64,000 bases of DNA from Apostichopus japonicus. Its lineage: Eukaryota > Echinodermata > Holothuroidea > Aspidochirotida > Stichopodidae. The notes below the pieces were generated by a model, which saw nothing but the letters and a program-made list of their open reading frames with translations, was not told where the DNA came from and searched no databases. The stretch lies in NCBI RefSeq assembly GCF_037975245.1, contig NC_092577.1, positions 24,983,398 through 25,047,397 on the forward strand. The letters are read 5' to 3'. Shown here piece after piece: positions 1 through 64,000 of this stretch; the first letter of the stretch is position 1; each line of letters opens with the position of its first letter. Both the position numbers and the translations under genes were made by a program.

Positions 1-138
1 TTTGACCCTCTCACCTCATTAACATTCATGAGACGAGCAGCCCAAAAAATAGGGTTCTTATACTCACTATGGCGCATCTTTATACTCAGTATGACTGAAT
101 CCAAATTGTTGATGATTATCATAAAAAACAAAAAGTAC

Positions 139-357
139 CTTAACTATACTGCGAGATGTTGTTGACAATTGCTTCTTCTGATGATGATATTCAGAGACTA
201 CAACGTTTTGTACAATTACAAAATCTCCATGTTTAATGTCCTCAGTGGAATTTTTTTCCCGCAAAGTAACTTTCATTTTGTCTCTCATATCTTCCGGTAC
301 TATTGTTTTCACATCCACTGCTGAACCCATTACTGAAACTTTCTGTGGACTTTCATA
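139..357 (-). CDS. Candidate internal exon, unknown protein
   Basis: A 73-codon open stretch on the minus strand is bounded by a good acceptor (TTCACAG before position 357) and a donor (AAG then GTACTTTT after position 139), both in phase 0. The peptide contains KHGDFVIVQNVVV, which alternates like beta strands and loosely recalls OB-fold proteins; that is a guess. I do not recognise the family. It could be one exon of a host gene or of a transposon. No other exon could be linked to it with confidence. Confidence 0.3.
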
Positions 358-849
358 CTGTGAAGCAACAAGACAATTTAACTTTAAAAGAGCCTATTAC
401 ATGTACACATGGTTACAATTCTTAATTGTCACCATAGTGACCCAGCACAAAAGTAATGTGAGTCTTATTGGTTATTTATGGGTTTTTTGGGGGGTCAATG
501 GGGTCTGTTGTGTTTTACATGTAAACAAATCCCTCTGAAAAGCACTCATTAGGCAGGTGCCATTTGAAATACATAATTTTGAAAATGGGCATTTAATATC
601 CATTGTGATTTTGAGGCGCACTAATAGCGCAAAGTACAAAATGTTTGTATATTTGTATTTGTATATTTTTGGGTTTTTTAAATTTACAATGTGACGGCAA
701 GTCCCCTATAAAGTCTGCGAGGCTTAACAAAGTAGGAGACTCCCCAAAAAGAAAAAAGAGAGAAAAAGAATATAATAAGAAATAATGAGAAAAGTTAATT
801 GTACCATCTACCATGATAAAATAATTTAATTCATGCAAATTGAAATTAA
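358..849. other. Non-coding gap
   Basis: AT-rich sequence. I see no domain, repeat or terminal structure here. Confidence 0.5.
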
Positions 850-2014
850 TAATCTTAATAAACAATCCGAAAAATCTTTATAATAATCTTCATCACAAAC
901 ATACACAAGAATAAATCCATCAATAGTGAGAAATGAAGAGTAAGAAGGCTTATTCTTAACACGAATACGAGGGCTTATAGAACCCATAGTACTTCGATGG
1001 GATAAAACTTGTGCATTATTACACTGGCGGGTTTGATGGTTGTGGATTAGTCTATTACTATAAATACAATCTTGAAAAGCTTCGGGTAGCAATCCATTCC
1101 ATGCTTTATATGCAAATGATGCAAGCTGAACTCTTATAATATCATTTACTTTTAAAAAATGTAATCTTTTGAATAATGGGCTAGTATGATCACGTGCTGC
1201 AGCATGTGAAATATGGCGGATAGCTCTCTTCTGGAGAACACATAGGTGATTAAAGTTTGTAGAATAGGTTCCTGACCAAATAGTCGTGCAATAAGTTAGT
1301 TGGGGTAAAATCAGAGTTATATACAGTGTTCTGAGTATATTTGGAGGTAAACAATGTTTTAATTTGCATATAATACCAGTATTTTTAGCCACGCTGTCAC
1401 AGGCTGCTGATATATGATCACGCCACAAAAGTTTACTGTCCATGTGTACGCCCAAGAACTTAGTAGTGTTAACCCGATTAATCATTTTACCATTCATGGT
1501 AATATTGTGATTCCATCTGAATGAGTGACTGGCATTAAACTCCATATAATTTATTTTTCTTCTATGTTACAGATAATTTGTTTCATGCAAACCAGGTGGA
1601 AAATGTAGTTAGTTCATTAGAAACAGTTTAATGTGATGAGAATAGATTTTGGGAATGGAAGAAAATATTTCTGTCGTCGGCAAATATTATTGTTTTAGCA
1701 ATATCGGAGACATTAGCGATATCATGGACATTAATTAGAAAAGGCAATGGACCTAGTATAGAACCCTGAGGAACTCCGCAAACGATATTAGCAAGTTAAG
1801 ATTTGGAATTTGTATATAAAGTGTCAAAAGCATTGGATAGGTAGAGAAATAGGCCTACACAGGTATTGTTCTTACCAAGACTATTATATATATTGTTCAC
1901 CGCATTTGCTAAAGGTAATTCTGTAAAATGGTCAGGACGAAATCCGTACTGCGCGTTATTAACAATATTATATTTACATAGAAAACTGTATATACGGTTA
2001 AACATTGTGTTCAA
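850..2014 (-). pseudogene. Decayed CR1/Jockey-like LINE reverse transcriptase
   Basis: Read on the minus strand, three pieces line up as one reverse transcriptase. 2014-1796 has the finger/palm start (QYGFRPDH, then YLSNAFDT, a decayed form of the motif-A block that usually ends SKAFDT). 1790-1660 has GVPQGSILGP (motif B) followed by FADD (motif C, about 1672-1684) in an altered frame. 1545-850 has the thumb and C-terminus (LPPNILRTLYITLILPQLTYC, split here by natural spacing, then LQKRAIRHI). Stops and frameshifts separate the pieces, so it is dead. The endonuclease and 5' part are missing, as expected after 5' truncation. Clade (CR1, Jockey or L2) is inferred from motif spelling. Confidence 0.85.
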
Positions 2015-3266
2015 TATTTTTTTTAAAGATTGTTACCCAATTACTGTCTTGTAAATGTGCTATAGAACTGGTGTTTGTGGAACCATTTAACTCTGTATGA
2101 GCATTATCAGTGAGACTATCAGAGGGCTTGTTGCTACAAAGACTTCTAGTTTGCTCATTGTTAATAGTCAGGTTTATGGGGATATATGTCTGTACAGTGT
2201 CACATTTTCTGTACACAAGAATGTGAATCCCATTGTTTTGGATACATGTAGTGTAGCTGTCTCCAAATTGGAAATTAGAATTACTAACTGCTCCACCAAA
2301 CCAATTATACAGAATCGGTTTATCATGAAAACCATCTAAATGGGCAAACATATTGTTGTGCTTCACCACTGTTGAAAAATGGTTTAGTTCAACTACAACT
2401 GATGCAGTTCAAGTAATAACCACACTTAAATACATTGACATATTCATAAATGTGCAGAGGAGGGTTTTGATAGTTGAAGAGTTATATGAGGTTCTCCACT
2501 CAAAACAGTACTCTTCTTGTGCAACAAACAGGTAATTTAGAATTTATGTAAACGCCAACTTGTTTTTCTATAACTTGATCAATTAAGCCATTACACTTTG
2601 TATTGGCAGGTTGTCTCAAAGCCAAATTGTTTGCAGATATAAAACTGCTTTTTGTAGAGTAGCATGTTGAACATTGGGAAAGAGTTACATGTGATGCTGA
2701 ATTCACTTCCTCCGTCATCACACGTTTTCTACAAACCAACTAACAATTCAGCCCCCCCCCTTCCTTTTGGGGCCAAAGGCCAGTGGTTTGTCTTGAGTAA
2801 GAAAGTCCCACATAGGTTCACGCCAAGAACAGTTTGGCTTCCCAAACTTATCTCTCTGTTGAGACAGGCTACAACCTTATTAATGAGCTCCTGTGGGGTA
2901 GCTGATTCTACAAAAGGTCCAGGTCTCTACAAAACTTAAAAATTACAAAATAATAAACCTCGATTAATGAGTCAATAGCACATGAAGCCCCATGAAAATT
3001 GTGGTTTGGGCATCGTAAACCGTTTTGGAAATGAAAAAATGTTTTCTGAGAAATACATTCTAAATGTATACAGCAAACATGGAACACATAATAGGAAATA
3101 AAATTCAAGCATCTTGTTGACAACTTTGACCTGGAAATTGTTGGTTAAAACCAAGCAGTGGTCATTACTGCAACACAGGTAAATACTTTTTCAACTCCTC
3201 CGTCTAGGATATATGCTCAATGGTGCAATGGCAAATTCCAATCTTCACAGTTTCCCAAAGCTGGAA
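2015..3266. other. Gap without recognised gene
   Basis: A 123-aa open frame lies on the minus strand (1998-2369), next to the LINE remnant, but shows no recognisable motif. The rest is AT-rich with short frames. I see no terminal repeats. Confidence 0.45.
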
Positions 3267-3283
3267 GTCGTCGTCGTCGTCCT
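3267..3283 (-). repeat. Trinucleotide tail of the RTE-like LINE
   Basis: A short (ACG)n run, read on the minus strand, sits directly behind the stop codon and short 3' UTR of the adjoining LINE. Simple-repeat tails are usual for RTE-like elements. Confidence 0.7.
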
Positions 3284-5235
3284 ATGAGTCATGACTGACC
3301 CTTTGTGACCCTATTGATGATGACGTTCCAACCACTTCTATCCTGGGCATATCGGTGAGCTGCGCAGATGTTCATGCCGGTGATCTCTTTTATCCCGTCA
3401 GCCCATCGAACTTTTGGCCTACCACGTTTTCGTTGACCCTCAACATGACCTTGGGTAATGATCTTCTCCAAGTTGTCACCTTCTCTCCTAGAAATGTGTC
3501 CAAAATACTGCAGCTTGTTCTTATCTATCTTCTGACATAAGGTAACCTTCGCTCCAATTTGGTTCTTGACAAAATCATTTGACTTACGTTCCTTCCATGA
3601 TATCCTCAGCATCCTCCTCCAACACCACATTTCAAAAGCATGGATTCTCTTTCTGTCTACTGCTCCCAAAGCCCACGTCTCAGACCCATATGTAGCGATT
3701 GGAAAGACCAAAGCATTCATTATATGGATCTTGGTGTTCCTTGAGATCCCTCTGTCTTTCCAGATGTCAGTGAGGTTTATAGCAGATGATCTAGCCATGG
3801 CGAGACGCCGTCGTATTTCTTGTGAGCATCCACCATCATCCACAATCAGAGAGCCCAGGAAGTTGAAAGTGTTGACTACTTCGACATCCTCTCCATCAGC
3901 TTGAATATGATGGTCATTCTTTCCTCCACATATCATAACCTTTGTCTTCTTAACATTGAGGTACAGTCCGTATTCCTCACTGGATTGCTTGACTCTTTCA
4001 ATAAGGTCTTGAAGCTCTGCTGCTGTTCTTGCAAGTAGGGTAGTGTCGTAAGCATATCTAAGATTATTTATCTGGCGTCCTCCAATGGATACCTGTCCCA
4101 CAAAGTCATCTACAGCTAATCGCATGATGTATTCTGCGTAGATGTTAAAGAGATACGGTGACAAGATACATCCCTGGCGCACTCCTTGACCGATTGTAAA
4201 CCAGTCGCTATCACCACATTCTGTTCTAACTGTGGCCTCTTGACCTTCATACAAAGATTTTATCAGGATGATCACATGTGTAGAGAAGCCCATTTCTTTC
4301 ATGATTCTCCACAACTTATGATGTTGAACACAGTCGAAGGCTTTGCTGTAGTCAATGAAGCAGAGGAAAAGGGGTTGCTGGAACTCCGCGTTTTCCTCCA
4401 TCATATTCCTCAAGTTTCCTGTCTGATTTCTTGTCCCTCTTCCTTTTCTAAATCCAGCTTGCTCAGGTGGTAACTCACTTTCAATTTTGTTTCTTATTCT
4501 TTCCGCAATTATGTAGAGCAAGACCTTGCTTGCATGAGAGATGAGTGAGATGGTGCGGTTGTAAGCACACTCCCTTGTATCACCTTTTTTGGGTAATGGA
4601 AGAAACACTGCCCTTTTTCCAGTCCTCTGGCCAATCTTTAGTTTTCCATATCTTGTTGCACAATGTATGAATTACTGCAACTCCCTCATTGCTGCTTTCC
4701 TTAAGTAATTCTGCCTGGATATTGTCCACTCCTGGGGCTTTACCCCTCCTTAGCTTCTTCATTGCAAGCTCCACCTCGCAGAGAAGAATGTCTGGGTCAT
4801 CCTCAAATTCTTGATCTTCTTCACCCTCCTGTGTGTCATCATCTTTGGATGCATACAACTTTTCACAGTATTCCTACCATCTCGTCTTAATTTCATTTTC
4901 TTCTGTCAGGATGTTGCCATCTTCATCTTTCAGGACATTGAGCTTGGTGGTGGGTTTTGAAGTCAAAAGCTTGATGTTTTTAATCATATCCTTGGTGTTA
5001 TTTGTAGAGCTATCACGTTCCACTTCAGCACATTTTTGCTTGATGTAGTCTGATTTGTCACTCCTGATCTGCTGGAAGTCCTTCACATAAATTAAAATGG
5101 ACGACACAAACTTTGCTCTTCCCTCCTCAAAGTGAACATCCGTAGTGATCATTATCCTCTCGCATAATGGACTTGCCCACATCCTTGCATAATCAGCAAT
5201 AGTCTTCTCGCTATGCATCTTCCAGCGTTACCTAA
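3267..5235 (-). pseudogene. RTE-like LINE, 5'-truncated, three lesions
   Basis: Minus-strand remnant of an endonuclease/reverse-transcriptase polyprotein. 5218-4874 encodes the linker, 4858-4580 the start of RT (RRGKAPGVDNIQAELLK), and 4608-3289 the rest: CFIDYSKAFDCV (motif A), GVRQGCILSPYLFN (motif B), LRYAYDTTL (motif C with the first catalytic Asp replaced by Tyr), and the C-terminal block EMWCWRRMLRISW. Lesions: an in-frame TAG near 4870, a one-base frameshift near 4600, and the damaged YADD motif. The protein ends KGQS, as is common in this family, followed by a simple-repeat tail. The endonuclease is absent. RTE is my best clade guess. Confidence 0.88.
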
Positions 5236-6086
5236 CTTGTATACAAGACTTGATACCGGAGAGTTGTATTAACCATCAGCCGTTTACCGACTACATATGA
5301 ACGCTATATTCAGCAGTAGCTGGAGCGTAATAAGTGGAGATTTTATACCGTCAAGGCATCATCATTCATATCTTCGTATTCGAGCCTACATCTCGCAATT
5401 ATCAATTACAAGTTAGCGACTACGAGCAGTTGTATTCATCGTCGCCGCGAGCTACATAGCCATTACAGTACTGCATACGCGAGCGGCAGCGAGCAAGTCC
5501 AGACCAGAGCGTACTTACATAATGACTACTACTAGCGAACTAATATTACGTTTCGGACAAGTCACCGACTTAGTATATAAATAAACATATATCAGTTGGG
5601 AAGAGCAGTGAGTTACTACGAAGGACGGGTTGGAACGGAGGCTCCGTTACGTGAGCCACGTTCGACTGTACACACGTGAAGACATCGCTGGGCGCTGCCA
5701 TCTTTGTCTGGATCCGAACTTCGAGTGGACACTGCGAATTGCGGAATATCGAAGGAGAAAATAACATAAGTTTGGGGTAAGTTTATTAGTATCTTAACCT
5801 TCAACATATCCCACTGAAATTTCCGAAAAATGCCATAAAGTTTGCCGAAAGTTCCCTGCAGAATGGAAAACTCTTTTCTTCTTTTCTTCACCATATCAAA
5901 AAGTTCCAGGTCTACATCCAGGTCGCAGACACCCCATGAAAATCATTTGCTTGCAGTTCTCTTTTCTAAAGCCTGCTTGATATTTTTAATTCCGTGGTAA
6001 GAAAGGATTTCTTTTCTTTGTTGGCGTCTGGTAAATAGCTCTCCTTTGTACTTAGCAGTGCTTCTTTTAATTACTTTTCACCTACA
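5236..6086. other. Gap without recognised gene
   Basis: Short overlapping frames only (for example 5570-5894, minus), with no recognisable motif. Confidence 0.4.
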
Positions 6087-6370
6087 TCATTTAAAAAATT
6101 GGGTCCTTTTGGAGAGAATAGCGCTACTCATATGAACCGCTTCTGCATGAGTAGTTACCTTTACACCGTCCATCACCTCTGCATTCTTTATAACACTACC
6201 ATGAAAAGTTTTCTTTCCATCAGGTTCAACTGATATTTGCTCCACAGCCAAAGACAAATCAACATCCTTCAAATGGGCTATATCTCCACATGATAACAGA
6301 GACTGACTAGCATCCATGGCTGCAAATATGAAACTGCTGTCTTCATACAGAATATTTATCACAAGGTTGC
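6087..6370 (-). CDS. Candidate terminal exon, unknown protein
   Basis: A minus-strand open stretch follows an acceptor-like sequence (ATATTTGCAG, about 6350) and starts MDASQSLLSCGDIAH. It ends at a TGA at 6087. The peptide (for example GSVIKNAEVMDGVKV) is not recognised. It may belong with the exon at 139-357, as both lie on the same strand, but nothing proves this. It could also be transposon-derived. Confidence 0.25.
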
Positions 6371-6383
6371 CTCTCCATTTCAT

Positions 6384-7021
6384 TCAAATCAATTCTATCA
6401 TTTTACCTAGCCCATCCCCAATAAGGCTATTCGGGTTAAACAGTTAACTGAGTAATCAGTTAGATGGACTTATTGTGTCATAAGCATTGTACAAGCATTT
6501 CGCCCTACCTGTTGCTTCTCTGGCTTTATTAAATTTCCACTCAATGTTTTGCTATAGTCAAATTTCCACCAAAGCTATGAATGTTCTTCATTACATCACA
6601 AGGGGTTGATCACATAGTCCGGCAGAATAATTAAGTTGTCTGGCCCTTAACAATGGGCACAATGGTTGGCCTGTACTTAATAGAACAGCTTATCCCACTA
6701 TGAATAAGCTGGCCTAACCTACTATACTGCATAGTGTTCAGTAGAGTGGAATCTAGTCATGAAACACAAGTTTATCGTGGTCAGGAGAGCAAGCAGAAAG
6801 CCAGTGGGCTTGTTGTGATTCCTTGCCAATTGTGATTAAATTGATCAGCAAGGTTCTTACACTGGCTGTGGACCTACCTACCAAATATGTTAACTTAACA
6901 TGTTTACAAGTTTTTGGAAAATGTTTTTCAGATTCTGCTGTATCTTCAGTAATTATATTTAACATACTTATTCAAAACTTAAAGTGCAAATTGAACAGGG
7001 TATGAAGTGCAAGTAATGTGT
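6384..7021. other. Gap without recognised gene
   Basis: Target DNA upstream of LINE A copy A1. No motif seen. Confidence 0.45.
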
Positions 7022-7038
7022 ACTTGAAGATGAAACAT
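7022..7038 (+). repeat. Target-site duplication, LINE A1 left
   Basis: ACTTGAAGATGAAACAT occurs here and again at 21071-21087, bracketing LINE A1 across the 14 kb between. It shows that both LINE halves are one insertion. Confidence 0.9.
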
Positions 7039-8857
7039 ATAACATATATATAAAGAGTACTATTCGAGTTTGTTTACGCGTGGCAATGTCGACTTGTCGG
7101 CACAGGCTGATTTATTGAGGGGAATCTCAAAAACCGTTCCCCACGATGTCAATGATATTTTGGGGGGCGAAATAACCACTGTTGAGCTTTGGAAGGCGCT
7201 TTCGAAGATGAAGAATGGCAAGTCCCCGGGTTCGGACGGGCTTCCGAGGGAGTTCTACCGAACCTTCTGGGCAATAATAGGACCCGACATCAGAGCCGTC
7301 TTCGAGGACGCCTTCCAAAACGGACTGTTAAACCAAAGTCAACGTCTGGGCATGATTACTTTGCTGCCCAAGTCTGGGGACCCCTTGGATCCCCGTAACA
7401 AGCGTCCGATCACCTTGTTAAATGTGGACTACAAGTTGCTGGCTAAGGCTTTGTGCAACCGCCTTGCACTGGCTATGCCGCATCTTGTGGGTGATCTCCA
7501 GACTTGTGCAGTGAAGGGTCATTGCATCCAGCAGAACTTGTGGTTGATGCGCGACTTGACCGACTTTGTTATTGAGCGTGATCTGCCATGTGCATTGGTG
7601 TCTCTGGACCAGCAGAAGGCCTTTGACATGGTGGATCGCGGTTTTTTAATGAATGTATTGGAGACGTTTCAGTTGCACCCAAATTTTCGTAAATGGATTT
7701 CTGTTTTGTATCAGGAAAGTTTCAGTTCTGTTATCGTAAATGGGTTTTGTTCGGAGGTTTTTAACGTAGAGAGTGGGGTGCGCCAGGGGTGCCCTCTGTC
7801 TCCATTACTTTATGTTTTGTTTAGCGAGTCCCTCTCTCGTCTTTTGGAAAGGGACTCCAGACTTGTTCCATTCGTTGTGCCAGGGGGTGCCAAAGTGAAA
7901 TGCGCTCAATATGCAGATGACGTGACATGTGTTGTTTCGAGTCTGGGCTCCTTTCGCGCACTCTCGCAGGATTTATCTATTTTTGAGAGAGCTACCGGGG
8001 CGAAGTTGAATCCAGAAAAGACAAAGTGCCTTCGTCTTGGTAGCTGGAGATACAGAGACTTACCATTCGGTGCGTCGTGGTCGGATCAGAATATCAAAAT
8101 TAATGGTATATGGTTCGGCTACGATGCACCTGGTGATGTCACCTGGAGCGAGAGGGCTGAGGTATTTGAGAGCAGGCTCGAAACCTTTGGCACCCGCTGG
8201 CTTTCGATCCTAGGGAAAGTCACCGTAGTTAATCGTTTTGTTTCGCCCATCTTGTGGTACCCGGGCGCGGTGTATCCAATTCCGCGTCGCGTCCTAGTGC
8301 GGTTGGAGAGAGCGATATTTTCATTTATTTGGTCGGGTGGTACAGAGCTTGTCAAAAGGGCGGTAATGTACCAAAAACTGGAGAAGGGTGGGTTAGGGGT
8401 GGTTCATCTGGGAAGTAAGTTAACTTGTTTGTTATTTAAGCAGTTGTTTGTAGCGGTAACTGACCCAGGATTGCCTTGTTCATATTTTGTGCGTTTTTGG
8501 GGAGGTTTGCACCTGCGTCGATGGGTCCCGGCGCTGTTTAGCAACAGAGAACCGCATAGTAGTACTCCAAACAGGGTGGTGCGTGTCATTTGGTCCGCTC
8601 TGATTGAGTTGCCCCCTGTTGACCTGTCACGGCCGGCCCTCGTTCACAGTTCGTTGCGGGATAGGGCCTTGGGTGCAATTTTTGTACAGGGACGTCACCC
8701 TGTCGAAGTATGGCGTTCGGTGCATTCAAGGCTGAATGGTTGCAGGCTCCGTGACCTTGCATGGAGAATTGCACACGGTGCCTTGGTGACCAATCTGAAA
8801 AGGTATCACTGGCGATTGGGTGATGGACTGTGCCCGAGGACCGGCTGTGACAGCTTA
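7039..8857 (+). pseudogene. Tx1-like LINE A copy A1, left half (ORF2 reverse transcriptase)
   Basis: The frame is open from about 7049 to the transposon junction at 8858 and codes for the RT half of ORF2. Seen in order: KSPGSDGLPREFYRTFW, VSLDQQKAFDMVDR (motif A), GVRQGCPLSPLLYVLF (motif B), AQYADDVTCV (motif C), then the thumb and connection region up to CPRTGCDS. All catalytic motifs are intact. Copy A3 (40099-44977, minus) matches it closely and shows what is missing: the 5' UTR, ORF1 and endonuclease, lost by 5' truncation at about 7047. The C-terminal part resumes at 20502, beyond a DNA transposon. RT of this type copies element RNA at a nicked target. The Tx1/L1-like assignment rests on the knuckle-bearing ORF1 and APE domain of the full copies. 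Confidence 0.9.
8856..8857 (+). repeat. TA target duplication, left
   Basis: Empty-site copy A3 reads GACAGCTTAGAGAG (in LINE sense). Here GACAGCTTA precedes the transposon and TAGAGAG follows it, so exactly TA is duplicated. Confidence 0.88.
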
Positions 8858-8881
8858 CCCTGGTGGAAATTCCAGTTGAAC
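8858..8881 (+). repeat. Left terminal inverted repeat
   Basis: Begins CCCTGGTGGAAATTCC. It pairs with 20476-20499; differences at positions 5, 8 and 20 of 24. Confidence 0.88.
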
Positions 8882-9262
8882 TTTTGAACTGGGTTGAACT
8901 GGGTTCAACTGGAATTTTCTATACGGAAATTGGCCCAAATTTGAACTAGGTTGAAATGGGTGAACTGGGGTTCCCAACTGTTTCAACTATGTTTAACTGG
9001 GTCCAACTGGTTCAACTATGTTTAACTGGGTCCAACTGGGTCCAACTGGTTCAACTGTTTTACTGGGTCCAACTGGTTCAACTATGTTTAACTGGGTCCA
9101 ACTGGGTCCAACTGGTTCAACTGTTTTACTGGGTCAACTATGTTTTACTGGGTCCAACTGGTTCAACTATGTTTTACTGGGTTCAACTGGGTCAACTATG
9201 TTTTACTACTAATATTTTTAAATAGGTTGAACTGGGATTCTCAACTGGTCCAATACTCGACC
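8882..9262 (+). repeat. Left subterminal repeat array
   Basis: About 20 imperfect copies of a short unit of the form GGGTCCAACTGGTTCAACT, mixed with TATGTTTTACTGGGT spacers. The same units occur near the right end on the opposite strand. In CACTA elements such subterminal arrays bind the element's DNA-binding protein; that role here is inferred. Confidence 0.85.
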
Positions 9263-9944
9263 CGGTTGGGATCCCCCTAAGGGTTTAAATTTAAAGGTTA
9301 TTTGGTAAAAGAGCTCAGTATTACATATGACAATTGAATAGATAAGCTTAAATTCATGAATAGAAGGATGCCAACATATGTTGTTTGTAGAACTAAATAT
9401 ACTGTATTAAGAAAATGTGAAATCTACTACAATTTAAAAAAAACATGACATTGACGAGTAAAATTTGCTGAAACCTATTTTAAAATTACAAATAACATAA
9501 AAGGCAAGGTGAAATATACTGGCAGGAATCTGAGGAAGTATAAGTTATGAAATACATAAGTGAGAAAGACATGACATTGTGAGAAAGTTGATAACTTATT
9601 TAAGATATACAAATAAAATAAACGGCAAGGTGAAATAAAAATTTAAAAATAGGCAAGGTGAAACATACTGAAATATACTGGCAGGAATCTGAAGTATGAG
9701 TAATGAAATAAATAATCCTATAGTGTGAATTTGAAAAAAGGTACTTAAAGATTAAAAATATGAATCGATGGAGTGTAACAGTTTTTGACAAGATATTTAA
9801 GAATATACTCGGGTTCCAAAAGCAAATGTATATATAATTTAAGTTAAAGCACACCATCGTGGCAAGGTGAACATCTCAAAAGAAGATAAAACATCCATCC
9901 CTCCCCTCCCCTCCCTAGATATTGTAGCATGTCAGACTTTGTTT
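9263..9944. other. Downstream region of the BEN gene
   Basis: AT-rich. A phrase beginning GGCAAGGTGAAATATACTGG recurs near 9510, 9610 and 9660. No coding potential recognised. Confidence 0.5.
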
Positions 9945-12900
9945 TTATTGGTCCTTTTTCCTTTGTGTCCTGTTCAAATCCATTATTTTTTCTGTTATAA
10001 ATTTTTTAAACTTCTTTTGCTCGATGGCAAATTCCTCCTTAGAAAGGTTCTGCCTCTCCAACCGATCTTCATAGCATGCTACAAAAGGAAAGAAAAAACA
10101 GATTGATTAATCAAAAATGTCTACAGCTGTAAACATATGTATACGATAGAGAAATAAAAGCTTATGTTTGTACTATGTATATATATATATTTATACATAT
10201 ATATATACATATATATATATATACATATATATATACATATATATATGTATACATATATATATATATATGTAATATATACATCATAGCTCCCAAGTTTGGA
10301 TTAGTGAGATGTGGGTCCCAGGGCTGCCAGAGTAGATCTTTACACTAAGCAGAGTCCCACTATGTTGGCAAGTAATGCATCTCAGTACATGTTAGACATG
10401 CATGTATCAACATTTTTATTGCTTGTTTAACTCATGGTTCAAAAACAGTGCAATATTATTATTAATTTTTCACTAAAGTTATCATTGCTTTATACATCAA
10501 AGAAATTATGTTAGTGCATAATGGATAACATCCACCTTAACATTTATTATCATCAAGCTAGCATAACCACATGTTTGTTTATTTCTATAATATTATTTAT
10601 GCACCAGATTTGAAATGGAATATTTGAGATGTTGCACATATATATATATATATGTGTATGTATGGCAGGTTGCTGGTTGGCATTTTGACTCATGCCCACT
10701 TGCTCAAAATTGCATGTTAGTGTTTTGCCTAGCCAAAAATAAAGAGAGTGGGTACTTAAGTTCAAAACCTCTTATTTTATGATAAGTATTGGCAGGGTTG
10801 TAGCTAAACAATGTTCAGTGGGGGTGGACCGACACCAAAGTTTGGCACGTAGTGTACCACAACATTTATTTTCCAACAAATGACTCCCAGATTGCTTGAA
10901 TATATAATATAACTCCCATGTGACTAACCGTTTTCACTTACCTTTCATAGTGTCCAACTTCACTGGGCTTAGAGGTGGCTTCGCAGCATTCCCTTTAAAG
11001 CGGTTGCAAGCTTTCCCATCGACGGACTTGTCTTTTAGTTTGTCAGACCCCCAAATTGCCACGGCCAGATTCTTGACAAAAACAGAATTTTTATTTTGCA
11101 GTTGAAGCATCTCCCATGTCTTCACTGGTAACCAAACATTTTGTCCAATGTGAACCTGCAAAAAAAAATGAAACAAAATAGTCTTCACTCTTTAAAAAAT
11201 ACACTAATTCACTTCATTTTCATTTCAGGATAAGCAGTTTTGTTCGGCTGAGCTTTGGAGAAAAAAAAACCTTGTGCATTGTCTGTGTTTGTACTCCCGT
11301 GACCTCTGAAATTATTACTGATAAACGTGTTGATATTAGCTTTGAAATAGAATCACCCGAAATTACCTAAGAATTAGGTTTGTAAAATGCTAGATTGCAT
11401 GAAGTGTGGGCCGACAATTAAACCACGCAACTAGTGCTATCTTACCACTGCATTTGTTGCTACAAGGCGTATAGTACATGGGGCAACATAATGCAACTGG
11501 TTTTCTCGACTGGTTAACCAATGAACCGGAAATGCACAGCACTAGTTTGATTGTGATTGTTTGGTGTAGTTATCTGACTCACTGACCATACTGACGTGCA
11601 CAAGCATGCTTTGTTTGTAAGCCTTTCAAACTCTCTCAATAGTTATACAGTACATGATCACTTTTTTCCAGAGGAAGAATAATTGCCTCAAGTGTTACAT
11701 TCTGCCTTAATGTTGCTTAAACATTTTTGCATTACCTTATCACCAGTGGTTTTGTACTTAGAGGGGCGATCACTTCTTTCCATCCCACAAGGTTCCTCTT
11801 CAGGGACAATTTCGGGTGAAGATGGTGGAAAGGTGGTGTGCCTGGTTGGTACTTCTTTGGAATTTCTTGGATCCTTGACATCTGATGAGGGAAAATAATA
11901 AAAAAAATATTTATATTTAATTGATATTTGAATAGATTTATGGGTGCTGATCATGGTGTTATCTACACAATATAACAACACACTATAAAAAGTTTTTCAT
12001 TTTGTTAACAGTAGATCTATAGTGTACAAATGAAGCCTTACTTGAAATTAGATCGATAGTTTAATGTTCATAATGTTCAGTGTAGGGCATCCTCACATTT
12101 GTAGCATAAACGTGTATGCTGTATACTTCACTAATGACTTTCGCAAAGTATATCATTATGCCAATAGGACACTCCATGTTTGAACAACGGTCAAGGCAAT
12201 TGGTAAATTTTGAAATATCTGTGAGCCTCTTTTGATGGTGACATCTTAAATTGGAAACCTATGTCTAAATCAACTGGTTATTTGCACAGATATGGTATAC
12301 ATAGGCTATGTACATGTAACCTTGTTAGGTACAATTTCAAAATGCTTGTTAATAAGTGAGAACCTTCAACTTAATAAAGCAATACTACCTTTCTTTTCAC
12401 AATGTGGGCAGCTCAGTTTTTCCAACAGTGCTCTCTGCAGTCGGATGTTCAAATCCTGCACTTCTTTCATCTTTGCCCCCAGTTCCTTGTTTCTTGTCAT
12501 CAGCTCTTGGTTTTTCATCTCCAGACCATGGCATTTCCTCTTCATTTCTGGTTCATCTCCAAAAACAGCACTCCTTTTTCGGCACTCAAGCCGTTCTGAC
12601 AGCAATTTCTTAAGAGAGCTGCTCTTAGCTTTTTGTTGTTCTTTTTTTTTCTCTTTCTAAAAAAACATAATGGATTCCAAATTAGAATTTATTAGCTAAA
12701 TCAACTTGATAATTTTGATAACAAGTGTTAATAGCATATAATATTTCTACATGTGGATAATAATAATTTCAAATGTTCCCATCCAGTGCCATTGTTTTAA
12801 ATAAAATATATTTTGATTGTGGGATAAATGTGGTAGACCAAAGACCAAAATATTGTAGGCCTTTTTTAATAGTACTTCGAACAGCACATTCACATATCTA

Positions 12901-14374
12901 TCACTCTATATTAACACATACAATTTGTATTTTAGGCAGTGTTGTGAATATTAAATACCATGAGAGTGTACATGTAAACTTTTGGTAAGCACACAGTGGG
13001 CCACCAATCTGCATTTAGTTATCAGACACTTCTATAAGTTCATATCTGTTATTTATTAACAAACATATAAAACAGATTAAAGTCCCATTTGAACTTCCAT
13101 ACAGGTACAGCTAGGGGTTGGGCAAAATAATGTCCAAAGATAATGCATACAGTAGAAGAATTTTTTAACCAAGTTATGCAAAACATGGTTCTGGCAAATC
13201 TCAGAATTTGATTGATTAAACTTGTACAGGGAATGAAACTAAGTGGTTTACCTTACGTTGTGTGATTCCTGGGGATAAATGAATCATTGGGCTTTAGCAG
13301 CTTACTAGTTGGTAAAACCTTCAAATATTAATTATAGGCAAAACAATAAATGTTGAACTATGAAATCACTTCTAATCCCACCAACTCTAATAGCATTTGC
13401 AAATGTGGCCAAAGAGAATGTACTTATTGTAGCGTCTCATAAACAAGACATTGAACAATAAAATATTTACCCTTGCTTTCCCTGAATCTAACATTTCCTG
13501 ACGTAAAGATGACGAAGCACTTTCATCTTCAGAGGAGTCCTCCACTGATGTGTCAAAGACTTTGGACACTTTGACACGTGTGCCTTCTAACTTCTTCTCT
13601 AGCTCCTTTCTTGAAGCTGTAAACAAAAACAAAGAATGTGACTATTTAGTGGGTAAGATGGATCAAATGGTAAGCAGGGTTGCCATATCGGAGGGGGGGG
13701 GGGGGGATGGAGGGAGGAAATTGGAAAAATAAAACCTAAATTTCCACCCAGTAATTCTCTAGCCATTATTTACCCCCTGCTTTTAACACCCACACCCCTC
13801 CCCTCCACCTGCCTTCTTCAATTAAATTCCAAAATGTACTGGTTAAAGTACATTGTTCAAACATGCATAAGTTAAGCGACAAAATATTTATCCACAAACA
13901 TATTCCCTGTGTGGTTTACCGTTTTAGTTAAAGCCTCTTTACTTGTCAACACTCTTTATATGTTAAGCTAATTATGCTGTGTTGACCGAGGCTGTTACCA
14001 TCTGGTGTTCAGCTATGGTGATATGGATTAACTAGTGTAGGTGCACAAACAAAAGAGGCAAACTAACAACAGTTAATTATACTATGTAAATTGCATTGGA
14101 CACAATAGCCTATATGCATATAGACTAGCCAACAGTTTGAACAAGTACCTGCCAACAATAAAATTTGTGCCTTGTACCATGAGTCCGGGTCCTGTAAGTT
14201 GGAATCAATCTCTGTTTCATCGTCGCTGTCAATTGCCAGCCATTGGACCATATATGCTTTATTAGGTATAAAGTCTAGTTCATGCTCCGGGTGAAAGTTC
14301 TTAATGTGATTTACATTCACAATTTCACGTTCCTGATCTTTAAGATACCTAATGTATGCATAAGAAATTGACAT
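9945..14374 (-). CDS. BEN-domain, coiled-coil protein of the transposon (six exons, 377 aa)
   Basis: Exons on the minus strand: 14374-14149, 13616-13471, 12656-12389, 11881-11736, 11155-10942 and 10078-9945. All introns are GT-AG, and every junction keeps one frame, giving 377 aa with a TAA stop. Residues 1-75 form a basic/aromatic N-terminal module (SYAYIRYLKD to DSWYKAQILLL) seen in many invertebrate BEN proteins. Residues 76-124 are acidic and Ser-rich. Residues 125-213 form a Lys/Glu-rich coiled coil ending CPHC. Residues 263-377 are a BEN domain: GQNVWLPVKTWEML, FVKNLAVAIWG, GKACNRFKG, then the final helices from exon 6. BEN domains bind DNA or chromatin. The protein probably works with the divergent transposase, perhaps binding the subterminal repeats; this is inference. 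The last exon depends on the strong donor AAAG/GTAAGTG; without it the protein would stop nine bases later. Confidence 0.85.
10165..10275. repeat. AT microsatellite in intron 5 of the BEN gene
   Basis: A run of TATATA and TACATA units. A smaller TATATG run lies at about 10637-10652. Confidence 0.85.
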
Positions 14375-15485
14375 TATGCCTTATTAACTAAGCTAGGCTC
14401 CAATAAGCTAGGCAACTATAACGTTAGGTTATGTCTAACGTTAGTGAATGTAGTATTAGGAAACAGGTTTGTTAGGACTAGCCTATACAATAGTCCTAGG
14501 CCACTATCAAGTTTCAGTTCAATTCAAATATTTATGTTAAAAAGCACGTGTAAAATCAATTATAACGTTACAAGTATGTGTCAATAATATAAAGATCACA
14601 AACAAGGGAACTCAGCCGCGGTAATAATTTGAAATTGTTGATAAAATCTGTTACAAATTGCGATTCTGCGAGGCTTCTGTTAACGTGGGTTTGCGGTTTC
14701 GGAATTTATAAATTTAGCGCTAACGCAAAACAAATGTCAAAGTGCAAATTCAGTCGGATCATACCATTCTGTACTAGGAAGGCATTTTGCCTACCAATTG
14801 TTCAAATCGCCGAAAAAAGTATAACATAATTAATTTTTAAATTTGATGAACAGTAAACGTATTTTATTTTTATTTAATACGGTACAATAGTTTATTAGTT
14901 CAATCAAAACTGTGATAAATATGACCAAGATTTATTTTACCCCCCTCATAAGTTGGCTAATTTAGCAGTTTCAATATATTACGATACGGTTACTGCTTAC
15001 GAATTCTCATAATAACATTCCCGATACAATTACGCCTAAAATAAAAGCAGTCTTGTGTATTTTTCATCTGAATTGCGATTCTTGCCTGGTCGGCTATAGG
15101 TTTATTATATTGCTAGTTTCTTCGAGAAGTTATCTCATCTACGTGCAGTTATGTAAATACAACATTTATTTATACTTTTATTGAAGTGTAATACGGTTTT
15201 GTTGCGTCGTATTGACATTGTTTGGACATTGGTACGATACTGTACATGTATTTACTGCGTGTAACCCTAGCCTAGCCGGTAGTACGGAAAGTATTTATAC
15301 ACCGTGCATATTTTTTACGTACAGGCGTCCATTAAATGTACCTAACGAACTTCGTTGGACTCATACTAGCCTAATTCTAGGCTAGGCTGGTCTCGGTATG
15401 CACAAGAAATATTGACAAGTTCGAATCTTGGATATCGCTGTAGGCCCTAGACAAATGGATCCAAATCGAGGAAGGAAAAGGAACA
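14375..15485. promoter_or_regulatory. Divergent intergenic region of the transposon
   Basis: The 1.1 kb between the BEN gene start and the transposase start must hold both promoters if the genes are expressed. Repeated TAACGTTA-type palindromes occur near 14420-14450 and CTAGCCTAG motifs near 15270 and 15370. I see no clear TATA box. Confidence 0.4.
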
Positions 15486-18400
15486 ATGTTTCTGTTAGAC
15501 CTAAGAAAAAATATAAATTCTAGTGATGAAGAACCAACCATTCCTCGGAGGACCCTGAATCGTTATAAAAAAGGCAGTAAGACTCTCAAGAAGGGACAAT
15601 TAGAAAACAATTGGTCCAGAGATTTCAACTGTTCCACATCCAGTGAAGATGGTAGACCTAACGATGATGTCCATAGCAGTTACGGTGAAATGGTAAGAAA
15701 ACTTAATCAATAAGATATTGATACTGTAGGTCCGAATTCTCCAATATTTATTAGGTCCAGACCCAAGTGTTATGCTTAGGACCTGCCATGTAACTTATTT
15801 CACATGAAAAGGCTTTTAGACATTTATTTCCCCTTCAAATCAACCAAATTGCCTCACCAAACCAAAATTTAAAAAAAGGCATATTTTTATTTCCGGCCGT
15901 TAAAATGCCAAAATGATGTTTATTTTCGGCCGTTAGAATGCCAAAATGATACCCTACTTTCGTGTAGGTGCAGCAAACATTGCCTGTGATGATCTTTACC
16001 TGTGAGGGAACTCTACCTGCAGCGAACTAATTTGTGGTGAACTTCATTATAAGTGACTTGTATTCGTAATTACCTGTAAATAGGCATACATATATCCTGT
16101 AGGCATACAAACTAAGTGTCCCATGTCAAGGATCATTGGGTGTGGGTGCAGAAAAAAATTGTTCCTGATGCAGGATAATGAAAGCAAGATTGCTACCGTG
16201 GTGATTTTAAAAAAAATGAAGCGGCTAATTTTAATTATTTTTGCAGTGTTGTACTCTGTGCCACATTCGCTTGGCCGTATATCAATTGCCATACTTGTAT
16301 ATTTTTCAGGTTTCTTCATCTGCTTCTGAAGGGAATTGTTCTGGAAACACTGCAGCAGCTGACTCAACAGTTGAAAGGGAGAGTGATGATTCAGGTCCAC
16401 CATCTGAAGAACCCAGCAGCCCCTCATCCTCTTCAGAGACAGATAGTGATGTCCCAGCAGATGATGAAGCAGCATTCCAGGCAGATGAGACACTGAATGA
16501 ACCACTTTTCCAGGGATCACAAGTAACAAAGGCTGAGGTAATCCTGATGGTCATGACTTTTGTGATGCGGCATTGTCTGTCTACAGCTGCCATGGTGGAT
16601 CTTCTGCATATTATTAATAGCATATTAGGAAGAGTTGTTATACCAGCATCAAAATATGTATTTGAGAAGTTATTTAAAAGCAATTTTTTGAATTTATCAT
16701 TTCATTTTTATTGCAGTTATTGTTTGAGCTTTGTTAGAACCTGGCAAGGCGTAAATGTAGGTGTTGTCTCTTGCCCACATTGTCAGAGAGATTGCAATGT
16801 TGGAAACATGCAAAATAGTAACTTTTTCATTACATCTAGTCTGAAGCATCAGATAAAGACTTTATTTGAAAGGGAGGACATAACAGTCAATCTGGCTTAT
16901 AGGTACAACAGACATAAGAAACAGGAAGGAAATTTGGAAGATATTTTTGATGGTGAAATTTACAAAAATCTTGAAGAAGTACATAATTTTCCAAATAACT
17001 TCACATACACTTTTAATACAGATGGAATGCCAGTGTTCAAGTCTGCAAGTTACTCCCTTTGGCCAATCTATATCATGATTAATGAGCTTCCACCAAGTTT
17101 AAGAATGAAAAATTTACTGCTTGCTGGTGTATGGTTCGGCCAAAAAGGGCCTCGTATGAATATATTTTTAGAAAAGTTTGTAAGAGAAGCAAGAATTTTG
17201 GCTGATGATGGTGTTGAGTGGGAAAATGAGGGTGAAATAATTAGAAGCAAATTCTACGGAATTTGTTGTTGTGCTGATGCTCCTGCCAGGGCAGCTTTGC
17301 AAAACCGCCTGCAGTTTAATGGATACATGGGCTGTGGTTTATGTTATCATCCAGGGCGAGCAGTAGAGAGGGTGGTCAAGTACCCTGTTGATGTTTGTGA
17401 TCATGCTGAGCGATGTGATGATGAAGTGCTGGAAGACATGGTCAAGGCTTTAGATGAAGGTCGCATCATACGTGGTGTCAAAGGTCCAACACCTGTAATA
17501 AATTTGCCAAAGTTTCCATTAGTCTGGGGTTTCCCTCCTGATTTCATGCACTGCCTTCTCCTTGGTGTAGCAAGACAACTTGCTGAACTTTGGTTTAGTA
17601 GCCCAGCAAACAGTGTCTATTATATTGGTCAACCAAATGTTTTGAATAGGCTTGATAAAATTCTCAAATCAATTAAGGTTCCATCATTTGTGTCTCGTAT
17701 GCCACGACCAATTACAGAAAGGAAACACTGGAAAGCCATTGAGTGGTACAACTGGTTATTTTATTTTTCCATCCCATGCTTGCATGGTGTTTTACCAGAG
17801 CAGTATTTGAGACACTTCTACGCACTTGTTCAGGGTTGCTACATCTTACTTCAAAAGTCCCTTAGTCCAGAGGATGTCAATACAGCTGATATTTTATTGT
17901 TTAATTTTGTAGGTCATATGCAGTTGCTTTATGGGGAAAAAGCAATGACTTCCAATGTCCACTCATTAGTCCATCTGGCAAAAAGTGTCAAAATGTGGGG
18001 ACCTCTTTGGACGCATTCATGTTTCCCCTTTGAAACAGCAAATGGAGAAATCAAGAATGTCTTAAAGGGCAATAGGGGTATAATGCTACAAGCCATGTAC
18101 AAGTTTTTCCTTGTAAGGGCTCTGCCATTGTTTGGAGCAAATTATATGGTATCCGACAGAATCAAAGCCTTCTGTAAGGAAATGCTTTCTCCCCGAAAGC
18201 TCAAGCCAACAGAATTTATGGATTCAGTGGAATTATATGGCGCAGGCTCTGTTCAGCTATTAAGTAATGCTGAGCAAAATGCTTTACTTGTCAATGAACT
18301 TGAAGTAGTAAATGAAGCAGTGGTATATAAGCGTTTGGGGAAAGATGGTATCATATATCATTCACAGCAATACACCAAAGCTACACGGCGCAACTGCACA

Positions 18401-18676
18401 ATGTTTTACTTGTCAAATGGACAGGTTGGAAGGATCCAAAAAGTGTTATGTATACAAAATGAATGCATTATTTTGTATAAAATGATGCACTTTGTCCCAG
18501 ATAATGGTTTTCAAGACCCACAAAACAATACTGATGTTTTCCACATAAAGTTGTGTGCACATCTTTCTGAAAATGTCTCAGCAATTGCAGCAACTGAACT
18601 GTGTGGAAGTTGTTTTTTAGTTGATGTTGGCGAGAGGAGTTTCATATGTTTCCCAGCCAGCTATGTGGCTTTATAG
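15486..18676 (+). CDS. EnSpm/CACTA tnp2-type DDE transposase (two exons, 857 aa)
   Basis: Exons 15486-15692 and 16310-18676; the intron is GT-AG (donor ATG/GTAAGA, acceptor TTTTTCAG) and the frame is kept. The N-terminus is acidic and Ser-rich. A Cys cluster (CPHCQRDC) precedes the catalytic core. The core matches the tnp2/Transposase_21 family: FNTDGMPVF with D307, then LWPIYIMINELPPSLRMKN and IFLEKFVREA; PPDFMHCLLLG with D480; HSCFPFETANGE with E644, preceded by VHSLVHLAKSVKMWGPLW. These give a full DDE triad for cut-and-paste transposition. CxxC-type residues (GCGLC) sit between the first two acids. No stop or frameshift is seen in exon 2. The start is uncertain: an upstream ATG at 15455 (MDPNRGRKRNN) runs into a stop in another frame and might be the true N-terminus after a small indel. 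Confidence 0.9.
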
Positions 18677-19856
18677 TATTGCACATATTTACTTGACAAA
18701 GATAGGTACACAGCACTAATTCATTTCATTATGTGAACTCAACAACATTGTTACTTATGATTAAGAACAGAGAGTTAGCAACCATTAATTATATCAATCA
18801 TATACAATACACATGCTAACACACACAATAAAATGGGGGCCTTGGCCTTCTTTTTTTATGTCTAATGAAACCCTGGGAAGAACAATCCATGAGCAGGCTT
18901 TTGTTCACATGTTCTACATGTTTTGGGCCAGAAAGAGTTACTGTACATATTTTACCTGTGGTCAGTGCAGTGCAATGACAGCTGTTCAGCTAGAAAGTTG
19001 CTATCTACAGGGTTTCACTCAACCATGAAAGTCATGGGGATAATTCATTTAGGGGTGCCTGATGCTGCAGCCTTTAATTGTTAAACCTTTGTGAATGCAA
19101 CAATGCAATTTCTTTATACTTCATGCAATATATAGTTTGGACATGGAATATTACTTTTTCCATCTTACACTGTATTATGATATTACAATGTGCAAATATA
19201 TAATACATTATATCAATGATTATATATTATATAATATAGAATAAATCTATATTATAAGTTAATACACTGTGTGTTTTGTTTATATTATTTTTTATCATTT
19301 CATGGGGGAGGTAACTATCAGTACTTTATTACAAGTTCTTAGATTAGAACTAGGGCATTGGAATATGTCACTACATGTATAGACTGTATATATATATATA
19401 TAAGTCGATCGGTGAATTAACTGGTTCCTCATCTTACCATTAAGCCAATCTATCCTACTTTTACTTCTATATCTTCCTCATCAAAAATTACCTTAATACT
19501 TCATGCGATACAGTTTGAACATGGAGTATTACTTTTTTCAACTTATTAAGATATTACAATGTGCAAATATATAAAACATCATATCAACGATTTTGCATGA
19601 TAAAGAATAAAACTATATTATAAATTGAATGCACTGTGTGTTTTGTTTATTTTTTATCCTTTTATGTGGGAGGTAAATAACTATCAGTATTTTATTGGTA
19701 ATACATCATTACAAGTTCTTAGATGAGGACCAGGGCATTGGCATTGGGAAATGTCACTAGCTTCCTGTATATACTATCAATTAATTGGTTCCTGTTATTA
19801 ACATAAAGCCATTCTATCCTAGTTTTAGTTGTATATCTTCTTCATTAAAAACCTGT
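18677..19856. other. 3' region of the transposon with a 371-bp near-tandem duplication
   Basis: After the transposase stop, a block near 19115-19480 recurs near 19490-19850 with a spacing of 371 bases (compare ATTACAATGTGCAAATATA at 19182 and 19553). The copies differ by many substitutions and small indels, so the duplication is old. Confidence 0.75.
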
Positions 19857-20470
19857 AAAAACCAACAGCCTACTTCAAACCTGTGCAAAACCAGTGAACC
19901 CTTGTTCAACCCCAGCTAGGCAGGTTCACAAGTCAACAGTCTAAACCCAGTTGGGCCAGTGCAAAACCAGTGAAACCTAGTTCAACCCAGCCGGGCAAGT
20001 TCACCAGTCAACATAGTCCAAACCCAGTTGGGCCAATGTGAAACCTAGTTCAAACCCAACAGGGAAATTTCACCAGTCAACATAGTTCAAACCCAGTTGG
20101 GCCAGTGTGAAACCTAGTTCAATCACAACAGGGCAAGTTCACCAGTAAACACAGTTCAAACCCAGTTGGGCCTGTGCAAACCAGTGAAACCTAGTTAAAC
20201 CCCAGCTGGGTCAGTTCACCAGTCAACATAGTTCAAACCCAGTTGGGCTAGTGCAAAAACCAGTGAAACCTAGTTGAAGCCCAGCTGGACCAGTTCAAAC
20301 ATAGTTCAAATTCAGTTGGGCCTGAACAAACCCAGTTGAACATTGTGTAAACCCAGTTGAACGTAGCTCATGTACAGCATAGCCCAGTTGGAACCCAGTA
20401 AGACCCAGTTAAACACAGTTAAAAACCAGTTAAACATAGTAGGCCCTAGTAGAACCTAGTTGATTTTTTA
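19857..20470 (-). repeat. Right subterminal repeat array
   Basis: Many units such as AAACCCAGTTGGGCCAGTG and AAACCTAGTTCAACCC on the plus strand. They are the reverse complement of the AACTGGGTT units of the left array, so the two arrays face each other. Confidence 0.85.
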
Positions 20471-20475
20471 ACTGG

Positions 20476-20499
20476 GTTCTACTGGAATTTCTACTAGGG
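20476..20499 (-). repeat. Right terminal inverted repeat
   Basis: Read inwards from 20499 on the minus strand it begins CCCTAGTAGAAATTCC; 21 of 24 positions match the left end. TA (20500-20501) follows. Confidence 0.88.
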
Positions 20500-21070
20500 T
20501 AGAGAGTACTGCCCATGTTTTTTGGCATTGCCCCTTTGTTTTGAACTTGTGGGAGTGGTTTCAGTCCTGGACCGACCGTTTAACGGGAGACCGTTCCTGG
20601 TCGGTAGGACAGGGTTTTGTCTTGTATGGATTAGATCCTCCAGTTTGTTCCGTTGCTGTGTTGCAGCGTATTATTTATGTTTGTTCTGTTGTAAAAGAAC
20701 TTATTTGGAGGAATAGATGTGATGTTGTTTTTAGGGGGAAATTTGCCAGTTGGCAGGCAGTCCTGGAGGCGGTGAAGTCTGACATTCGCCTTCAGGTTGA
20801 AGGCGATTTTCGCCGTTTATCTAGGGCTGCCTTTTTTGGACGGTGGTGTGCTGGGGAAGGGTGTTTTGTTTCGCTGCGTGCTGGTCGTCCTTTTGTAGTT
20901 TTTTAATATTTCAGTGGGGGGTTGGGCGTTTTGTCTCTGCAGGTCGGTGAGCGTATGTACTTTTTTTTTTGGCTCGCTTGACCTGAGGTTCGTTTGTAAG
21001 AATGGGATGGTTTGGTAGTGCCGTTTGGCCGTGACGTTTTGTATCCCGTATGACGGGTCACGTAAAAAGC
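20500..21070 (+). pseudogene. LINE A copy A1, right half (ORF2 C-terminus and 3' UTR)
   Basis: The frame resumes at ESTAHVFWHCPFVLNLWEW and runs to a stop at 20906. The His and Cys here continue the Cys pair that ends the left half (CPRTGC), forming a zinc-binding zf-RVT-like motif split by the DNA transposon. The 3' UTR (20907-21070) ends in GTCACGTAAAAAGC and has no poly(A). The right copy of the 17-bp target duplication follows directly. Confidence 0.9.
21045..21057 (+). promoter_or_regulatory. 3'-terminal hairpin of LINE A
   Basis: CCCGT, loop ATG, ACGGG. Other copies have CCCGC/GCGGG at this place (40112-40124 on the minus strand), a compensatory C-G to T-A change. Likely recognised by the element's reverse transcriptase; inferred from the position 13 bases before the 3' end. 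Confidence 0.65.
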
Positions 21071-21087
21071 ACTTGAAGATGAAACAT
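21071..21087 (+). repeat. Target-site duplication, LINE A1 right
   Basis: ACTTGAAGATGAAACAT, identical to 7022-7038. Confidence 0.9.
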
Positions 21088-22040
21088 GTTACACAAACAC
21101 ATGCTTGATCTTTGCATAGATTCATACTTTAGCAACTTTTCATCATCTTTATCAATCCCTTGAGTGAATAAATTTATGTGAATGAACTTACCAGTCTTAT
21201 CACTTCTGCACCAGTTCGGGCATCATTTGAAGGATGTGCATCAGTTGATTTTTCATGCCTGCGTCAGTTATTTTTTCATGCCTACAAGTCACTGGCAGGA
21301 AAATCATGTAAGTAATTTATATAAACAGTTCCATTATCAAGAACTACTTATAGCAACATCTTTTTTGCAACCCTCACCAGGCATGAGCCAATAAGCATAC
21401 CATTTGACATTTCTATTGCAAGGTAGGCAAAGGAAGGGGTCTGACTGACTGAACATCCTTGAAATTCACACTGGGATACCAGCCTAAAGCCTGCATGTAT
21501 TGGGATTTAATAAACGCAGTACCATGACTTTTACCCTGCAAATCTTTCATACAGGATTTTCAAACATTTTAGTCAATTGCCAAGTTCAATGGTGTCAGAT
21601 TATATCCCAGGAGGTTGGAGTGATGAAATGATTTGTCCAAACCCCCTTCTCCTGGAGGTTGAAGGTGTAAATTGAAAGTTTTGTTAAGCTACACCTAAGC
21701 TATATAGTGCTATTGACTTTCAAGGCCATTTGTACTATTCTCTAGGTCAGCAACCCTCCCCACCAGAATGCTTGGTAAGGGTCAAAATAAATTGAACATG
21801 TATTCAACTACTCACTTGACTCTCTACGTGGCATCTTACATTTGGTGAGAACAGGATATTTCCTTTGCCTTTTCTGGACTTTATTATCTGCAAATATGCC
21901 AAAAAAGACACAGTTGTGAAAGAACAGAAGGAGCACAATTATGACTAAATTTATACTGATTGAAGTTGTGTGAGAATTATTACCACTACCTTCCATTTTT
22001 TCATGCATTCCCTGTTACACTTTTGTCAAATGATTATAGG
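21088..22040. other. Gap without recognised gene
   Basis: Target DNA between LINE A1 and LINE D. Only short frames, none recognisable. Confidence 0.45.
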
Positions 22041-22043
22041 AAT

Positions 22044-22990
22044 GAAATGAACGACGTGGCTACAAGATGGCGTCTCAAAGTTCGCATCGTTCACAAAACA
22101 AACATCCCTAAAAAGAGGAATGAACCTGCCTCAACTCCAGTGAGGCCAGTGTCGAAGAAGAAACATTTTCTTCACGTCAATCCGTTTAAAGTCCTAATGG
22201 ATGAAAAGAACACTGACGGTGATGTTCAGAGAAGAGAAGAGAAGTTAGTAAAGGATAGTTTTCAGCAACATGGTATCGGTACAACGCAACGTCTCAAGGT
22301 GTAACGCTAGGCTCGGAAACCTCCCCTACAGATTTATCGAAAGTCATTAGGTCAGTCGTTGTAGCGATGCAGCCAATGATTATGAAGGCGGTTACTGAAG
22401 CAATTAACTCTACAACCTCAGCGATAATGGAAAACATTAGGGAAGAAATGAACTCCCTTATGAGCGAGAGGGAAGAGTTGGGCAAAATTAAACATGAGAT
22501 ACAGGTGCAAAGATTTGAGACTGAAAAGAGCAGTACATCGAAAAGACAATATCCGCATATTTGGGTTGCAAGAAACGGAGGATGAAGATTTGGACCCCAA
22601 AATTGTGAAGCTTGCCAATGACATTCATGTTTCAATGGGTAAGGAAGATATCAGCACCTGTCATAGGATCATCGGGAATGGGAGGAAACCAAGACCTGAC
22701 ATCGTGAGATTCGTCACACGTTCAGTAAAATCGAACATTATGAAGGCCAAGAAAGTCATGAGACACAAAGCTGAGATGAAAGATATATACATAAACGATG
22801 ACTTGACGAAGTTACGTCACAGAATTGTTAAAGCTATGGAAGCTACCAAATGTTCTTAAGGTGTGGACCATTCACGGAAAAATTCACGGCGTAATCCAAG
22901 CTGAGGGTGGTGCCCAAACGAGGATTGTTGTGGATTCATGCGATGAAGTTTCCAAACTTGGATGGAGTGAAGAAGAGGTGAACATGCTAA
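22044..22990 (+). pseudogene. LINE D ORF1 (L1-type RNA-binding protein), broken
   Basis: Three consecutive frames make one ORF1-like protein. 22044-22304 is a basic N-terminus (MNDVATRWRLKVRIVHKTN). 22367-22500 is a helical, coiled-coil-like stretch (MENIREEMNSLMSEREELG). 22494-22980 is the RRM/C-terminal part typical of L1-type ORF1: NIRIFGLQETEDEDL, CHRIIGNGRKPRPDIVRFV, DIYINDDLTKLRHRIVKAM, then VWTIHGKIHGVIQ in a shifted frame. Such proteins coat LINE RNA. Stops near 22304 and 22858 and frameshifts make it non-functional. It sits directly upstream of the endonuclease/RT remnant on the same strand. Confidence 0.8.
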
Positions 22991-23179
22991 AATTTTACTT
23001 GGACTTATCTTTACAAACTTTTCTGATGATCATACAGTACCATACAAATTTTCTTTCCAATTTTTTCAACATTTTAGGTTTTCATGAGTATGTTACTGAA
23101 TTTTAAATCATATGTATATCTGAAAGCAAAACAAATTAATATAGCATTGATACAAGTTGTTTTCCAAACTTTCATATAA

Positions 23180-25611
23180 TTTGTGGTAAGAAATTATCTA
23201 GAAGTAAAAAAAATATGGTGGAATCCATGGCTTAGCAGTGTTAATTTCCAAAAAGTTGTCGAAGAATTGTTATTCTGGTTGATACAACTTCTGATTGCAT
23301 TCTTTGGATCAACTTTGATGATACAATTTGGGGCTTTGATTTTATACTTGGTGCAGTTTATATACCCATGAGGGTTCTAGATACCACAATTTTGAACTTT
23401 TTGACGATATTATGAATGATTGCATTGCATTGAAATCTAGGTATAATGCTCCATTGTTTGTTGTTGGTGACTTTAACTCAAGAACAGGTGTGATTGATGA
23501 CTTTATTGAAGGTAGTGGTATTCATAACAATGAAGGCTTTGACACATCTTGCAATTTGTTTCGTGATGTAAGTAGTACTAAGGATGATCTTGATTGTTTA
23601 GGAATATGCATTGACAGACATAACATGGACACATGTACCAATAACAATGGTCATCGTTTAATTGATCTATGTAGATGCACTGACATTCGCTTGGTAAACG
23701 GTCGGTTTGGAATATATAGGAAAGTGGGTAGATTTACATACCATTACCAGAGTACTATTGATTATGCAATTGCATCACCAGAACTGATGATGGGCATTAA
23801 TAACTTTTATGTTAATTCGTTACACAAGCACTCACCAATTTGTATTGTGTTTAAAACCAACAAATTGTCACATTTTCAAAGTGATGATTCTGCAAGTGGT
23901 AGTTGTAGTAGTGGTAGTTGCATCCTGCAGGGCCTATTTGCATTGAAAACTTTGTTTGGAATTATAATGATCACTCCACTTTTACAAATACTATCAATGA
24001 TGTATCCAATAACATCGATAACACTGACCTGAGTAATATCTTTGAGCAGACTATTGATAACTTAATTGACAAACTTAAAGGTGTGTTCAAGGATAGTGCG
24101 TATTGTGCTGACATGATCAATTAAAGCTCAACAAAACATACAAATTGTAAACCTTCCAAGAGTAAAGTGTGGTTTACAAGTACTTGTAAAAGGCTTTTTA
24201 AAACTGTTAAGTCTCAAGACAGCAAGATTCACATGCAATGTACAGGAAATGTACTAAAACTGCTAAAAATGATTATTATACAAAACTGCATAATGAGATT
24301 AGGATGGTTAAAAAGGCTGATCCTTCTAAGTACTGGAATACTATTAATAAAGCAACTGGAAGTAATGTTTCAGTAATAATAATATCTCACTACAAACCTT
24401 CTTTGAGCATTTCAGCAACCTTACTGCTAACAATGCTGGGCAGCAGCGCAATAACATGCCGGCAAACAAAGATTTTTACAACTCGCTTTTGAGTTATGAG
24501 CTTAATAACCCTGTTACTTTTACTGAAGTGTGTGAATAGATCAAGAAATTAAAAAAAAAAAAACCTCTGGGACTGATGGAATTCCAAATGAATTCATTAA
24601 GTATTGTTCCACACATATCAAGGAGCTCATTGTTTAACTCTTCAATCTTGTCTTAGATTCCGGTAAGGTCCCTTCTGACTGGACGATTGCTTTGATTAAA
24701 CCAATTTACAAAGGAAAAGGCTCAAAAGGTGACACTGATAACTACCCATGGTTATTACAAAGTTGTTTACCGCTGTCCTAAATGAACGTATAAATTGCTT
24801 TCTCTCAAGTAATGGTATCGGCATTGTACAATTGACCATATTTTGGCTGTACACTCTATTATCAGTATTTATAATTGGCAAAGGAGAAGGGGATACTGTG
24901 GATTTATTGATTATAAGAAGGCGTTTGACCCCGTAGATCGAGTTTCACTTCGGACAAAATTGTTGTCCCTGAATATTGGAGGTAAATATGCATGATAATG
25001 CGAACTTGTGTCTTGAACAATGGGAGTAAATCTGATTTCTTCAGTTGTAATGTAGGAGTTAGACAAGGTGGAAATTTATCCCCAATTCTCTTTTCTATCT
25101 TTTTGCAGGATTTTGAGTACTTTGAGTATTATAAGGGTCTTGACACTATGTTGAATTGTTTCAAAGAGAATCTCAGTAGCGATGACTTCGAGCTATACTG
25201 ACGGTTATTTACCTTATTGTATGCAGATGATACTGTTGTAATGGCAGAAAATTACAAAGATTTGCAATTAGCTCTTGACGCAGTACATAAGTACTGCGAA
25301 ACTTGGCAACTTGTAGTTAACACAGATACAACAAAAGTTATTATTTTTTACAGAGGTAACAGGGGAAAAACAGTCTTCACTTTGGAGGTTATGCTGTTGA
25401 TATTATAGATAAATATACTTGTCTTGGTACTGTGTTTTATTTTAACAATAGATTCTCTAAAGCCAAGTCACTCGGGCTAGAGGTGCTCTCTTGGTCTTTT
25501 ATCCAAGTCAAACAATCTCAATCTCCCTATTGACTTACAGGTTGAACTATTTCATCAACTTGTCCTTCCTGTTTTATATGGTTGTTAAGTATTGGGTTTT
25601 GAGGATCTCTC
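23180..25611 (+). pseudogene. LINE D ORF2 (endonuclease/reverse transcriptase), CR1/L2-type, decayed
   Basis: 23412-24032 holds the second half of an APE-type endonuclease (LFVVGDFNSRTG and, further on, STIDYAIASPEL). 24167-24500 is the linker (NDYYTKLHNEIRMVKKADPS). RT pieces follow in changing frames: SGTDGIPNEFIKYC near 24570, YKKAFDPVDRVSL near 24910, NVGVRQGGNLSPILFSIF (25046-25110), LLYADDTVVMAEN (25217 on), then LQVELFHQLVLPVLYGC near 25540. Many stops and indels, including a poly(A) run near 24550, show age. The C-terminus is replaced at about 25612 by the 3' end of LINE B. Clade is inferred from the pairing of an L1-like ORF1 with this RT spelling. Confidence 0.85.
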
Positions 25612-25858
25612 ATAATATGGGTTGGTTGGTTGGTTTTTTTCTTCTGTTTGTGGTTTGTAGTCTTTTTGTTTTGCTTCTGTTGGCTTTTGGGTCCGTGTCC
25701 TTTTCACGTCACGTTAAACGCTACGATAGTGAGAGATTTGTGTTTGGTGGGTTTTGGTGGTTGTTATACAGGCTGGGATTGTTTGTTTTTTTGGTTCTGT
25801 TGACCTTTGATCCGTGTCCGTTGTCTTCGAACGTAAAAAGCGCAGTTTTAACAGAGTC
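25612..25858 (+). mobile_element. LINE B 3'-end fragment B1
   Basis: Starts CATAATATGGGTTGG and ends GAACGTAAAAAGC. It matches 54655-54904 and 61985-62250. It carries the family's two tail-like phrases GGGTCCGTGTCC and GATCCGTGTCC about 125 bases apart. It interrupts LINE D. Confidence 0.85.
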
Positions 25859-26301
25859 TGTGAAACAAAGTGTTACTTTGGGCATCTCTTCCATACAAGT
25901 GCATTCAACAACTCGTTAGCGTTTTGCGTCTTTTTCTCATGCACCTCTTGAAGACAGACTCATTAGAGAGTCGGTGAAACAATGGGAGTAGCAGTTCTGT
26001 GATGGCCTTTGGATAGTGGCTGATGACTTTTAGGAACCATTACATCCCCGTTGGATGCTACAGCCTTTTGGTACAAACACCAAGATTACTCTCCAGTTGG
26101 ACACCGCTGATGCGTTGGCCTTTCATCGGAGCTTGAGCTATGCATCAGCTATAGCAAATATGGATTTTTGCATTGCTTCTACTGTGTCATTTTGGGTGAT
26201 CGCATTGCGATAGTAGGAGCCCCGTTTCTTCATTGTTACCTGAGTGAGCTTTCCCTTCCTCCAGTACCCTTATTCTGGCCTACAAATTTCTTCAAAGATG
26301 T
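25859..26301. other. Unassigned stretch between LINE B1 and LINE A2
   Basis: Broken plus-strand frames (for example APLEDRLIRESVKQWE near 25950, LSYASAIANMDFCIAS near 26140) look like an old coding sequence, possibly the lost end of LINE D. I cannot identify it. Confidence 0.3.
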
Positions 26302-27137
26302 ACTTTTTACGTGACCCGCCCGCGGGATTAAAAAACGTCACGGCCAAACGGCACTACCTTAACATCCCATTCTAAGAAAGAAACCTCAAGTCAAGCGAGC
26401 CAAAAAGTAAAATACGCCCACCGACTTGCAGAGACAACACCCCAATAACCAACTAAAATAATCACAAAACCACAAAAGGACGACCAGCACGGAGCGAAAC
26501 GAAACACCCCTCTCCTGCACACGTTCTGCCAAAGAAGGCAGCCCCAGATAAACGGCGAAAATCGCTTTCAACCTGAAGGCGAATGTCACACTTCACCGCC
26601 TCCAGGACTGCCTGCCAACTGGCAAACTTGCCCCTGATAACCACATCACATCTATTCATCCAAACAAGTTATCTTTCAGAATAGAACAAAGAAATATAAT
26701 ACGCTGCAACACAGCAACCGAACAAACTGGAGGATCTACCCCATAGAAAATGGCTTTAAGCCCTGTCCTACCGACCATGTCCTGTCCTGTCCTGCCCTGC
26801 CCTGTCCTACCGGTCTCCCGTTAAACGGTCGGTCCAGGTCTGGAACCACTCCCATAAGTTTAAAACAAAGCAACAATGCCAAAAAACATGAGCTGTCACA
26901 GCCGGTCCTCGGAAACACTTCATCACCCAATCGCCAATGATACCTTTTTAGATTGGTCACCAATTCTCCAATTCTCTGTGCAATTCTCCAGGCAAGATCA
27001 CGGAGCCTGCAACCATTCAGCCTTGAATGCACAGAACGCAATACGCAGAATGACGTCCCTGTACAATAATTGCCCTATTCCGCAAGGAACTGTGAACGAG
27101 GGCCGGCCGTGACAGGCCAACAGGGAGCAACTCAATT
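26302..27137 (-). pseudogene. LINE A copy A2, 5'-truncated 3' end
   Basis: Minus strand. Matches the last part of ORF2 and the 3' UTR of LINE A: LSRPALVHSSLRN, LNGCRLRDLAWRIA, KRYHWRLGDE, then WQAVLEAVKCDIRLQ and the tail reading GTCACGTAAAAAGT. A short expansion of GTCCT units near 26768-26810 and several frameshifts distinguish this copy. It ends at about 27137, inside the last codons of the Kolobok-like transposase. Confidence 0.88.
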
Positions 27138-28420
27138 GTCCTTGTCCGTCTTCGATCTACAACCCCCTTCATTAAATCTTTGACATAATCATAGTTCTTG
27201 ACTTCATAACTCGCCTTCAGCAACCAACTCTTACCTTCTTGTACTGTATTTCCCCTCGTTGGGAAGAGCCTTTGTGAGGCTTCTTCGCAACGGCCTTTGC
27301 CCGTCCAACAGTCTGGTTGTGGTCAATGGCAGGTAACTTCAAGCGAGCTGTCATTGGAGAATAATCGAACTCCAATCTCTTCGGCGCATACTTCAAAAGG
27401 ACATTGTGAAAAACCTCAAGGGCACCAGTATGCATGAACTCTGCAAGAAATGTAATGTCCTTGAAAAGTCGCTTAGTCAGGGCTACCTTCTTCAGTGCTT
27501 AGTGGGCACATGATCCTTCCTTCAGCCATACTTTCTTTCTCTGCTGCAGATCTGTCAGTGGATCATTGCTACATTTCTGAAATAGTGGTAAGTTAGGATG
27601 ATCTGCCCACTCATGCTGTCCTAGTACATGATAGACCACAGATGACCACATCTGCAGCAACAACTCCTGGTCCTTGTTGCAGGCTCTATCACAAAACCAC
27701 AGATGTATGATTATGGATTTGATCCAAGGTTCCAATTCTTCATTTCCCTATTTCTTTGCCGCTTTGCACAATTTGCTTTTGATATTTTTAGCTAGGTGAA
27801 ATATATCCAAGTTATATTTTACAGAACTGTACTTAATACGCGTTAATTTTCTTATTCATGTGTGACGGTCAGTAGGAAATCTTTTTACAATAATTGTATA
27901 GCCATTAAGGACTCTATCCATACACCTCTGGAAGCCCTCTGCTTCCGGTCTTTGAGGTGCCCCAGTCTCTGAAACTTGCACAAGTTCCATGTCTACCACC
28001 TTCTCTGAACTGACATCCATCAAAGAGTAGCTACATACTTGGCTGAAAACCCTGGCAAATCACAACGCCCATCACCAATAACATCAATTGGGGATCCTTT
28101 CAATTTGTCAACCACTGCCTTTTGATGTGCATCCCAGTAACTGTTAATCTCTGGGATGAGGTACATCTTCTGAAGATCATAAAATATAGTGGCAGAAAAG
28201 AACTACAAATTTAGAAATTCCATGAATTGAGCAACTCTTTGATATGTCAGTCCAGAGAACATGGTAGCAGCAGAACAGAGGAGGTTACCAATGGGCATCC
28301 TGCCATCTAAGGGCCGGGAGGTCCACTTCAACACAACCTGGCCAGAAATACACTTTAATGTTGCAAGCACACCTGACCCAACAACCTGCTTTTTCTATTT
28401 CTGTCACATTACTTGAACAT
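27138..28420 (-). pseudogene. Kolobok-like transposase, DDE part, decayed
   Basis: Minus-strand pieces in N- to C-terminal order: WTSRPLDGRMPIGNLL and FSGLTYQRVAQFMEF (about 28330-28210), MYLIPEINSYWDAHQ, VIGDGRCDLPGFSAKY (first catalytic Asp region, about 28080), DMELVQVSETGAPQ and AEGFQRCMDRVL, DRHT then NLDIFHLAKNIKSK (second catalytic region, about 27810), EPWIKSIIIHLWFC, HTGALEVFHNVLLKYAPKR and YSPMTARLKLPAIDHN. The order matches animal Kolobok-type, THAP-bearing transposases as I know them. Frameshifts and stops occur near 28045, 28200, 27755 and 27217. The C-terminus is cut by LINE A2. Confidence 0.82.
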
Positions 28421-28452
28421 TGAGAACATAGAACAGCTTTATGTTAGCATAG

Positions 28453-28734
28453 CTATATAAGCTTTTGTTCCTCCTGCTTCCGGTTCATAGTATGGATCTC
28501 GCTTTTCATCTTCCTGGAATCCTTTTTTACTGCTATCACTGTTGTCCTCACCTCATTCAATTTAAGGGGGGACTTGTCTTGTTCCAAGGACCTTTGTGGT
28601 GGCCACGTCTCTTGCTGCGGTGGTGTCTCCTTGGATGGAACCATTCCTTGATAGGACGCATCCGCTGATAACAATGCTGTATGGGTGGTCCAACTCCACT
28701 GTCCAAGCATGGTGGGGTTTGATTTGTGGTACAC
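28453..28734 (-). pseudogene. Probable N-terminal linker of the Kolobok-like transposase
   Basis: A 93-codon minus-strand frame rich in Lys, Gln and Ser (VKKDSRKMKSEIHTMNRKQ) just upstream of the DDE part. It is probably the linker between the THAP and catalytic exons. It has no diagnostic motif. Confidence 0.4.
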
Positions 28735-28789
28735 CAGCTTGGCATCCCATCTCTGTTACTTCAGTTTTATTTGTCTGAGTTCATGCGCA

Positions 28790-31489
28790 AACTCTGGAAA
28801 GGGCAGCCTGTACAGTAATAAATCAAAGAGCGTAAACACTCGAGTTAGACTAACATAAGATAAACATTGACTTTAAACTTCCAAAAAAAGACAAATTAAA
28901 TTTTCAGACATTAATAATGATTAAGGCAGGCCTTAGAATTAACCATGAAGAAAATGATAAAAGAGAAAAGGGGTTTTGATAAAAATGTCCTGCATGTTTT
29001 CCAAAACCTGATTGTAAAGAGCAAATGCTCTGGCCCATAACTGACTGATATCTAATTTCAAGGATTGAACTATAAGCATAAATATTCATAAACCATTTAA
29101 GGCAGTGACATATCTACTAATTTACATTGACACCCAGTTTTACTTCAGAGTGCAAAACTGTACTGTGACTTAAATTAATATAAAAACAGGAAAGAAACGA
29201 GCCAAATTTCAATTTATGTCTTTTCAACCAATTTGCTTTTGGAAATGTGCAGTGCTATACCTTTACAGTACTTTTTTATAGGGGCAACCCACCTGCCCTC
29301 TTTTGTTTTCCCCCATCCCTCTGAAAAAAAAAAATTGTATGGACTTAAAACAAAATACCTTGTGACAACCTTAACGGAAAAAGAGGAAAGAAAGAAGTTT
29401 TCCTAATACATTAAAACCAAAATATTGCCTACGTACCCAATTTTTTCAACCGACTGGGCTACTCCAAGCTAACAATATTTTACGGATGACGTTATTATTG
29501 AGAATGGTTTCTTTGTAAGATTTCAAAACAAGCCCAGAACTTAACTAGAGAGCCTCATAGGTAGATCCAAGGGAGACTTCCCCCTTACAGCCCGTGAAAA
29601 AAATAATCTTCAATTGTGAATTCATAACCACTATTAAATGCGGTGACCTTTTTTTTGTGTCAGTTTTTTGTTAAGTACAGTGAAACTAATACATTTTGAA
29701 CATTTAATGTTAAATATATACAGCTGTTGAATTTTCATGTGTGCGAGCTTAAAGTGCTATGTAGAGATGTTTCAAAGGGGTGATAAAATCTGAGAAGTTT
29801 TTGAATTTGGAAATATGATAACAATATTTTTGGTGTGAATTCAAGCACTTTTAAACATGGAATGAATACAGCATATTCAATTGTATTTGCTAAATCAGCT
29901 AATACTTAAACAAAACCATCAAGTTTGTAAATTTACAAGTTGAGGAATATTGCATGTAGAATAGAATACATATAACCAGGCACGGAGCCAGAGAGGACAT
30001 GGGGACACGTGCCCCAGTTGTGAAATTTCTTAAAATTTTGGGAAAAGTAGCTCTGGTGACCATTTGTTTTCAATTTTGTATACACCCAAAAAAAAACATA
30101 AAGCAAACAACAAAATATATATATAAACAGAAAAAACATGTCAGAAATTTTAATACCTTAGGGTGAACGGTGTAATAGCTGACACTTCGCTGACACTGTA
30201 CGCTTCTTTGAAGGTGGCTGATCCTTTGCTGTCAAAAGTTGTTGATTTCCTAGCAAAAAAAGTATGTAAACATAAACAGTTCAAAAGTTCTTGGAACAAA
30301 ATGAAACATATGGGGGCACCGATAAAGTAGGACTTTACGGGGTAAAAATTCCCATCAAGCCATACTAATATCTCCACCTGAGATTGTCTATTAAAGAGCC
30401 ATGAATGAGGGGAGGAGAATAAACAGTACAATTTTCCAGTATTTCTAAAAGAAGTGGTTACGAGTTAGCCAATGGGGGGGGGGTGTCTAAAAAGGGCTTT
30501 TAATTTTTTTTGGGATTATCTAATTATCTTTTTTCTAGGGGGATGGGAGAAGTAAAAGGAGAAGGAAGGTGACGTAGAAAATGCTGCACAAACTTTCTAT
30601 AACAGAAAAAATTGCAATAATACTTATTCGAGAAGCAACTGAGGGAACGCAACAAAGGTGGCCGTGGATATAAGAATTTTGTGCACAGTATATCCACGGC
30701 ACCGATATTTTCACTCTCATTTTAAGATTACCAACAGAGAGAGAGAGCATGTATTCTTAATATGTTAGTATTAGTTATACTACTTCTAAATTGACATAAA
30801 AAATTAAGCCTTTGTTGTTGCCAAAAGCAGTGGTCGATCATCTCCGTGGATATATGATAATATCCACGGCTGCCGTTAACTAGTGAACCGCTGCCGTTAA
30901 CTAGAGGGGGATGAATTTTGTTATTGTAAGCCAAAATTTGTGAAATCATGTGCCGTGAACCGAGGGCAATCCACGATAAGCGATGGATTGGGGGATGTCC
31001 CCCCCCCCCGTTCACCAGCTTGATGTAGTGACCCTTTTTCCCCTTTAGAAAATTGGCTTCGAAAAATATGGAAAATCCACCCCCCTTCAACCACCTACAT
31101 GGACATTGCTCATTTTTAATCTGGGGAACAAACACAGTTAACTATGCCAGAGGGTTCATAGCTGATTTTGATTTAATTTCCCTGCCTACCCTAACAGAGC
31201 TACCCATATTTATGGAGGATATTTGTAATAAATATATTACATTATCCTCAGATACAGTAGCATGATCCCACCCCTGCTCAATGATAGTACACCCTTGAAA
31301 GGAAATTATCCCAAAAAGTAAACTCTTTTCACCTGTGGTTCATTACACAATAAAAAACTTAGACAAATATTAAAAATGCTAAAAGTTGTACATCAAGACA
31401 GCATAATATAAGCCCTTGTTAAGTTTTCAATGATTTTATTTGTTTTCTTTTCACACCTTTCAATTGAAAGAATCAGTGTAGGCCTATTG
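28790..31489. other. Probable long intron of the Kolobok-like element
   Basis: Low-complexity and AT-rich sequence lying between the THAP exon and the DDE exon. No coding motif seen. Two GGATATA-type hairpins lie at 30661-30700 and 30844-30869. Confidence 0.45.
30661..30700. repeat. Perfect 12-bp inverted repeat
   Basis: GCCGTGGATATA and its reverse complement are separated by 16 bases. A related 9-bp hairpin (CCGTGGATA/TATCCACGG) lies at 30844-30869, followed by a doubled CTGCCGTTAACTAG. Confidence 0.7.
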
Positions 31490-31497
31490 TACTAGTG
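31490..31497 (+). repeat. hAT MITE target duplication, left
   Basis: TACTAGTG; repeated at 31914-31921. Confidence 0.9.
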
Positions 31498-31913
31498 CAG
31501 GGTTGTCCAACCTTTTGATGAGGAGGGCCACCTGGAATGATTATGATACAGGAGGGGCCGCATGAGCCTACACGCTCCTGTGGCATATCCAGGGTTTCGT
31601 GCCAGAGCGGCAAATTTCAGTGGCCCCGCCAGGGGTCTGTTAGGGGGGTATGGGAAATAGTTACTATACAAGCGGAGCGCCACCGTAGGTTGGCGCGTGG
31701 CGTGCAAGAAAAAAAATCCCCCAAAAGGTCCTTAGATTGCAGGAAATGACACTTCACAAGCCTTCTGATCTGTATCAAAACAATCTTCATATTGAGATAT
31801 AATGATCTCTCAAATTTATGAAGAAAGAATTGCTGGGAAAAGTACATTTGTAAATTAATGAGATTGGCGGGCCGGACGGGACCTTGCGGCGGGCCGCAGG
31901 TTGGACAACCCTG
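31498..31913 (+). mobile_element. Non-autonomous hAT element (MITE), 416 bp
   Basis: Both ends read CAGGGTTGTCCAACCT inwards (16-bp terminal repeats) and are flanked by identical 8-bp duplications TACTAGTG. The CAGGG start, GGGCCAC/GGGCCGC motifs inside the ends and the 8-bp duplication are hAT hallmarks. No transposase is encoded, so it depended on one elsewhere. It lies in the presumed intron of the Kolobok-like element. Confidence 0.92.
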
Positions 31914-31921
31914 TACTAGTG
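31914..31921 (+). repeat. hAT MITE target duplication, right
   Basis: TACTAGTG, identical to 31490-31497. Confidence 0.9.
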
Positions 31922-32142
31922 CCATGTGAAGCTGTGCACTGTACTAACCTACTGTTATCTTATCGTTAATATTAGAATTATATCGGGGAATTTTTTTTAT
32001 AATGAATACGTGACGATATGCAAAACAAATGATTTTTTCTACATTTATTCATATCTAAATATCCAACTTTTAACCCCACATTCACAAATCGGCGGCCTAA
32101 TGTACTGCGCGATATAAACAAACGACATTCGTTAGTTCTCAC

Positions 32143-32493
32143 CTGTTTCGCTCATCTTTTCAGAAGGCGCTGTGGCCTTCTTTCGGGCGACGATGGACGA
32201 AAATTCTTGGAATGGAGCCGGGTTTGAATTTTTTCCCGGTTTAGTTCCCATTAATCTTGCTGTAACGTCCTCTTGAAAGCATTTCTCTTCGAAGTGGTCC
32301 TCGCAAACAACTTTGTGTTTGTAAAACGTAAAGTTGTCGACGATATGGCCAGTCCCGATCTGATGTAGCCATTTCTGGGAAACTTCTCTCTTCTGTGGGT
32401 CCGTTTTTCCGCCAGGAATAACAAAAATAGCTTCTCCTTAGATTTTCCAGCACCATGACGATGTGTACAACCATAAGCTTGGCATTACGGCAT
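32143..32493 (-). pseudogene. THAP zinc-finger exon, broken
   Basis: Minus-strand ATG at 32493 is followed by a stop at the third codon and then CQAYGCTHRHGAGKSKEKL. A one-base loss in a poly-T run shifts the frame to FVIPGGKTDPQK, W in QKWLHQIG, and CEDHFEEKCF. Together these show the THAP pattern C-x4-C, Trp, C-x2-H. The exon ends at a donor (ACAG/GTGAGAAC, 32143). THAP domains bind transposon ends and are usual at the N-terminus of Kolobok-type transposases, so it is probably exon 1 of the remnant at 27.1-28.4 kb. That link is inferred from strand, order and the donor site. Confidence 0.78.
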
Positions 32494-32954
32494 TATTTAA
32501 ACTTTATTTCGAACTTAAAGCAACTTTTTCATAACTTTCTGTGACCATTGTCAACACACGATCTGCATATCAATGTACCGTGTGAGTGGTTGGTTTCCGT
32601 GAAACAAAGTGAATCTTGTACGTGACTAAATTGAGGGCGGGTGTACAAAATGGCGCGGCCCATACATTTGATTATAGTAGCGAAAAAATGTTTGAAAAAA
32701 ATCGAAAAACAATTATTATATTACAATTTCTAAATAAACCAAGGCGTGTATAAGGTGTTTATAATATATCTTTCCATCATAAGGGTTCAGACCAATGGAC
32801 GGTCGGGACCTGGAAATGGACGACCGGGGGTGGGGTTGTCGAAATGGATAGTTTTAGATACCCCAGCACCCCCTCGTCAAATTGGCGCCATTTTGCTGAA
32901 AATTGGAGGGCTGAAGTTTGGGTGGGAACCTCCGGGCAAAACTTGGGGGGCTTC
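32494..32954. other. Gap upstream of the THAP exon
   Basis: Presumed 5' flank of the Kolobok-like element. I could not find its terminal repeat or a TTAA duplication. Confidence 0.4.
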
Positions 32955-33136
32955 TTCCAAAAAAAATTACCGGTCCTTTACATCATATTGATGACGTCAA
33001 GAAATTTCAGCTCATTTGCATATTCGCTCAATTAATGAAAATTCATTCCAAAAAAAATTACCGGTCCTTTACATCATATTGATGACGTCAAGAAATTTCA
33101 GCTCATTTGCATATTCGCTCAATTAATGAAAATTCA
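32955..33136. repeat. Two-copy tandem repeat, 91-bp unit
   Basis: The unit starts TTCCAAAAAAAATTACCGG and contains GATGACGTCAAG. The copies at 32955-33045 and 33046-33136 look identical, so the duplication is young. Confidence 0.9.
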
Positions 33137-34720
33137 TTAACCTATTTGTCTTGCACTAAATTACTCTATATGTAGAAAAACCTACTTTAATATTTTGGAG
33201 CGTTACCATGGTTACTGGGTCAGTCCGATTCCGCCAATTCATTCAGGGTACCACCGCTGGGGGGTCACCTTTCCAAAATAGAAGGGTTGTCACTTCTCCG
33301 GGTGGTAGGGGGTTCACTTCTCCGGGTGGTTGGGGGTCATTTAAAAAAAAGGCCATTAAATGCCACCACCACTTCCCACGCCTCCGAACCGCAAAATAAT
33401 CTGATTCATCATCAGCGCCCCAAGTAGCACCAGATGAGGTGTGATTTGTTTCTTTTTTTGGGCCCCTCACCCGCGCACACAACACCCTATTCAAAAATAA
33501 ACTTCACATTCGTGATCAGCGTGTCGAGAACAAGCAGAAAAGATACAAATTGCCCGTCTCTGCGACAAAAATGATTTGGACCCAAAAAAAACAACAGCCC
33601 AAGGGCACTGTGGTTCCTTGCATAGGGGTATATGACAAAACACATATTATCAAGCAAGATTGGGCTGAAATAGTCCAAGTAATTGTGGTCCTACATGTAC
33701 CCATAAAGTAACCAACACTATAGCCAACACTTTTGTGATCGGATTTTGGATCGGAAGGTACTTTTGAGATTTGTATATGGCGTCGAAAATGTAAGAAATA
33801 TGAGGTCACCTACAAGCGGGTCAACAGATATGATAACATTCGTGACTTCAAATCACATGACTGTAAAGTTTGAAAATGTTCGACCAGCACATTCACAACT
33901 TGTCCCAAAATATCAACCATGTCACACATTGGCATTGAGAGTTAATTGCATTATATGTTTAAAAATGAACTTTGAACTACATAACTTCACACACAAAGGT
34001 CACCCGGGGGTTTACCCTTTCACATTTTTGATCGGTGAGACCTAACTAGAGCATCAAAACTGTAGAAATTGTAACATTTTTTATTTGCCCATTTTCTCCC
34101 CCAAAAATACAATTTTTTTAACGTTAATCGACCTTTGGTGACCTCGGATCACATGACCATTAAGTTTGAAAATATTCCCCTTTACCATTTGCAACTTGTC
34201 CCAAAATATCAACCGTGTCACACCTTGGCACTGGGAGTTATTGCATTAAATGTCTGAAAATTAACTTTGACCTCGTGTGACTTCGCACACGAAGGTCACA
34301 CGGGGGTCAACCTATTGACATTTATGATCAGAAGGTACCTTTGACATCTCAAAATAGCATCGAAACTGTAAAAATCCCCAAAACACTTAAAGGCCACCAG
34401 AGGTCAAATTGAGGTCAGAGGGTTACCCAGATGCGGTTCGACAATTGGATTACAATGAAGCAACTCCCAACCCTAACAGACAATTCGTTCTCAAGTTATC
34501 GCAAAAATACTAGTTTTTTAACATGAATTGACCTTTGGTGACCTTGGATCACATGACTGTCCCGGAATATCAAGCTTGTCGCACATTGGCACTGGAAGTT
34601 ATTGCACTTTTAATATTTTGGGATTTTTGGACCATAAGTGACCTTTGTGGGCACCAAAAACAATAGGGATCATCCTCTTACTATGTACTATCCACCCACC
34701 AAGCTTAGTTCATATAGCAT
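33137..34720. repeat. Degenerate repeats with GTGACC phrases
   Basis: At least three diverged copies of a segment including GGATCACATGAC and TGTCCCAAAATATCAACC: about 33845-33975, 34125-34260 and 34505-34610. Spacing is about 300-400 bases. No gene is seen. Confidence 0.6.
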
Positions 34721-36480
34721 AGCCAACTTACACGTAGGGCCTAGCCAAGCCTATACTATAATTCTTATCACAAAATGGAAATTTTGGCTTAAAAAGTAGG
34801 AAGGGTGATCAAAATGTTAGAGAGATTTGATTTGGGAGTACATGGGTGATATGGAGTGAACATTTTATGAAGAAAGTGACACAGGGTACTGTAGAATGGG
34901 AGAGACACATCATAGAAATTATAAAGGAAACAGACTAAAAAGCTGTTTACTTTCCATTTCAGAAGATAGAGGAGGCAGCCCTTGAGGATGATACATTGCA
35001 GGAGTGCTTCAAATGTGGCAAATAGGAGATAGCGGAAACAAGGCTGAAACAACACAAGAGGAACTGCTCAGGTAGAAGGTATAACTTGTACGGCTCTGTG
35101 TTAATTTGTTTCATTCCTTGGCAAAACGATATAGGTGGTCTTGCTGGTCATCGAGCCATGCCCACCCCCAGCCATCGAAATTGTTCTATAATATAGATTC
35201 TCGGACACAAATTTTACTTCCAAAGATAACTAATTTAGCACCAGATTGCATGTGATGACACTAAATTGCCCAAGGAATCTATGCGGTGACATGCGTGTGT
35301 GTGTGGAGGTGCACCTGCTCGTAATGGCTTAAGAAAGCCAACATTCACGATTGTCTTACTTGGCATGTAGCTTTCCCACATTGAGTACAAGAAGCCTATT
35401 GTTTTTGGTGCCCTTTCAAGGTCAACAGAGGTAACAAACATGTCTACGGAGGTCGTATATGACTTGTATGTTGCCCATATTGGGTACAAGAGCCCTATTG
35501 TTTTTGGTGCTGTTCCAAGGTCATTTCTTGTCAACAGAGGTCAACGTGTGAAAGACTTGTTATATCAATAACTGGAGAAAGCAAATGTTTACAGAGGTCA
35601 TATTTGATCTGTATGTTGCCCATATGGGGTACAAGAACCCTCTGGTTTTTGTTATTCTCCTATCTTATATAAAATATGTCAACCCCTAACTCCAAGTAGA
35701 CCCAATTTAGACCAATAAGCTTGTGCCATGGGGAATGCTAGGGTGGGATACAAGAGATACAATTTTATCTTACTGAGTAGCCATACACCATGACCACTCA
35801 CTGGTCTTGTCTCCAAGGAGATAAACCTGTCCTTGCCTAATTATCCTGTTATCCACCATTGTTTGTTGAGTAAATAAACTACTAAGCTGGTGTTCAGACA
35901 ATCCCTAGACAGTGAAGTGTTGAGTAAATAATGTCACGAGGTGTTTGGGGCAGGAGGCTTATTGTTTTTCTAGGAGGGTTAGGGGCAATTATCATATATA
36001 GGCGTATCCAGACCCTCGCGCATGCGTGTTACTCGTAAAAAGTTTATAGCTAGTACATACAGTGTGTGCGACGCGATTCACGTTTTGCACACATGTATAC
36101 GTATATGCGTTCGTGCAACAATGGAGACCTGTTCGCCTGACAATCCTTGCGCCAATCTTCAGCTGATATCTTGCTCTAGATTACTGCGCATGTGTGATTT
36201 CTCCAGGTCATAGGTCAAAGGGGTAGTTTGGCGAGTAGTGTACATACGGTGTAAAGGGATGTGGTGAATATTTAGCAACATATATCACACTTCCAACCGC
36301 ATAACCACTTCCTGGCCCTTCCAGCCCCGTCCTCCTTCTATGACAAGCCAGAACAATGCCAGTTGCCCAAATATTTCACCATATATAAGCAATCAGTTGA
36401 ATGCTAAGCCTCGTTTCAACCAGAGTTCCTGACGTAAGAATGAATCAATGCACTGCGATTACGCTCCGTTTCGTTGTGGG
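34721..36480. other. Non-coding region with a short local repeat
   Basis: Between about 35370 and 35650 three diverged copies of a phrase containing GGGTACAAGAGCCCTATTG followed by AAGGTCAACAGAGGT occur. Otherwise I see nothing recognisable. Confidence 0.5.
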
Positions 36481-37167
36481 GATTGTGAATGAAAGCTGTT
36501 TGCTTTATCGGTAAGTTAATTTGGTTCACGATGGAAATGACTTTAGGATAGGATGAACATAAATAGACAGAAATTAACCTCTTTTAGACTACATACATTG
36601 TTAGGTCAGAAAAAACAACGGTAATCTAAAAGGGGAAAAAATGCACGAAGTATTCGCCGACTCGATTGATACTTTGATAGCTACCGTGACGGCTGTTCTG
36701 AAACTGTGAAAGCTAGGCATAGGCTACTACTAGTATTAACCTTAGGCTATACCAAATAAACCGACGTACAGTAATAACCTAGCGATGTTAATTGTTTGTC
36801 AGGTTTTTTTTTTTCTTTATTGAAACTGACGTGCTTTGATAGAGATAAAATATCCCACACGTGAAAAAAGTACAAATTAACAAAAACGTAGTATCTCACA
36901 GTCAGACTTATTAATTAATTTGCAAGATGTGATAGCCTACAACTTGCAATATGTCTGTGTGTCTTCTGAAGCCTACATCATTTAGCCGTTCGCACGTAGG
37001 CTACGGCATTTAGCCTTGGTCTTATATTAGACTATCGTCGCTAGCCTAACTCAACATAAGTAGGGGCCCCCATCCTAATGCAGGTATGTTCGATGATCAT
37101 TGTAACGTTATCGGTACCTTCTTTAACTAACATTGTTTTCATTTTTGTTTTCATCTTTCAGGTGGGA
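36481..37167. other. 5' region of the THAP/DDE gene
   Basis: No coding motif. An acceptor-like CATCTTTCAG/G directly before the ATG at 37168 suggests an upstream non-coding exon somewhere here. Confidence 0.4.
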
Positions 37168-38736
37168 ATGGTGCGATACTGTTGCATTGCAGGCTGTACG
37201 AATAACTGTAACCACATCCTTAAATGGAATAAAGAATTCTGTGCATTTACACGACCGCAAATATGGGCAATGCTTCTGCCTCCCACCATTCCAATTGATA
37301 ACTTTTCCTACTGAGAGGAAAGACCCAGAGGCCAGGAAGAAATGGGTCAAAATTGTGAACAGGAAAAACCATGATGGCAGCAACTGGCAGCCCACATCGT
37401 ACGACCGCATATGCTCAAAACACTTCAAAGATGGGAATCCAACAGTACAAAATCCATACCCATCGCTTCATTTGGGTTACAAGGATTTGCCCGCAGCGAA
37501 AAAAGTTAAAACGAGAGTACCTGTCTATGAAAAGCTAGCCCTACGACCACCACAAGAACCTCTCAAACCTCCTTCTTTGCAGGGTGAAGAGCCAGGTACT
37601 TCTGAGCCACCACATGGACACACACCAGATCAAGACCACAACTACTACTTTCAGTGCCAGTGCAGCAAAGGGTGTGAGTGTGATGGATGCATCAGTCTTC
37701 ATAAAGAAGTTCTTAATCTGCGCCATGAGCTATCGGAGCTCAAATGTAACCAAAAGGTAACTGTAAAGGGGAAGAAAACTGATGTATCTGTCGTAGACAC
37801 CATTCTTAAAAATGATGCCAATGTGAGACGGTTCACTGGATTGCCAAGCAAAGCAACATTTAATGCTCTGGTTAATCATCTCTCTCCCAGTGCAGGCAGG
37901 ATGCAGTACTGGGTTGGCAAGAAACGAACCATCACCCCTTCATATCGACGCAGGAAATCTGGGAAGAATTGGCCCCTTAAAACTGGACCACTGAGGAAAC
38001 TGAGTTCAGAAGAAGAATTGACCATTGCCCTACTCAAGCTAAAACTAAATTTATCCATATACTTCCTTTCTTCTCTTTTTTCTGTGTCCACTAGCTTAGT
38101 GTCACAGATTATTAACACCTGGGTCAAGTTCATGGCAATGGAATTAAAACCTTTGATATTTTGGCCAGACAAGGAACTGGTGTTGACCCATATGCCAGTT
38201 TCAATGAAGAAGAAATATCCATCTCTTAGGTGCACTATTGACTGTACCGAACTTTTCATAGAAAGACCACGGAAGTTGGATCTTCAAGCCATGACATGGT
38301 CTGACTACAAGCACCACAATACAGTTAAGTTTCTGGTGGCAATCTCTCCGAATGGAATGGTGTCATTCCTGTCAAAAGCATGGGGAGGTAGGACCTCAGA
38401 CGGGGCTATTACCAGGGAGTCTGGATTTTTTAACCTGATAGATCCAGGGGATGTGATTCTGGCAGACAGGGGCTTCACCATCAGAGAGGACCTCCTGCTG
38501 CGTGGAGCTCAGATATACCACCCCCGAGTAAAGGCTTAGAGCAGATGACCACAGCAGATGCTCTGAAAACCAAGAAGATCGCTAATGCCAGGATCCATGT
38601 AGAAAGAGCAATCGGCAGGATGAAAACCTTTCGTATCTTGCAGGAGACCTTGCCTATCACGTTGGTGCCACTAGTTGATGACATCATAACCATATGTGCT
38701 GCCATTGCAAACATGCAGCCACCATTGGTCAAGTGA
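37168..38736 (+). pseudogene. THAP + DDE_Tnp_4 transposase gene with two frameshifts
   Basis: The protein starts MVRYCCIAGCTNN (THAP Cys pair). Near 37250-37290 the frame changes, then FPTERKDPEARKKWVKIVN (Trp) and ICSKHFKDG (C-x2-H) complete the THAP finger. A Cys-rich linker (CQCSKGCECDGC, about 37655-37690) follows. The DDE_Tnp_4 core has RCTIDCTELFIERP (Asp at 38240), KFLVAISPNGMVSFLSKAWGG, DVILADRGF (Asp at 38465) and, after a second frameshift in a C run near 38521, IHVERAIGRMKTFRILQ (Glu). The end is PPLVK at 38736. This architecture occurs in animal PIF/IS5-related (ISL2EU-like) transposons, which fits the THAP domain. Only two single-base lesions break it, so it died recently or the lesions are assembly errors. 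Terminal repeats were not found. Confidence 0.85.
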
Positions 38737-39221
38737 GAACCATAGACCCTATAGATCAATGGATGCTAGTTACTTTTAAAATGCTTTTAATAATTCATTT
38801 AACAACCTTGGTCACAGATGAAGCCTGTTTATTGCAATGGTCTATAGGAATCGTGTGGTAGTTGATACGGTTGAAATATCACTTTTTCAAGTTAACATTT
38901 TTAATACCTTCTAGTACACACTACATCAATATTGCAGGCATTATTTCCTTATAAAGCCTTAAGTTCCTTTTGCAAATTACACCCAGTAACATTCAGAGAC
39001 TAGTTTGTGTATGGACTGAGGGGGGGGGGGTTAAAAAAGTTAGAGTCCATAAAGTTTCATCCCGGTCTGGCTTTGTCCAATATAATTCCTTTGCTTATGA
39101 CTTATGACAATTGTGCAGCAAAAAGAGTTATGAGCATTACCATTTCATCATGAAAATACAGTTCTCATTGAGCATGTCAGTAGACAAAAGCATTGGCAAG
39201 TCAGTGAAACTTAATCTAACT
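38737..39221. other. 3' flank of the THAP/DDE gene
   Basis: No coding motif. Contains a short poly-G run near 39020. Confidence 0.45.
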
Positions 39222-39811
39222 TTTTATTTTCCCTGACAGTATTATTCTTTCAGATGAGAGCTCTAACTATATAGTTTGTAATTTCTCTTCTTTTCCATTA
39301 ATCCTTTTTAAAGAAACCTTGATTTCACCTTGAGGTGCATACAACAAATATTCACACTAAGTGTATGCATTCCTATATTTTCCATGTTACATATTTTAAT
39401 TAACTTTATTAACTGTTAGACATCAAGTGCCATACATGTGCATTAGAACATTGAAAAGTGCCAGTGTTCAACTGAAATTTCTATGCATTTTTATTCCTTC
39501 CATTCCTTCTTTTTATTTTTATTTTCCCTGACAGTATTATTCTTTCAGATGAGAGCTATAACTATATAGTTTGTAATTTCTCTTCTTTTCCATTAATCCT
39601 TTTTAAAGAAACCTTGATTTCACCTTGAGGTGCATACAACAAATATTCACATTAAGTGTATGCATTCCTATATTCCTATATTTTCCATGTTACATATTTT
39701 ATTTAACTTTATTTACTGTTAGACATCAAGTGCCGTATATGTGCATTACAACATTGAAAAGTGCCAGTGTTCAACTTAAATTTCTATGCATTTTTATTCC
39801 TTCCATTCATT
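39222..39811. repeat. Two-copy tandem repeat, 295-bp unit
   Basis: The block starting near CCCTGACAGTATTATTC is repeated with a spacing of 295 bases (CAGATGAGAGCT at 39251 and 39546). The copies differ at only a few positions, including a small insertion of CCTATATT in the second. Confidence 0.9.
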
Positions 39812-40111
39812 CTTTCATAAGTGTGTAAACTAATTTTTATAAACAACAGTATTCACCATTAGCCATCTCAAGCTTGTGCCTTTAATTTCTATGTTTTGTT
39901 TTTCCCATAAACTCTGCGAAAGTATGTTGAGGTGTCACATGTTACAAACTGAGTCTATTACTAAGTAGTCAATAAATGCGATGTTAAAATTATTTCTGTC
40001 ACCACTGTTTTATTTCCATGAGACTGCCAACTAAAAGTCTTAATTATTAAATGGTGAATGGGTCAGTATTTAACTCCCTTAACTTTGCTGTGTGACGTGC
40101 TTTTTACGTGA

Positions 40112-40124
40112 CCCGCCATGCGGG
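40112..40124 (-). promoter_or_regulatory. 3'-terminal hairpin of LINE A3
   Basis: CCCGC, loop ATG, GCGGG in LINE sense, 13 bases before the end of the element. See also 21045-21057. Confidence 0.65.
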
Positions 40125-40261
40125 ATACAAAACGTCACGGCCAAACGGCACTACCGAACCATCCCATTCTGACAAACGAAACTAAGGTCTAGCGAGCCAA
40201 AAAAACATACGCCCGCCGACCTGCAGAGACAAAACGCCCAACCCCCCCCCCACTCAAACAA

Positions 40262-43200
40262 TCAAAAACGTACAGAAGGACGACCCGCACGCAGCGAAAC
40301 GAAAAACCCCTCCCCAGCACACCAGCGTCCAAAAAAGGCAGCCCCAGATACACGGCGAAAATCGCCTTCAATCTGAAGGCGAATGTCAGACTTCACCGCC
40401 TCCAGGACTGCCTGCCAAGCGGCAAATTTCCCCCTAAAAACCAAATTACATCTATTCCGCCAAACATGTTTTTTTTACAATAGAGCAAACAAAAATGATG
40501 CGGTGCAACACAGCTACCGTAACACGGTCGGTCCAGGTCTGGAACCACTCCCATAAGTTTACTACAAAGTAACAATGCCAAAAAACGAGCAGTACTCTCT
40601 AAGCTGTCACAGCCGGTCCTAGGGCACAGTCCATCACCCAATCGCCAATGATATCTTTTTAGGTTGGTCACCAAGGCACCGTGTGCAACTCTCCATGCAA
40701 GATCACGGAGCCTGCAACCATTCAGCCTTGAATGCACCGAACGCCATACTTCGGCAGAATGACGTCCCTGGACAAAAGTTGCATTGAAGGCCTTATCCCT
40801 CAACGAACTGTGAACGAGGGCCGGCTGTGACAGGTCAACAGGGGGCAACTCAATCAGAGCGGAGCAGATGACACGCACCACCCTGTTTGGAGTACTACTA
40901 TGCGGTTCTCTGTTGCTAAACAGCGCCGGGACCCATCGACGCAGGTGCAAACCGCCCCAAAAACGTACAAAATATGAACAAGGCAACCCTGGGTCAGTTA
41001 CCGCTACAAACAACTGCATAAATAACAAAAAGGTCAATTTACTTACCAGATGAACCACCCCTAGTCCCCCCTTCTCCAGTTTTTGGTAAAATACCGCCCT
41101 CTTGACCAGCTCTGTACCACCAGACCATATGAATGAAAAAATCGCCCTCTCCAACCGTACCAGGACGCGACGCGGAATAGGGTACACCGCGCCAGGGTAC
41201 CACAAGATGGGCGAAACGAAACGATTAATAACAGTGACTTTCCCCAAGATCGAAAGCCAGCGGGTGCCAAAGGTTTCGAGTCTGCTCTGAAATACCTCAG
41301 CCCTCTCGTTCCAGGTGACATCACAAGGTGCATCGTAGCCGAACCATATACCATTAATTTTGATATTCTGATCCGACCACGACGCACCGAATGGTAAGTC
41401 TCTGTATCTCCAGCTACCAAGACGAAGGCCCTTTGTCTTTTCTGGATTCAACTTCGCCCCGGTAGCTCTCTCAAAAATAGATAGATCCTGCGAGAGTGCG
41501 CGAAAGGAGCCCAGACTCGAAACAATACATGTCACGTCATCTGCATATTGAGCGCATTTCACTTTGGCACCCCCTGGCACAACGAATGGAACAAGTTTGG
41601 AGTCCCTTTCCAAAAGACGAGAGAGGGACTCGCTAAACAAAACATAAAGGCGCACCCCCCTCTCTACGTTAAAAACCTCCGAACAAAACCCATTTACGAT
41701 AACAGAACTGAAACTTTGTTCATACAAAACAGAAATCCATTTACGAAAATTTGGGTGCAACTGAAACGTCTCCAATACATTCATTAAAAAACCGCGATCC
41801 ACCATGTCAAAGGCCTTCTGCTGGTCCAGAGACACCAATGCACATGGCAGATCACGCTCAATAACAAAGTCGGTCAAGTCGCGCATCAACCACAAGTTCT
41901 GCTGGATGCAATGACCCTTCACTGCACAAGTCTGGAGATCACCAACAAGATGCGGCATAGCCAGTGCAAGGCGGTTGCACAAAGCCTTAGCCAGCAACTT
42001 GTAGTCCACATTTAGCAAGGTGATCGGACGCTTGTTATGGGGATCCAAGGGGTCCCCAGACTTTGGTAGCAAAGTAATCATGCCCAGACGTTGACTTTGG
42101 TTTAACAGTCCGTTTTGGAAGGCGTCCTCGAAGACGGCTCTGATGTCGGGTCCTATTGTTGCCCAGAAGGTTCGGTAGAACTCCCTCGGAAGCCCGTCCG
42201 AACCCGGGGACTTGCCATTCTTCATCTTCGAAAGCGCCTTCCAAAGCTCAACAGTGGTTATTCCGCCCCCCAAAATATCATTGACATCGTGGGGAACGGT
42301 TTTTGAGATTCCCCTCAATAAATCAGACTGTGCCGACAAGTCGACATTGCCACGCGTAAACAAACTCGAATAATACTCTTTATATACGCGGACAATGCCG
42401 TGAGGGTCACTGACCACGGTCCCATCGGTAGCGCGCACAGACGGGACGCGTCTGTCACCCGCCGATGAGCTAACGGACTGGTAAAACCTCAGTGAAGGGC
42501 GCTCCTCGGCTTCCACCGCTTCGACACGGGCCCTGACGCGGGCACCGTGGTACTTTTCATCGAGATACGTCTGCAAAGCGATGACTGCCGAAGGGTCGCC
42601 AAACTTCACCTCCGCGCACAGCTTCGAGAATTTTTCTCTTCGACGCCGTGCGCGGGTCACGCAATACTGAATTGCGTAGCGTTTGATGCGCAACTTGATA
42701 TTATCCCACCACTGGGATGTAGAAGCAAAGGCCGGCTTCAATGTTTGCCATCCTTTGTACCTGGTCTCGAAACCTTGGCGGAATTCTGCCTCGCCAAGAA
42801 TCCGACAGTTAAGCTTCCATAGGCCCCGCCCGATCGGGAAAATGGAAGGCAAAACAAAACGTGCTACCACAGTGTCATGGTCAGAGAGCGGACAGCTGAG
42901 CGTCTCGCAACCCGAAAATTTAAAACTTACGGGCGCATACACTCGATCTATCCTGGAGGCATCTTCTCCGTTAGGCCTCACCCACGTATACACCGTACTA
43001 CACGGGTGTATACGCCTCCAGACATCGGCTAAAAGGTGTGCGGAAGTGAATCTGTCCAATTCTGTGATCCCAGCGTCGGGACTAGCAGACACAGAAGCCC
43101 CGAGTCTGTCAAGACCCGAGTCTGGGACACAGTTAAAGTCTCCGACCATGACACATGGAGCACTACCAGGAACAAAGGAAGGCAGTGTGTTAAAAAAATC

Positions 43201-43563
43201 TCGTCTAGCAGAAGGCCGATTGGGAGCATACACATTGCAAAGGGAGATGTTACCCTGTGGATACTTGAAAAGAATGCAAACCAATCGGCCCTCGTGATCC
43301 GTCTCCACCCTAGTGGCACAACCCGCCTGACGAGGTGACAGGAGGATGACAGTGCCACAGGATGAAGACGAACCAAACGAAGCATGCAGCCCACCACCCC
43401 ACTCATAGGCCCATAGAGGGACATCTTCTTCCAAAATATGTGTTTCTTGTAGGCAAACGCAGTCGACTTCCATTGAAATACAATATTGGAAAATGCGACT
43501 GCGCTTGCGATGATCCCTCATGCCATTCACGTTCAAGGTGGCAACTGAAAATGTATGGGCCAT
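40262..43563 (-). pseudogene. LINE A3 ORF2: APE endonuclease + reverse transcriptase, damaged
   Basis: The start is the ATG at 43563 (MAHTFSVATLNVNG), 20 bases behind the ORF1 stop. An open frame of 1056 codons runs to 40393. The endonuclease is complete: LNVNGMRDH, CLQETHILEE, NVYAPN, VMVGDFNCVPD, SRIDRVYA and CPLSDHDTVV. The RT has KSPGSDGLPREFYR, VSLDQQKAFDMV and AQYADDVTCIV, but motif B is gone: GVR is followed directly by LYVLF, a loss of eight residues compared with copy A1. Near 40575 a two-base loss shifts the frame, and a part of the C-terminus is missing; the original frame ends at 40262 (GRPSVRF). ORF2 would nick DNA and copy element RNA; this copy should be RT-dead. Confidence 0.92.
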
Positions 43564-43583
43564 GAGAGGGCAATGGGGCAAAA

Positions 43584-44756
43584 CTACGCCGACGTCGATT
43601 CTGTAAGCTTCAAGCGCGCTCTAGACGACATATCGTCGTCGGAGTCGTCACTTGAGGCCGACCTTTTCAGTGATGGTTCCCCCATCTCGTCGTACCAGCT
43701 CGTCCCAGTGGCACGTTTCGGCTCGACGATCACCGAGCCTCCGGAGTCGCTGTCAGACATAGCCTCCGGAGACCGGACGACCGAGTCGTCGTCAGACAGA
43801 GTCTCCGGATCTGGCGATACCGGCGGCGGACTGGGGAGGGAACTGGACGGGTTGATGGGGGAAGCTGGTGGAGACCCCGTGTCCGCTTCGCTGTGTGGTG
43901 GAGACGGTGTGGGCACGGGGTTGATGGGGGAAGCTGGTGTAGACTTTCTCGGTGCGGGCACGGGGTTGGGGTCTGCAACTACGGGGGAGGGTGAAGGAGG
44001 TGCGGAGAGTGAATCCGCACCCGTTTCCCCCTCGCGTGGAGCTTCCTCCGGGGCAGTAGGTGCGCCAGAACTTGGCGCCTTTGCTTGACCCCCACTCTTT
44101 GTCATAAAGACATAAGAGGAGGGACAAGCGCGAAAGACATGTCCCTCCTTCCCACAGAGTGAGCACACGACTTCGCTTGGGCAAGCAGAGGTATCATGCC
44201 CAAGACGAAGGCAGCGCCCACACTTTTTATTTGGGCAGCCCTTGGCTTCGTGCCCGGTCTCCCCACACCTGAAGCAGGTACGGGGCTGACCGGGGTAACG
44301 CACGTGAGCTTTATGCCCGGCAATAAAAAGGAAGGAGGGAATGTCCTGCTTGAGGTCGATCCGAACCTGTCGGTGCCCGTTGAACACCCCAGGGGCCTGT
44401 GCGTAGGAGCACATTTTAATAGCCTTGACAGCCCCGAACCGACCTAAAACAGTTGCGACAAGTTCTTGACGCACCTCTAATCCTACGTGGATGACAGTTA
44501 CCCATACGGAACGTTCGTATGGAGTAACTGTCAAACCTTCAACCCCACTCAGCAACGTGACACCCTTCTGCCGGGTCACGTCACTGGTAAAACGTAGATC
44601 ATACGTATTACGACCCTGGAGAGCTTGTAGAGCATCAACCTCTCCAGGCACAACAACACCCTTACTTTTTAAAATACTAAAAACTTGCACCGGTGGAACC
44701 GCTTGTTCACCGGTGAAGGTCAACTTAACAATTTTCGAATCACGGCGCGATGCCAT
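43584..44756 (-). CDS. LINE A3 ORF1: nucleic-acid-binding protein with three CCHC knuckles
   Basis: An open frame of 390 codons. I chose ATG 44756 (MASRRDSKIVKLTFTG), because the same start is found in copy A4 and, as MAARRDSKIV, in family B; the 14 upstream codons look like 5' UTR. Residues 1-160 form an RRM-like region. Then three knuckles follow: CFRCGETGHEAKGC, CGRCLRLGHDTSAC and CSLCGKEGHVFRAC. The C-terminal half is Pro/Ser-rich and ends in an acidic stretch. It probably packages element RNA, as ORF1 proteins of L1/Tx1-type elements do. It is the only clearly intact LINE ORF1 in the window. Confidence 0.9.
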   Translation of the reverse strand: MASRRDSKIVKLTFTGEQAVPPVQVFSILKSKGVVVPGEVDALQALQGRNTYDLRFTSDVTRQKGVTLLSGVEGLTVTPYERSVWVTVIHVGLEVRQELVATVLGRFGAVKAIKMCSYAQAPGVFNGHRQVRIDLKQDIPSFLFIAGHKAHVRYPGQPRTCFRCGETGHEAKGCPNKKCGRCLRLGHDTSACPSEVVCSLCGKEGHVFRACPSSYVFMTKSGGQAKAPSSGAPTAPEEAPREGETGADSLSAPPSPSPVVADPNPVPAPRKSTPASPINPVPTPSPPHSEADTGSPPASPINPSSSLPSPPPVSPDPETLSDDDSVVRSPEAMSDSDSGGSVIVEPKRATGTSWYDEMGEPSLKRSASSDDSDDDMSSRARLKLTESTSA

Positions 44757-44977
44757 GATACCGAAGGTGGCCAGGCCACAGAGGAGTAACAAAAACAAAC
44801 TATAAAGACAGGTTTAAACTTAAAACGATATACGATAACTATATACGACAAACGCACACACCCGCCTGGCGGGAAGTATAGCACAGTACAGTACAGTAAG
44901 GTAAGGTAAGGTAAGAAAGTAGCTGTATCAGATGGAGAGCGAGAGCGAAACACGTCTGCACTCCACGAAAGCCAACT
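44757..44977 (-). promoter_or_regulatory. LINE A3 5' UTR
   Basis: Probable internal promoter region. It contains CTTAC and CTGTA pentamer runs (44884-44916); copy A4 has fewer repeats. It starts GTTGGCTTTCGTGGAGTGC, a phrase shared with family B. Confidence 0.6.
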
Positions 44978-44979
44978 GA

Positions 44980-46930
44980 TTAATCATCAAATGTAAGTCC
45001 TTCTTCTGTCCAAATCATAACTCCAATGGCGCTCTCTCTGAACTCATAGCCATGAAGTTCAGCTACTGCAGCAACAAGAATTTCATCTTCCATGCCACAA
45101 CTTAGCTTTGCTGCAACTTTTTCACTGTTTTCAAGATTTCCAATCGTAGTTATAACTTCCTTGCTTAGAATAACATCTTCACTGTCAATTGGTTTCTCAA
45201 TCAAAAAGTCATAACACTGGGCTAGCTGATACTTAGTTGTCAATGTTTTTGAAATGTTTTCGAAATTGTTACAAATGTTTGCAAACTGCTTAAAAACTGG
45301 GTTTTTCCTCTCAAAACGATTGATGAATATTGTCGCAATGAACCAAGTTCGCGGATGATTGTAGGGTAGTGGATAATAATGTGCAGCTTTGGAGTCAGAT
45401 TACGTTGTGGAAGCAACTGAAGGAATAGTTCATGATGATCCTTGATTAAAGATTTAAGCATGTATGTTGCAGGCATGCTTATTGATTGGCTGATAACAGT
45501 GTTAAGGATTTCAACCAATAACAAATAAAGATCCCACTCTTCACAGCTACTAGTGAATTGCTAAGCATACCATTTGGGCCGCTGTTTGCCCACTTGCCCC
45601 ACTAGGATTTAAAATTTGTGACTGTCTGAAAGGGTTCGACTTATTTTTTTTTGTCCACAAATCCATAATTATCAAGAAGAATCCTGCTGTTAAGTTCTTC
45701 TAAAGTAAATACTCTTGTCTCAATAAGTTTTTGTATTATCAGATGCATCTCAAGTGGGACGATTCCTTCTGCAAAATCATGCATGATGTTTACAGCTAGG
45801 TTTTCCACAATTTGACAACCTTCAATTTCACTGAAAACTAAAGTTGCCCTTATTCCAGTCTGAGAAACGTTATTAACATCAATATCTACTCTATAATTTT
45901 CTTGAGTGCGTAGGTCTTGTTGTTCAACCATCTGCTTTTGGAGAACACTGCGGTGACCCTTACAGAACGTACAATAATAGTTGGCACTAAAACTCATGAC
46001 ATATCCCAGGAGGGTATGAACACCTACATTATCTCCTACAACCTGAAAAAGTTGAGGTCTCACTTTGCCAGTAAAATCATTCTCATCTTATCTTTTGACA
46101 ATACCTGCAAATCATTCTTAACATATTTCACCACCTCATTAACACCATACTTGGAGATAAATTTAGATTTCACAAGTGTAGTAAGCAAGATATTATCTAG
46201 CCTAGCTTGGTATTTTACAGGGATTGAATGGACACTTATGTAAAATCCTCCCAACTTATGAATGCCTCTCTTTGCACCAAGGGGGTTTGCTGTTTCAAAA
46301 TCATCATAATATAACAGTAATGGAATGAACATCATTTCTTCCCTGTTTCCATTATTATACCTTTTGAAAAAGGAACCGTCCCTGTAAGTTTTTAAAAGAT
46401 TTGGATCACATGAGCTTTGAACAGTCATAATTGAATTCATAACACCTGGTCGTTCCAAGTACTGTTTAAGGGAACTTTTCACCGGTCTTCCTGTATTCCT
46501 GTGTATTTTAAATTTAAACGGTTCCCCATCAATTTTTCTTCACTGTTTAATAATGCACCCCTGTCATGAAAGTATCATCGCTGCAAGCTTTCAGAGCTGA
46601 AATCTTTAAATGGATCATCAACACTTCTAAATATCACATGCAAGGTTTCTTAAGCAACCTTGTCAAGTGATTTATCACAATGAGTATCAAAGAATCCTGA
46701 TACTTTTCTCTCTGTATCTGCTACAATACTGTTAATAAATTCCTGCGTATCATCAATTATTCTCTGTATAAGTGAATAAGCTATGCCTGATGACTTCAGT
46801 CTGGCAATAAATATAGCAGCTGATTCAGTAATATTTTCATATTCTGCGACTTCTTCATCTGCATCACTGCTGGGTGCAGTTTCATTTTCATTGCTATAGT
46901 CTATGTCAGGCCTATTGTTTGCCTCGTGTT
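44980..46930 (-). pseudogene. Transposase-derived gene T, C-terminal part
   Basis: Minus-strand pieces in order: an acidic stretch near 46920-46640 (NRPDIDYSNENETAPSSD, then FIARLKSSGIAYSLIQR); 46482-46060 with LYYDDFETANPLGAKRG, HKLGGFYISVHSIPVKYQA; 46063-45641 with VGVHTLLGYVMSFSANYYC and CTFCKGH; 45524-45240 with LTPKLHIIIHYPTIIRELG; and 45243-44980 (TTKYQLAQCYDFL). They match a widespread animal family of long transposase-like proteins of tnp2/EnSpm type as I know it. Frameshifts and stops between the pieces show decay. The SAM-like exon at 54925-55170 probably belongs upstream. LINE A3 lies right behind its stop codon. Confidence 0.7.
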
Positions 46931-47027
46931 AACATTGAGGAACTCATATGACTGCCTCCTGCTGAGAAGAATGCTTTGTCAAGAGATGTTTCTTGTAGCC
47001 ACATAATGTATTAAACGTTAGCACACA

Positions 47028-47032
47028 TCTAC
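47028..47032 (+). repeat. BEL/Pao target duplication, left
   Basis: TCTAC, repeated at 53896-53900. Five bases is the usual length for this group. Confidence 0.9.
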
Positions 47033-47855
47033 TGTCATCGTTGCCGATGTGTGGTATTTGCTTAGCGTGACCAAAGGGAAATTTCCGCTTGGTCGAGGTC
47101 GGGCAGAGGTCAATACTGCCCATATACTAGTTGCCTTTCATATCCACCTCCTCGATTTGCATACTTATGTAATCGATGAACAATTACGTAATCGATGTAC
47201 ACATGCTTCATTCCTCTCCTGGTTCAGAGAGGCGTCCCACGTGCCCCCACTGTTCCTTATTAAGTATTAAGTATTAAGGGGCTTGATATTGTAATTGTAT
47301 ATCTCTTTTAATATCGCATTATAGATATTTGCCTTTAATGTGATTTTGCTGTATGCTTGTGCCTGTTATTTTGATTGCCTTTTTTGTGTATTTGTTGTTT
47401 GCTTATTGTTGTAAGAGTATCTGGAGTAGAATATATCGCCAGAGGTAATTACTTTGTTGGTGTTCTGTACATTCTCCAGAAAGTCGCCGTTAATCCCTGT
47501 AAACCCCTGTACAACGCAGTTTGTCGTGCTGTTGGTTTTGCCCGGTAACGATTGTAAGTTAATTATCAAGAATGTAATTGTCGCCAATCTTTCTCTGTCT
47601 TCTTTCATGTTGCCAAATGTTATTTGTTATACCTCTTCCTTTTGTGCGTTGTTTTATAAGGAGAAATACAATGCATTATTATGTTATTATTGATTTGTTC
47701 AATTCATGTGTTTATTTCACCATGTTTGTATATTGATGTTTTGATATCTTTACTTTCAAGTTTTCCCCGTGGTCTTGTTGAAACCACGCGTGTAAATAAA
47801 TGGGTTAAAACCTACAACCACCTGTTCAGCTTCATTGAGCGTCGTCTCGGTGACA
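47033..47855 (+). repeat. BEL/Pao left LTR
   Basis: Starts TGTCATCGTTGCCG and ends GTCTCGGTGACA; the ends form a short TGTCA/TGACA inverted repeat. Confidence 0.93.
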
Positions 47856-48073
47856 GTGAAAAAATCGTTCGGTTTCGACAACCGGAAGTCATGCATATCC
47901 TCCGCCGTCCGATATCTGGCCGTCGTTTCTTATTCACCTATTCCTGTCGTCTATAAGCCTACCAATTCCTGTCGTATAAAAACTCACCATCGTATTGCAG
48001 TAACAGAAATAGTGTACCACGTTCCTGATTCCCGTAGCACCAATGTACTCGTCGTCAGCCTTCTGACTGACTC

Positions 48074-49200
48074 ATGGAAGACCTGAAGTCTGCCAGGACG
48101 TCAGCAAAGAGGGCTGTTACGACGCAGATTAATCGTGTCAGGCAGTATATCGCGGAAGGTAACGTGGACATTAACGATCATGTAATTTTATTGAAAGATC
48201 TTTTCAAAGTGTTTACGTTGGCCAACGACAAGTACCATGAGACGCTTACCATAGAGAAGGATGTTGACGAGAGCGACGGGCTCTGCTAAAGAGGCTATTA
48301 GGAGTTGCCAGTTAGCCAGGTCTTTGCACGTAAAAAGCAGGAGTTGCCAGTTTCTTGGAGGTAGTAGCGGTTATGCTAAAGCTAGGTCCATATTAGAAAA
48401 CCGCTTTGGAAACTCGCACCTAGTCACTGAGCGTTTAATACGCGAGTTAACATTTGGTAAACATGTGAGACTGCCGCAACACATACAACAGTTAGCTGAT
48501 GATATGCAAAATGCATTCCTTGTACTTTTAGAGTTAAAAAGTGTGCAGTTGAGATGGAAAAAATGTGCATTGAAAGCCAAACGGCTCGATGGTTGTTATC
48601 CAGGGTTCAAAGAATTCATTGAATTCGCAGGTGAAATCGCCAGTGAGGTAAATGACCCAGTTTATGGCGACGTTTATCTCAAGCGTTGTTGCTTTTTACG
48701 TGCTAAGAAACGGACACGGACCAAAGGTCAACAAAACCAAAAACAAACCCAGTCTGTAAAGCAACAACTGAAACCCATCAATCTCTCACTAACGCAGCGT
48801 TTAACGTGACGCGAAAAGGGCACGGACCCAAAGGCCAACAGAAGCAAAACAAATAAAACACTACAAACAAGCCCCAAAAAGCCAACCCGAAACCACAAAG
48901 AGAAAAATTAAACCAACCTATATTATGTAACGACCACACAGCCCCCACACCTACCAACTAACTCACTCCAAATTTCATCCGGGGAACGCCGTCCCGATAG
49001 TAGACGACAGGCTTGCGCCAGCGTCTACGAAAGGCAGTGTCGGGAAGCCGTGCATGGTCCGCCTCCATGCGCCTCCATGCCTCCAAGCGTTCTTTGTCTA
49101 AGTCCAATACGTGTACTGGTGAAAGTGCCCAGGCAGTAAAACCTGGAATGTACGCTAGGGCTCAACCTCCTTGTGTACTTGTGATAAGTTTAAACAATTG
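48074..49200 (+). pseudogene. BEL/Pao gag remnant
   Basis: The ATG at 48074 begins MEDLKSARTSAKRAVTT, a typical Pao-group gag start. After a frameshift near 48270 follow LTRATGSAKEAIRSCQL, YAKARSILENRFGN and LPQHIQQLADDMQNAF (the DUF1759-like capsid region). The frame is cut at 48691 by LINE B2 and resumes at 49084 (KRSLSKSNTCTGESAQA). Gag forms the particle core. The zinc knuckle region is not recognisable. Confidence 0.82.
48691..49083 (-). mobile_element. LINE B fragment B2 inside gag
   Basis: Minus-strand 3' end of family B, reading to GCACGTAAAAAGC at 48691. It spans the last codons of ORF2 (VYYRDGVPR region, about 48975) and the 3' UTR. It is flanked by CAAGCGTTGTT (48680-48690) and CAAGCGTTCTT (49084-49094), an 11-bp duplication with one change. 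Confidence 0.85.
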
Positions 49201-49943
49201 CGCCCTAGAGAGAGTTGACTGTTGTAATGAACCATAAGTTGTGTCATAACTGCCTCCGTTGCCTCTCATATCACTAGTGATTGTGGCAAGCGCTCTGTTT
49301 GTAGTTTGCGAGGTTGTGGTAGGGAACATACCATGTACATTCATAGCTGATAATACTGTAAATTCTTCACCTGATATTGAGGTCTCTAATGCTAGCTTCT
49401 CTCGTAGCAAAAGTACAAAAGTTGAGGCCACCGTGAACAGTTTTGTGTGACGCATTTGTATTGTTATCAATTATTATCAATTTGAGCTTAGAACGTTCAA
49501 CTCGTCAGGTATTCAGCAATCCGAGATGGTGGACCTGTCCTTGTCTTTTAAATCGGGTGAAATCTTGAAATTATGTGCCGTTTACGTAGTTGACGAAATA
49601 CCAGTTAAGAATGCTATAGTCGATCAGGAATGTTATTCCCATCTTAATGGTATCGGTCCCCTACCTGCTTATCAAAGTACTGGTATCACAGTAGACATTG
49701 TGATAGGTGAAAATAATTCTGAAGCACTTGTGCCGTTGGAGGTTAAGCGAGGTGGTCCAGGGGAGCTCTTTGCCGTACGTTACATGTTTGGTTGGAGTCT
49801 TAATGGACAATCTCCCATTAGCCTCCCGAGTCGTAAGATAATTTCAAATTTTATATTTTATTATTTTATTCTACTTCGACTATTCAGACTGATGTTTCTC
49901 GTTTGCGGGTTTGGATCTCCCGTCATGATCATACGAGGATAAG
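49201..49943 (+). pseudogene. BEL/Pao protease region
   Basis: The frame from 49526 reads LSFKSGEILKLCAVYVVDEIP, VDIVIGENNSEALVPLEV and FAVRYMFGWSLNG, the end of the Pao protease and the protease-RT linker (a variant of the IGxDNxxALxPLEV signature). The catalytic Asp region upstream (49260-49450) is not clear. It would process the polyprotein. Confidence 0.7.
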
Positions 49944-50770
49944 TTGGTGATATCTTTGTGGGACAAAGAGTACAGGAAAGTGGATGGTCACCATGAACTT
50001 CCCATTCCTTGGAGGGACAGGTTGGAGACTCTTCCAAATAATTTTGTTGGCAAAACTAGGTTAGACTCGTTGTACAAGAAACTTATTAGGAACGGCTTGT
50101 ATGATAGGTATAACGCTGAGATTGTGAAACTTGTAGATAACTGTTATGCAGAGGCAGTACGAGATTCAGAGTTGTTCATGGTAGACAGGATATGGTATTT
50201 ACTCCATCATGCGGTAGTGTCAGAGAAGAAAGCAGGCAAACTTAGGGTAGTTTTGGATTGCGCTAGTAACTTCAAAGGCAAGTCTTTGAATGATCGTTGT
50301 ATGCAGGGCCCGACATGATTAATAAGCTTCTGCCAGTCTTGTTGAGATTTCGGCAACATAGTATAGCAGTTCAAGCAGACATTGAAGCTATGTATAATCA
50401 AGTTAGGATCCCAGATAGGGATAGAGATGCCCTACGACTCCTATGGTACATTAATGGTAAATTAAGGTACCTTCGTATGACGTCACATTTGTTTGGAGGG
50501 GTGTGGTGTGCGGCTAGCTCCGCCTATGCTCTCAGGCGTACAATTGCTGATCTGCCGAGTGTGATTCCGCTTGTTAAGTATGCGGTTGAAAGATCGTTTT
50601 ATGTAGATGATTGTCTTAGTTCTGTGTCAAGTAAATCAGATGCTTAGATCATTATTAGGGAAACCCCCAAGGCCCTGAAAAGTGGAGGGTTTAAGTTTGT
50701 AGTCAATGATTTCAGATTGGTAGCTGAAGTGTCCGTGGAATGTAGGGCTAAGGGAGTTCTAGACTTTGGT
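49944..50770 (+). pseudogene. BEL/Pao reverse transcriptase, truncated
   Basis: 49944-50318 encodes the RT N-terminus (LRVVLDCASNFKGKSLNDRCMQGP); a frameshift near 50310 leads to 50297-50647 with DMINKLLPVLLRFRQ, VQADIEAMYNQV (motif A) and FYVDDCLSSV (motif C). A short continuation (GGFKFVVNDFRLV, then RAKGVLDFGTS) ends where LINE B3 begins. The rest of RT and the whole RNase H are missing. Confidence 0.88.
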
Positions 50771-50780
50771 ACTAGTTGGT

Positions 50781-51478
50781 AGTTGGTTTTCGTGGAGTGC
50801 GGACGTGTTTTCGGCTGCTCTCCAGTTTTCGTTGACCACATACTTTGTGTTTTTTTTTTAATGTTGGCCTTTAAATAGTTTGTAGTTTGTTTAGTGTAGT
50901 TTTGGCTTTGTTTGGTGGCTTTGTTTCTGTCAGGTGCGTGGCTTGCCACACCCCTAGCTGTCATGGCGGCTCGCCGTGACAGCAAAATCGTATTGTTGAG
51001 TTTTTCGGGGGAGGCTAAGGTCGTCCCCGGACAATTTTTTTTCAGTTTTGCGTTCTGTTGGTTTAAAGGTCCCTGGAGAGGTTGACGCGCTTCAGCGTAA
51101 ATCTCTCCGGGTATGAATGTTTTTGATATAACATTCACATCGGAGGCTGCCCGCGTGCGAGGCGTCCATGTGTTGGAGGGAGTTGAGGGACTGAAGGTCA
51201 CACCGTACGACAGTTCGGTGTGGGTCACAGTCCTCCATCTCCCTCTGGACATGTCTTAACAGGTTGTTGTGCGGACACTGGGGCGTTTTGGGAAAGTGAA
51301 CGGTTACGAGGAGCCGGAATTCCTTGAATGTAAGGGTGTCAAGACCGGGACTAGACGAGTTAGAATCGAACTGAAGTCCGATATCCCCTACAAGAATGAT
51401 TAGCAAACTGCTAAACTTAATTCGCTCGTCTTAACGGATGGCGATCCTCAAGTCAAAGGGACGGACGTCACCGTGGGG
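50781..51478 (+). mobile_element. LINE B 5' fragment B3
   Basis: Starts with the family's 5' end AGTTGGTTTTCGTGGAGTGC and runs through a short 5' UTR to ORF1 (ATG at 50963, MAARRDSKIVLLSFSG), which is broken by frameshifts and ends after TGTRRVRIELKSDIP and VKGTDVTVG, just before the knuckles. The 3' part is absent, which is unusual for a LINE insertion (they lose the 5' end). It takes the place of the RNase H region of the BEL/Pao element. Confidence 0.82.
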
Positions 51479-52900
51479 TATACGACTATTACTGGTCATA
51501 TGTCCCCTCCTGGGTTAAGTGATGTTGGAGATTCAGATGAGCCATTATGTAGGCTAATGAATCATTATTCTTCATGGTATAAAATGAAGAGAGGTTTAGC
51601 GTGGCTCTTGCGTCTTCTGCGATTTCTTAAGGGGCAAAAACCTTTAGGCAGATTATCTGTCCAAGAAGTTCGTCGAGCAGGAGATATACTCCTCCGTAAG
51701 AGTCAGTCTACTAGTTTCTGTTCTGAGTTAGAAAGGTTAAGTCAGGGTAAGGCTGTCAGAGCATCTAGTTCCCTTAAAACGTTAACTCCGTTTCTAGATG
51801 GTGAAGGGCTTCTCAGGGTAGGTGGCCGTTTGAAAGAGTTTGACAGCAAACACCCGTGTATAATCTCTGGTAGACATCCTATTGCTGAGTATATTGTTAT
51901 GGACGCACACAGTATCGCCCATGCTGGTATTGAGTGGGTGCTAAGTATTGTAAGGAAGGATTTTTGGGTTACTAAGGGAAGGCCGTTGGTCAAGAAGATT
52001 GTTAGGGCTTGTGTCACGTGTCGACGTTTGTATTCTAAGCCCTGTGTACAACAAATGGCAAATTTGCCTAGGGAACGTATTGCGGCTAATGTAGCCCCCT
52101 TTATTCATGTGGGCATTGATGTGTTTGGGCCGTATTACGTTAAACTTGGCCGTTCTGAAATGAAGCGTGATGGCTGTTTGTTCACTTCTTTAACAGTCAG
52201 GGCTGTCCATATCGAGAAGTTGGACTCATTAGATACTGTGGCACGTAGAGGGTGTCCAGAAATCGTATTTTCAGATAATGGCACAAATTTGGTTGGGGGT
52301 GAGGCGGAGTTCAGACGGGTCATGAGCGGCCTCTCCAATAAGGTAATACACAGTTATGCAGTAAAAGAGAATTTTGATTGGCGTTTTATTCCCCCTACTG
52401 CTTCTCATATGGGGGGAGCCTGGGAACAAGTTGGTGCAATTAAAAGAGTCATGTCTGCTATCCTCCCTAGTACTGTGAGACTTACAGATGAGATCTTGGG
52501 GACTTTTGCGAAGTCGAAAGCATTGTTAATGGTCGTCCGTTGACAAAACTCAGCGACGACCCTAGCATTCCGCCGGACAAGTTTGAAAATGTTGATCGTT
52601 TCCGTCGCCGCTGGAGGCATGTCCAGCACCTAGCTAACCAATTCTGGCACAAGTGGTTGAAATTGTATCTACCTGAATTGCAAAAGAGGTCTAAGTGGAC
52701 GGAGGTCACTGATAATCTGGCAGTCGGTGACTTGGTTTTAATCTTAGATGAAGTGACTCCCCGTAACCTCTGGCCGTTGTCGCTGGTTGTTAGTGTTAAC
52801 TGTAGTAGAGATGGGTTAGTTTTGGAATTGTTTTTGGTTTTGTTGACCTTTGGTCCGTGTCCGTTTTTTCTTTGCACGTAAAAAGCACAGGTCGGTAAGA
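51479..52900 (+). pseudogene. BEL/Pao integrase region
   Basis: 51479-52543 begins with the connector (SSWYKMKRGLAWLLRLLRF), followed by the HHCC zinc domain (HSIAHAG then CVTCRRL) and the integrase core: VGIDVFGPYYVK (first Asp) and IVFSDNGTNLVGG (second Asp), HMGGAWEQVGA (Glu). About ten residues usual between LDSLDT and RRGCPEI are missing. After a frameshift near 52540, 52550-52810 encodes the C-terminal domain (HVQHLANQFWHKWLKLYLP, NLAVGDLVLILDE). LINE B4 interrupts it at about 52820; TTELVRPITEIVLLE follows at 52915. It would insert element DNA; this copy is dead. Confidence 0.9.
52820..52891 (+). mobile_element. LINE B tail B4 inside integrase
   Basis: Seventy-odd bases matching the very end of family B, from TTTTGGAATTG to TTTGCACGTAAAAAGC. 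The BEL/Pao reading resumes directly behind it. The exact left edge is uncertain and I see no duplication. Confidence 0.78.
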
Positions 52901-53192
52901 GTTAAGACTAGGACTACCGAGCTGGTTCGTCCTATTACTGAGATTGTTTTACTTGAATCGGCATTCTCATCAGTGTTTGCAAGCATTGTTGTTGAAATTC
53001 CATGTAAATAAAGTTGATGTGTTATTATCTTCGTTATTGAACTGTCAGGTGTGTGAGGCTTTATAGTTGTTTACTTGGTTTAGAAGCTTTACGTCACAAT
53101 TTTGATTGCTAAAGCTGTTATGGAATTAAATGTACATCGATGGGGTGGTTTAGGTATTCTAGGCATTGTTATACTTGAATATGACGTATTCC

Positions 53193-53202
53193 AGTGGGGG
53201 AG
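53193..53202 (+). other. BEL/Pao polypurine tract
   Basis: AGTGGGGGAG directly before the right LTR; the usual plus-strand primer site of LTR elements. Confidence 0.75.
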
Positions 53203-53895
53203 TGTCATCGTTGCCGATGTGTGCTATTTGCTTAGGCAGAGGTGGGGCAGAGGTCAATACTGCCCATTTACTAGTTGACTTTCATATCCACCTCCGATTT
53301 GCATACTTCCGTATTTTGTGAAGTAGACATGCATGCTTCATTCCTCTCCTGGTTCAGAGAGGCGTCACACGTGCTCCTATAGCAGTGTTCCTTAGTATGT
53401 AAGTATTGTAATTGTTTTATATAAGTATTAAGGGGCTTGATATTGTAATTGTATATCTCTTTTAATATCGCATTATAGATATTTGCCTTTAATGTGATTT
53501 TGCTGTATGCTTGTTATTTTGATTGCCTTTTTTGTGTGAGTATCTGGAGTAGAATATATCGCCAGATGTTATTATTTTCTTGGTGTTCTGTACATTCTCC
53601 AGAAAGCCGCCGTTAATCCCTGTAAACCCCTGTACACCGCAGTTTGTCGTGCTGTTGCTTTTGCCCGGTAACGATTGTAAGTTAATTATCAAGAATGTAA
53701 TTGTCGGCAATTTTTCTCTGTCTTTTTATTATTGATTTGTTGAATTCATGTGTTTATTTCACCAATTGTATATTGATGTTTTGATATCTTTACTTTCTAG
53801 TTTTCACCGTGGTCTTGTTGAAACCACGCGTGTAAATAAATGGGTTAAAACCTACAACCACCTGTTTAGCTTCATTGAGCGTCGTCTCGGTGACA
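53203..53895 (+). repeat. BEL/Pao right LTR
   Basis: Same ends as the left LTR (TGTCATCG to GGTGACA), 130 bases shorter through several deletions. Confidence 0.93.
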
Positions 53896-53900
53896 TCTAC
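53896..53900 (+). repeat. BEL/Pao target duplication, right
   Basis: TCTAC, as at 47028-47032. Confidence 0.9.
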
Positions 53901-53912
53901 CTTGACTGCAAA

Positions 53913-54904
53913 CAGGCGACACGCCCTTCTGGGGTGTATACTCAGATTGGTGACTCACTTCGTAGAATCAAAGAGAAGGGTGGGCCACATGTTCTGCTGA
54001 ACGTGGCCCATCTGTGTTATACCCACCATGCTTCGTTCAATGCTCGTGCCTGTGTGCCCGTCGGCTTGCCAAACCGTCATCTCTCCAGATGTGTGGCGGT
54101 CTGTGTGTTGTAAGTTACTAGATAGCCGTCTCCGGGACTTGGCGTGGAGGATTGCACATGGGGTCCTCATGACTAACCATTTTCGCCTAGTTAGGTGGCG
54201 ATTAGGTTATGGGATTTGTCCCCGTGTGGGCTGTAAAGCCATCGAGACTATATAGCACATTTTGCTGGAGTGTCCCTTTGTCCGGTTGGTGTGGGAATGG
54301 TTTCACGCCTTCGTTGTTGGTGTTATTGGTTGCACACAGTGGGCCATTAGTAGTGATTTTGTTTTGTATGGTTTGTTGCCCCCTGTGTGCCCAATCTGGG
54401 TTAGGGATCTGCTGTTGGTGTTTGCCGCTGTCATCAGCAGACGCCGTCTAGTTTGATGGGGACGTCTGGGGGGCAGAGGATGTTGTCCCCCTCGTGCAAA
54501 GTGACATTAGGTTGCGCATGGAGTCGGACCATGCACGGCTTCCCGACAATGCCTTTCGTAGACGCTGGCGCAAGCCTGTCGTCTACTATCGGGACGGCGT
54601 TCCCCGGATAAAATTTGGAGTTACTTGGTAGGTCTGGGGCTTGTGTGGTCGTTACATAATATGGGTTGGTTTTATTTTTCTGTTTGTGGTTGGCTTTTTG
54701 GGGTCGGTTTGTAGTGTTTTACTTGTTTTCCTTCTGTTGGCCTTCGGGTCCGTGTCCTTTTGTGTCACGTTAAACGCTTCGTTTAGTGAGAGATTTGTGT
54801 TCGTGGGTTTCAGTGGGGTTTTTGTTTTTGTTTTACAGACTGTGATTGTTTTTCGTTCTGTTGAACTTTGGTCCGTGCCCGTTATCTTAGCACGTAAAAA
54901 GCAC
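53913..54904 (+). pseudogene. LINE B copy B5: ORF2 C-terminus and 3' UTR
   Basis: Flanked by ACCTTGACTGCAAA (53899-53912) and ACCTTGACTGTAAA (54905-54918), a 14-bp target duplication with one change. The coding part reads LLDSRLRDLAWRIAHGVLM, RWRLGYGICPRVGC, HILLECPFVRLVWEWF: the LINE A ORF2 C-terminus with the zinc motif, but clearly another family. A stop replaces the residue before the motif's His (54252), and others follow. ORF2 ends with FRRRWRKPVVYYRDGVPR, then the 3' UTR with two tail-like phrases and the terminus CACGTAAAAAGC. It lies next to the BEL/Pao right LTR. Confidence 0.88.
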
Positions 54905-54924
54905 ACCTTGACTGTAAAAAAAAT

Positions 54925-55170
54925 TCACCCTGCTTTTATTGGCAATTCCATGTACATGCTTGAGGTGGAAAAAAAAACTTTCTTGTTGCCTCCTTGAATA
55001 GTCCTAATGCATTGAAACAGGTGCATGACATCTTTACAGCTTACCTCTTTTCGCCAACCCATTAAAAATTTCAGTCTCAGTCCGACTTTAGGAATCAATT
55101 CTTTTATACTTAATTCATCCAACAAGGCGTATGCAGTCACATAAATTCCATTTTCTCTTGAGAAAAACAA
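54925..55170 (-). pseudogene. SAM-like exon of gene T
   Basis: Minus-strand frame of 81 codons containing ALLDELSIKELIPKVGLRLKF, the last helices of a SAM-like domain, as often found at the N-terminus of the transposase-like family to which gene T belongs. Removing the BEL/Pao and LINE B5 insertions brings it to about 100 bases from the gene T sequence at 46930. The right end is open: the start ATG at 55170 may be inside the exon. Confidence 0.6.
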
Positions 55171-55470
55171 TGAACCACAAATGAGCAGCGGCAGCAGAGT
55201 TTGAAAGCTTCGGGAGTCATATCATTTGACATCAAGCCACTGTAATAGGACTGGATTTTAATGGATGCTGCCCTATTGGAAGCTTTTTGTTTTCAAATCT
55301 TAACTTTGAAGTCATTTTTGAAGGAAGTTCCATATACTATTAGCACATGTGCATTTGTTTGTGATATTGATCAATTTATTTTATGGTCTAACCTGCAAAT
55401 AAATTCATTGCCATCAAGGTATATATGATGCATGGCTTGAAATAACCCACAGCTGAAAGAAGGGTTACAT
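55171..55470. other. Gap without recognised gene
   Basis: AT-rich; perhaps upstream sequence of gene T. Confidence 0.4.
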
Positions 55471-57213
55471 CTCTATGTTCCGACGTCTCTATGTTCCAAC
55501 AAATGTTTGGACTCTTTTTTTTGACCAACATTTTTTCGGACCCATTTTTTTGTGACCCAATTTTGTTCGGACCCCATTCTTTTTGGACCGAAATTTTTTG
55601 GACGACAATTTTTTTAAGGACCCAATTTTTTTGGACCTAATTTTTTGGACCCGATTTTTTGGGACCGATTTTTTATCGGACCTTATTTTTTGGGTCACAA
55701 AAGAATGGGGTCCCAAAAAATTTGGTTCCAAAGAAAAATTGGGTCCGAAGACAAATTGGGTCACAAATGGGGTCAGAATAAAATTTGGTCAAAAAAATTA
55801 GAGTCCAAACAATTTGTCGGAACATAGAGACGTCGGAACATAGAGACGTCGGAACATAGAGACGTCGGAACATAGAGACGTCGGAACATAGAGACGTCGG
55901 AACATAGAGACGTCGGAACATAGAGACGTCGGAACATAGAGACGTCGGAACATAGAGACGTCGGAACATAGAGACGTCGGAACATAGAGACGTCGGAACA
56001 TAGAGACGTCGGAACATAGAGACGTCGGAACATAGAGACGTCGGAACATAGAGACGTCGGAACATAGAGACGTCGGAACATAGAGACGTCGGAACATAGA
56101 GACGTCGGAACATAGAGACGTCGGAACATAGAGACGTCGGAACATAGAGACGTCGGAACATAGAGACGTCGGAACATAGAGACGTCGGAACATAGAGACG
56201 TCGGAACATAGAGACGTCGGAACATAGAGACGTCGGAACATAGAGACGTCGGAACATAGAGACGTCGGAACATAGAGACGTCGGAACATAGAGACGTCGG
56301 AACATAGAGACGTCGGAACATAGAGACGTCGGAACATAGAGACGTCGGAACATAGAGACGTCGGAACATAGAGACGTCGGAACATAGAGACGTCGGAACA
56401 TAGAGACGTCGGAACATAGAGACGTCGGAACATAGAGACGTCGGAACATAGAGACGTCGGAACATAGAGACGTCGGAACATAGAGACGTCGGAACATAGA
56501 GACGTCGGAACATAGAGACGTCGGAACATAGAGACGTCGGAACATAGAGACGTCGGAACATAGAGACGTCGGAACATAGAGACGTCGGAACATAGAGACG
56601 TCGGAACATAGAGACGTCGGAACATAGAGACGTCGGAACATAGAGACGTCGGAACATAGAGACGTCGGAACATAGAGACGTCGGAACATAGAGACGTCGG
56701 AACATAGAGACGTCGGAACATAGAGACGTCGGAACATAGAGACGTCGGAACATAGAGACGTCGGAACATAGAGACGTCGGAACATAGAGACGTCGGAACA
56801 TAGAGACGTCGGAACATAGAGACGTCGGAACATAGAGACGTCGGAACATAGAGACGTCGGAACATAGAGACGTCGGAACATAGAGACGTCGGAACATAGA
56901 GACGTCGGAACATAGAGACGTCGGAACATAGAGACGTCGGAACATAGAGACGTCGGAACATAGAGACGTCGGAACATAGAGACGTCGGAACATAGAGACG
57001 TCGGAACATAGAGACGTCGGAACATAGAGACGTCGGAACATAGAGACGTCGGAACATAGAGACGTCGGAACATAGAGACGTCGGAACATAGAGACGTCGG
57101 AACATAGAGACGTCGGAACATAGAGACGTCGGAACATAGAGACGTCGGAACATAGAGACGTCGGAACATAGAGACGTCGGAACATAGAGACGTCGGAACA
57201 TAGAGACGTCGGA
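55471..57213. mobile_element. Foldback-like inverted-repeat element
   Basis: The left arm (55471-55640) begins with nearly two copies of the 16-bp unit in reverse orientation, followed by GTTTGGACTCT and T-rich blocks with GGACCC. The right arm (about 55660-55815) is its imperfect reverse complement and leads into a long array of the same unit. The whole could fold into one hairpin. No protein is encoded. Foldback elements with tandem repeats in the arms are known in animals; placement here is inference. Confidence 0.7.
55816..57213 (+). repeat. Minisatellite, about 87 copies of a 16-bp unit
   Basis: GTCGGAACATAGAGAC repeated head to tail for 1398 bases, with no variant that I can see. As 16 is not a multiple of three and the unit has no stop in one strand, long open frames of a 16-residue repeat appear on the minus strand; they are not genes. 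Confidence 0.97.
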
Positions 57214-57285
57214 AGAAGCTCTTTAACATTTTGACATTTTCACCCAGCACCAATTCAAAAATCGCCAATGACGCTGTTCACTGCG

Positions 57286-57420
57286 CTTTTTACGTGCAAA
57301 GAAACGGACACGGACCAAAGGTCAACAAACCAAAAACAATCCCAAGTCTGTTTAACAACCACCAAAAACCCAACTGAAAACCCACAAACAGAAATCTCTC
57401 ACTGACCCAGAAATCTGGTG
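57286..57420 (-). mobile_element. LINE B tail B6
   Basis: Minus strand, ending GCACGTAAAAAGC at 57286. Matches the last 130 bases of family B. Confidence 0.82.
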
Positions 57421-57793
57421 AAAGGAAAACTTAAAATCTCTAACCTATTTTACTCGATCACTGATAGAAATTTTGAAATTCTACCTACATAGGCTTAGCT
57501 TATTATCGTTGGCGAGCTTTGCACGTGACCTACTGTACGTAGCTTCACGACAAAGTGACAGGGCAACCTCAGTATAATTTTATTATGAGGATCTGAATAC
57601 TGCATTTGTCATTATATGCAAGCGATTCGCCTCGTTGAAGCTAGCGGCCACTAAGTTCAAGAGCAGACAGTGCTCTGATGTATATATAGCTCAATATCAA
57701 TGATGAATAATGATGAATACTGTTAGTGGCTGCTCTGCTCTTAATGGCTTCAAGCAAGTAAGCTGGCCCTATGCCTACACTATGTAAAGTGGT
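57421..57793. other. Gap without recognised gene
   Basis: Nothing recognised. Confidence 0.45.
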
Positions 57794-59752
57794 GCTTTTT
57801 ACGTGATCCGCCATGCGGGATACAAAACGTTACGGCCAAACGGCACTACCGAACCATTCCATTCTCAAAAACGAAACTCAGGTCAAGCGAGCCAAAAAAA
57901 CAACGTACGCCCGCCGACCTGCAGCGACAAAAAACGCCGAAAACATTAAAAAACTACAAAAGAACGACCCGCACGCAGCGAAACGAAAAACACCTCCCCA
58001 GCACACCACCGTCCAAAAAAGGCAGCCCCAGATAAACGGCGAAAATCGCCTTCAATTTTAAGGCGAATGTCAGACTTCACCGCCTCCAGGACTGCCTGCC
58101 AACTGGCAACCTTCCCCCTAAAAACCACATCACATCTATTCCGCAAAACACGTTTTTTCACAATGGAGCAAACAAAAATAATGCGATGCAATACAGTAAC
58201 CGAACAAACTGGAGGGTCTACCCCATTATAATATAAAGCCCTGTCCTATCGACCATGAACGGTCTCCCGTTACACGGTCGGTCCAGGTCTGGAACCACTC
58301 CCATAAGTTTAAAACAAAGCAACATTGCCAAAAAACATGAGCGGTACTCTCTAAGCTGGGTCCTTGGGCACAGTCCATCACCCAATCGCCAATGATACCT
58401 TTTTATGTTGGTCACCAAGGCAATTCTCCATGCTAGATCACGGAGCCTGCAACCATTCAGCCTCGAATGCACCGAACGCCATACTTCGGCAGGATGACGT
58501 CCCTGTACAAAAATTGCATTTAAGGCCCTATTCCGCAAGGAACTGAGAACGAGGGCCGGCCGTGACAGGTCAACAGGGGGCAACTCAATAAGAGCGGAGC
58601 AAATGACACGCACCACTCTGCTTGGTGTGCTACTATGCGGTTCTCTGTTGCTAAACAACACCGGAACCCATCGATGCAACTGCAACCCGCCCAAAAACGT
58701 ACAAAATATGAACAAGGCAACCCTGGGTCAGTTACCGCTACAAACAATTGCTTAAATAACAAACAAGTTAACTTACTTCCCAGATGAACCACCCCTAGCC
58801 CCTCCTCCAGTTTTTGGTACAATACCGCCCTCTTATCCAGCTCTGTACCACCCGACCAAATGAATGAAAAAATCAGGACGCGACGCGGAATTGGGTACAC
58901 CGCGCCCGGGTACCACAAGATGGGCGAAACGAAACGATTAATAAATGTGACTTTCCCCAAGATCGAAAGCCAGCGGGTGCCAAAGGTTTCGAGTCTGCTC
59001 TGAAATACCTCAGCCCTCTCGTTCCAGGTGACATCACAAGGTTCATCGTAGCCGAACCATATAACATTAATTTTGATATTCTGATCCGACCACGACGCAC
59101 CGAATGGTAAGTCTCTGTATCTCCAGCTACCAAGACGGAGGCTTTTCTGGATTCAACTTCGCCCCGTTAGCTCTCTCAAAACTAGATAGATCCTGCGAGA
59201 GTGCGCGAAAGGAGCCCAGACTCGAAACAACACATGTCACGTCATCTGCATATTGAGCGCATTTCACTTTGGAACCCCCCTGGCACAACGAATGGAACAA
59301 GTTTGGAGTCCCTTTCCAAAAGACGAGAGAGGGACTCGCTTAACAAAACAAAGTAATGGAGACGGAGGGCAACCCTGGCGCACCCCCCCCCCTCTCTACG
59401 TTAAAAACCTCCCAACAAAACCCATTTACGATAACAGAACTGAAACTTTCTTCATACAAAACGGAAATCCATTTACGAAAATTTGGGTGCAACTGAAACG
59501 TCTCCAATACATTCATTAAAAAACCGCGATCCACCATGTCAAAGGCCTTCTGCTGGTCCAGAGACACCAATGCACATGGCAGATGACGCTCAATAACAAA
59601 GTCGGTCAAGTCGCGCATCAACCACAAGTTCTGCTGGATGCAATGACCCTTCACTGCACAAGTCTGGAGATCACCCACAAGATGCGGCATAGCCAGTGCA
59701 AGGCGGTTGCACAAAGCCTTAGCCAGCAACTTGTAGTCCACATTTAACAAGG

Positions 59753-59849
59753 CTTTTTACGTGACCCGTCATACGGGATACAAAACGTCACGGCCAAACG
59801 GCACTACTAAACCATCCCATTCTTACAAACGAACCTCAGGTCAAGCGAG
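59753..59849 (-). mobile_element. LINE A tail A5 (97 bp) inside A4
   Basis: The last 97 bases of LINE A, with the CCCGT/ACGGG version of the hairpin also seen in A1. It is flanked by a 15-bp duplication CCACATTTAACAAGG (59738-59752 and 59850-59864). An extremely 5'-truncated insertion of one family member into another. Confidence 0.92.
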
Positions 59850-61070
59850 CCACATTTAACAAGGTGATCGGACGTTTGTTACGGGGATCCAAGGGGTCCC
59901 CAGACTTGGGCAGCAAAGTAATCATGCCCAGACGTTGACTTTGGTTTAACAGTCCGTTTTGGAAGGCGTCCTCGAAGACGGCTCTGATGTCGGGTCCTAT
60001 TATTGCCCATAAGGTTCGGTAGAACTCCCTCGGAAGCCCGTCCGAACCCGGGGACTTGCCATTCTTCATCTTCGAAAGCGCCTTCCAAAGCTCAACAGTG
60101 GTTATTTCGCCCCCCAAAATATCATTGACATCGTGGGGAACGGTTTTTGAGATTCCCCTCAATAAAGCAGCCTGTGCCGACAAGTCGACATTGCCACGCA
60201 TAAGCAAACTCGAATAATACTCTTTATATACGCGGACAATGGCCGTGAGGGTCACTAACCACGGTCCCATCAGTAGCGCGCACAGACGGGACGCGTCTGT
60301 CACCTGCCGATGAGCTAACGGACTGGTAAAACCTCAGTGAAGGGCGCTCCTCGGCTTCCACCGCTTCGACACGGGCCCTGACGCGGGCACCGTGGTACTT
60401 TTCATCGAGATAAGTCTGCAAAGCGATGACAGCCAAAGGGTCGCCAAACTTCACCTCCGCGCACAGCTTCGAGAATTTTTCTCTTCGACGCCGTGCGCGG
60501 GTCACGCAATACTGAATTGCGTAGCGTTTGATGCGCAACTTGACATCATCCCACCATTGGGATGTAGAAGCAAAGGCCGGCGTCAATGTTTGCCATCCTT
60601 TGTACCTGGTCTCGAAACCCTGGCGGAACTCTGCCTCGCCAAGAATCCGACAGTTAAGCTTCCATAGGCCCCGCCCGATGGGGAAAATGGAAGGCAAAAC
60701 AAAACGTGCTACTACAGTGTCATGGTCAGAAAGCGGACAGCTGAGCGTCTCGCAACCCGAAAATGTAAAACTTACGGGCGCATACACTCGATCTATCCTG
60801 GAGGCATCTTCTCCGTTAGGCCTCACCCACGTATACACCGTACTACACGGGTGCATATGCCTCCAGACATCGGCTAAAAGGTGTGCCGAAGTGAATCTGT
60901 CCAATTCTGTGATCCCAGCGTCAGGACTAGCAGACACAGAAGCCCCGAGTCTGTCAAGACCCGAGTCTGGGACACAGTTAAAGTCTCCGACCATGACACA
61001 TGGTGCACTACCAGGAACAAAGGATGACAGTGCCACAGGATGAAGACGAACCAAACGAAGCATGCAGCCC

Positions 61071-61886
61071 CCTCGCACTTGTTGGAGGTGTGGGCTGGAA
61101 GGGCATGAGGCCAGGTTGTGCCCGAACAAGCGGTGTAGCCGCTGTTTACAGGTTGGGCATACCCTGGCTGAGTGTAAAGGGGATATCGTTTGCAACTCGT
61201 GTGGGAAAACGGGCCATCTCGCCCGATTATGCCCAGACCGCTCATACGCCGCGAGAGTGGCTACGGGCGTGGTTGAAGCGGTCCCTGTCCCGGCCTCTGA
61301 CACCATACCACATGATGCTCCTGTCATCGCCCCAGTGTCCGACACTAGCGCCCCGATGGAGGCTTTGTTCCCCCTTTCGTGTCCGACCTCTCCCCTGATC
61401 GAACTTGCCGAGACTGCCAGCCTGCCCACTGAGGCAGAGCAGGACAAAACGGCGGAGATGGTACTAGCGGAGTGGCACGCGGCGCAGGATGCCGCTTGTA
61501 CTGGTTCACCGGTAGCTACGCCCGCTATCGGTGATACTAGTCGGGCCCCGAGTCAACCGGCCCAAGAGACATTAAGTGGCCCAGATTCTGACTCGCCAAT
61601 GGAGGACTGCACTACAGCCGTATTAGTTGTGGCTAAGGAGTCCTCCGATTGGTTTGATGAGACAAAACAGGCCACTGATCTCATTGACTCGAGTGGCCCT
61701 TCCACCCTACCCGCAGCCGCTCCCGCTATACCGGACACGATGGTCGCTAGTGGACCTCCTGTTCCTGACAGGGAGGTCCACTCGATCAAGGTTGACGAGG
61801 AGTTAAGAACTGTGCTCCCTCGTAGGAAAAGGGGGAATACTGTTAGAGGCTTGAAAAGACCCGTATTGGGAAAATTTCGCCGGTAA
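61071..61886 (+). pseudogene. LINE B ORF1 C-terminal part with three CCHC knuckles
   Basis: An open frame of 272 codons from the insertion point; the ATG at 61062 belongs to the LINE A4 flank. Three knuckles: CWRCGLEGHEARLC, CSRCLQVGHTLAEC and CNSCGKTGHLARLC. A long Pro/Ala/Ser-rich acidic region follows, ending in a basic tail (LPRRKRGNTVRGLKRPVLG). It has the same layout as LINE A ORF1 but little shared sequence beyond the knuckles. The N-terminal half is absent. No stop occurs in the frame. Whether it is expressed from the LINE A4 ATG is unknown and unlikely. Confidence 0.85.
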
Positions 61887-62254
61887 TGCGCAAGCCTGTC
61901 GTCTGCTATCGGGACGGCGTTCCCCGGATGAACTTTTGAGTTAGTTGTTTTGTGTGGGGTGGGGGGTTTGTGTGGTCCTTGCATAATGTGGGTTGGGGGT
62001 TTTCTGTTTGTGGTTTGGTGTTGGCTTTTTGGGGCTGGTTTGTGGAGCTTGATTGTTTTGGTTCTCTTAGCCTTTGGGTCCGTGTCCTTTTCACGTCACG
62101 TTAAAGGCTATATTTTATACATTTGTGGGTTAGTGAGAGATTTCTCTTTGTGGGTTTTCAGTTGGGTTTTTGGTGGTTGTTAAACAGACTGGGATTGTTT
62201 TTGGTTTTGTTGACCTTTGGTCCGTGTCCGTTTCTTTGCACGTAAAAAGCACAC
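61071..62254 (+). mobile_element. LINE B7: ORF1 joined to 3' end, no ORF2
   Basis: Inserted into LINE A4 with the duplication TGCAGCCC (61063-61070 and 62255-62262). It starts inside ORF1 at the knuckles, runs to the ORF1 stop, then passes directly into the last codons of ORF2 (CGCAAGCCTGTCGTC, 61889) and the 3' UTR ending GCACGTAAAAAGC. All the endonuclease and RT coding sequence is missing. Confidence 0.88.
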
Positions 62255-62445
62255 TGCAGCCCACCACCCCACTCATAGAGGGACATCTTCTTCCAAAATA
62301 TGTGTTTCTTGCAGGCAAACGCAGTCGACCTCCATTGAAATACAATATTGGAAAATGCGACTGCGCTTGCGATGATCCCTCATGCCATTCACGTTCAAAG
62401 TGGCAACTGAAAATGTATGGGCCATGAGAGGGCAATGGGGCAAAA

Positions 62446-63533
62446 CTACGCCGACGACGATTCTGTAAGCTTCAAGCGCGCTCTAGACGACATATCGTCG
62501 TCCGAGTCGTCACTTGAGGCCGACCTTCTTAGAGAGGGTTCCCCATCTCGTCGTACCAGCTCGTCCCAGGGGCACGTTTCGGCTCCACGATCACCGAGCC
62601 TCCGGAGTTGCTGTCAGACAGAGCCTCCGGAGACTCGACGATCGAGTCGTCGTCAGACAGAGACTCCGGATCTGGCGATACCGGCGGCGGACTGGGGACG
62701 GAACTGGACGGGTTGATGGGGGAAGCTGGTGGAGACCCCGTGTCCGCTTCGCTGTGTGGTGGAGACGGAGCGGGCACGGGGTTGATGGGGGAAGCTGGTG
62801 GAGACTTTCTCGGTGCGGGCACGGGGTCTGCAACTACGGGAGAGGGTGAACCAGGTGCGGAGAGTGAATCCTCACCCGGTTCCCCCCACCCTTTGTCATA
62901 AAGACATAAGAGGAGGGACAAGCGCGAAAGACATGTCCCTCCTTCCCACAGAGTGAGCACACAACTTCGCTTGGGCAAGCAGAGGTATCATGCCCAAGAC
63001 GAAGGCAGCGCCCACACTTTTTATTTGGGCAGCCCTTGGCTTCGTGCCCGGTCTCCCCACACCTGAAGCAGGTACGGGGCTGACCGGGGTAACGCACGTG
63101 AGCTTTATGCCCGGCAATAAAGAGGAAGGAGGGAATGTCCTGCTTGAGGTCGATCCGAACCTGTCGGTTGCCCGTTCAACACCCCAGGGGCCTGTGCGTA
63201 GGAGCACATTTTAATAGCCTTGACAGCCCCAAACCGACCTAAAACAGTTGCGACCAGTTCCTGACGCACCTCTAATCCTACGTGGATGACAGTTACTCCA
63301 TACGAACGTTCCGTATGGGTAACTGTCAAACCTTCAATCCCACTCAGCAACGTGACACCCTTCTGCCGGGTCACGTCACTGGTAAAACGTAGATCATACG
63401 TATTACGACCCTGGAGAGCTTGTGGTAAAGCATCAACCTCTCCAGGCACAACAACACCCTTACTCTTGCCGCTTGCCGCTTGTTCACCGGTGAAGGTCAA
63501 CTTAACAATTTTCGAATCACGGCGCGATGCCAT
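62446..63533 (-). pseudogene. LINE A4 ORF1, frameshifted
   Basis: The start MASRRDSKIVKLTFTG (ATG 63533) and the three knuckles (CFRCGETGHEAKGC, 63050 region) match A3 almost exactly. Small indels near 63430-63470 and 63160 break the frame in the N-terminal half, and part of the region after the knuckles is shorter (about 62880). The stop lies at 62446, 20 bases before the ORF2 ATG, the same spacing as in A3. Confidence 0.88.
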
Positions 63534-63738
63534 CATACCGAAGGTGGCTAGGCCACAGGAGTAACAAAAAGAAACTAAAGACAGGTTTAAACTTAAAACG
63601 ATATACAATAACTATATACGACAAACGCACACACCCGCATGGCGGGAAGTATAGCACAGTATAGTACAGTAAGGTCAGAAAGTAGCTGTATCAGATGGAG
63701 AGCGAGAGCGAAAACACGTCTGCACTCCACGAAAGCCA

Positions 63739-63900
63739 AATCTGTGTTGAACTATTTCATCAACTTGTCCTTCCTGATGTTTTATGTGGTTGTGAGGTAT
63801 GGGGTTTTGAGGATCTCTCATAATATGGGTTGGTGTTTTGTTTTTTTCTCTTTGTGGTTTGGAGTTGGCTTTTTGGGGCCGGTTTGTAGTGTAGGGTATG
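63739..63900 (+). mobile_element. LINE D/LINE B chimeric fragment
   Basis: 63748-63818 is the LINE D ORF2 stretch ELFHQLVLP...GCEVWGFEDLS, and from 63818 the LINE B 3' UTR (CATAATATGGGTTGG) follows. The junction is the same as at 25611/25612. The LINE D reading is better preserved here than at 25.5 kb. Confidence 0.8.
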
Positions 63901-64000
63901 GTATGCAGTGTAAGACATACTACATGCCATCTTATTGGTGTTATTGTTATGTGCACTTACCCTTTATTGTTATGTTAATGTTTGTATGGTATGCCTTGCA
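63901..64000. other. Window end, no recognised feature
   Basis: T-rich sequence with GGTATGGTATGCAGTG phrases. Confidence 0.4.

Follow-up and report, generated by a model that had tools for sequence, protein, structure and literature searches.

Does an animal DNA transposon encode, beside its transposase, a second protein that does the job of TnpA in the plant En/Spm element? The question is raised by a stretch of 64,000 nucleotides from Apostichopus japonicus (NC_092577.1; hereafter the window), in which an initial annotation had seen a tnp2-type transposase paired with a BEN-domain protein. Our data make it fairly probable that this is a cut-and-paste element of the animal CACTA/EnSpm type whose two divergent genes work together, with the BEN protein in a TnpA-like job.

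Structure and insertion site of the element

The two-gene element comprises 11,642 bp (8858–20499, without strand assignment), starting with CCCTGGTGG... at 8858 and finishing with ...CTACTAGGG at 20499, as delimited by its ends, its flanks, two full-length relatives (C16 and C12) and end pairs. The terminal inverted repeats are CCCTGGTGGAAATTCCAGTTGAAC at the 5′ end (8858–8881, + strand) and, at the 3′ end, a repeat with the complement CCCTAGTAGAAATTCCAGTAGAAC (20476–20499, − strand). The element is inserted into a LINE and splits its reading frame into a left (7043–8855) and a right part (20502–20906), both on the + strand. Between frame and element lies a TA target-site duplication (TSD; 8856–8857 and 20500–20501, unstranded), which follows from the flanks as well as from the empty site: joined with one TA, the flanks match all 40 LINE copies listed without interruption (40 copies scored of 485 candidates; 99–100% over positions 2–320 of 320). 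The ends and the duplication had thus been placed exactly in the initial annotation.

Two additional full-length copies, inserted elsewhere (C16 and C12; 11,737 and 11,664 bp), have the same ends and both genes, which is the recurrence of the divergent pair between matching ends that had been named as support for the pairing. Two damaged copies also carry transposase and BEN gene. All five places listed with a transposase identity of at least 83% have the divergent BEN gene, and in two gene-less derivatives, whose complete sequences were read, ends and arrays are retained without any significant match to either gene.

The TSD always has 2 bp, namely TA, TT, AT, TA and TA in the window copy and those four of the six fetched copies in which both ends were found; the TT and AT duplications rule out a strict TA target rule. 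CCC...GGG termini are found in the window, C16, C12, C9, C21, P34, L026 and L027, and by eye the 2-bp duplications extend beyond the window family (P34 AT, L026 TC, L027 TA). At L017, a single end was found. Inverted terminal repeats together with subterminal repeat arrays agree with EnSpm/CACTA (CMC) elements. Instead of the CACTA core and 3-bp TSD of the plant type, the element has the CCC first bases and the 2-bp TSD of the TRC branch (the latter in 5/5 window-family copies with both ends). Its ends, its TSD and its transposase identify it as an animal CCC-type CACTA element (TRC/EnSpm), and the 11.6-kb element is young.

The transposase

The transposase gene on the + strand encodes a tnp2-type protein (Transposase_21, Pfam E=1.8e-9, 37.5 bits against a cut-off of 28.6). 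As open in the window, exon 1 extends from an internal ATG at 15486 to 15692 and exon 2 from 16310 to 18676 (both +), the latter including Transposase_21 and the residues D307, D392, C411/C414, D480, H620/H624 and E644, in the numbering of the initial annotation, which counts from ATG 15486. The ATG at 15455, common to the other copies, is out of frame in the window owing to a gap of 20 bp after 15514 relative to both other full-length copies. The three full-length copies have one lesion each in the transposase frame, and therefore no intact transposase–BEN pair was seen.

In the transposase alignment, D307 is present in 9/9 rows with a residue at this place and D480 and E644 in 11/11 each, and D307, D392, C411, C414, H620, H624 and E644 are conserved in all rows covering them. 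The triad initially given as D307, D480 and E644 consists of residues that all exist as numbered and are conserved, but the second catalytic aspartate is probably D392 rather than D480. By its sequence, the protein would then have a D-D-E triad in which C(2)C and H(3-4)H lie between the second D and E, as described for EnSpm/CACTA transposases (PMC12730594, in part). Together with Transposase_21, the CCC ends and the 2-bp TSD, this bears out the assignment to an animal EnSpm-like lineage.

A second, divergent gene

The BEN gene lies on the − strand, divergent from the transposase gene, with about 1.1 kb between the two starts. Its six exons have GT/AG sites and are predicted to join in frame into 377 aa, as had been proposed. 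Exon 1 (14149–14374) encodes an N-terminal domain, exon 2 (13471–13616) an acidic/basic linker, exon 3 (12389–12656) a basic region and a heptad-like helix (coiled coil by eye), exon 4 (11736–11881) a proline-rich linker, exon 5 (10942–11155) the first part of the BEN domain, and exon 6 (9945–10078) its last part and the stop, all on the − strand. The BEN domain scores above the curated Pfam cut-off (E=2.2e-7, 31.4 bits against 23.2). A BEN profile of five lineages matches the solved structures of BEND6 (4.7e-14), 4ix7 (1.7e-11), which we take to be Insv, and NACC1 (1.6e-6), and a PDB search with the single protein sequence gave chance-level matches (best E 0.82). The element thus encodes a second protein with a predicted DNA-binding domain, as expected of a TnpA-like partner. 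For the N-terminal domain, AlphaFold without alignment reached a mean pLDDT of 51 for exon 1, too low for the model to be of use. An SH3/Tudor-like fold was a by-eye impression that we dropped as unsupported, the best E in a Pfam scan of four N-terminal pieces being 0.11.

All three full-length copies keep the BEN frame free of indels and the splice sites intact. Compared with C12, the window differs by 2.20% in BEN exons and 2.16% in introns; compared with C16, by 0.35% and 1.04%. Over six pairs with few changes, omega is 0.25–0.75 for BEN and 0.24–0.73 for transposase exon 2. Constraint on the BEN sequence is weakly shown by these values.

Recurrence of the BEN partner in distant lineages

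Among 55 Pfam BEN matches and 48 transposase places listed in the genome, there are seven BEN–transposase pairs no more than 15 kb apart. In all seven, BEN is upstream and divergent, and none shows any of the three other arrangements (0.03 expected for each). Transposase lineages 27–35% identical to that of the window are also accompanied by a BEN gene. In the eleven lineages considered, including the window's, the BEN domain is above the Pfam cut-off in four, has weaker evidence in four, is doubtful in one and was not seen in two (C11 and C5, where the 10 kb upstream of the transposase showed no such gene). Six of the lineages were chosen by transposase; none of these has a Pfam BEN match within 15 kb, a BEN-like gene in divergent orientation was seen in three (C16_1.37, C17_15.3, C1_18.49), a doubtful N-terminal piece in one and neither in two.

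With exons joined, the BEN domains of P34 (2.5e-10), P12 (2.6e-8) and P167 (1.3e-5) exceed the Pfam cut-off, and that of C16_1.37 (8.6e-4) stays below it. When exons are joined where the splice consensus is best, the intron in the BEN domain has the same aligned place and phase 1 in the window, P34, P12, P167 and C16_1.37. The BEN exons of C17_15.3, without good splice consensus, and the single BEN exon of C1_18.49 are unrecognised by Pfam, and the profile match that links them to the other BENs is weak (probability 36%, E 3.8e-4). HMM matches to the pieces from the window, P34, P12 and P167 are no test, because the HMM was built from them. At the C3 locus L017, a seemingly convergent arrangement was rejected, as the convergent exon belongs to a separate repeat starting at L017 6029; the lineage's own divergent N-terminal piece is located at 939–1169.

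The pairing itself has strong support. Since the BEN partner recurs in distant transposase lineages, we regard it, on this comparative evidence, as an old component of the element and not a local capture. A host gene captured at one locus, the outcome to be expected had BEN been absent from all other copies with these ends, is ruled out by the pair at the other family places and in the distant lineages. A captured gene might also hitchhike in one family without any role in the element, which would fit the 48 of 55 Pfam BEN matches more than 15 kb from every one of the 48 transposase places listed, and the equal divergence of BEN exons and introns between window and C12. This is highly improbable in view of the same side and orientation at five family places and in distant lineages, the conserved intron place, and a BEN frame kept in 3/3 full-length copies despite the transposase lesion in each.

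Different EnSpm lineages could also have picked up BEN several times independently, a convergent partnership that would be compatible with a TnpA-like mechanism. The BEN proteins are hardly alike across lineages outside the BEN domain, profile comparison of the N-terminal domains found no match (C16/C17_15.3 against P12/P167 and against the window), and another repeat with different ends carries a BEN frame, all of which would suit repeated pick-up. By contrast, strand, side, order of parts and the place and phase of the BEN intron are the same in five lineages, and sister transposases have sister partners (P12/P167, transposases 61% and BEN N-terminal pieces 50% identical; C17_15.3/C1_18.49, transposases 51% and BEN exons 42%), so that we judge independent pick-ups unlikely. 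By eye alone, the N-terminal domains of distant lineages resemble each other.

Subterminal arrays and a model for transposition

Arrays of a short unit adjoin both ends. The 5′ array (8887–9248, +) has AACTGG 17 times, with a single CCAGTT in 8858–9290, and the 3′ array (19947–20431, −) has CCAGTT 11 times, with a single AACTGG in 19851–20499. The 3′ array is thus the 5′ unit inverted, and the 10.6-kb interior counts 4 and 1 of these motifs. Palindromes of at least 8 bp are not in excess in the window arrays (two at the 5′ end, reached by 58/200 shuffles; three at the 3′ end, reached by 43/200), unlike known BEN-dimer sites, and we discarded palindromic dimer sites there. An excess exists in the L026 5′ and P34 3′ arrays (0/200 shuffles), with none in the L026 3′ (78/200) and P34 5′ arrays (40/200); because the P34 interior, taken as a control, is also high (1/200; interior of the window element not high, 22/200), palindromes are weak evidence. 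Known BEN sites include CCAATTGG (PMC6911014, in part) and CGCG and CATG (PMC11472053, in part). The CAACTGG units and the P34 palindromes with CGCG and CATG cores resemble such sites, a post hoc likeness that serves as a lead only.

In the model we favour, the RNase-H-like transposase (D307, D392, E644) would cut at the CCC ends and join them to a target of 2 bp. The BEN protein, spliced as drawn and probably dimeric via the exon-3 helix, would bind the AACTGG/CCAGTT units of the inverted arrays, thereby marking the ends and pairing them for the transposase; it would probably also control the promoters between the two genes. Both proteins would be needed, and BEN would act like TnpA in plant En/Spm.

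A less likely view, though one deserving serious attention, is that BEN belongs to the element as a chromatin or transcription regulator (a self-repressor, insulator or anti-silencing factor on the divergent promoters) outside the transposition complex. Fly BEN proteins are repressors and insulator factors (PMC6911014, in part), the divergent starts are close together, and TET/JBP genes in fungal DNA transposons are thought to counter silencing (PMC12730594, in part). However, the candidate units sit inverted at the two ends and not between the genes, and gene-less copies keep the arrays, as they should if these sites are required for movement.

Implications and comparison with known systems

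A conserved BEN partner of an animal CACTA transposase appears to be new: the literature searched, outside which fall Repbase, Dfam and most subscription papers, gave no published description of a tnp2 transposase paired with BEN. The animal CACTA branch would gain a recognisable, conserved second protein, where formerly there was one without detectable relatives (PMC1636069, in part). In animals, the plant two-protein model can therefore be put to the test: protein and sites are defined, and the gene-less copies can serve as existing substrates. The element also provides a specific candidate for the origin of BEN DNA-binding factors, one open to phylogenetic test. That BEN was the ancestral end-binding partner of animal CCC-type EnSpm elements, with the cellular and viral BEN factors (Insv, BEND6, NACC1) as domesticated descendants, is speculative and on present evidence improbable; a parallel is RAG1, which descends from a related transposase.

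In plant En/Spm, TnpA sites are subterminal and TnpA is not known to be a BEN protein; plant CACTA elements have a 3-bp TSD. Like En/Spm, which encodes TnpA and TnpD (PMC1636069, in part), the window element combines a Tnp2-type transposase with a second, here predicted, DNA-binding protein and short-unit arrays near both ends. It differs by CCC ends and a 2-bp TSD instead of CACTA ends and 3 bp, and by two divergent genes instead of one spliced transcript unit.

Transposase_21, CCC first bases and 2-bp direct repeats at the ends are shared with the animal TRC-type CACTA elements, SmTRC1 and its relatives in Tribolium and Aedes (De Marco et al., 2006; PMC1636069, in part); the Tribolium element starts with CCCTAGTAG and the window family with CCCTAGTAG/CCCTGGTGG. 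The non-transposase proteins of TRC elements, PrA and PrB, arise from alternative splicing and are described there as without detectable relatives, whereas the window element has a separate divergent gene whose product is recognisably a BEN protein and is conserved across lineages.

In the sequence-profile comparison, most of the BEN domain is covered by the matches to NACC1 and the BEN-solo factors (Insv/Elba, BEND6). These are cellular regulators, Insv acting on short sites, TCCAATTGGA (PMC6911014, in part), whereas the window BEN is encoded within a transposon beside the transposase. Lepidopteran BEN genes were transferred by bracoviruses (PMC5704228, in part), which is distinct from the transposase–BEN pairing. 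Viral contigs searched with our transposase gave no match. A second paper on lepidopteran BEN genes reportedly likewise concerns transfers by bracoviruses. Finally, the TET/JBP genes of fungal transposons are comparable accessory genes acting on DNA or chromatin, in EnSpm-like and other elements (PMC12730594, in part); TET/JBP is an enzyme passed between many superfamilies, whereas BEN is a putative DNA-binding partner fixed in its position.

Structure of the element and its insertion site

The element spans 11,642 bp (8858-20499) and carries terminal inverted repeats, CCCTGGTGGAAATTCCAGTTGAAC at the 5' end and CCCTAGTAGAAATTCCAGTAGAAC (given as complement) at the 3' end, which are bounded by TA on either side, in agreement with the exact ends and TA duplication of the initial annotation. 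It splits the reading frame of a LINE, and the flanks joined with a single TA (320 nt) are 99-100% identical, over positions 2-320, to all 40 LINE copies listed (40 scored, 485 candidates). The insertion is clean and its empty site exact; the LINE family that it hit still has nearly identical copies. Contig C17 holds 31 of the 40 LINE copies listed.

On the minus strand, six predicted exons (14374-14149, 13616-13471, 12656-12389, 11881-11736, 11155-10942 and 10078-9945) join in frame, as had been proposed, and at sequence level give a 377-aa protein with a Pfam BEN domain at residues 288-364 (E 2.2e-7; 31.4 bits versus a cut-off of 23.2). The plus strand encodes an 857-aa frame (predicted exons 15486-15692 and 16310-18676) that matches Pfam Transposase_21 (E 1.8e-9) and, weakly and under its Pfam cut-off, DUF4218.

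Among 11 aligned transposases, D307, D392, C411, C414, D480, H483, H620, H624 and E644 are kept in every row with a residue there. C411 lies 19 residues past D392, and E644 20 residues past H624. The catalytic region of RAG1 comprises D708, C727/C730, H937/H942 and E962; its D-to-C spacing of 19 and H-to-E spacing of 20 are the same as in the window transposase. Because C411/C414 follow D392 but precede D480, with spacings as in RAG1, we read the putative triad as D307, D392 and E644. Of the triad first suggested, D307 and E644 are thus retained; D480 is conserved, yet its place after C411/C414 speaks against it as the second catalytic aspartate.

Related copies and gene-less derivatives

All comparisons refer to one assembly (671.6 Mb, 35 contigs), for which the lists of transposase and BEN-exon matches are lower bounds. 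Transposase sequences of at least 83% identity occur at five or more places (the window, C16:19.77M, C12:7.58M, C17:16.51M and, in pieces, C17:22.10M), and BEN exons of at least 77% identity coincide with these same five, so that the expected recurrence of the divergent pair at several loci was found. Among the matches listed, stray BEN exons lie twice on C2 (exon 6, 80%) and at C16:29.85M (68-70%), and contig C17 holds 30 of 61 transposase rows.

The copies on C16 (11,737 bp, TSD TT) and C12 (11,664 bp, TSD AT) are full length and, like the window copy, keep the BEN frame free of indels and all its splice sites; the C17b copy is damaged. Divergence of the window copy from C16 and C12 is 0.35% and 2.20% in BEN exons, 1.04% and 2.16% in introns, and 0.30% and 1.06% in transposase exon 2. 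Over six pairs each, omega ranges from 0.25 to 0.75 in BEN and from 0.24 to 0.73 in transposase exon 2. These divergences and omega values weakly indicate constraint on BEN over the short time scale separating the copies. All three full-length copies carry a single lesion in the transposase frame: in the window, exon 1 lacks 20 bp after 15514, so that the ATG at 15455, also present in C16 and C12, is no longer in frame; in C16 and in C12 the lesion is a single-base indel in exon 2. We claim no copy as active.

Pairing 40 listed 5' ends (of 103 candidates) with 40 listed 3' ends (of 94) yielded at least 13 elements, of which three measure 11.6-11.7 kb and the other ten 1.4-3.0 kb. Two derivatives were analysed in full, C9 and C21, the latter from an end-pattern search and outside these 13. 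Both have a TSD of TA, retain ends and arrays, are 93% identical across 2.8 kb, and show no significant transposase or BEN match over their whole sequence. On the top strand, AACTGG occurs 17 times and CCAGTT once in the 5' 433 bp, and CCAGTT 11 times and AACTGG once in the 3' 649 bp; the 10.6 kb between has 4 and 1 of the two orientations. One unit is therefore present in opposite orientation at the two element ends.

The BEN-transposase pairing in other lineages

With 55 BEN hits and 48 transposase places listed (61 rows less 13 judged to be additional parts of copies already counted), seven pairs lie within 15 kb, against a chance expectation of 0.03 per arrangement, and in all seven BEN is upstream on the opposite strand. 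Four belong to the window family and three to the lineages P34, P12 and P167, whose transposases are 30-35% identical to the window's. P34 is a complete element (12.9 kb, CCC...GGG ends, TSD AT), 98.8% identical across 12.5 kb to a copy on C15.

For six further transposases with no Pfam BEN hit within 15 kb, we examined the 10 kb upstream. In three (C16_1.37, C17_15.3, C1_18.49) a divergent BEN-like gene, first spotted by eye, is split into an N-terminal piece, a basic linker, a helix and a BEN-like exon; for C3_30.9 a possible N-terminal piece is all that was seen (HMM E 0.55, doubtful), and no BEN gene was seen in these 10 kb for C11 and C5. In total, 8 of the 11 lineages examined have a BEN or BEN-like gene, one is doubtful and two show none, five of the 11 (window, P34, P12, P167, P3) having been picked for a nearby BEN hit. 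Upstream of the C11 transposase, locus L031 (C11:3825200-3835199) contains a divergent frame (minus strand, 1252-1710) with a helix and Cys-x2-Cys, which could be a different partner protein.

N-terminal pieces match between C16_1.37 and C17_15.3 (56% identity, E 3e-22), P3 and C16_1.37 (E 5e-16), whose transposases are sisters (57% identical), and P12 and P167 (E 1.6e-15); between C17_15.3 and C1_18.49 it is the BEN exons that match (E 1.8e-13). Among the lineage pairs compared, partners are closest where transposases are closest. Profile comparison of N-terminal pieces between groups gave no match, and those of the window, P34, C1_18.49 and C3_30.9 were assigned by eye and position only. Locus L017 holds a C16_1.37-group transposase (3930-6032) with a divergent N-terminal piece (939-1169).

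BEN-domain homology and other BEN-bearing repeats

BEN exons were joined at predicted splice sites, taking the best-consensus of several possible joins. P34 (2.5e-10), P12 (2.6e-8) and P167 (1.3e-5) exceed the Pfam cut-off, and C16_1.37 (E 8.6e-4) falls under it; Pfam recognises neither the joined C17_15.3 exons, with a poor donor consensus, nor the single unjoined exon of C1_18.49. These last two match the other BENs weakly by profile (probability 36%, E 3.8e-4). Searched against solved structures, a profile of the window, P34, P12, P167 and C16_1.37 matches BEND6 (4.7e-14), 4ix7 (1.7e-11; deposited as RE55538p, which we take to be Insv), NACC1 (1.6e-6) and Blastoderm-specific gene 25A (3.2e-6; presumably an Elba protein), followed by BEND3 and BANP (E 0.02-0.07). 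With best-consensus joins, the intron within the domain has identical aligned position and phase in all five lineages. The P12 BEN exon at L021 weakly matches DUF4806 (E 0.026-0.035), termed a BEN subtype in a zebrafish paper (PMC11075544); fish DUF4806 genes may be related to transposon BEN proteins like that of P12.

A separate repeat of about 3.6-3.9 kb (L038:2273-6146; L039, reverse strand, 2618-6230; copies 99% identical) has ends ACAGTACCGC...GCGGTACTGT, a possible 5-bp TSD (in one copy of the two read) and a 119-aa BEN frame, with no match to the transposases tried. Seven places in the BEN hit list carry one identical score. Another, 6.4-kb element with CCCAGG...CCTGGG ends was fetched at three loci (L026:1239-7657, L027:1392-6937, L017:6029-10000), adjoining at 6029 the 3' end of the L017 transposase. 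It has a 5' array of palindromic AACAGGTACCTGTT units and retains a BEN exon, with an in-frame TAA in L026; 41 of 75 listed BEN-exon rows, with matches of 44-57%, may represent the same kind.

Possible mechanism and relation to known elements

The sequence data establish that the element has moved in the past, its ends and TSD, the presence of two genes that have long been associated, and the inverted end arrays. We infer that the BEN protein would bind the terminal AACTGG/CCAGTT arrays and, by analogy with TnpA in En/Spm, deliver the element ends to the transposase; it may also control the promoters of the two divergent genes. The main alternative is that BEN acts purely as a regulator or anti-silencing factor. 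In the portions of the literature covered by our search (Repbase and Dfam outside its scope), we found no description of a BEN gene paired in this position and kept across lineages. As regards a TnpA-like role, De Marco et al. 2006 (PMC1636069) expected such a function for the schistosome protein PrA, with no relatives of it detected in other elements. The same source describes the animal TRC branch of CACTA; CCC ends, a 2-bp TSD and Transposase_21 are common to TRC elements and the window element, features by which we place the latter in this branch.
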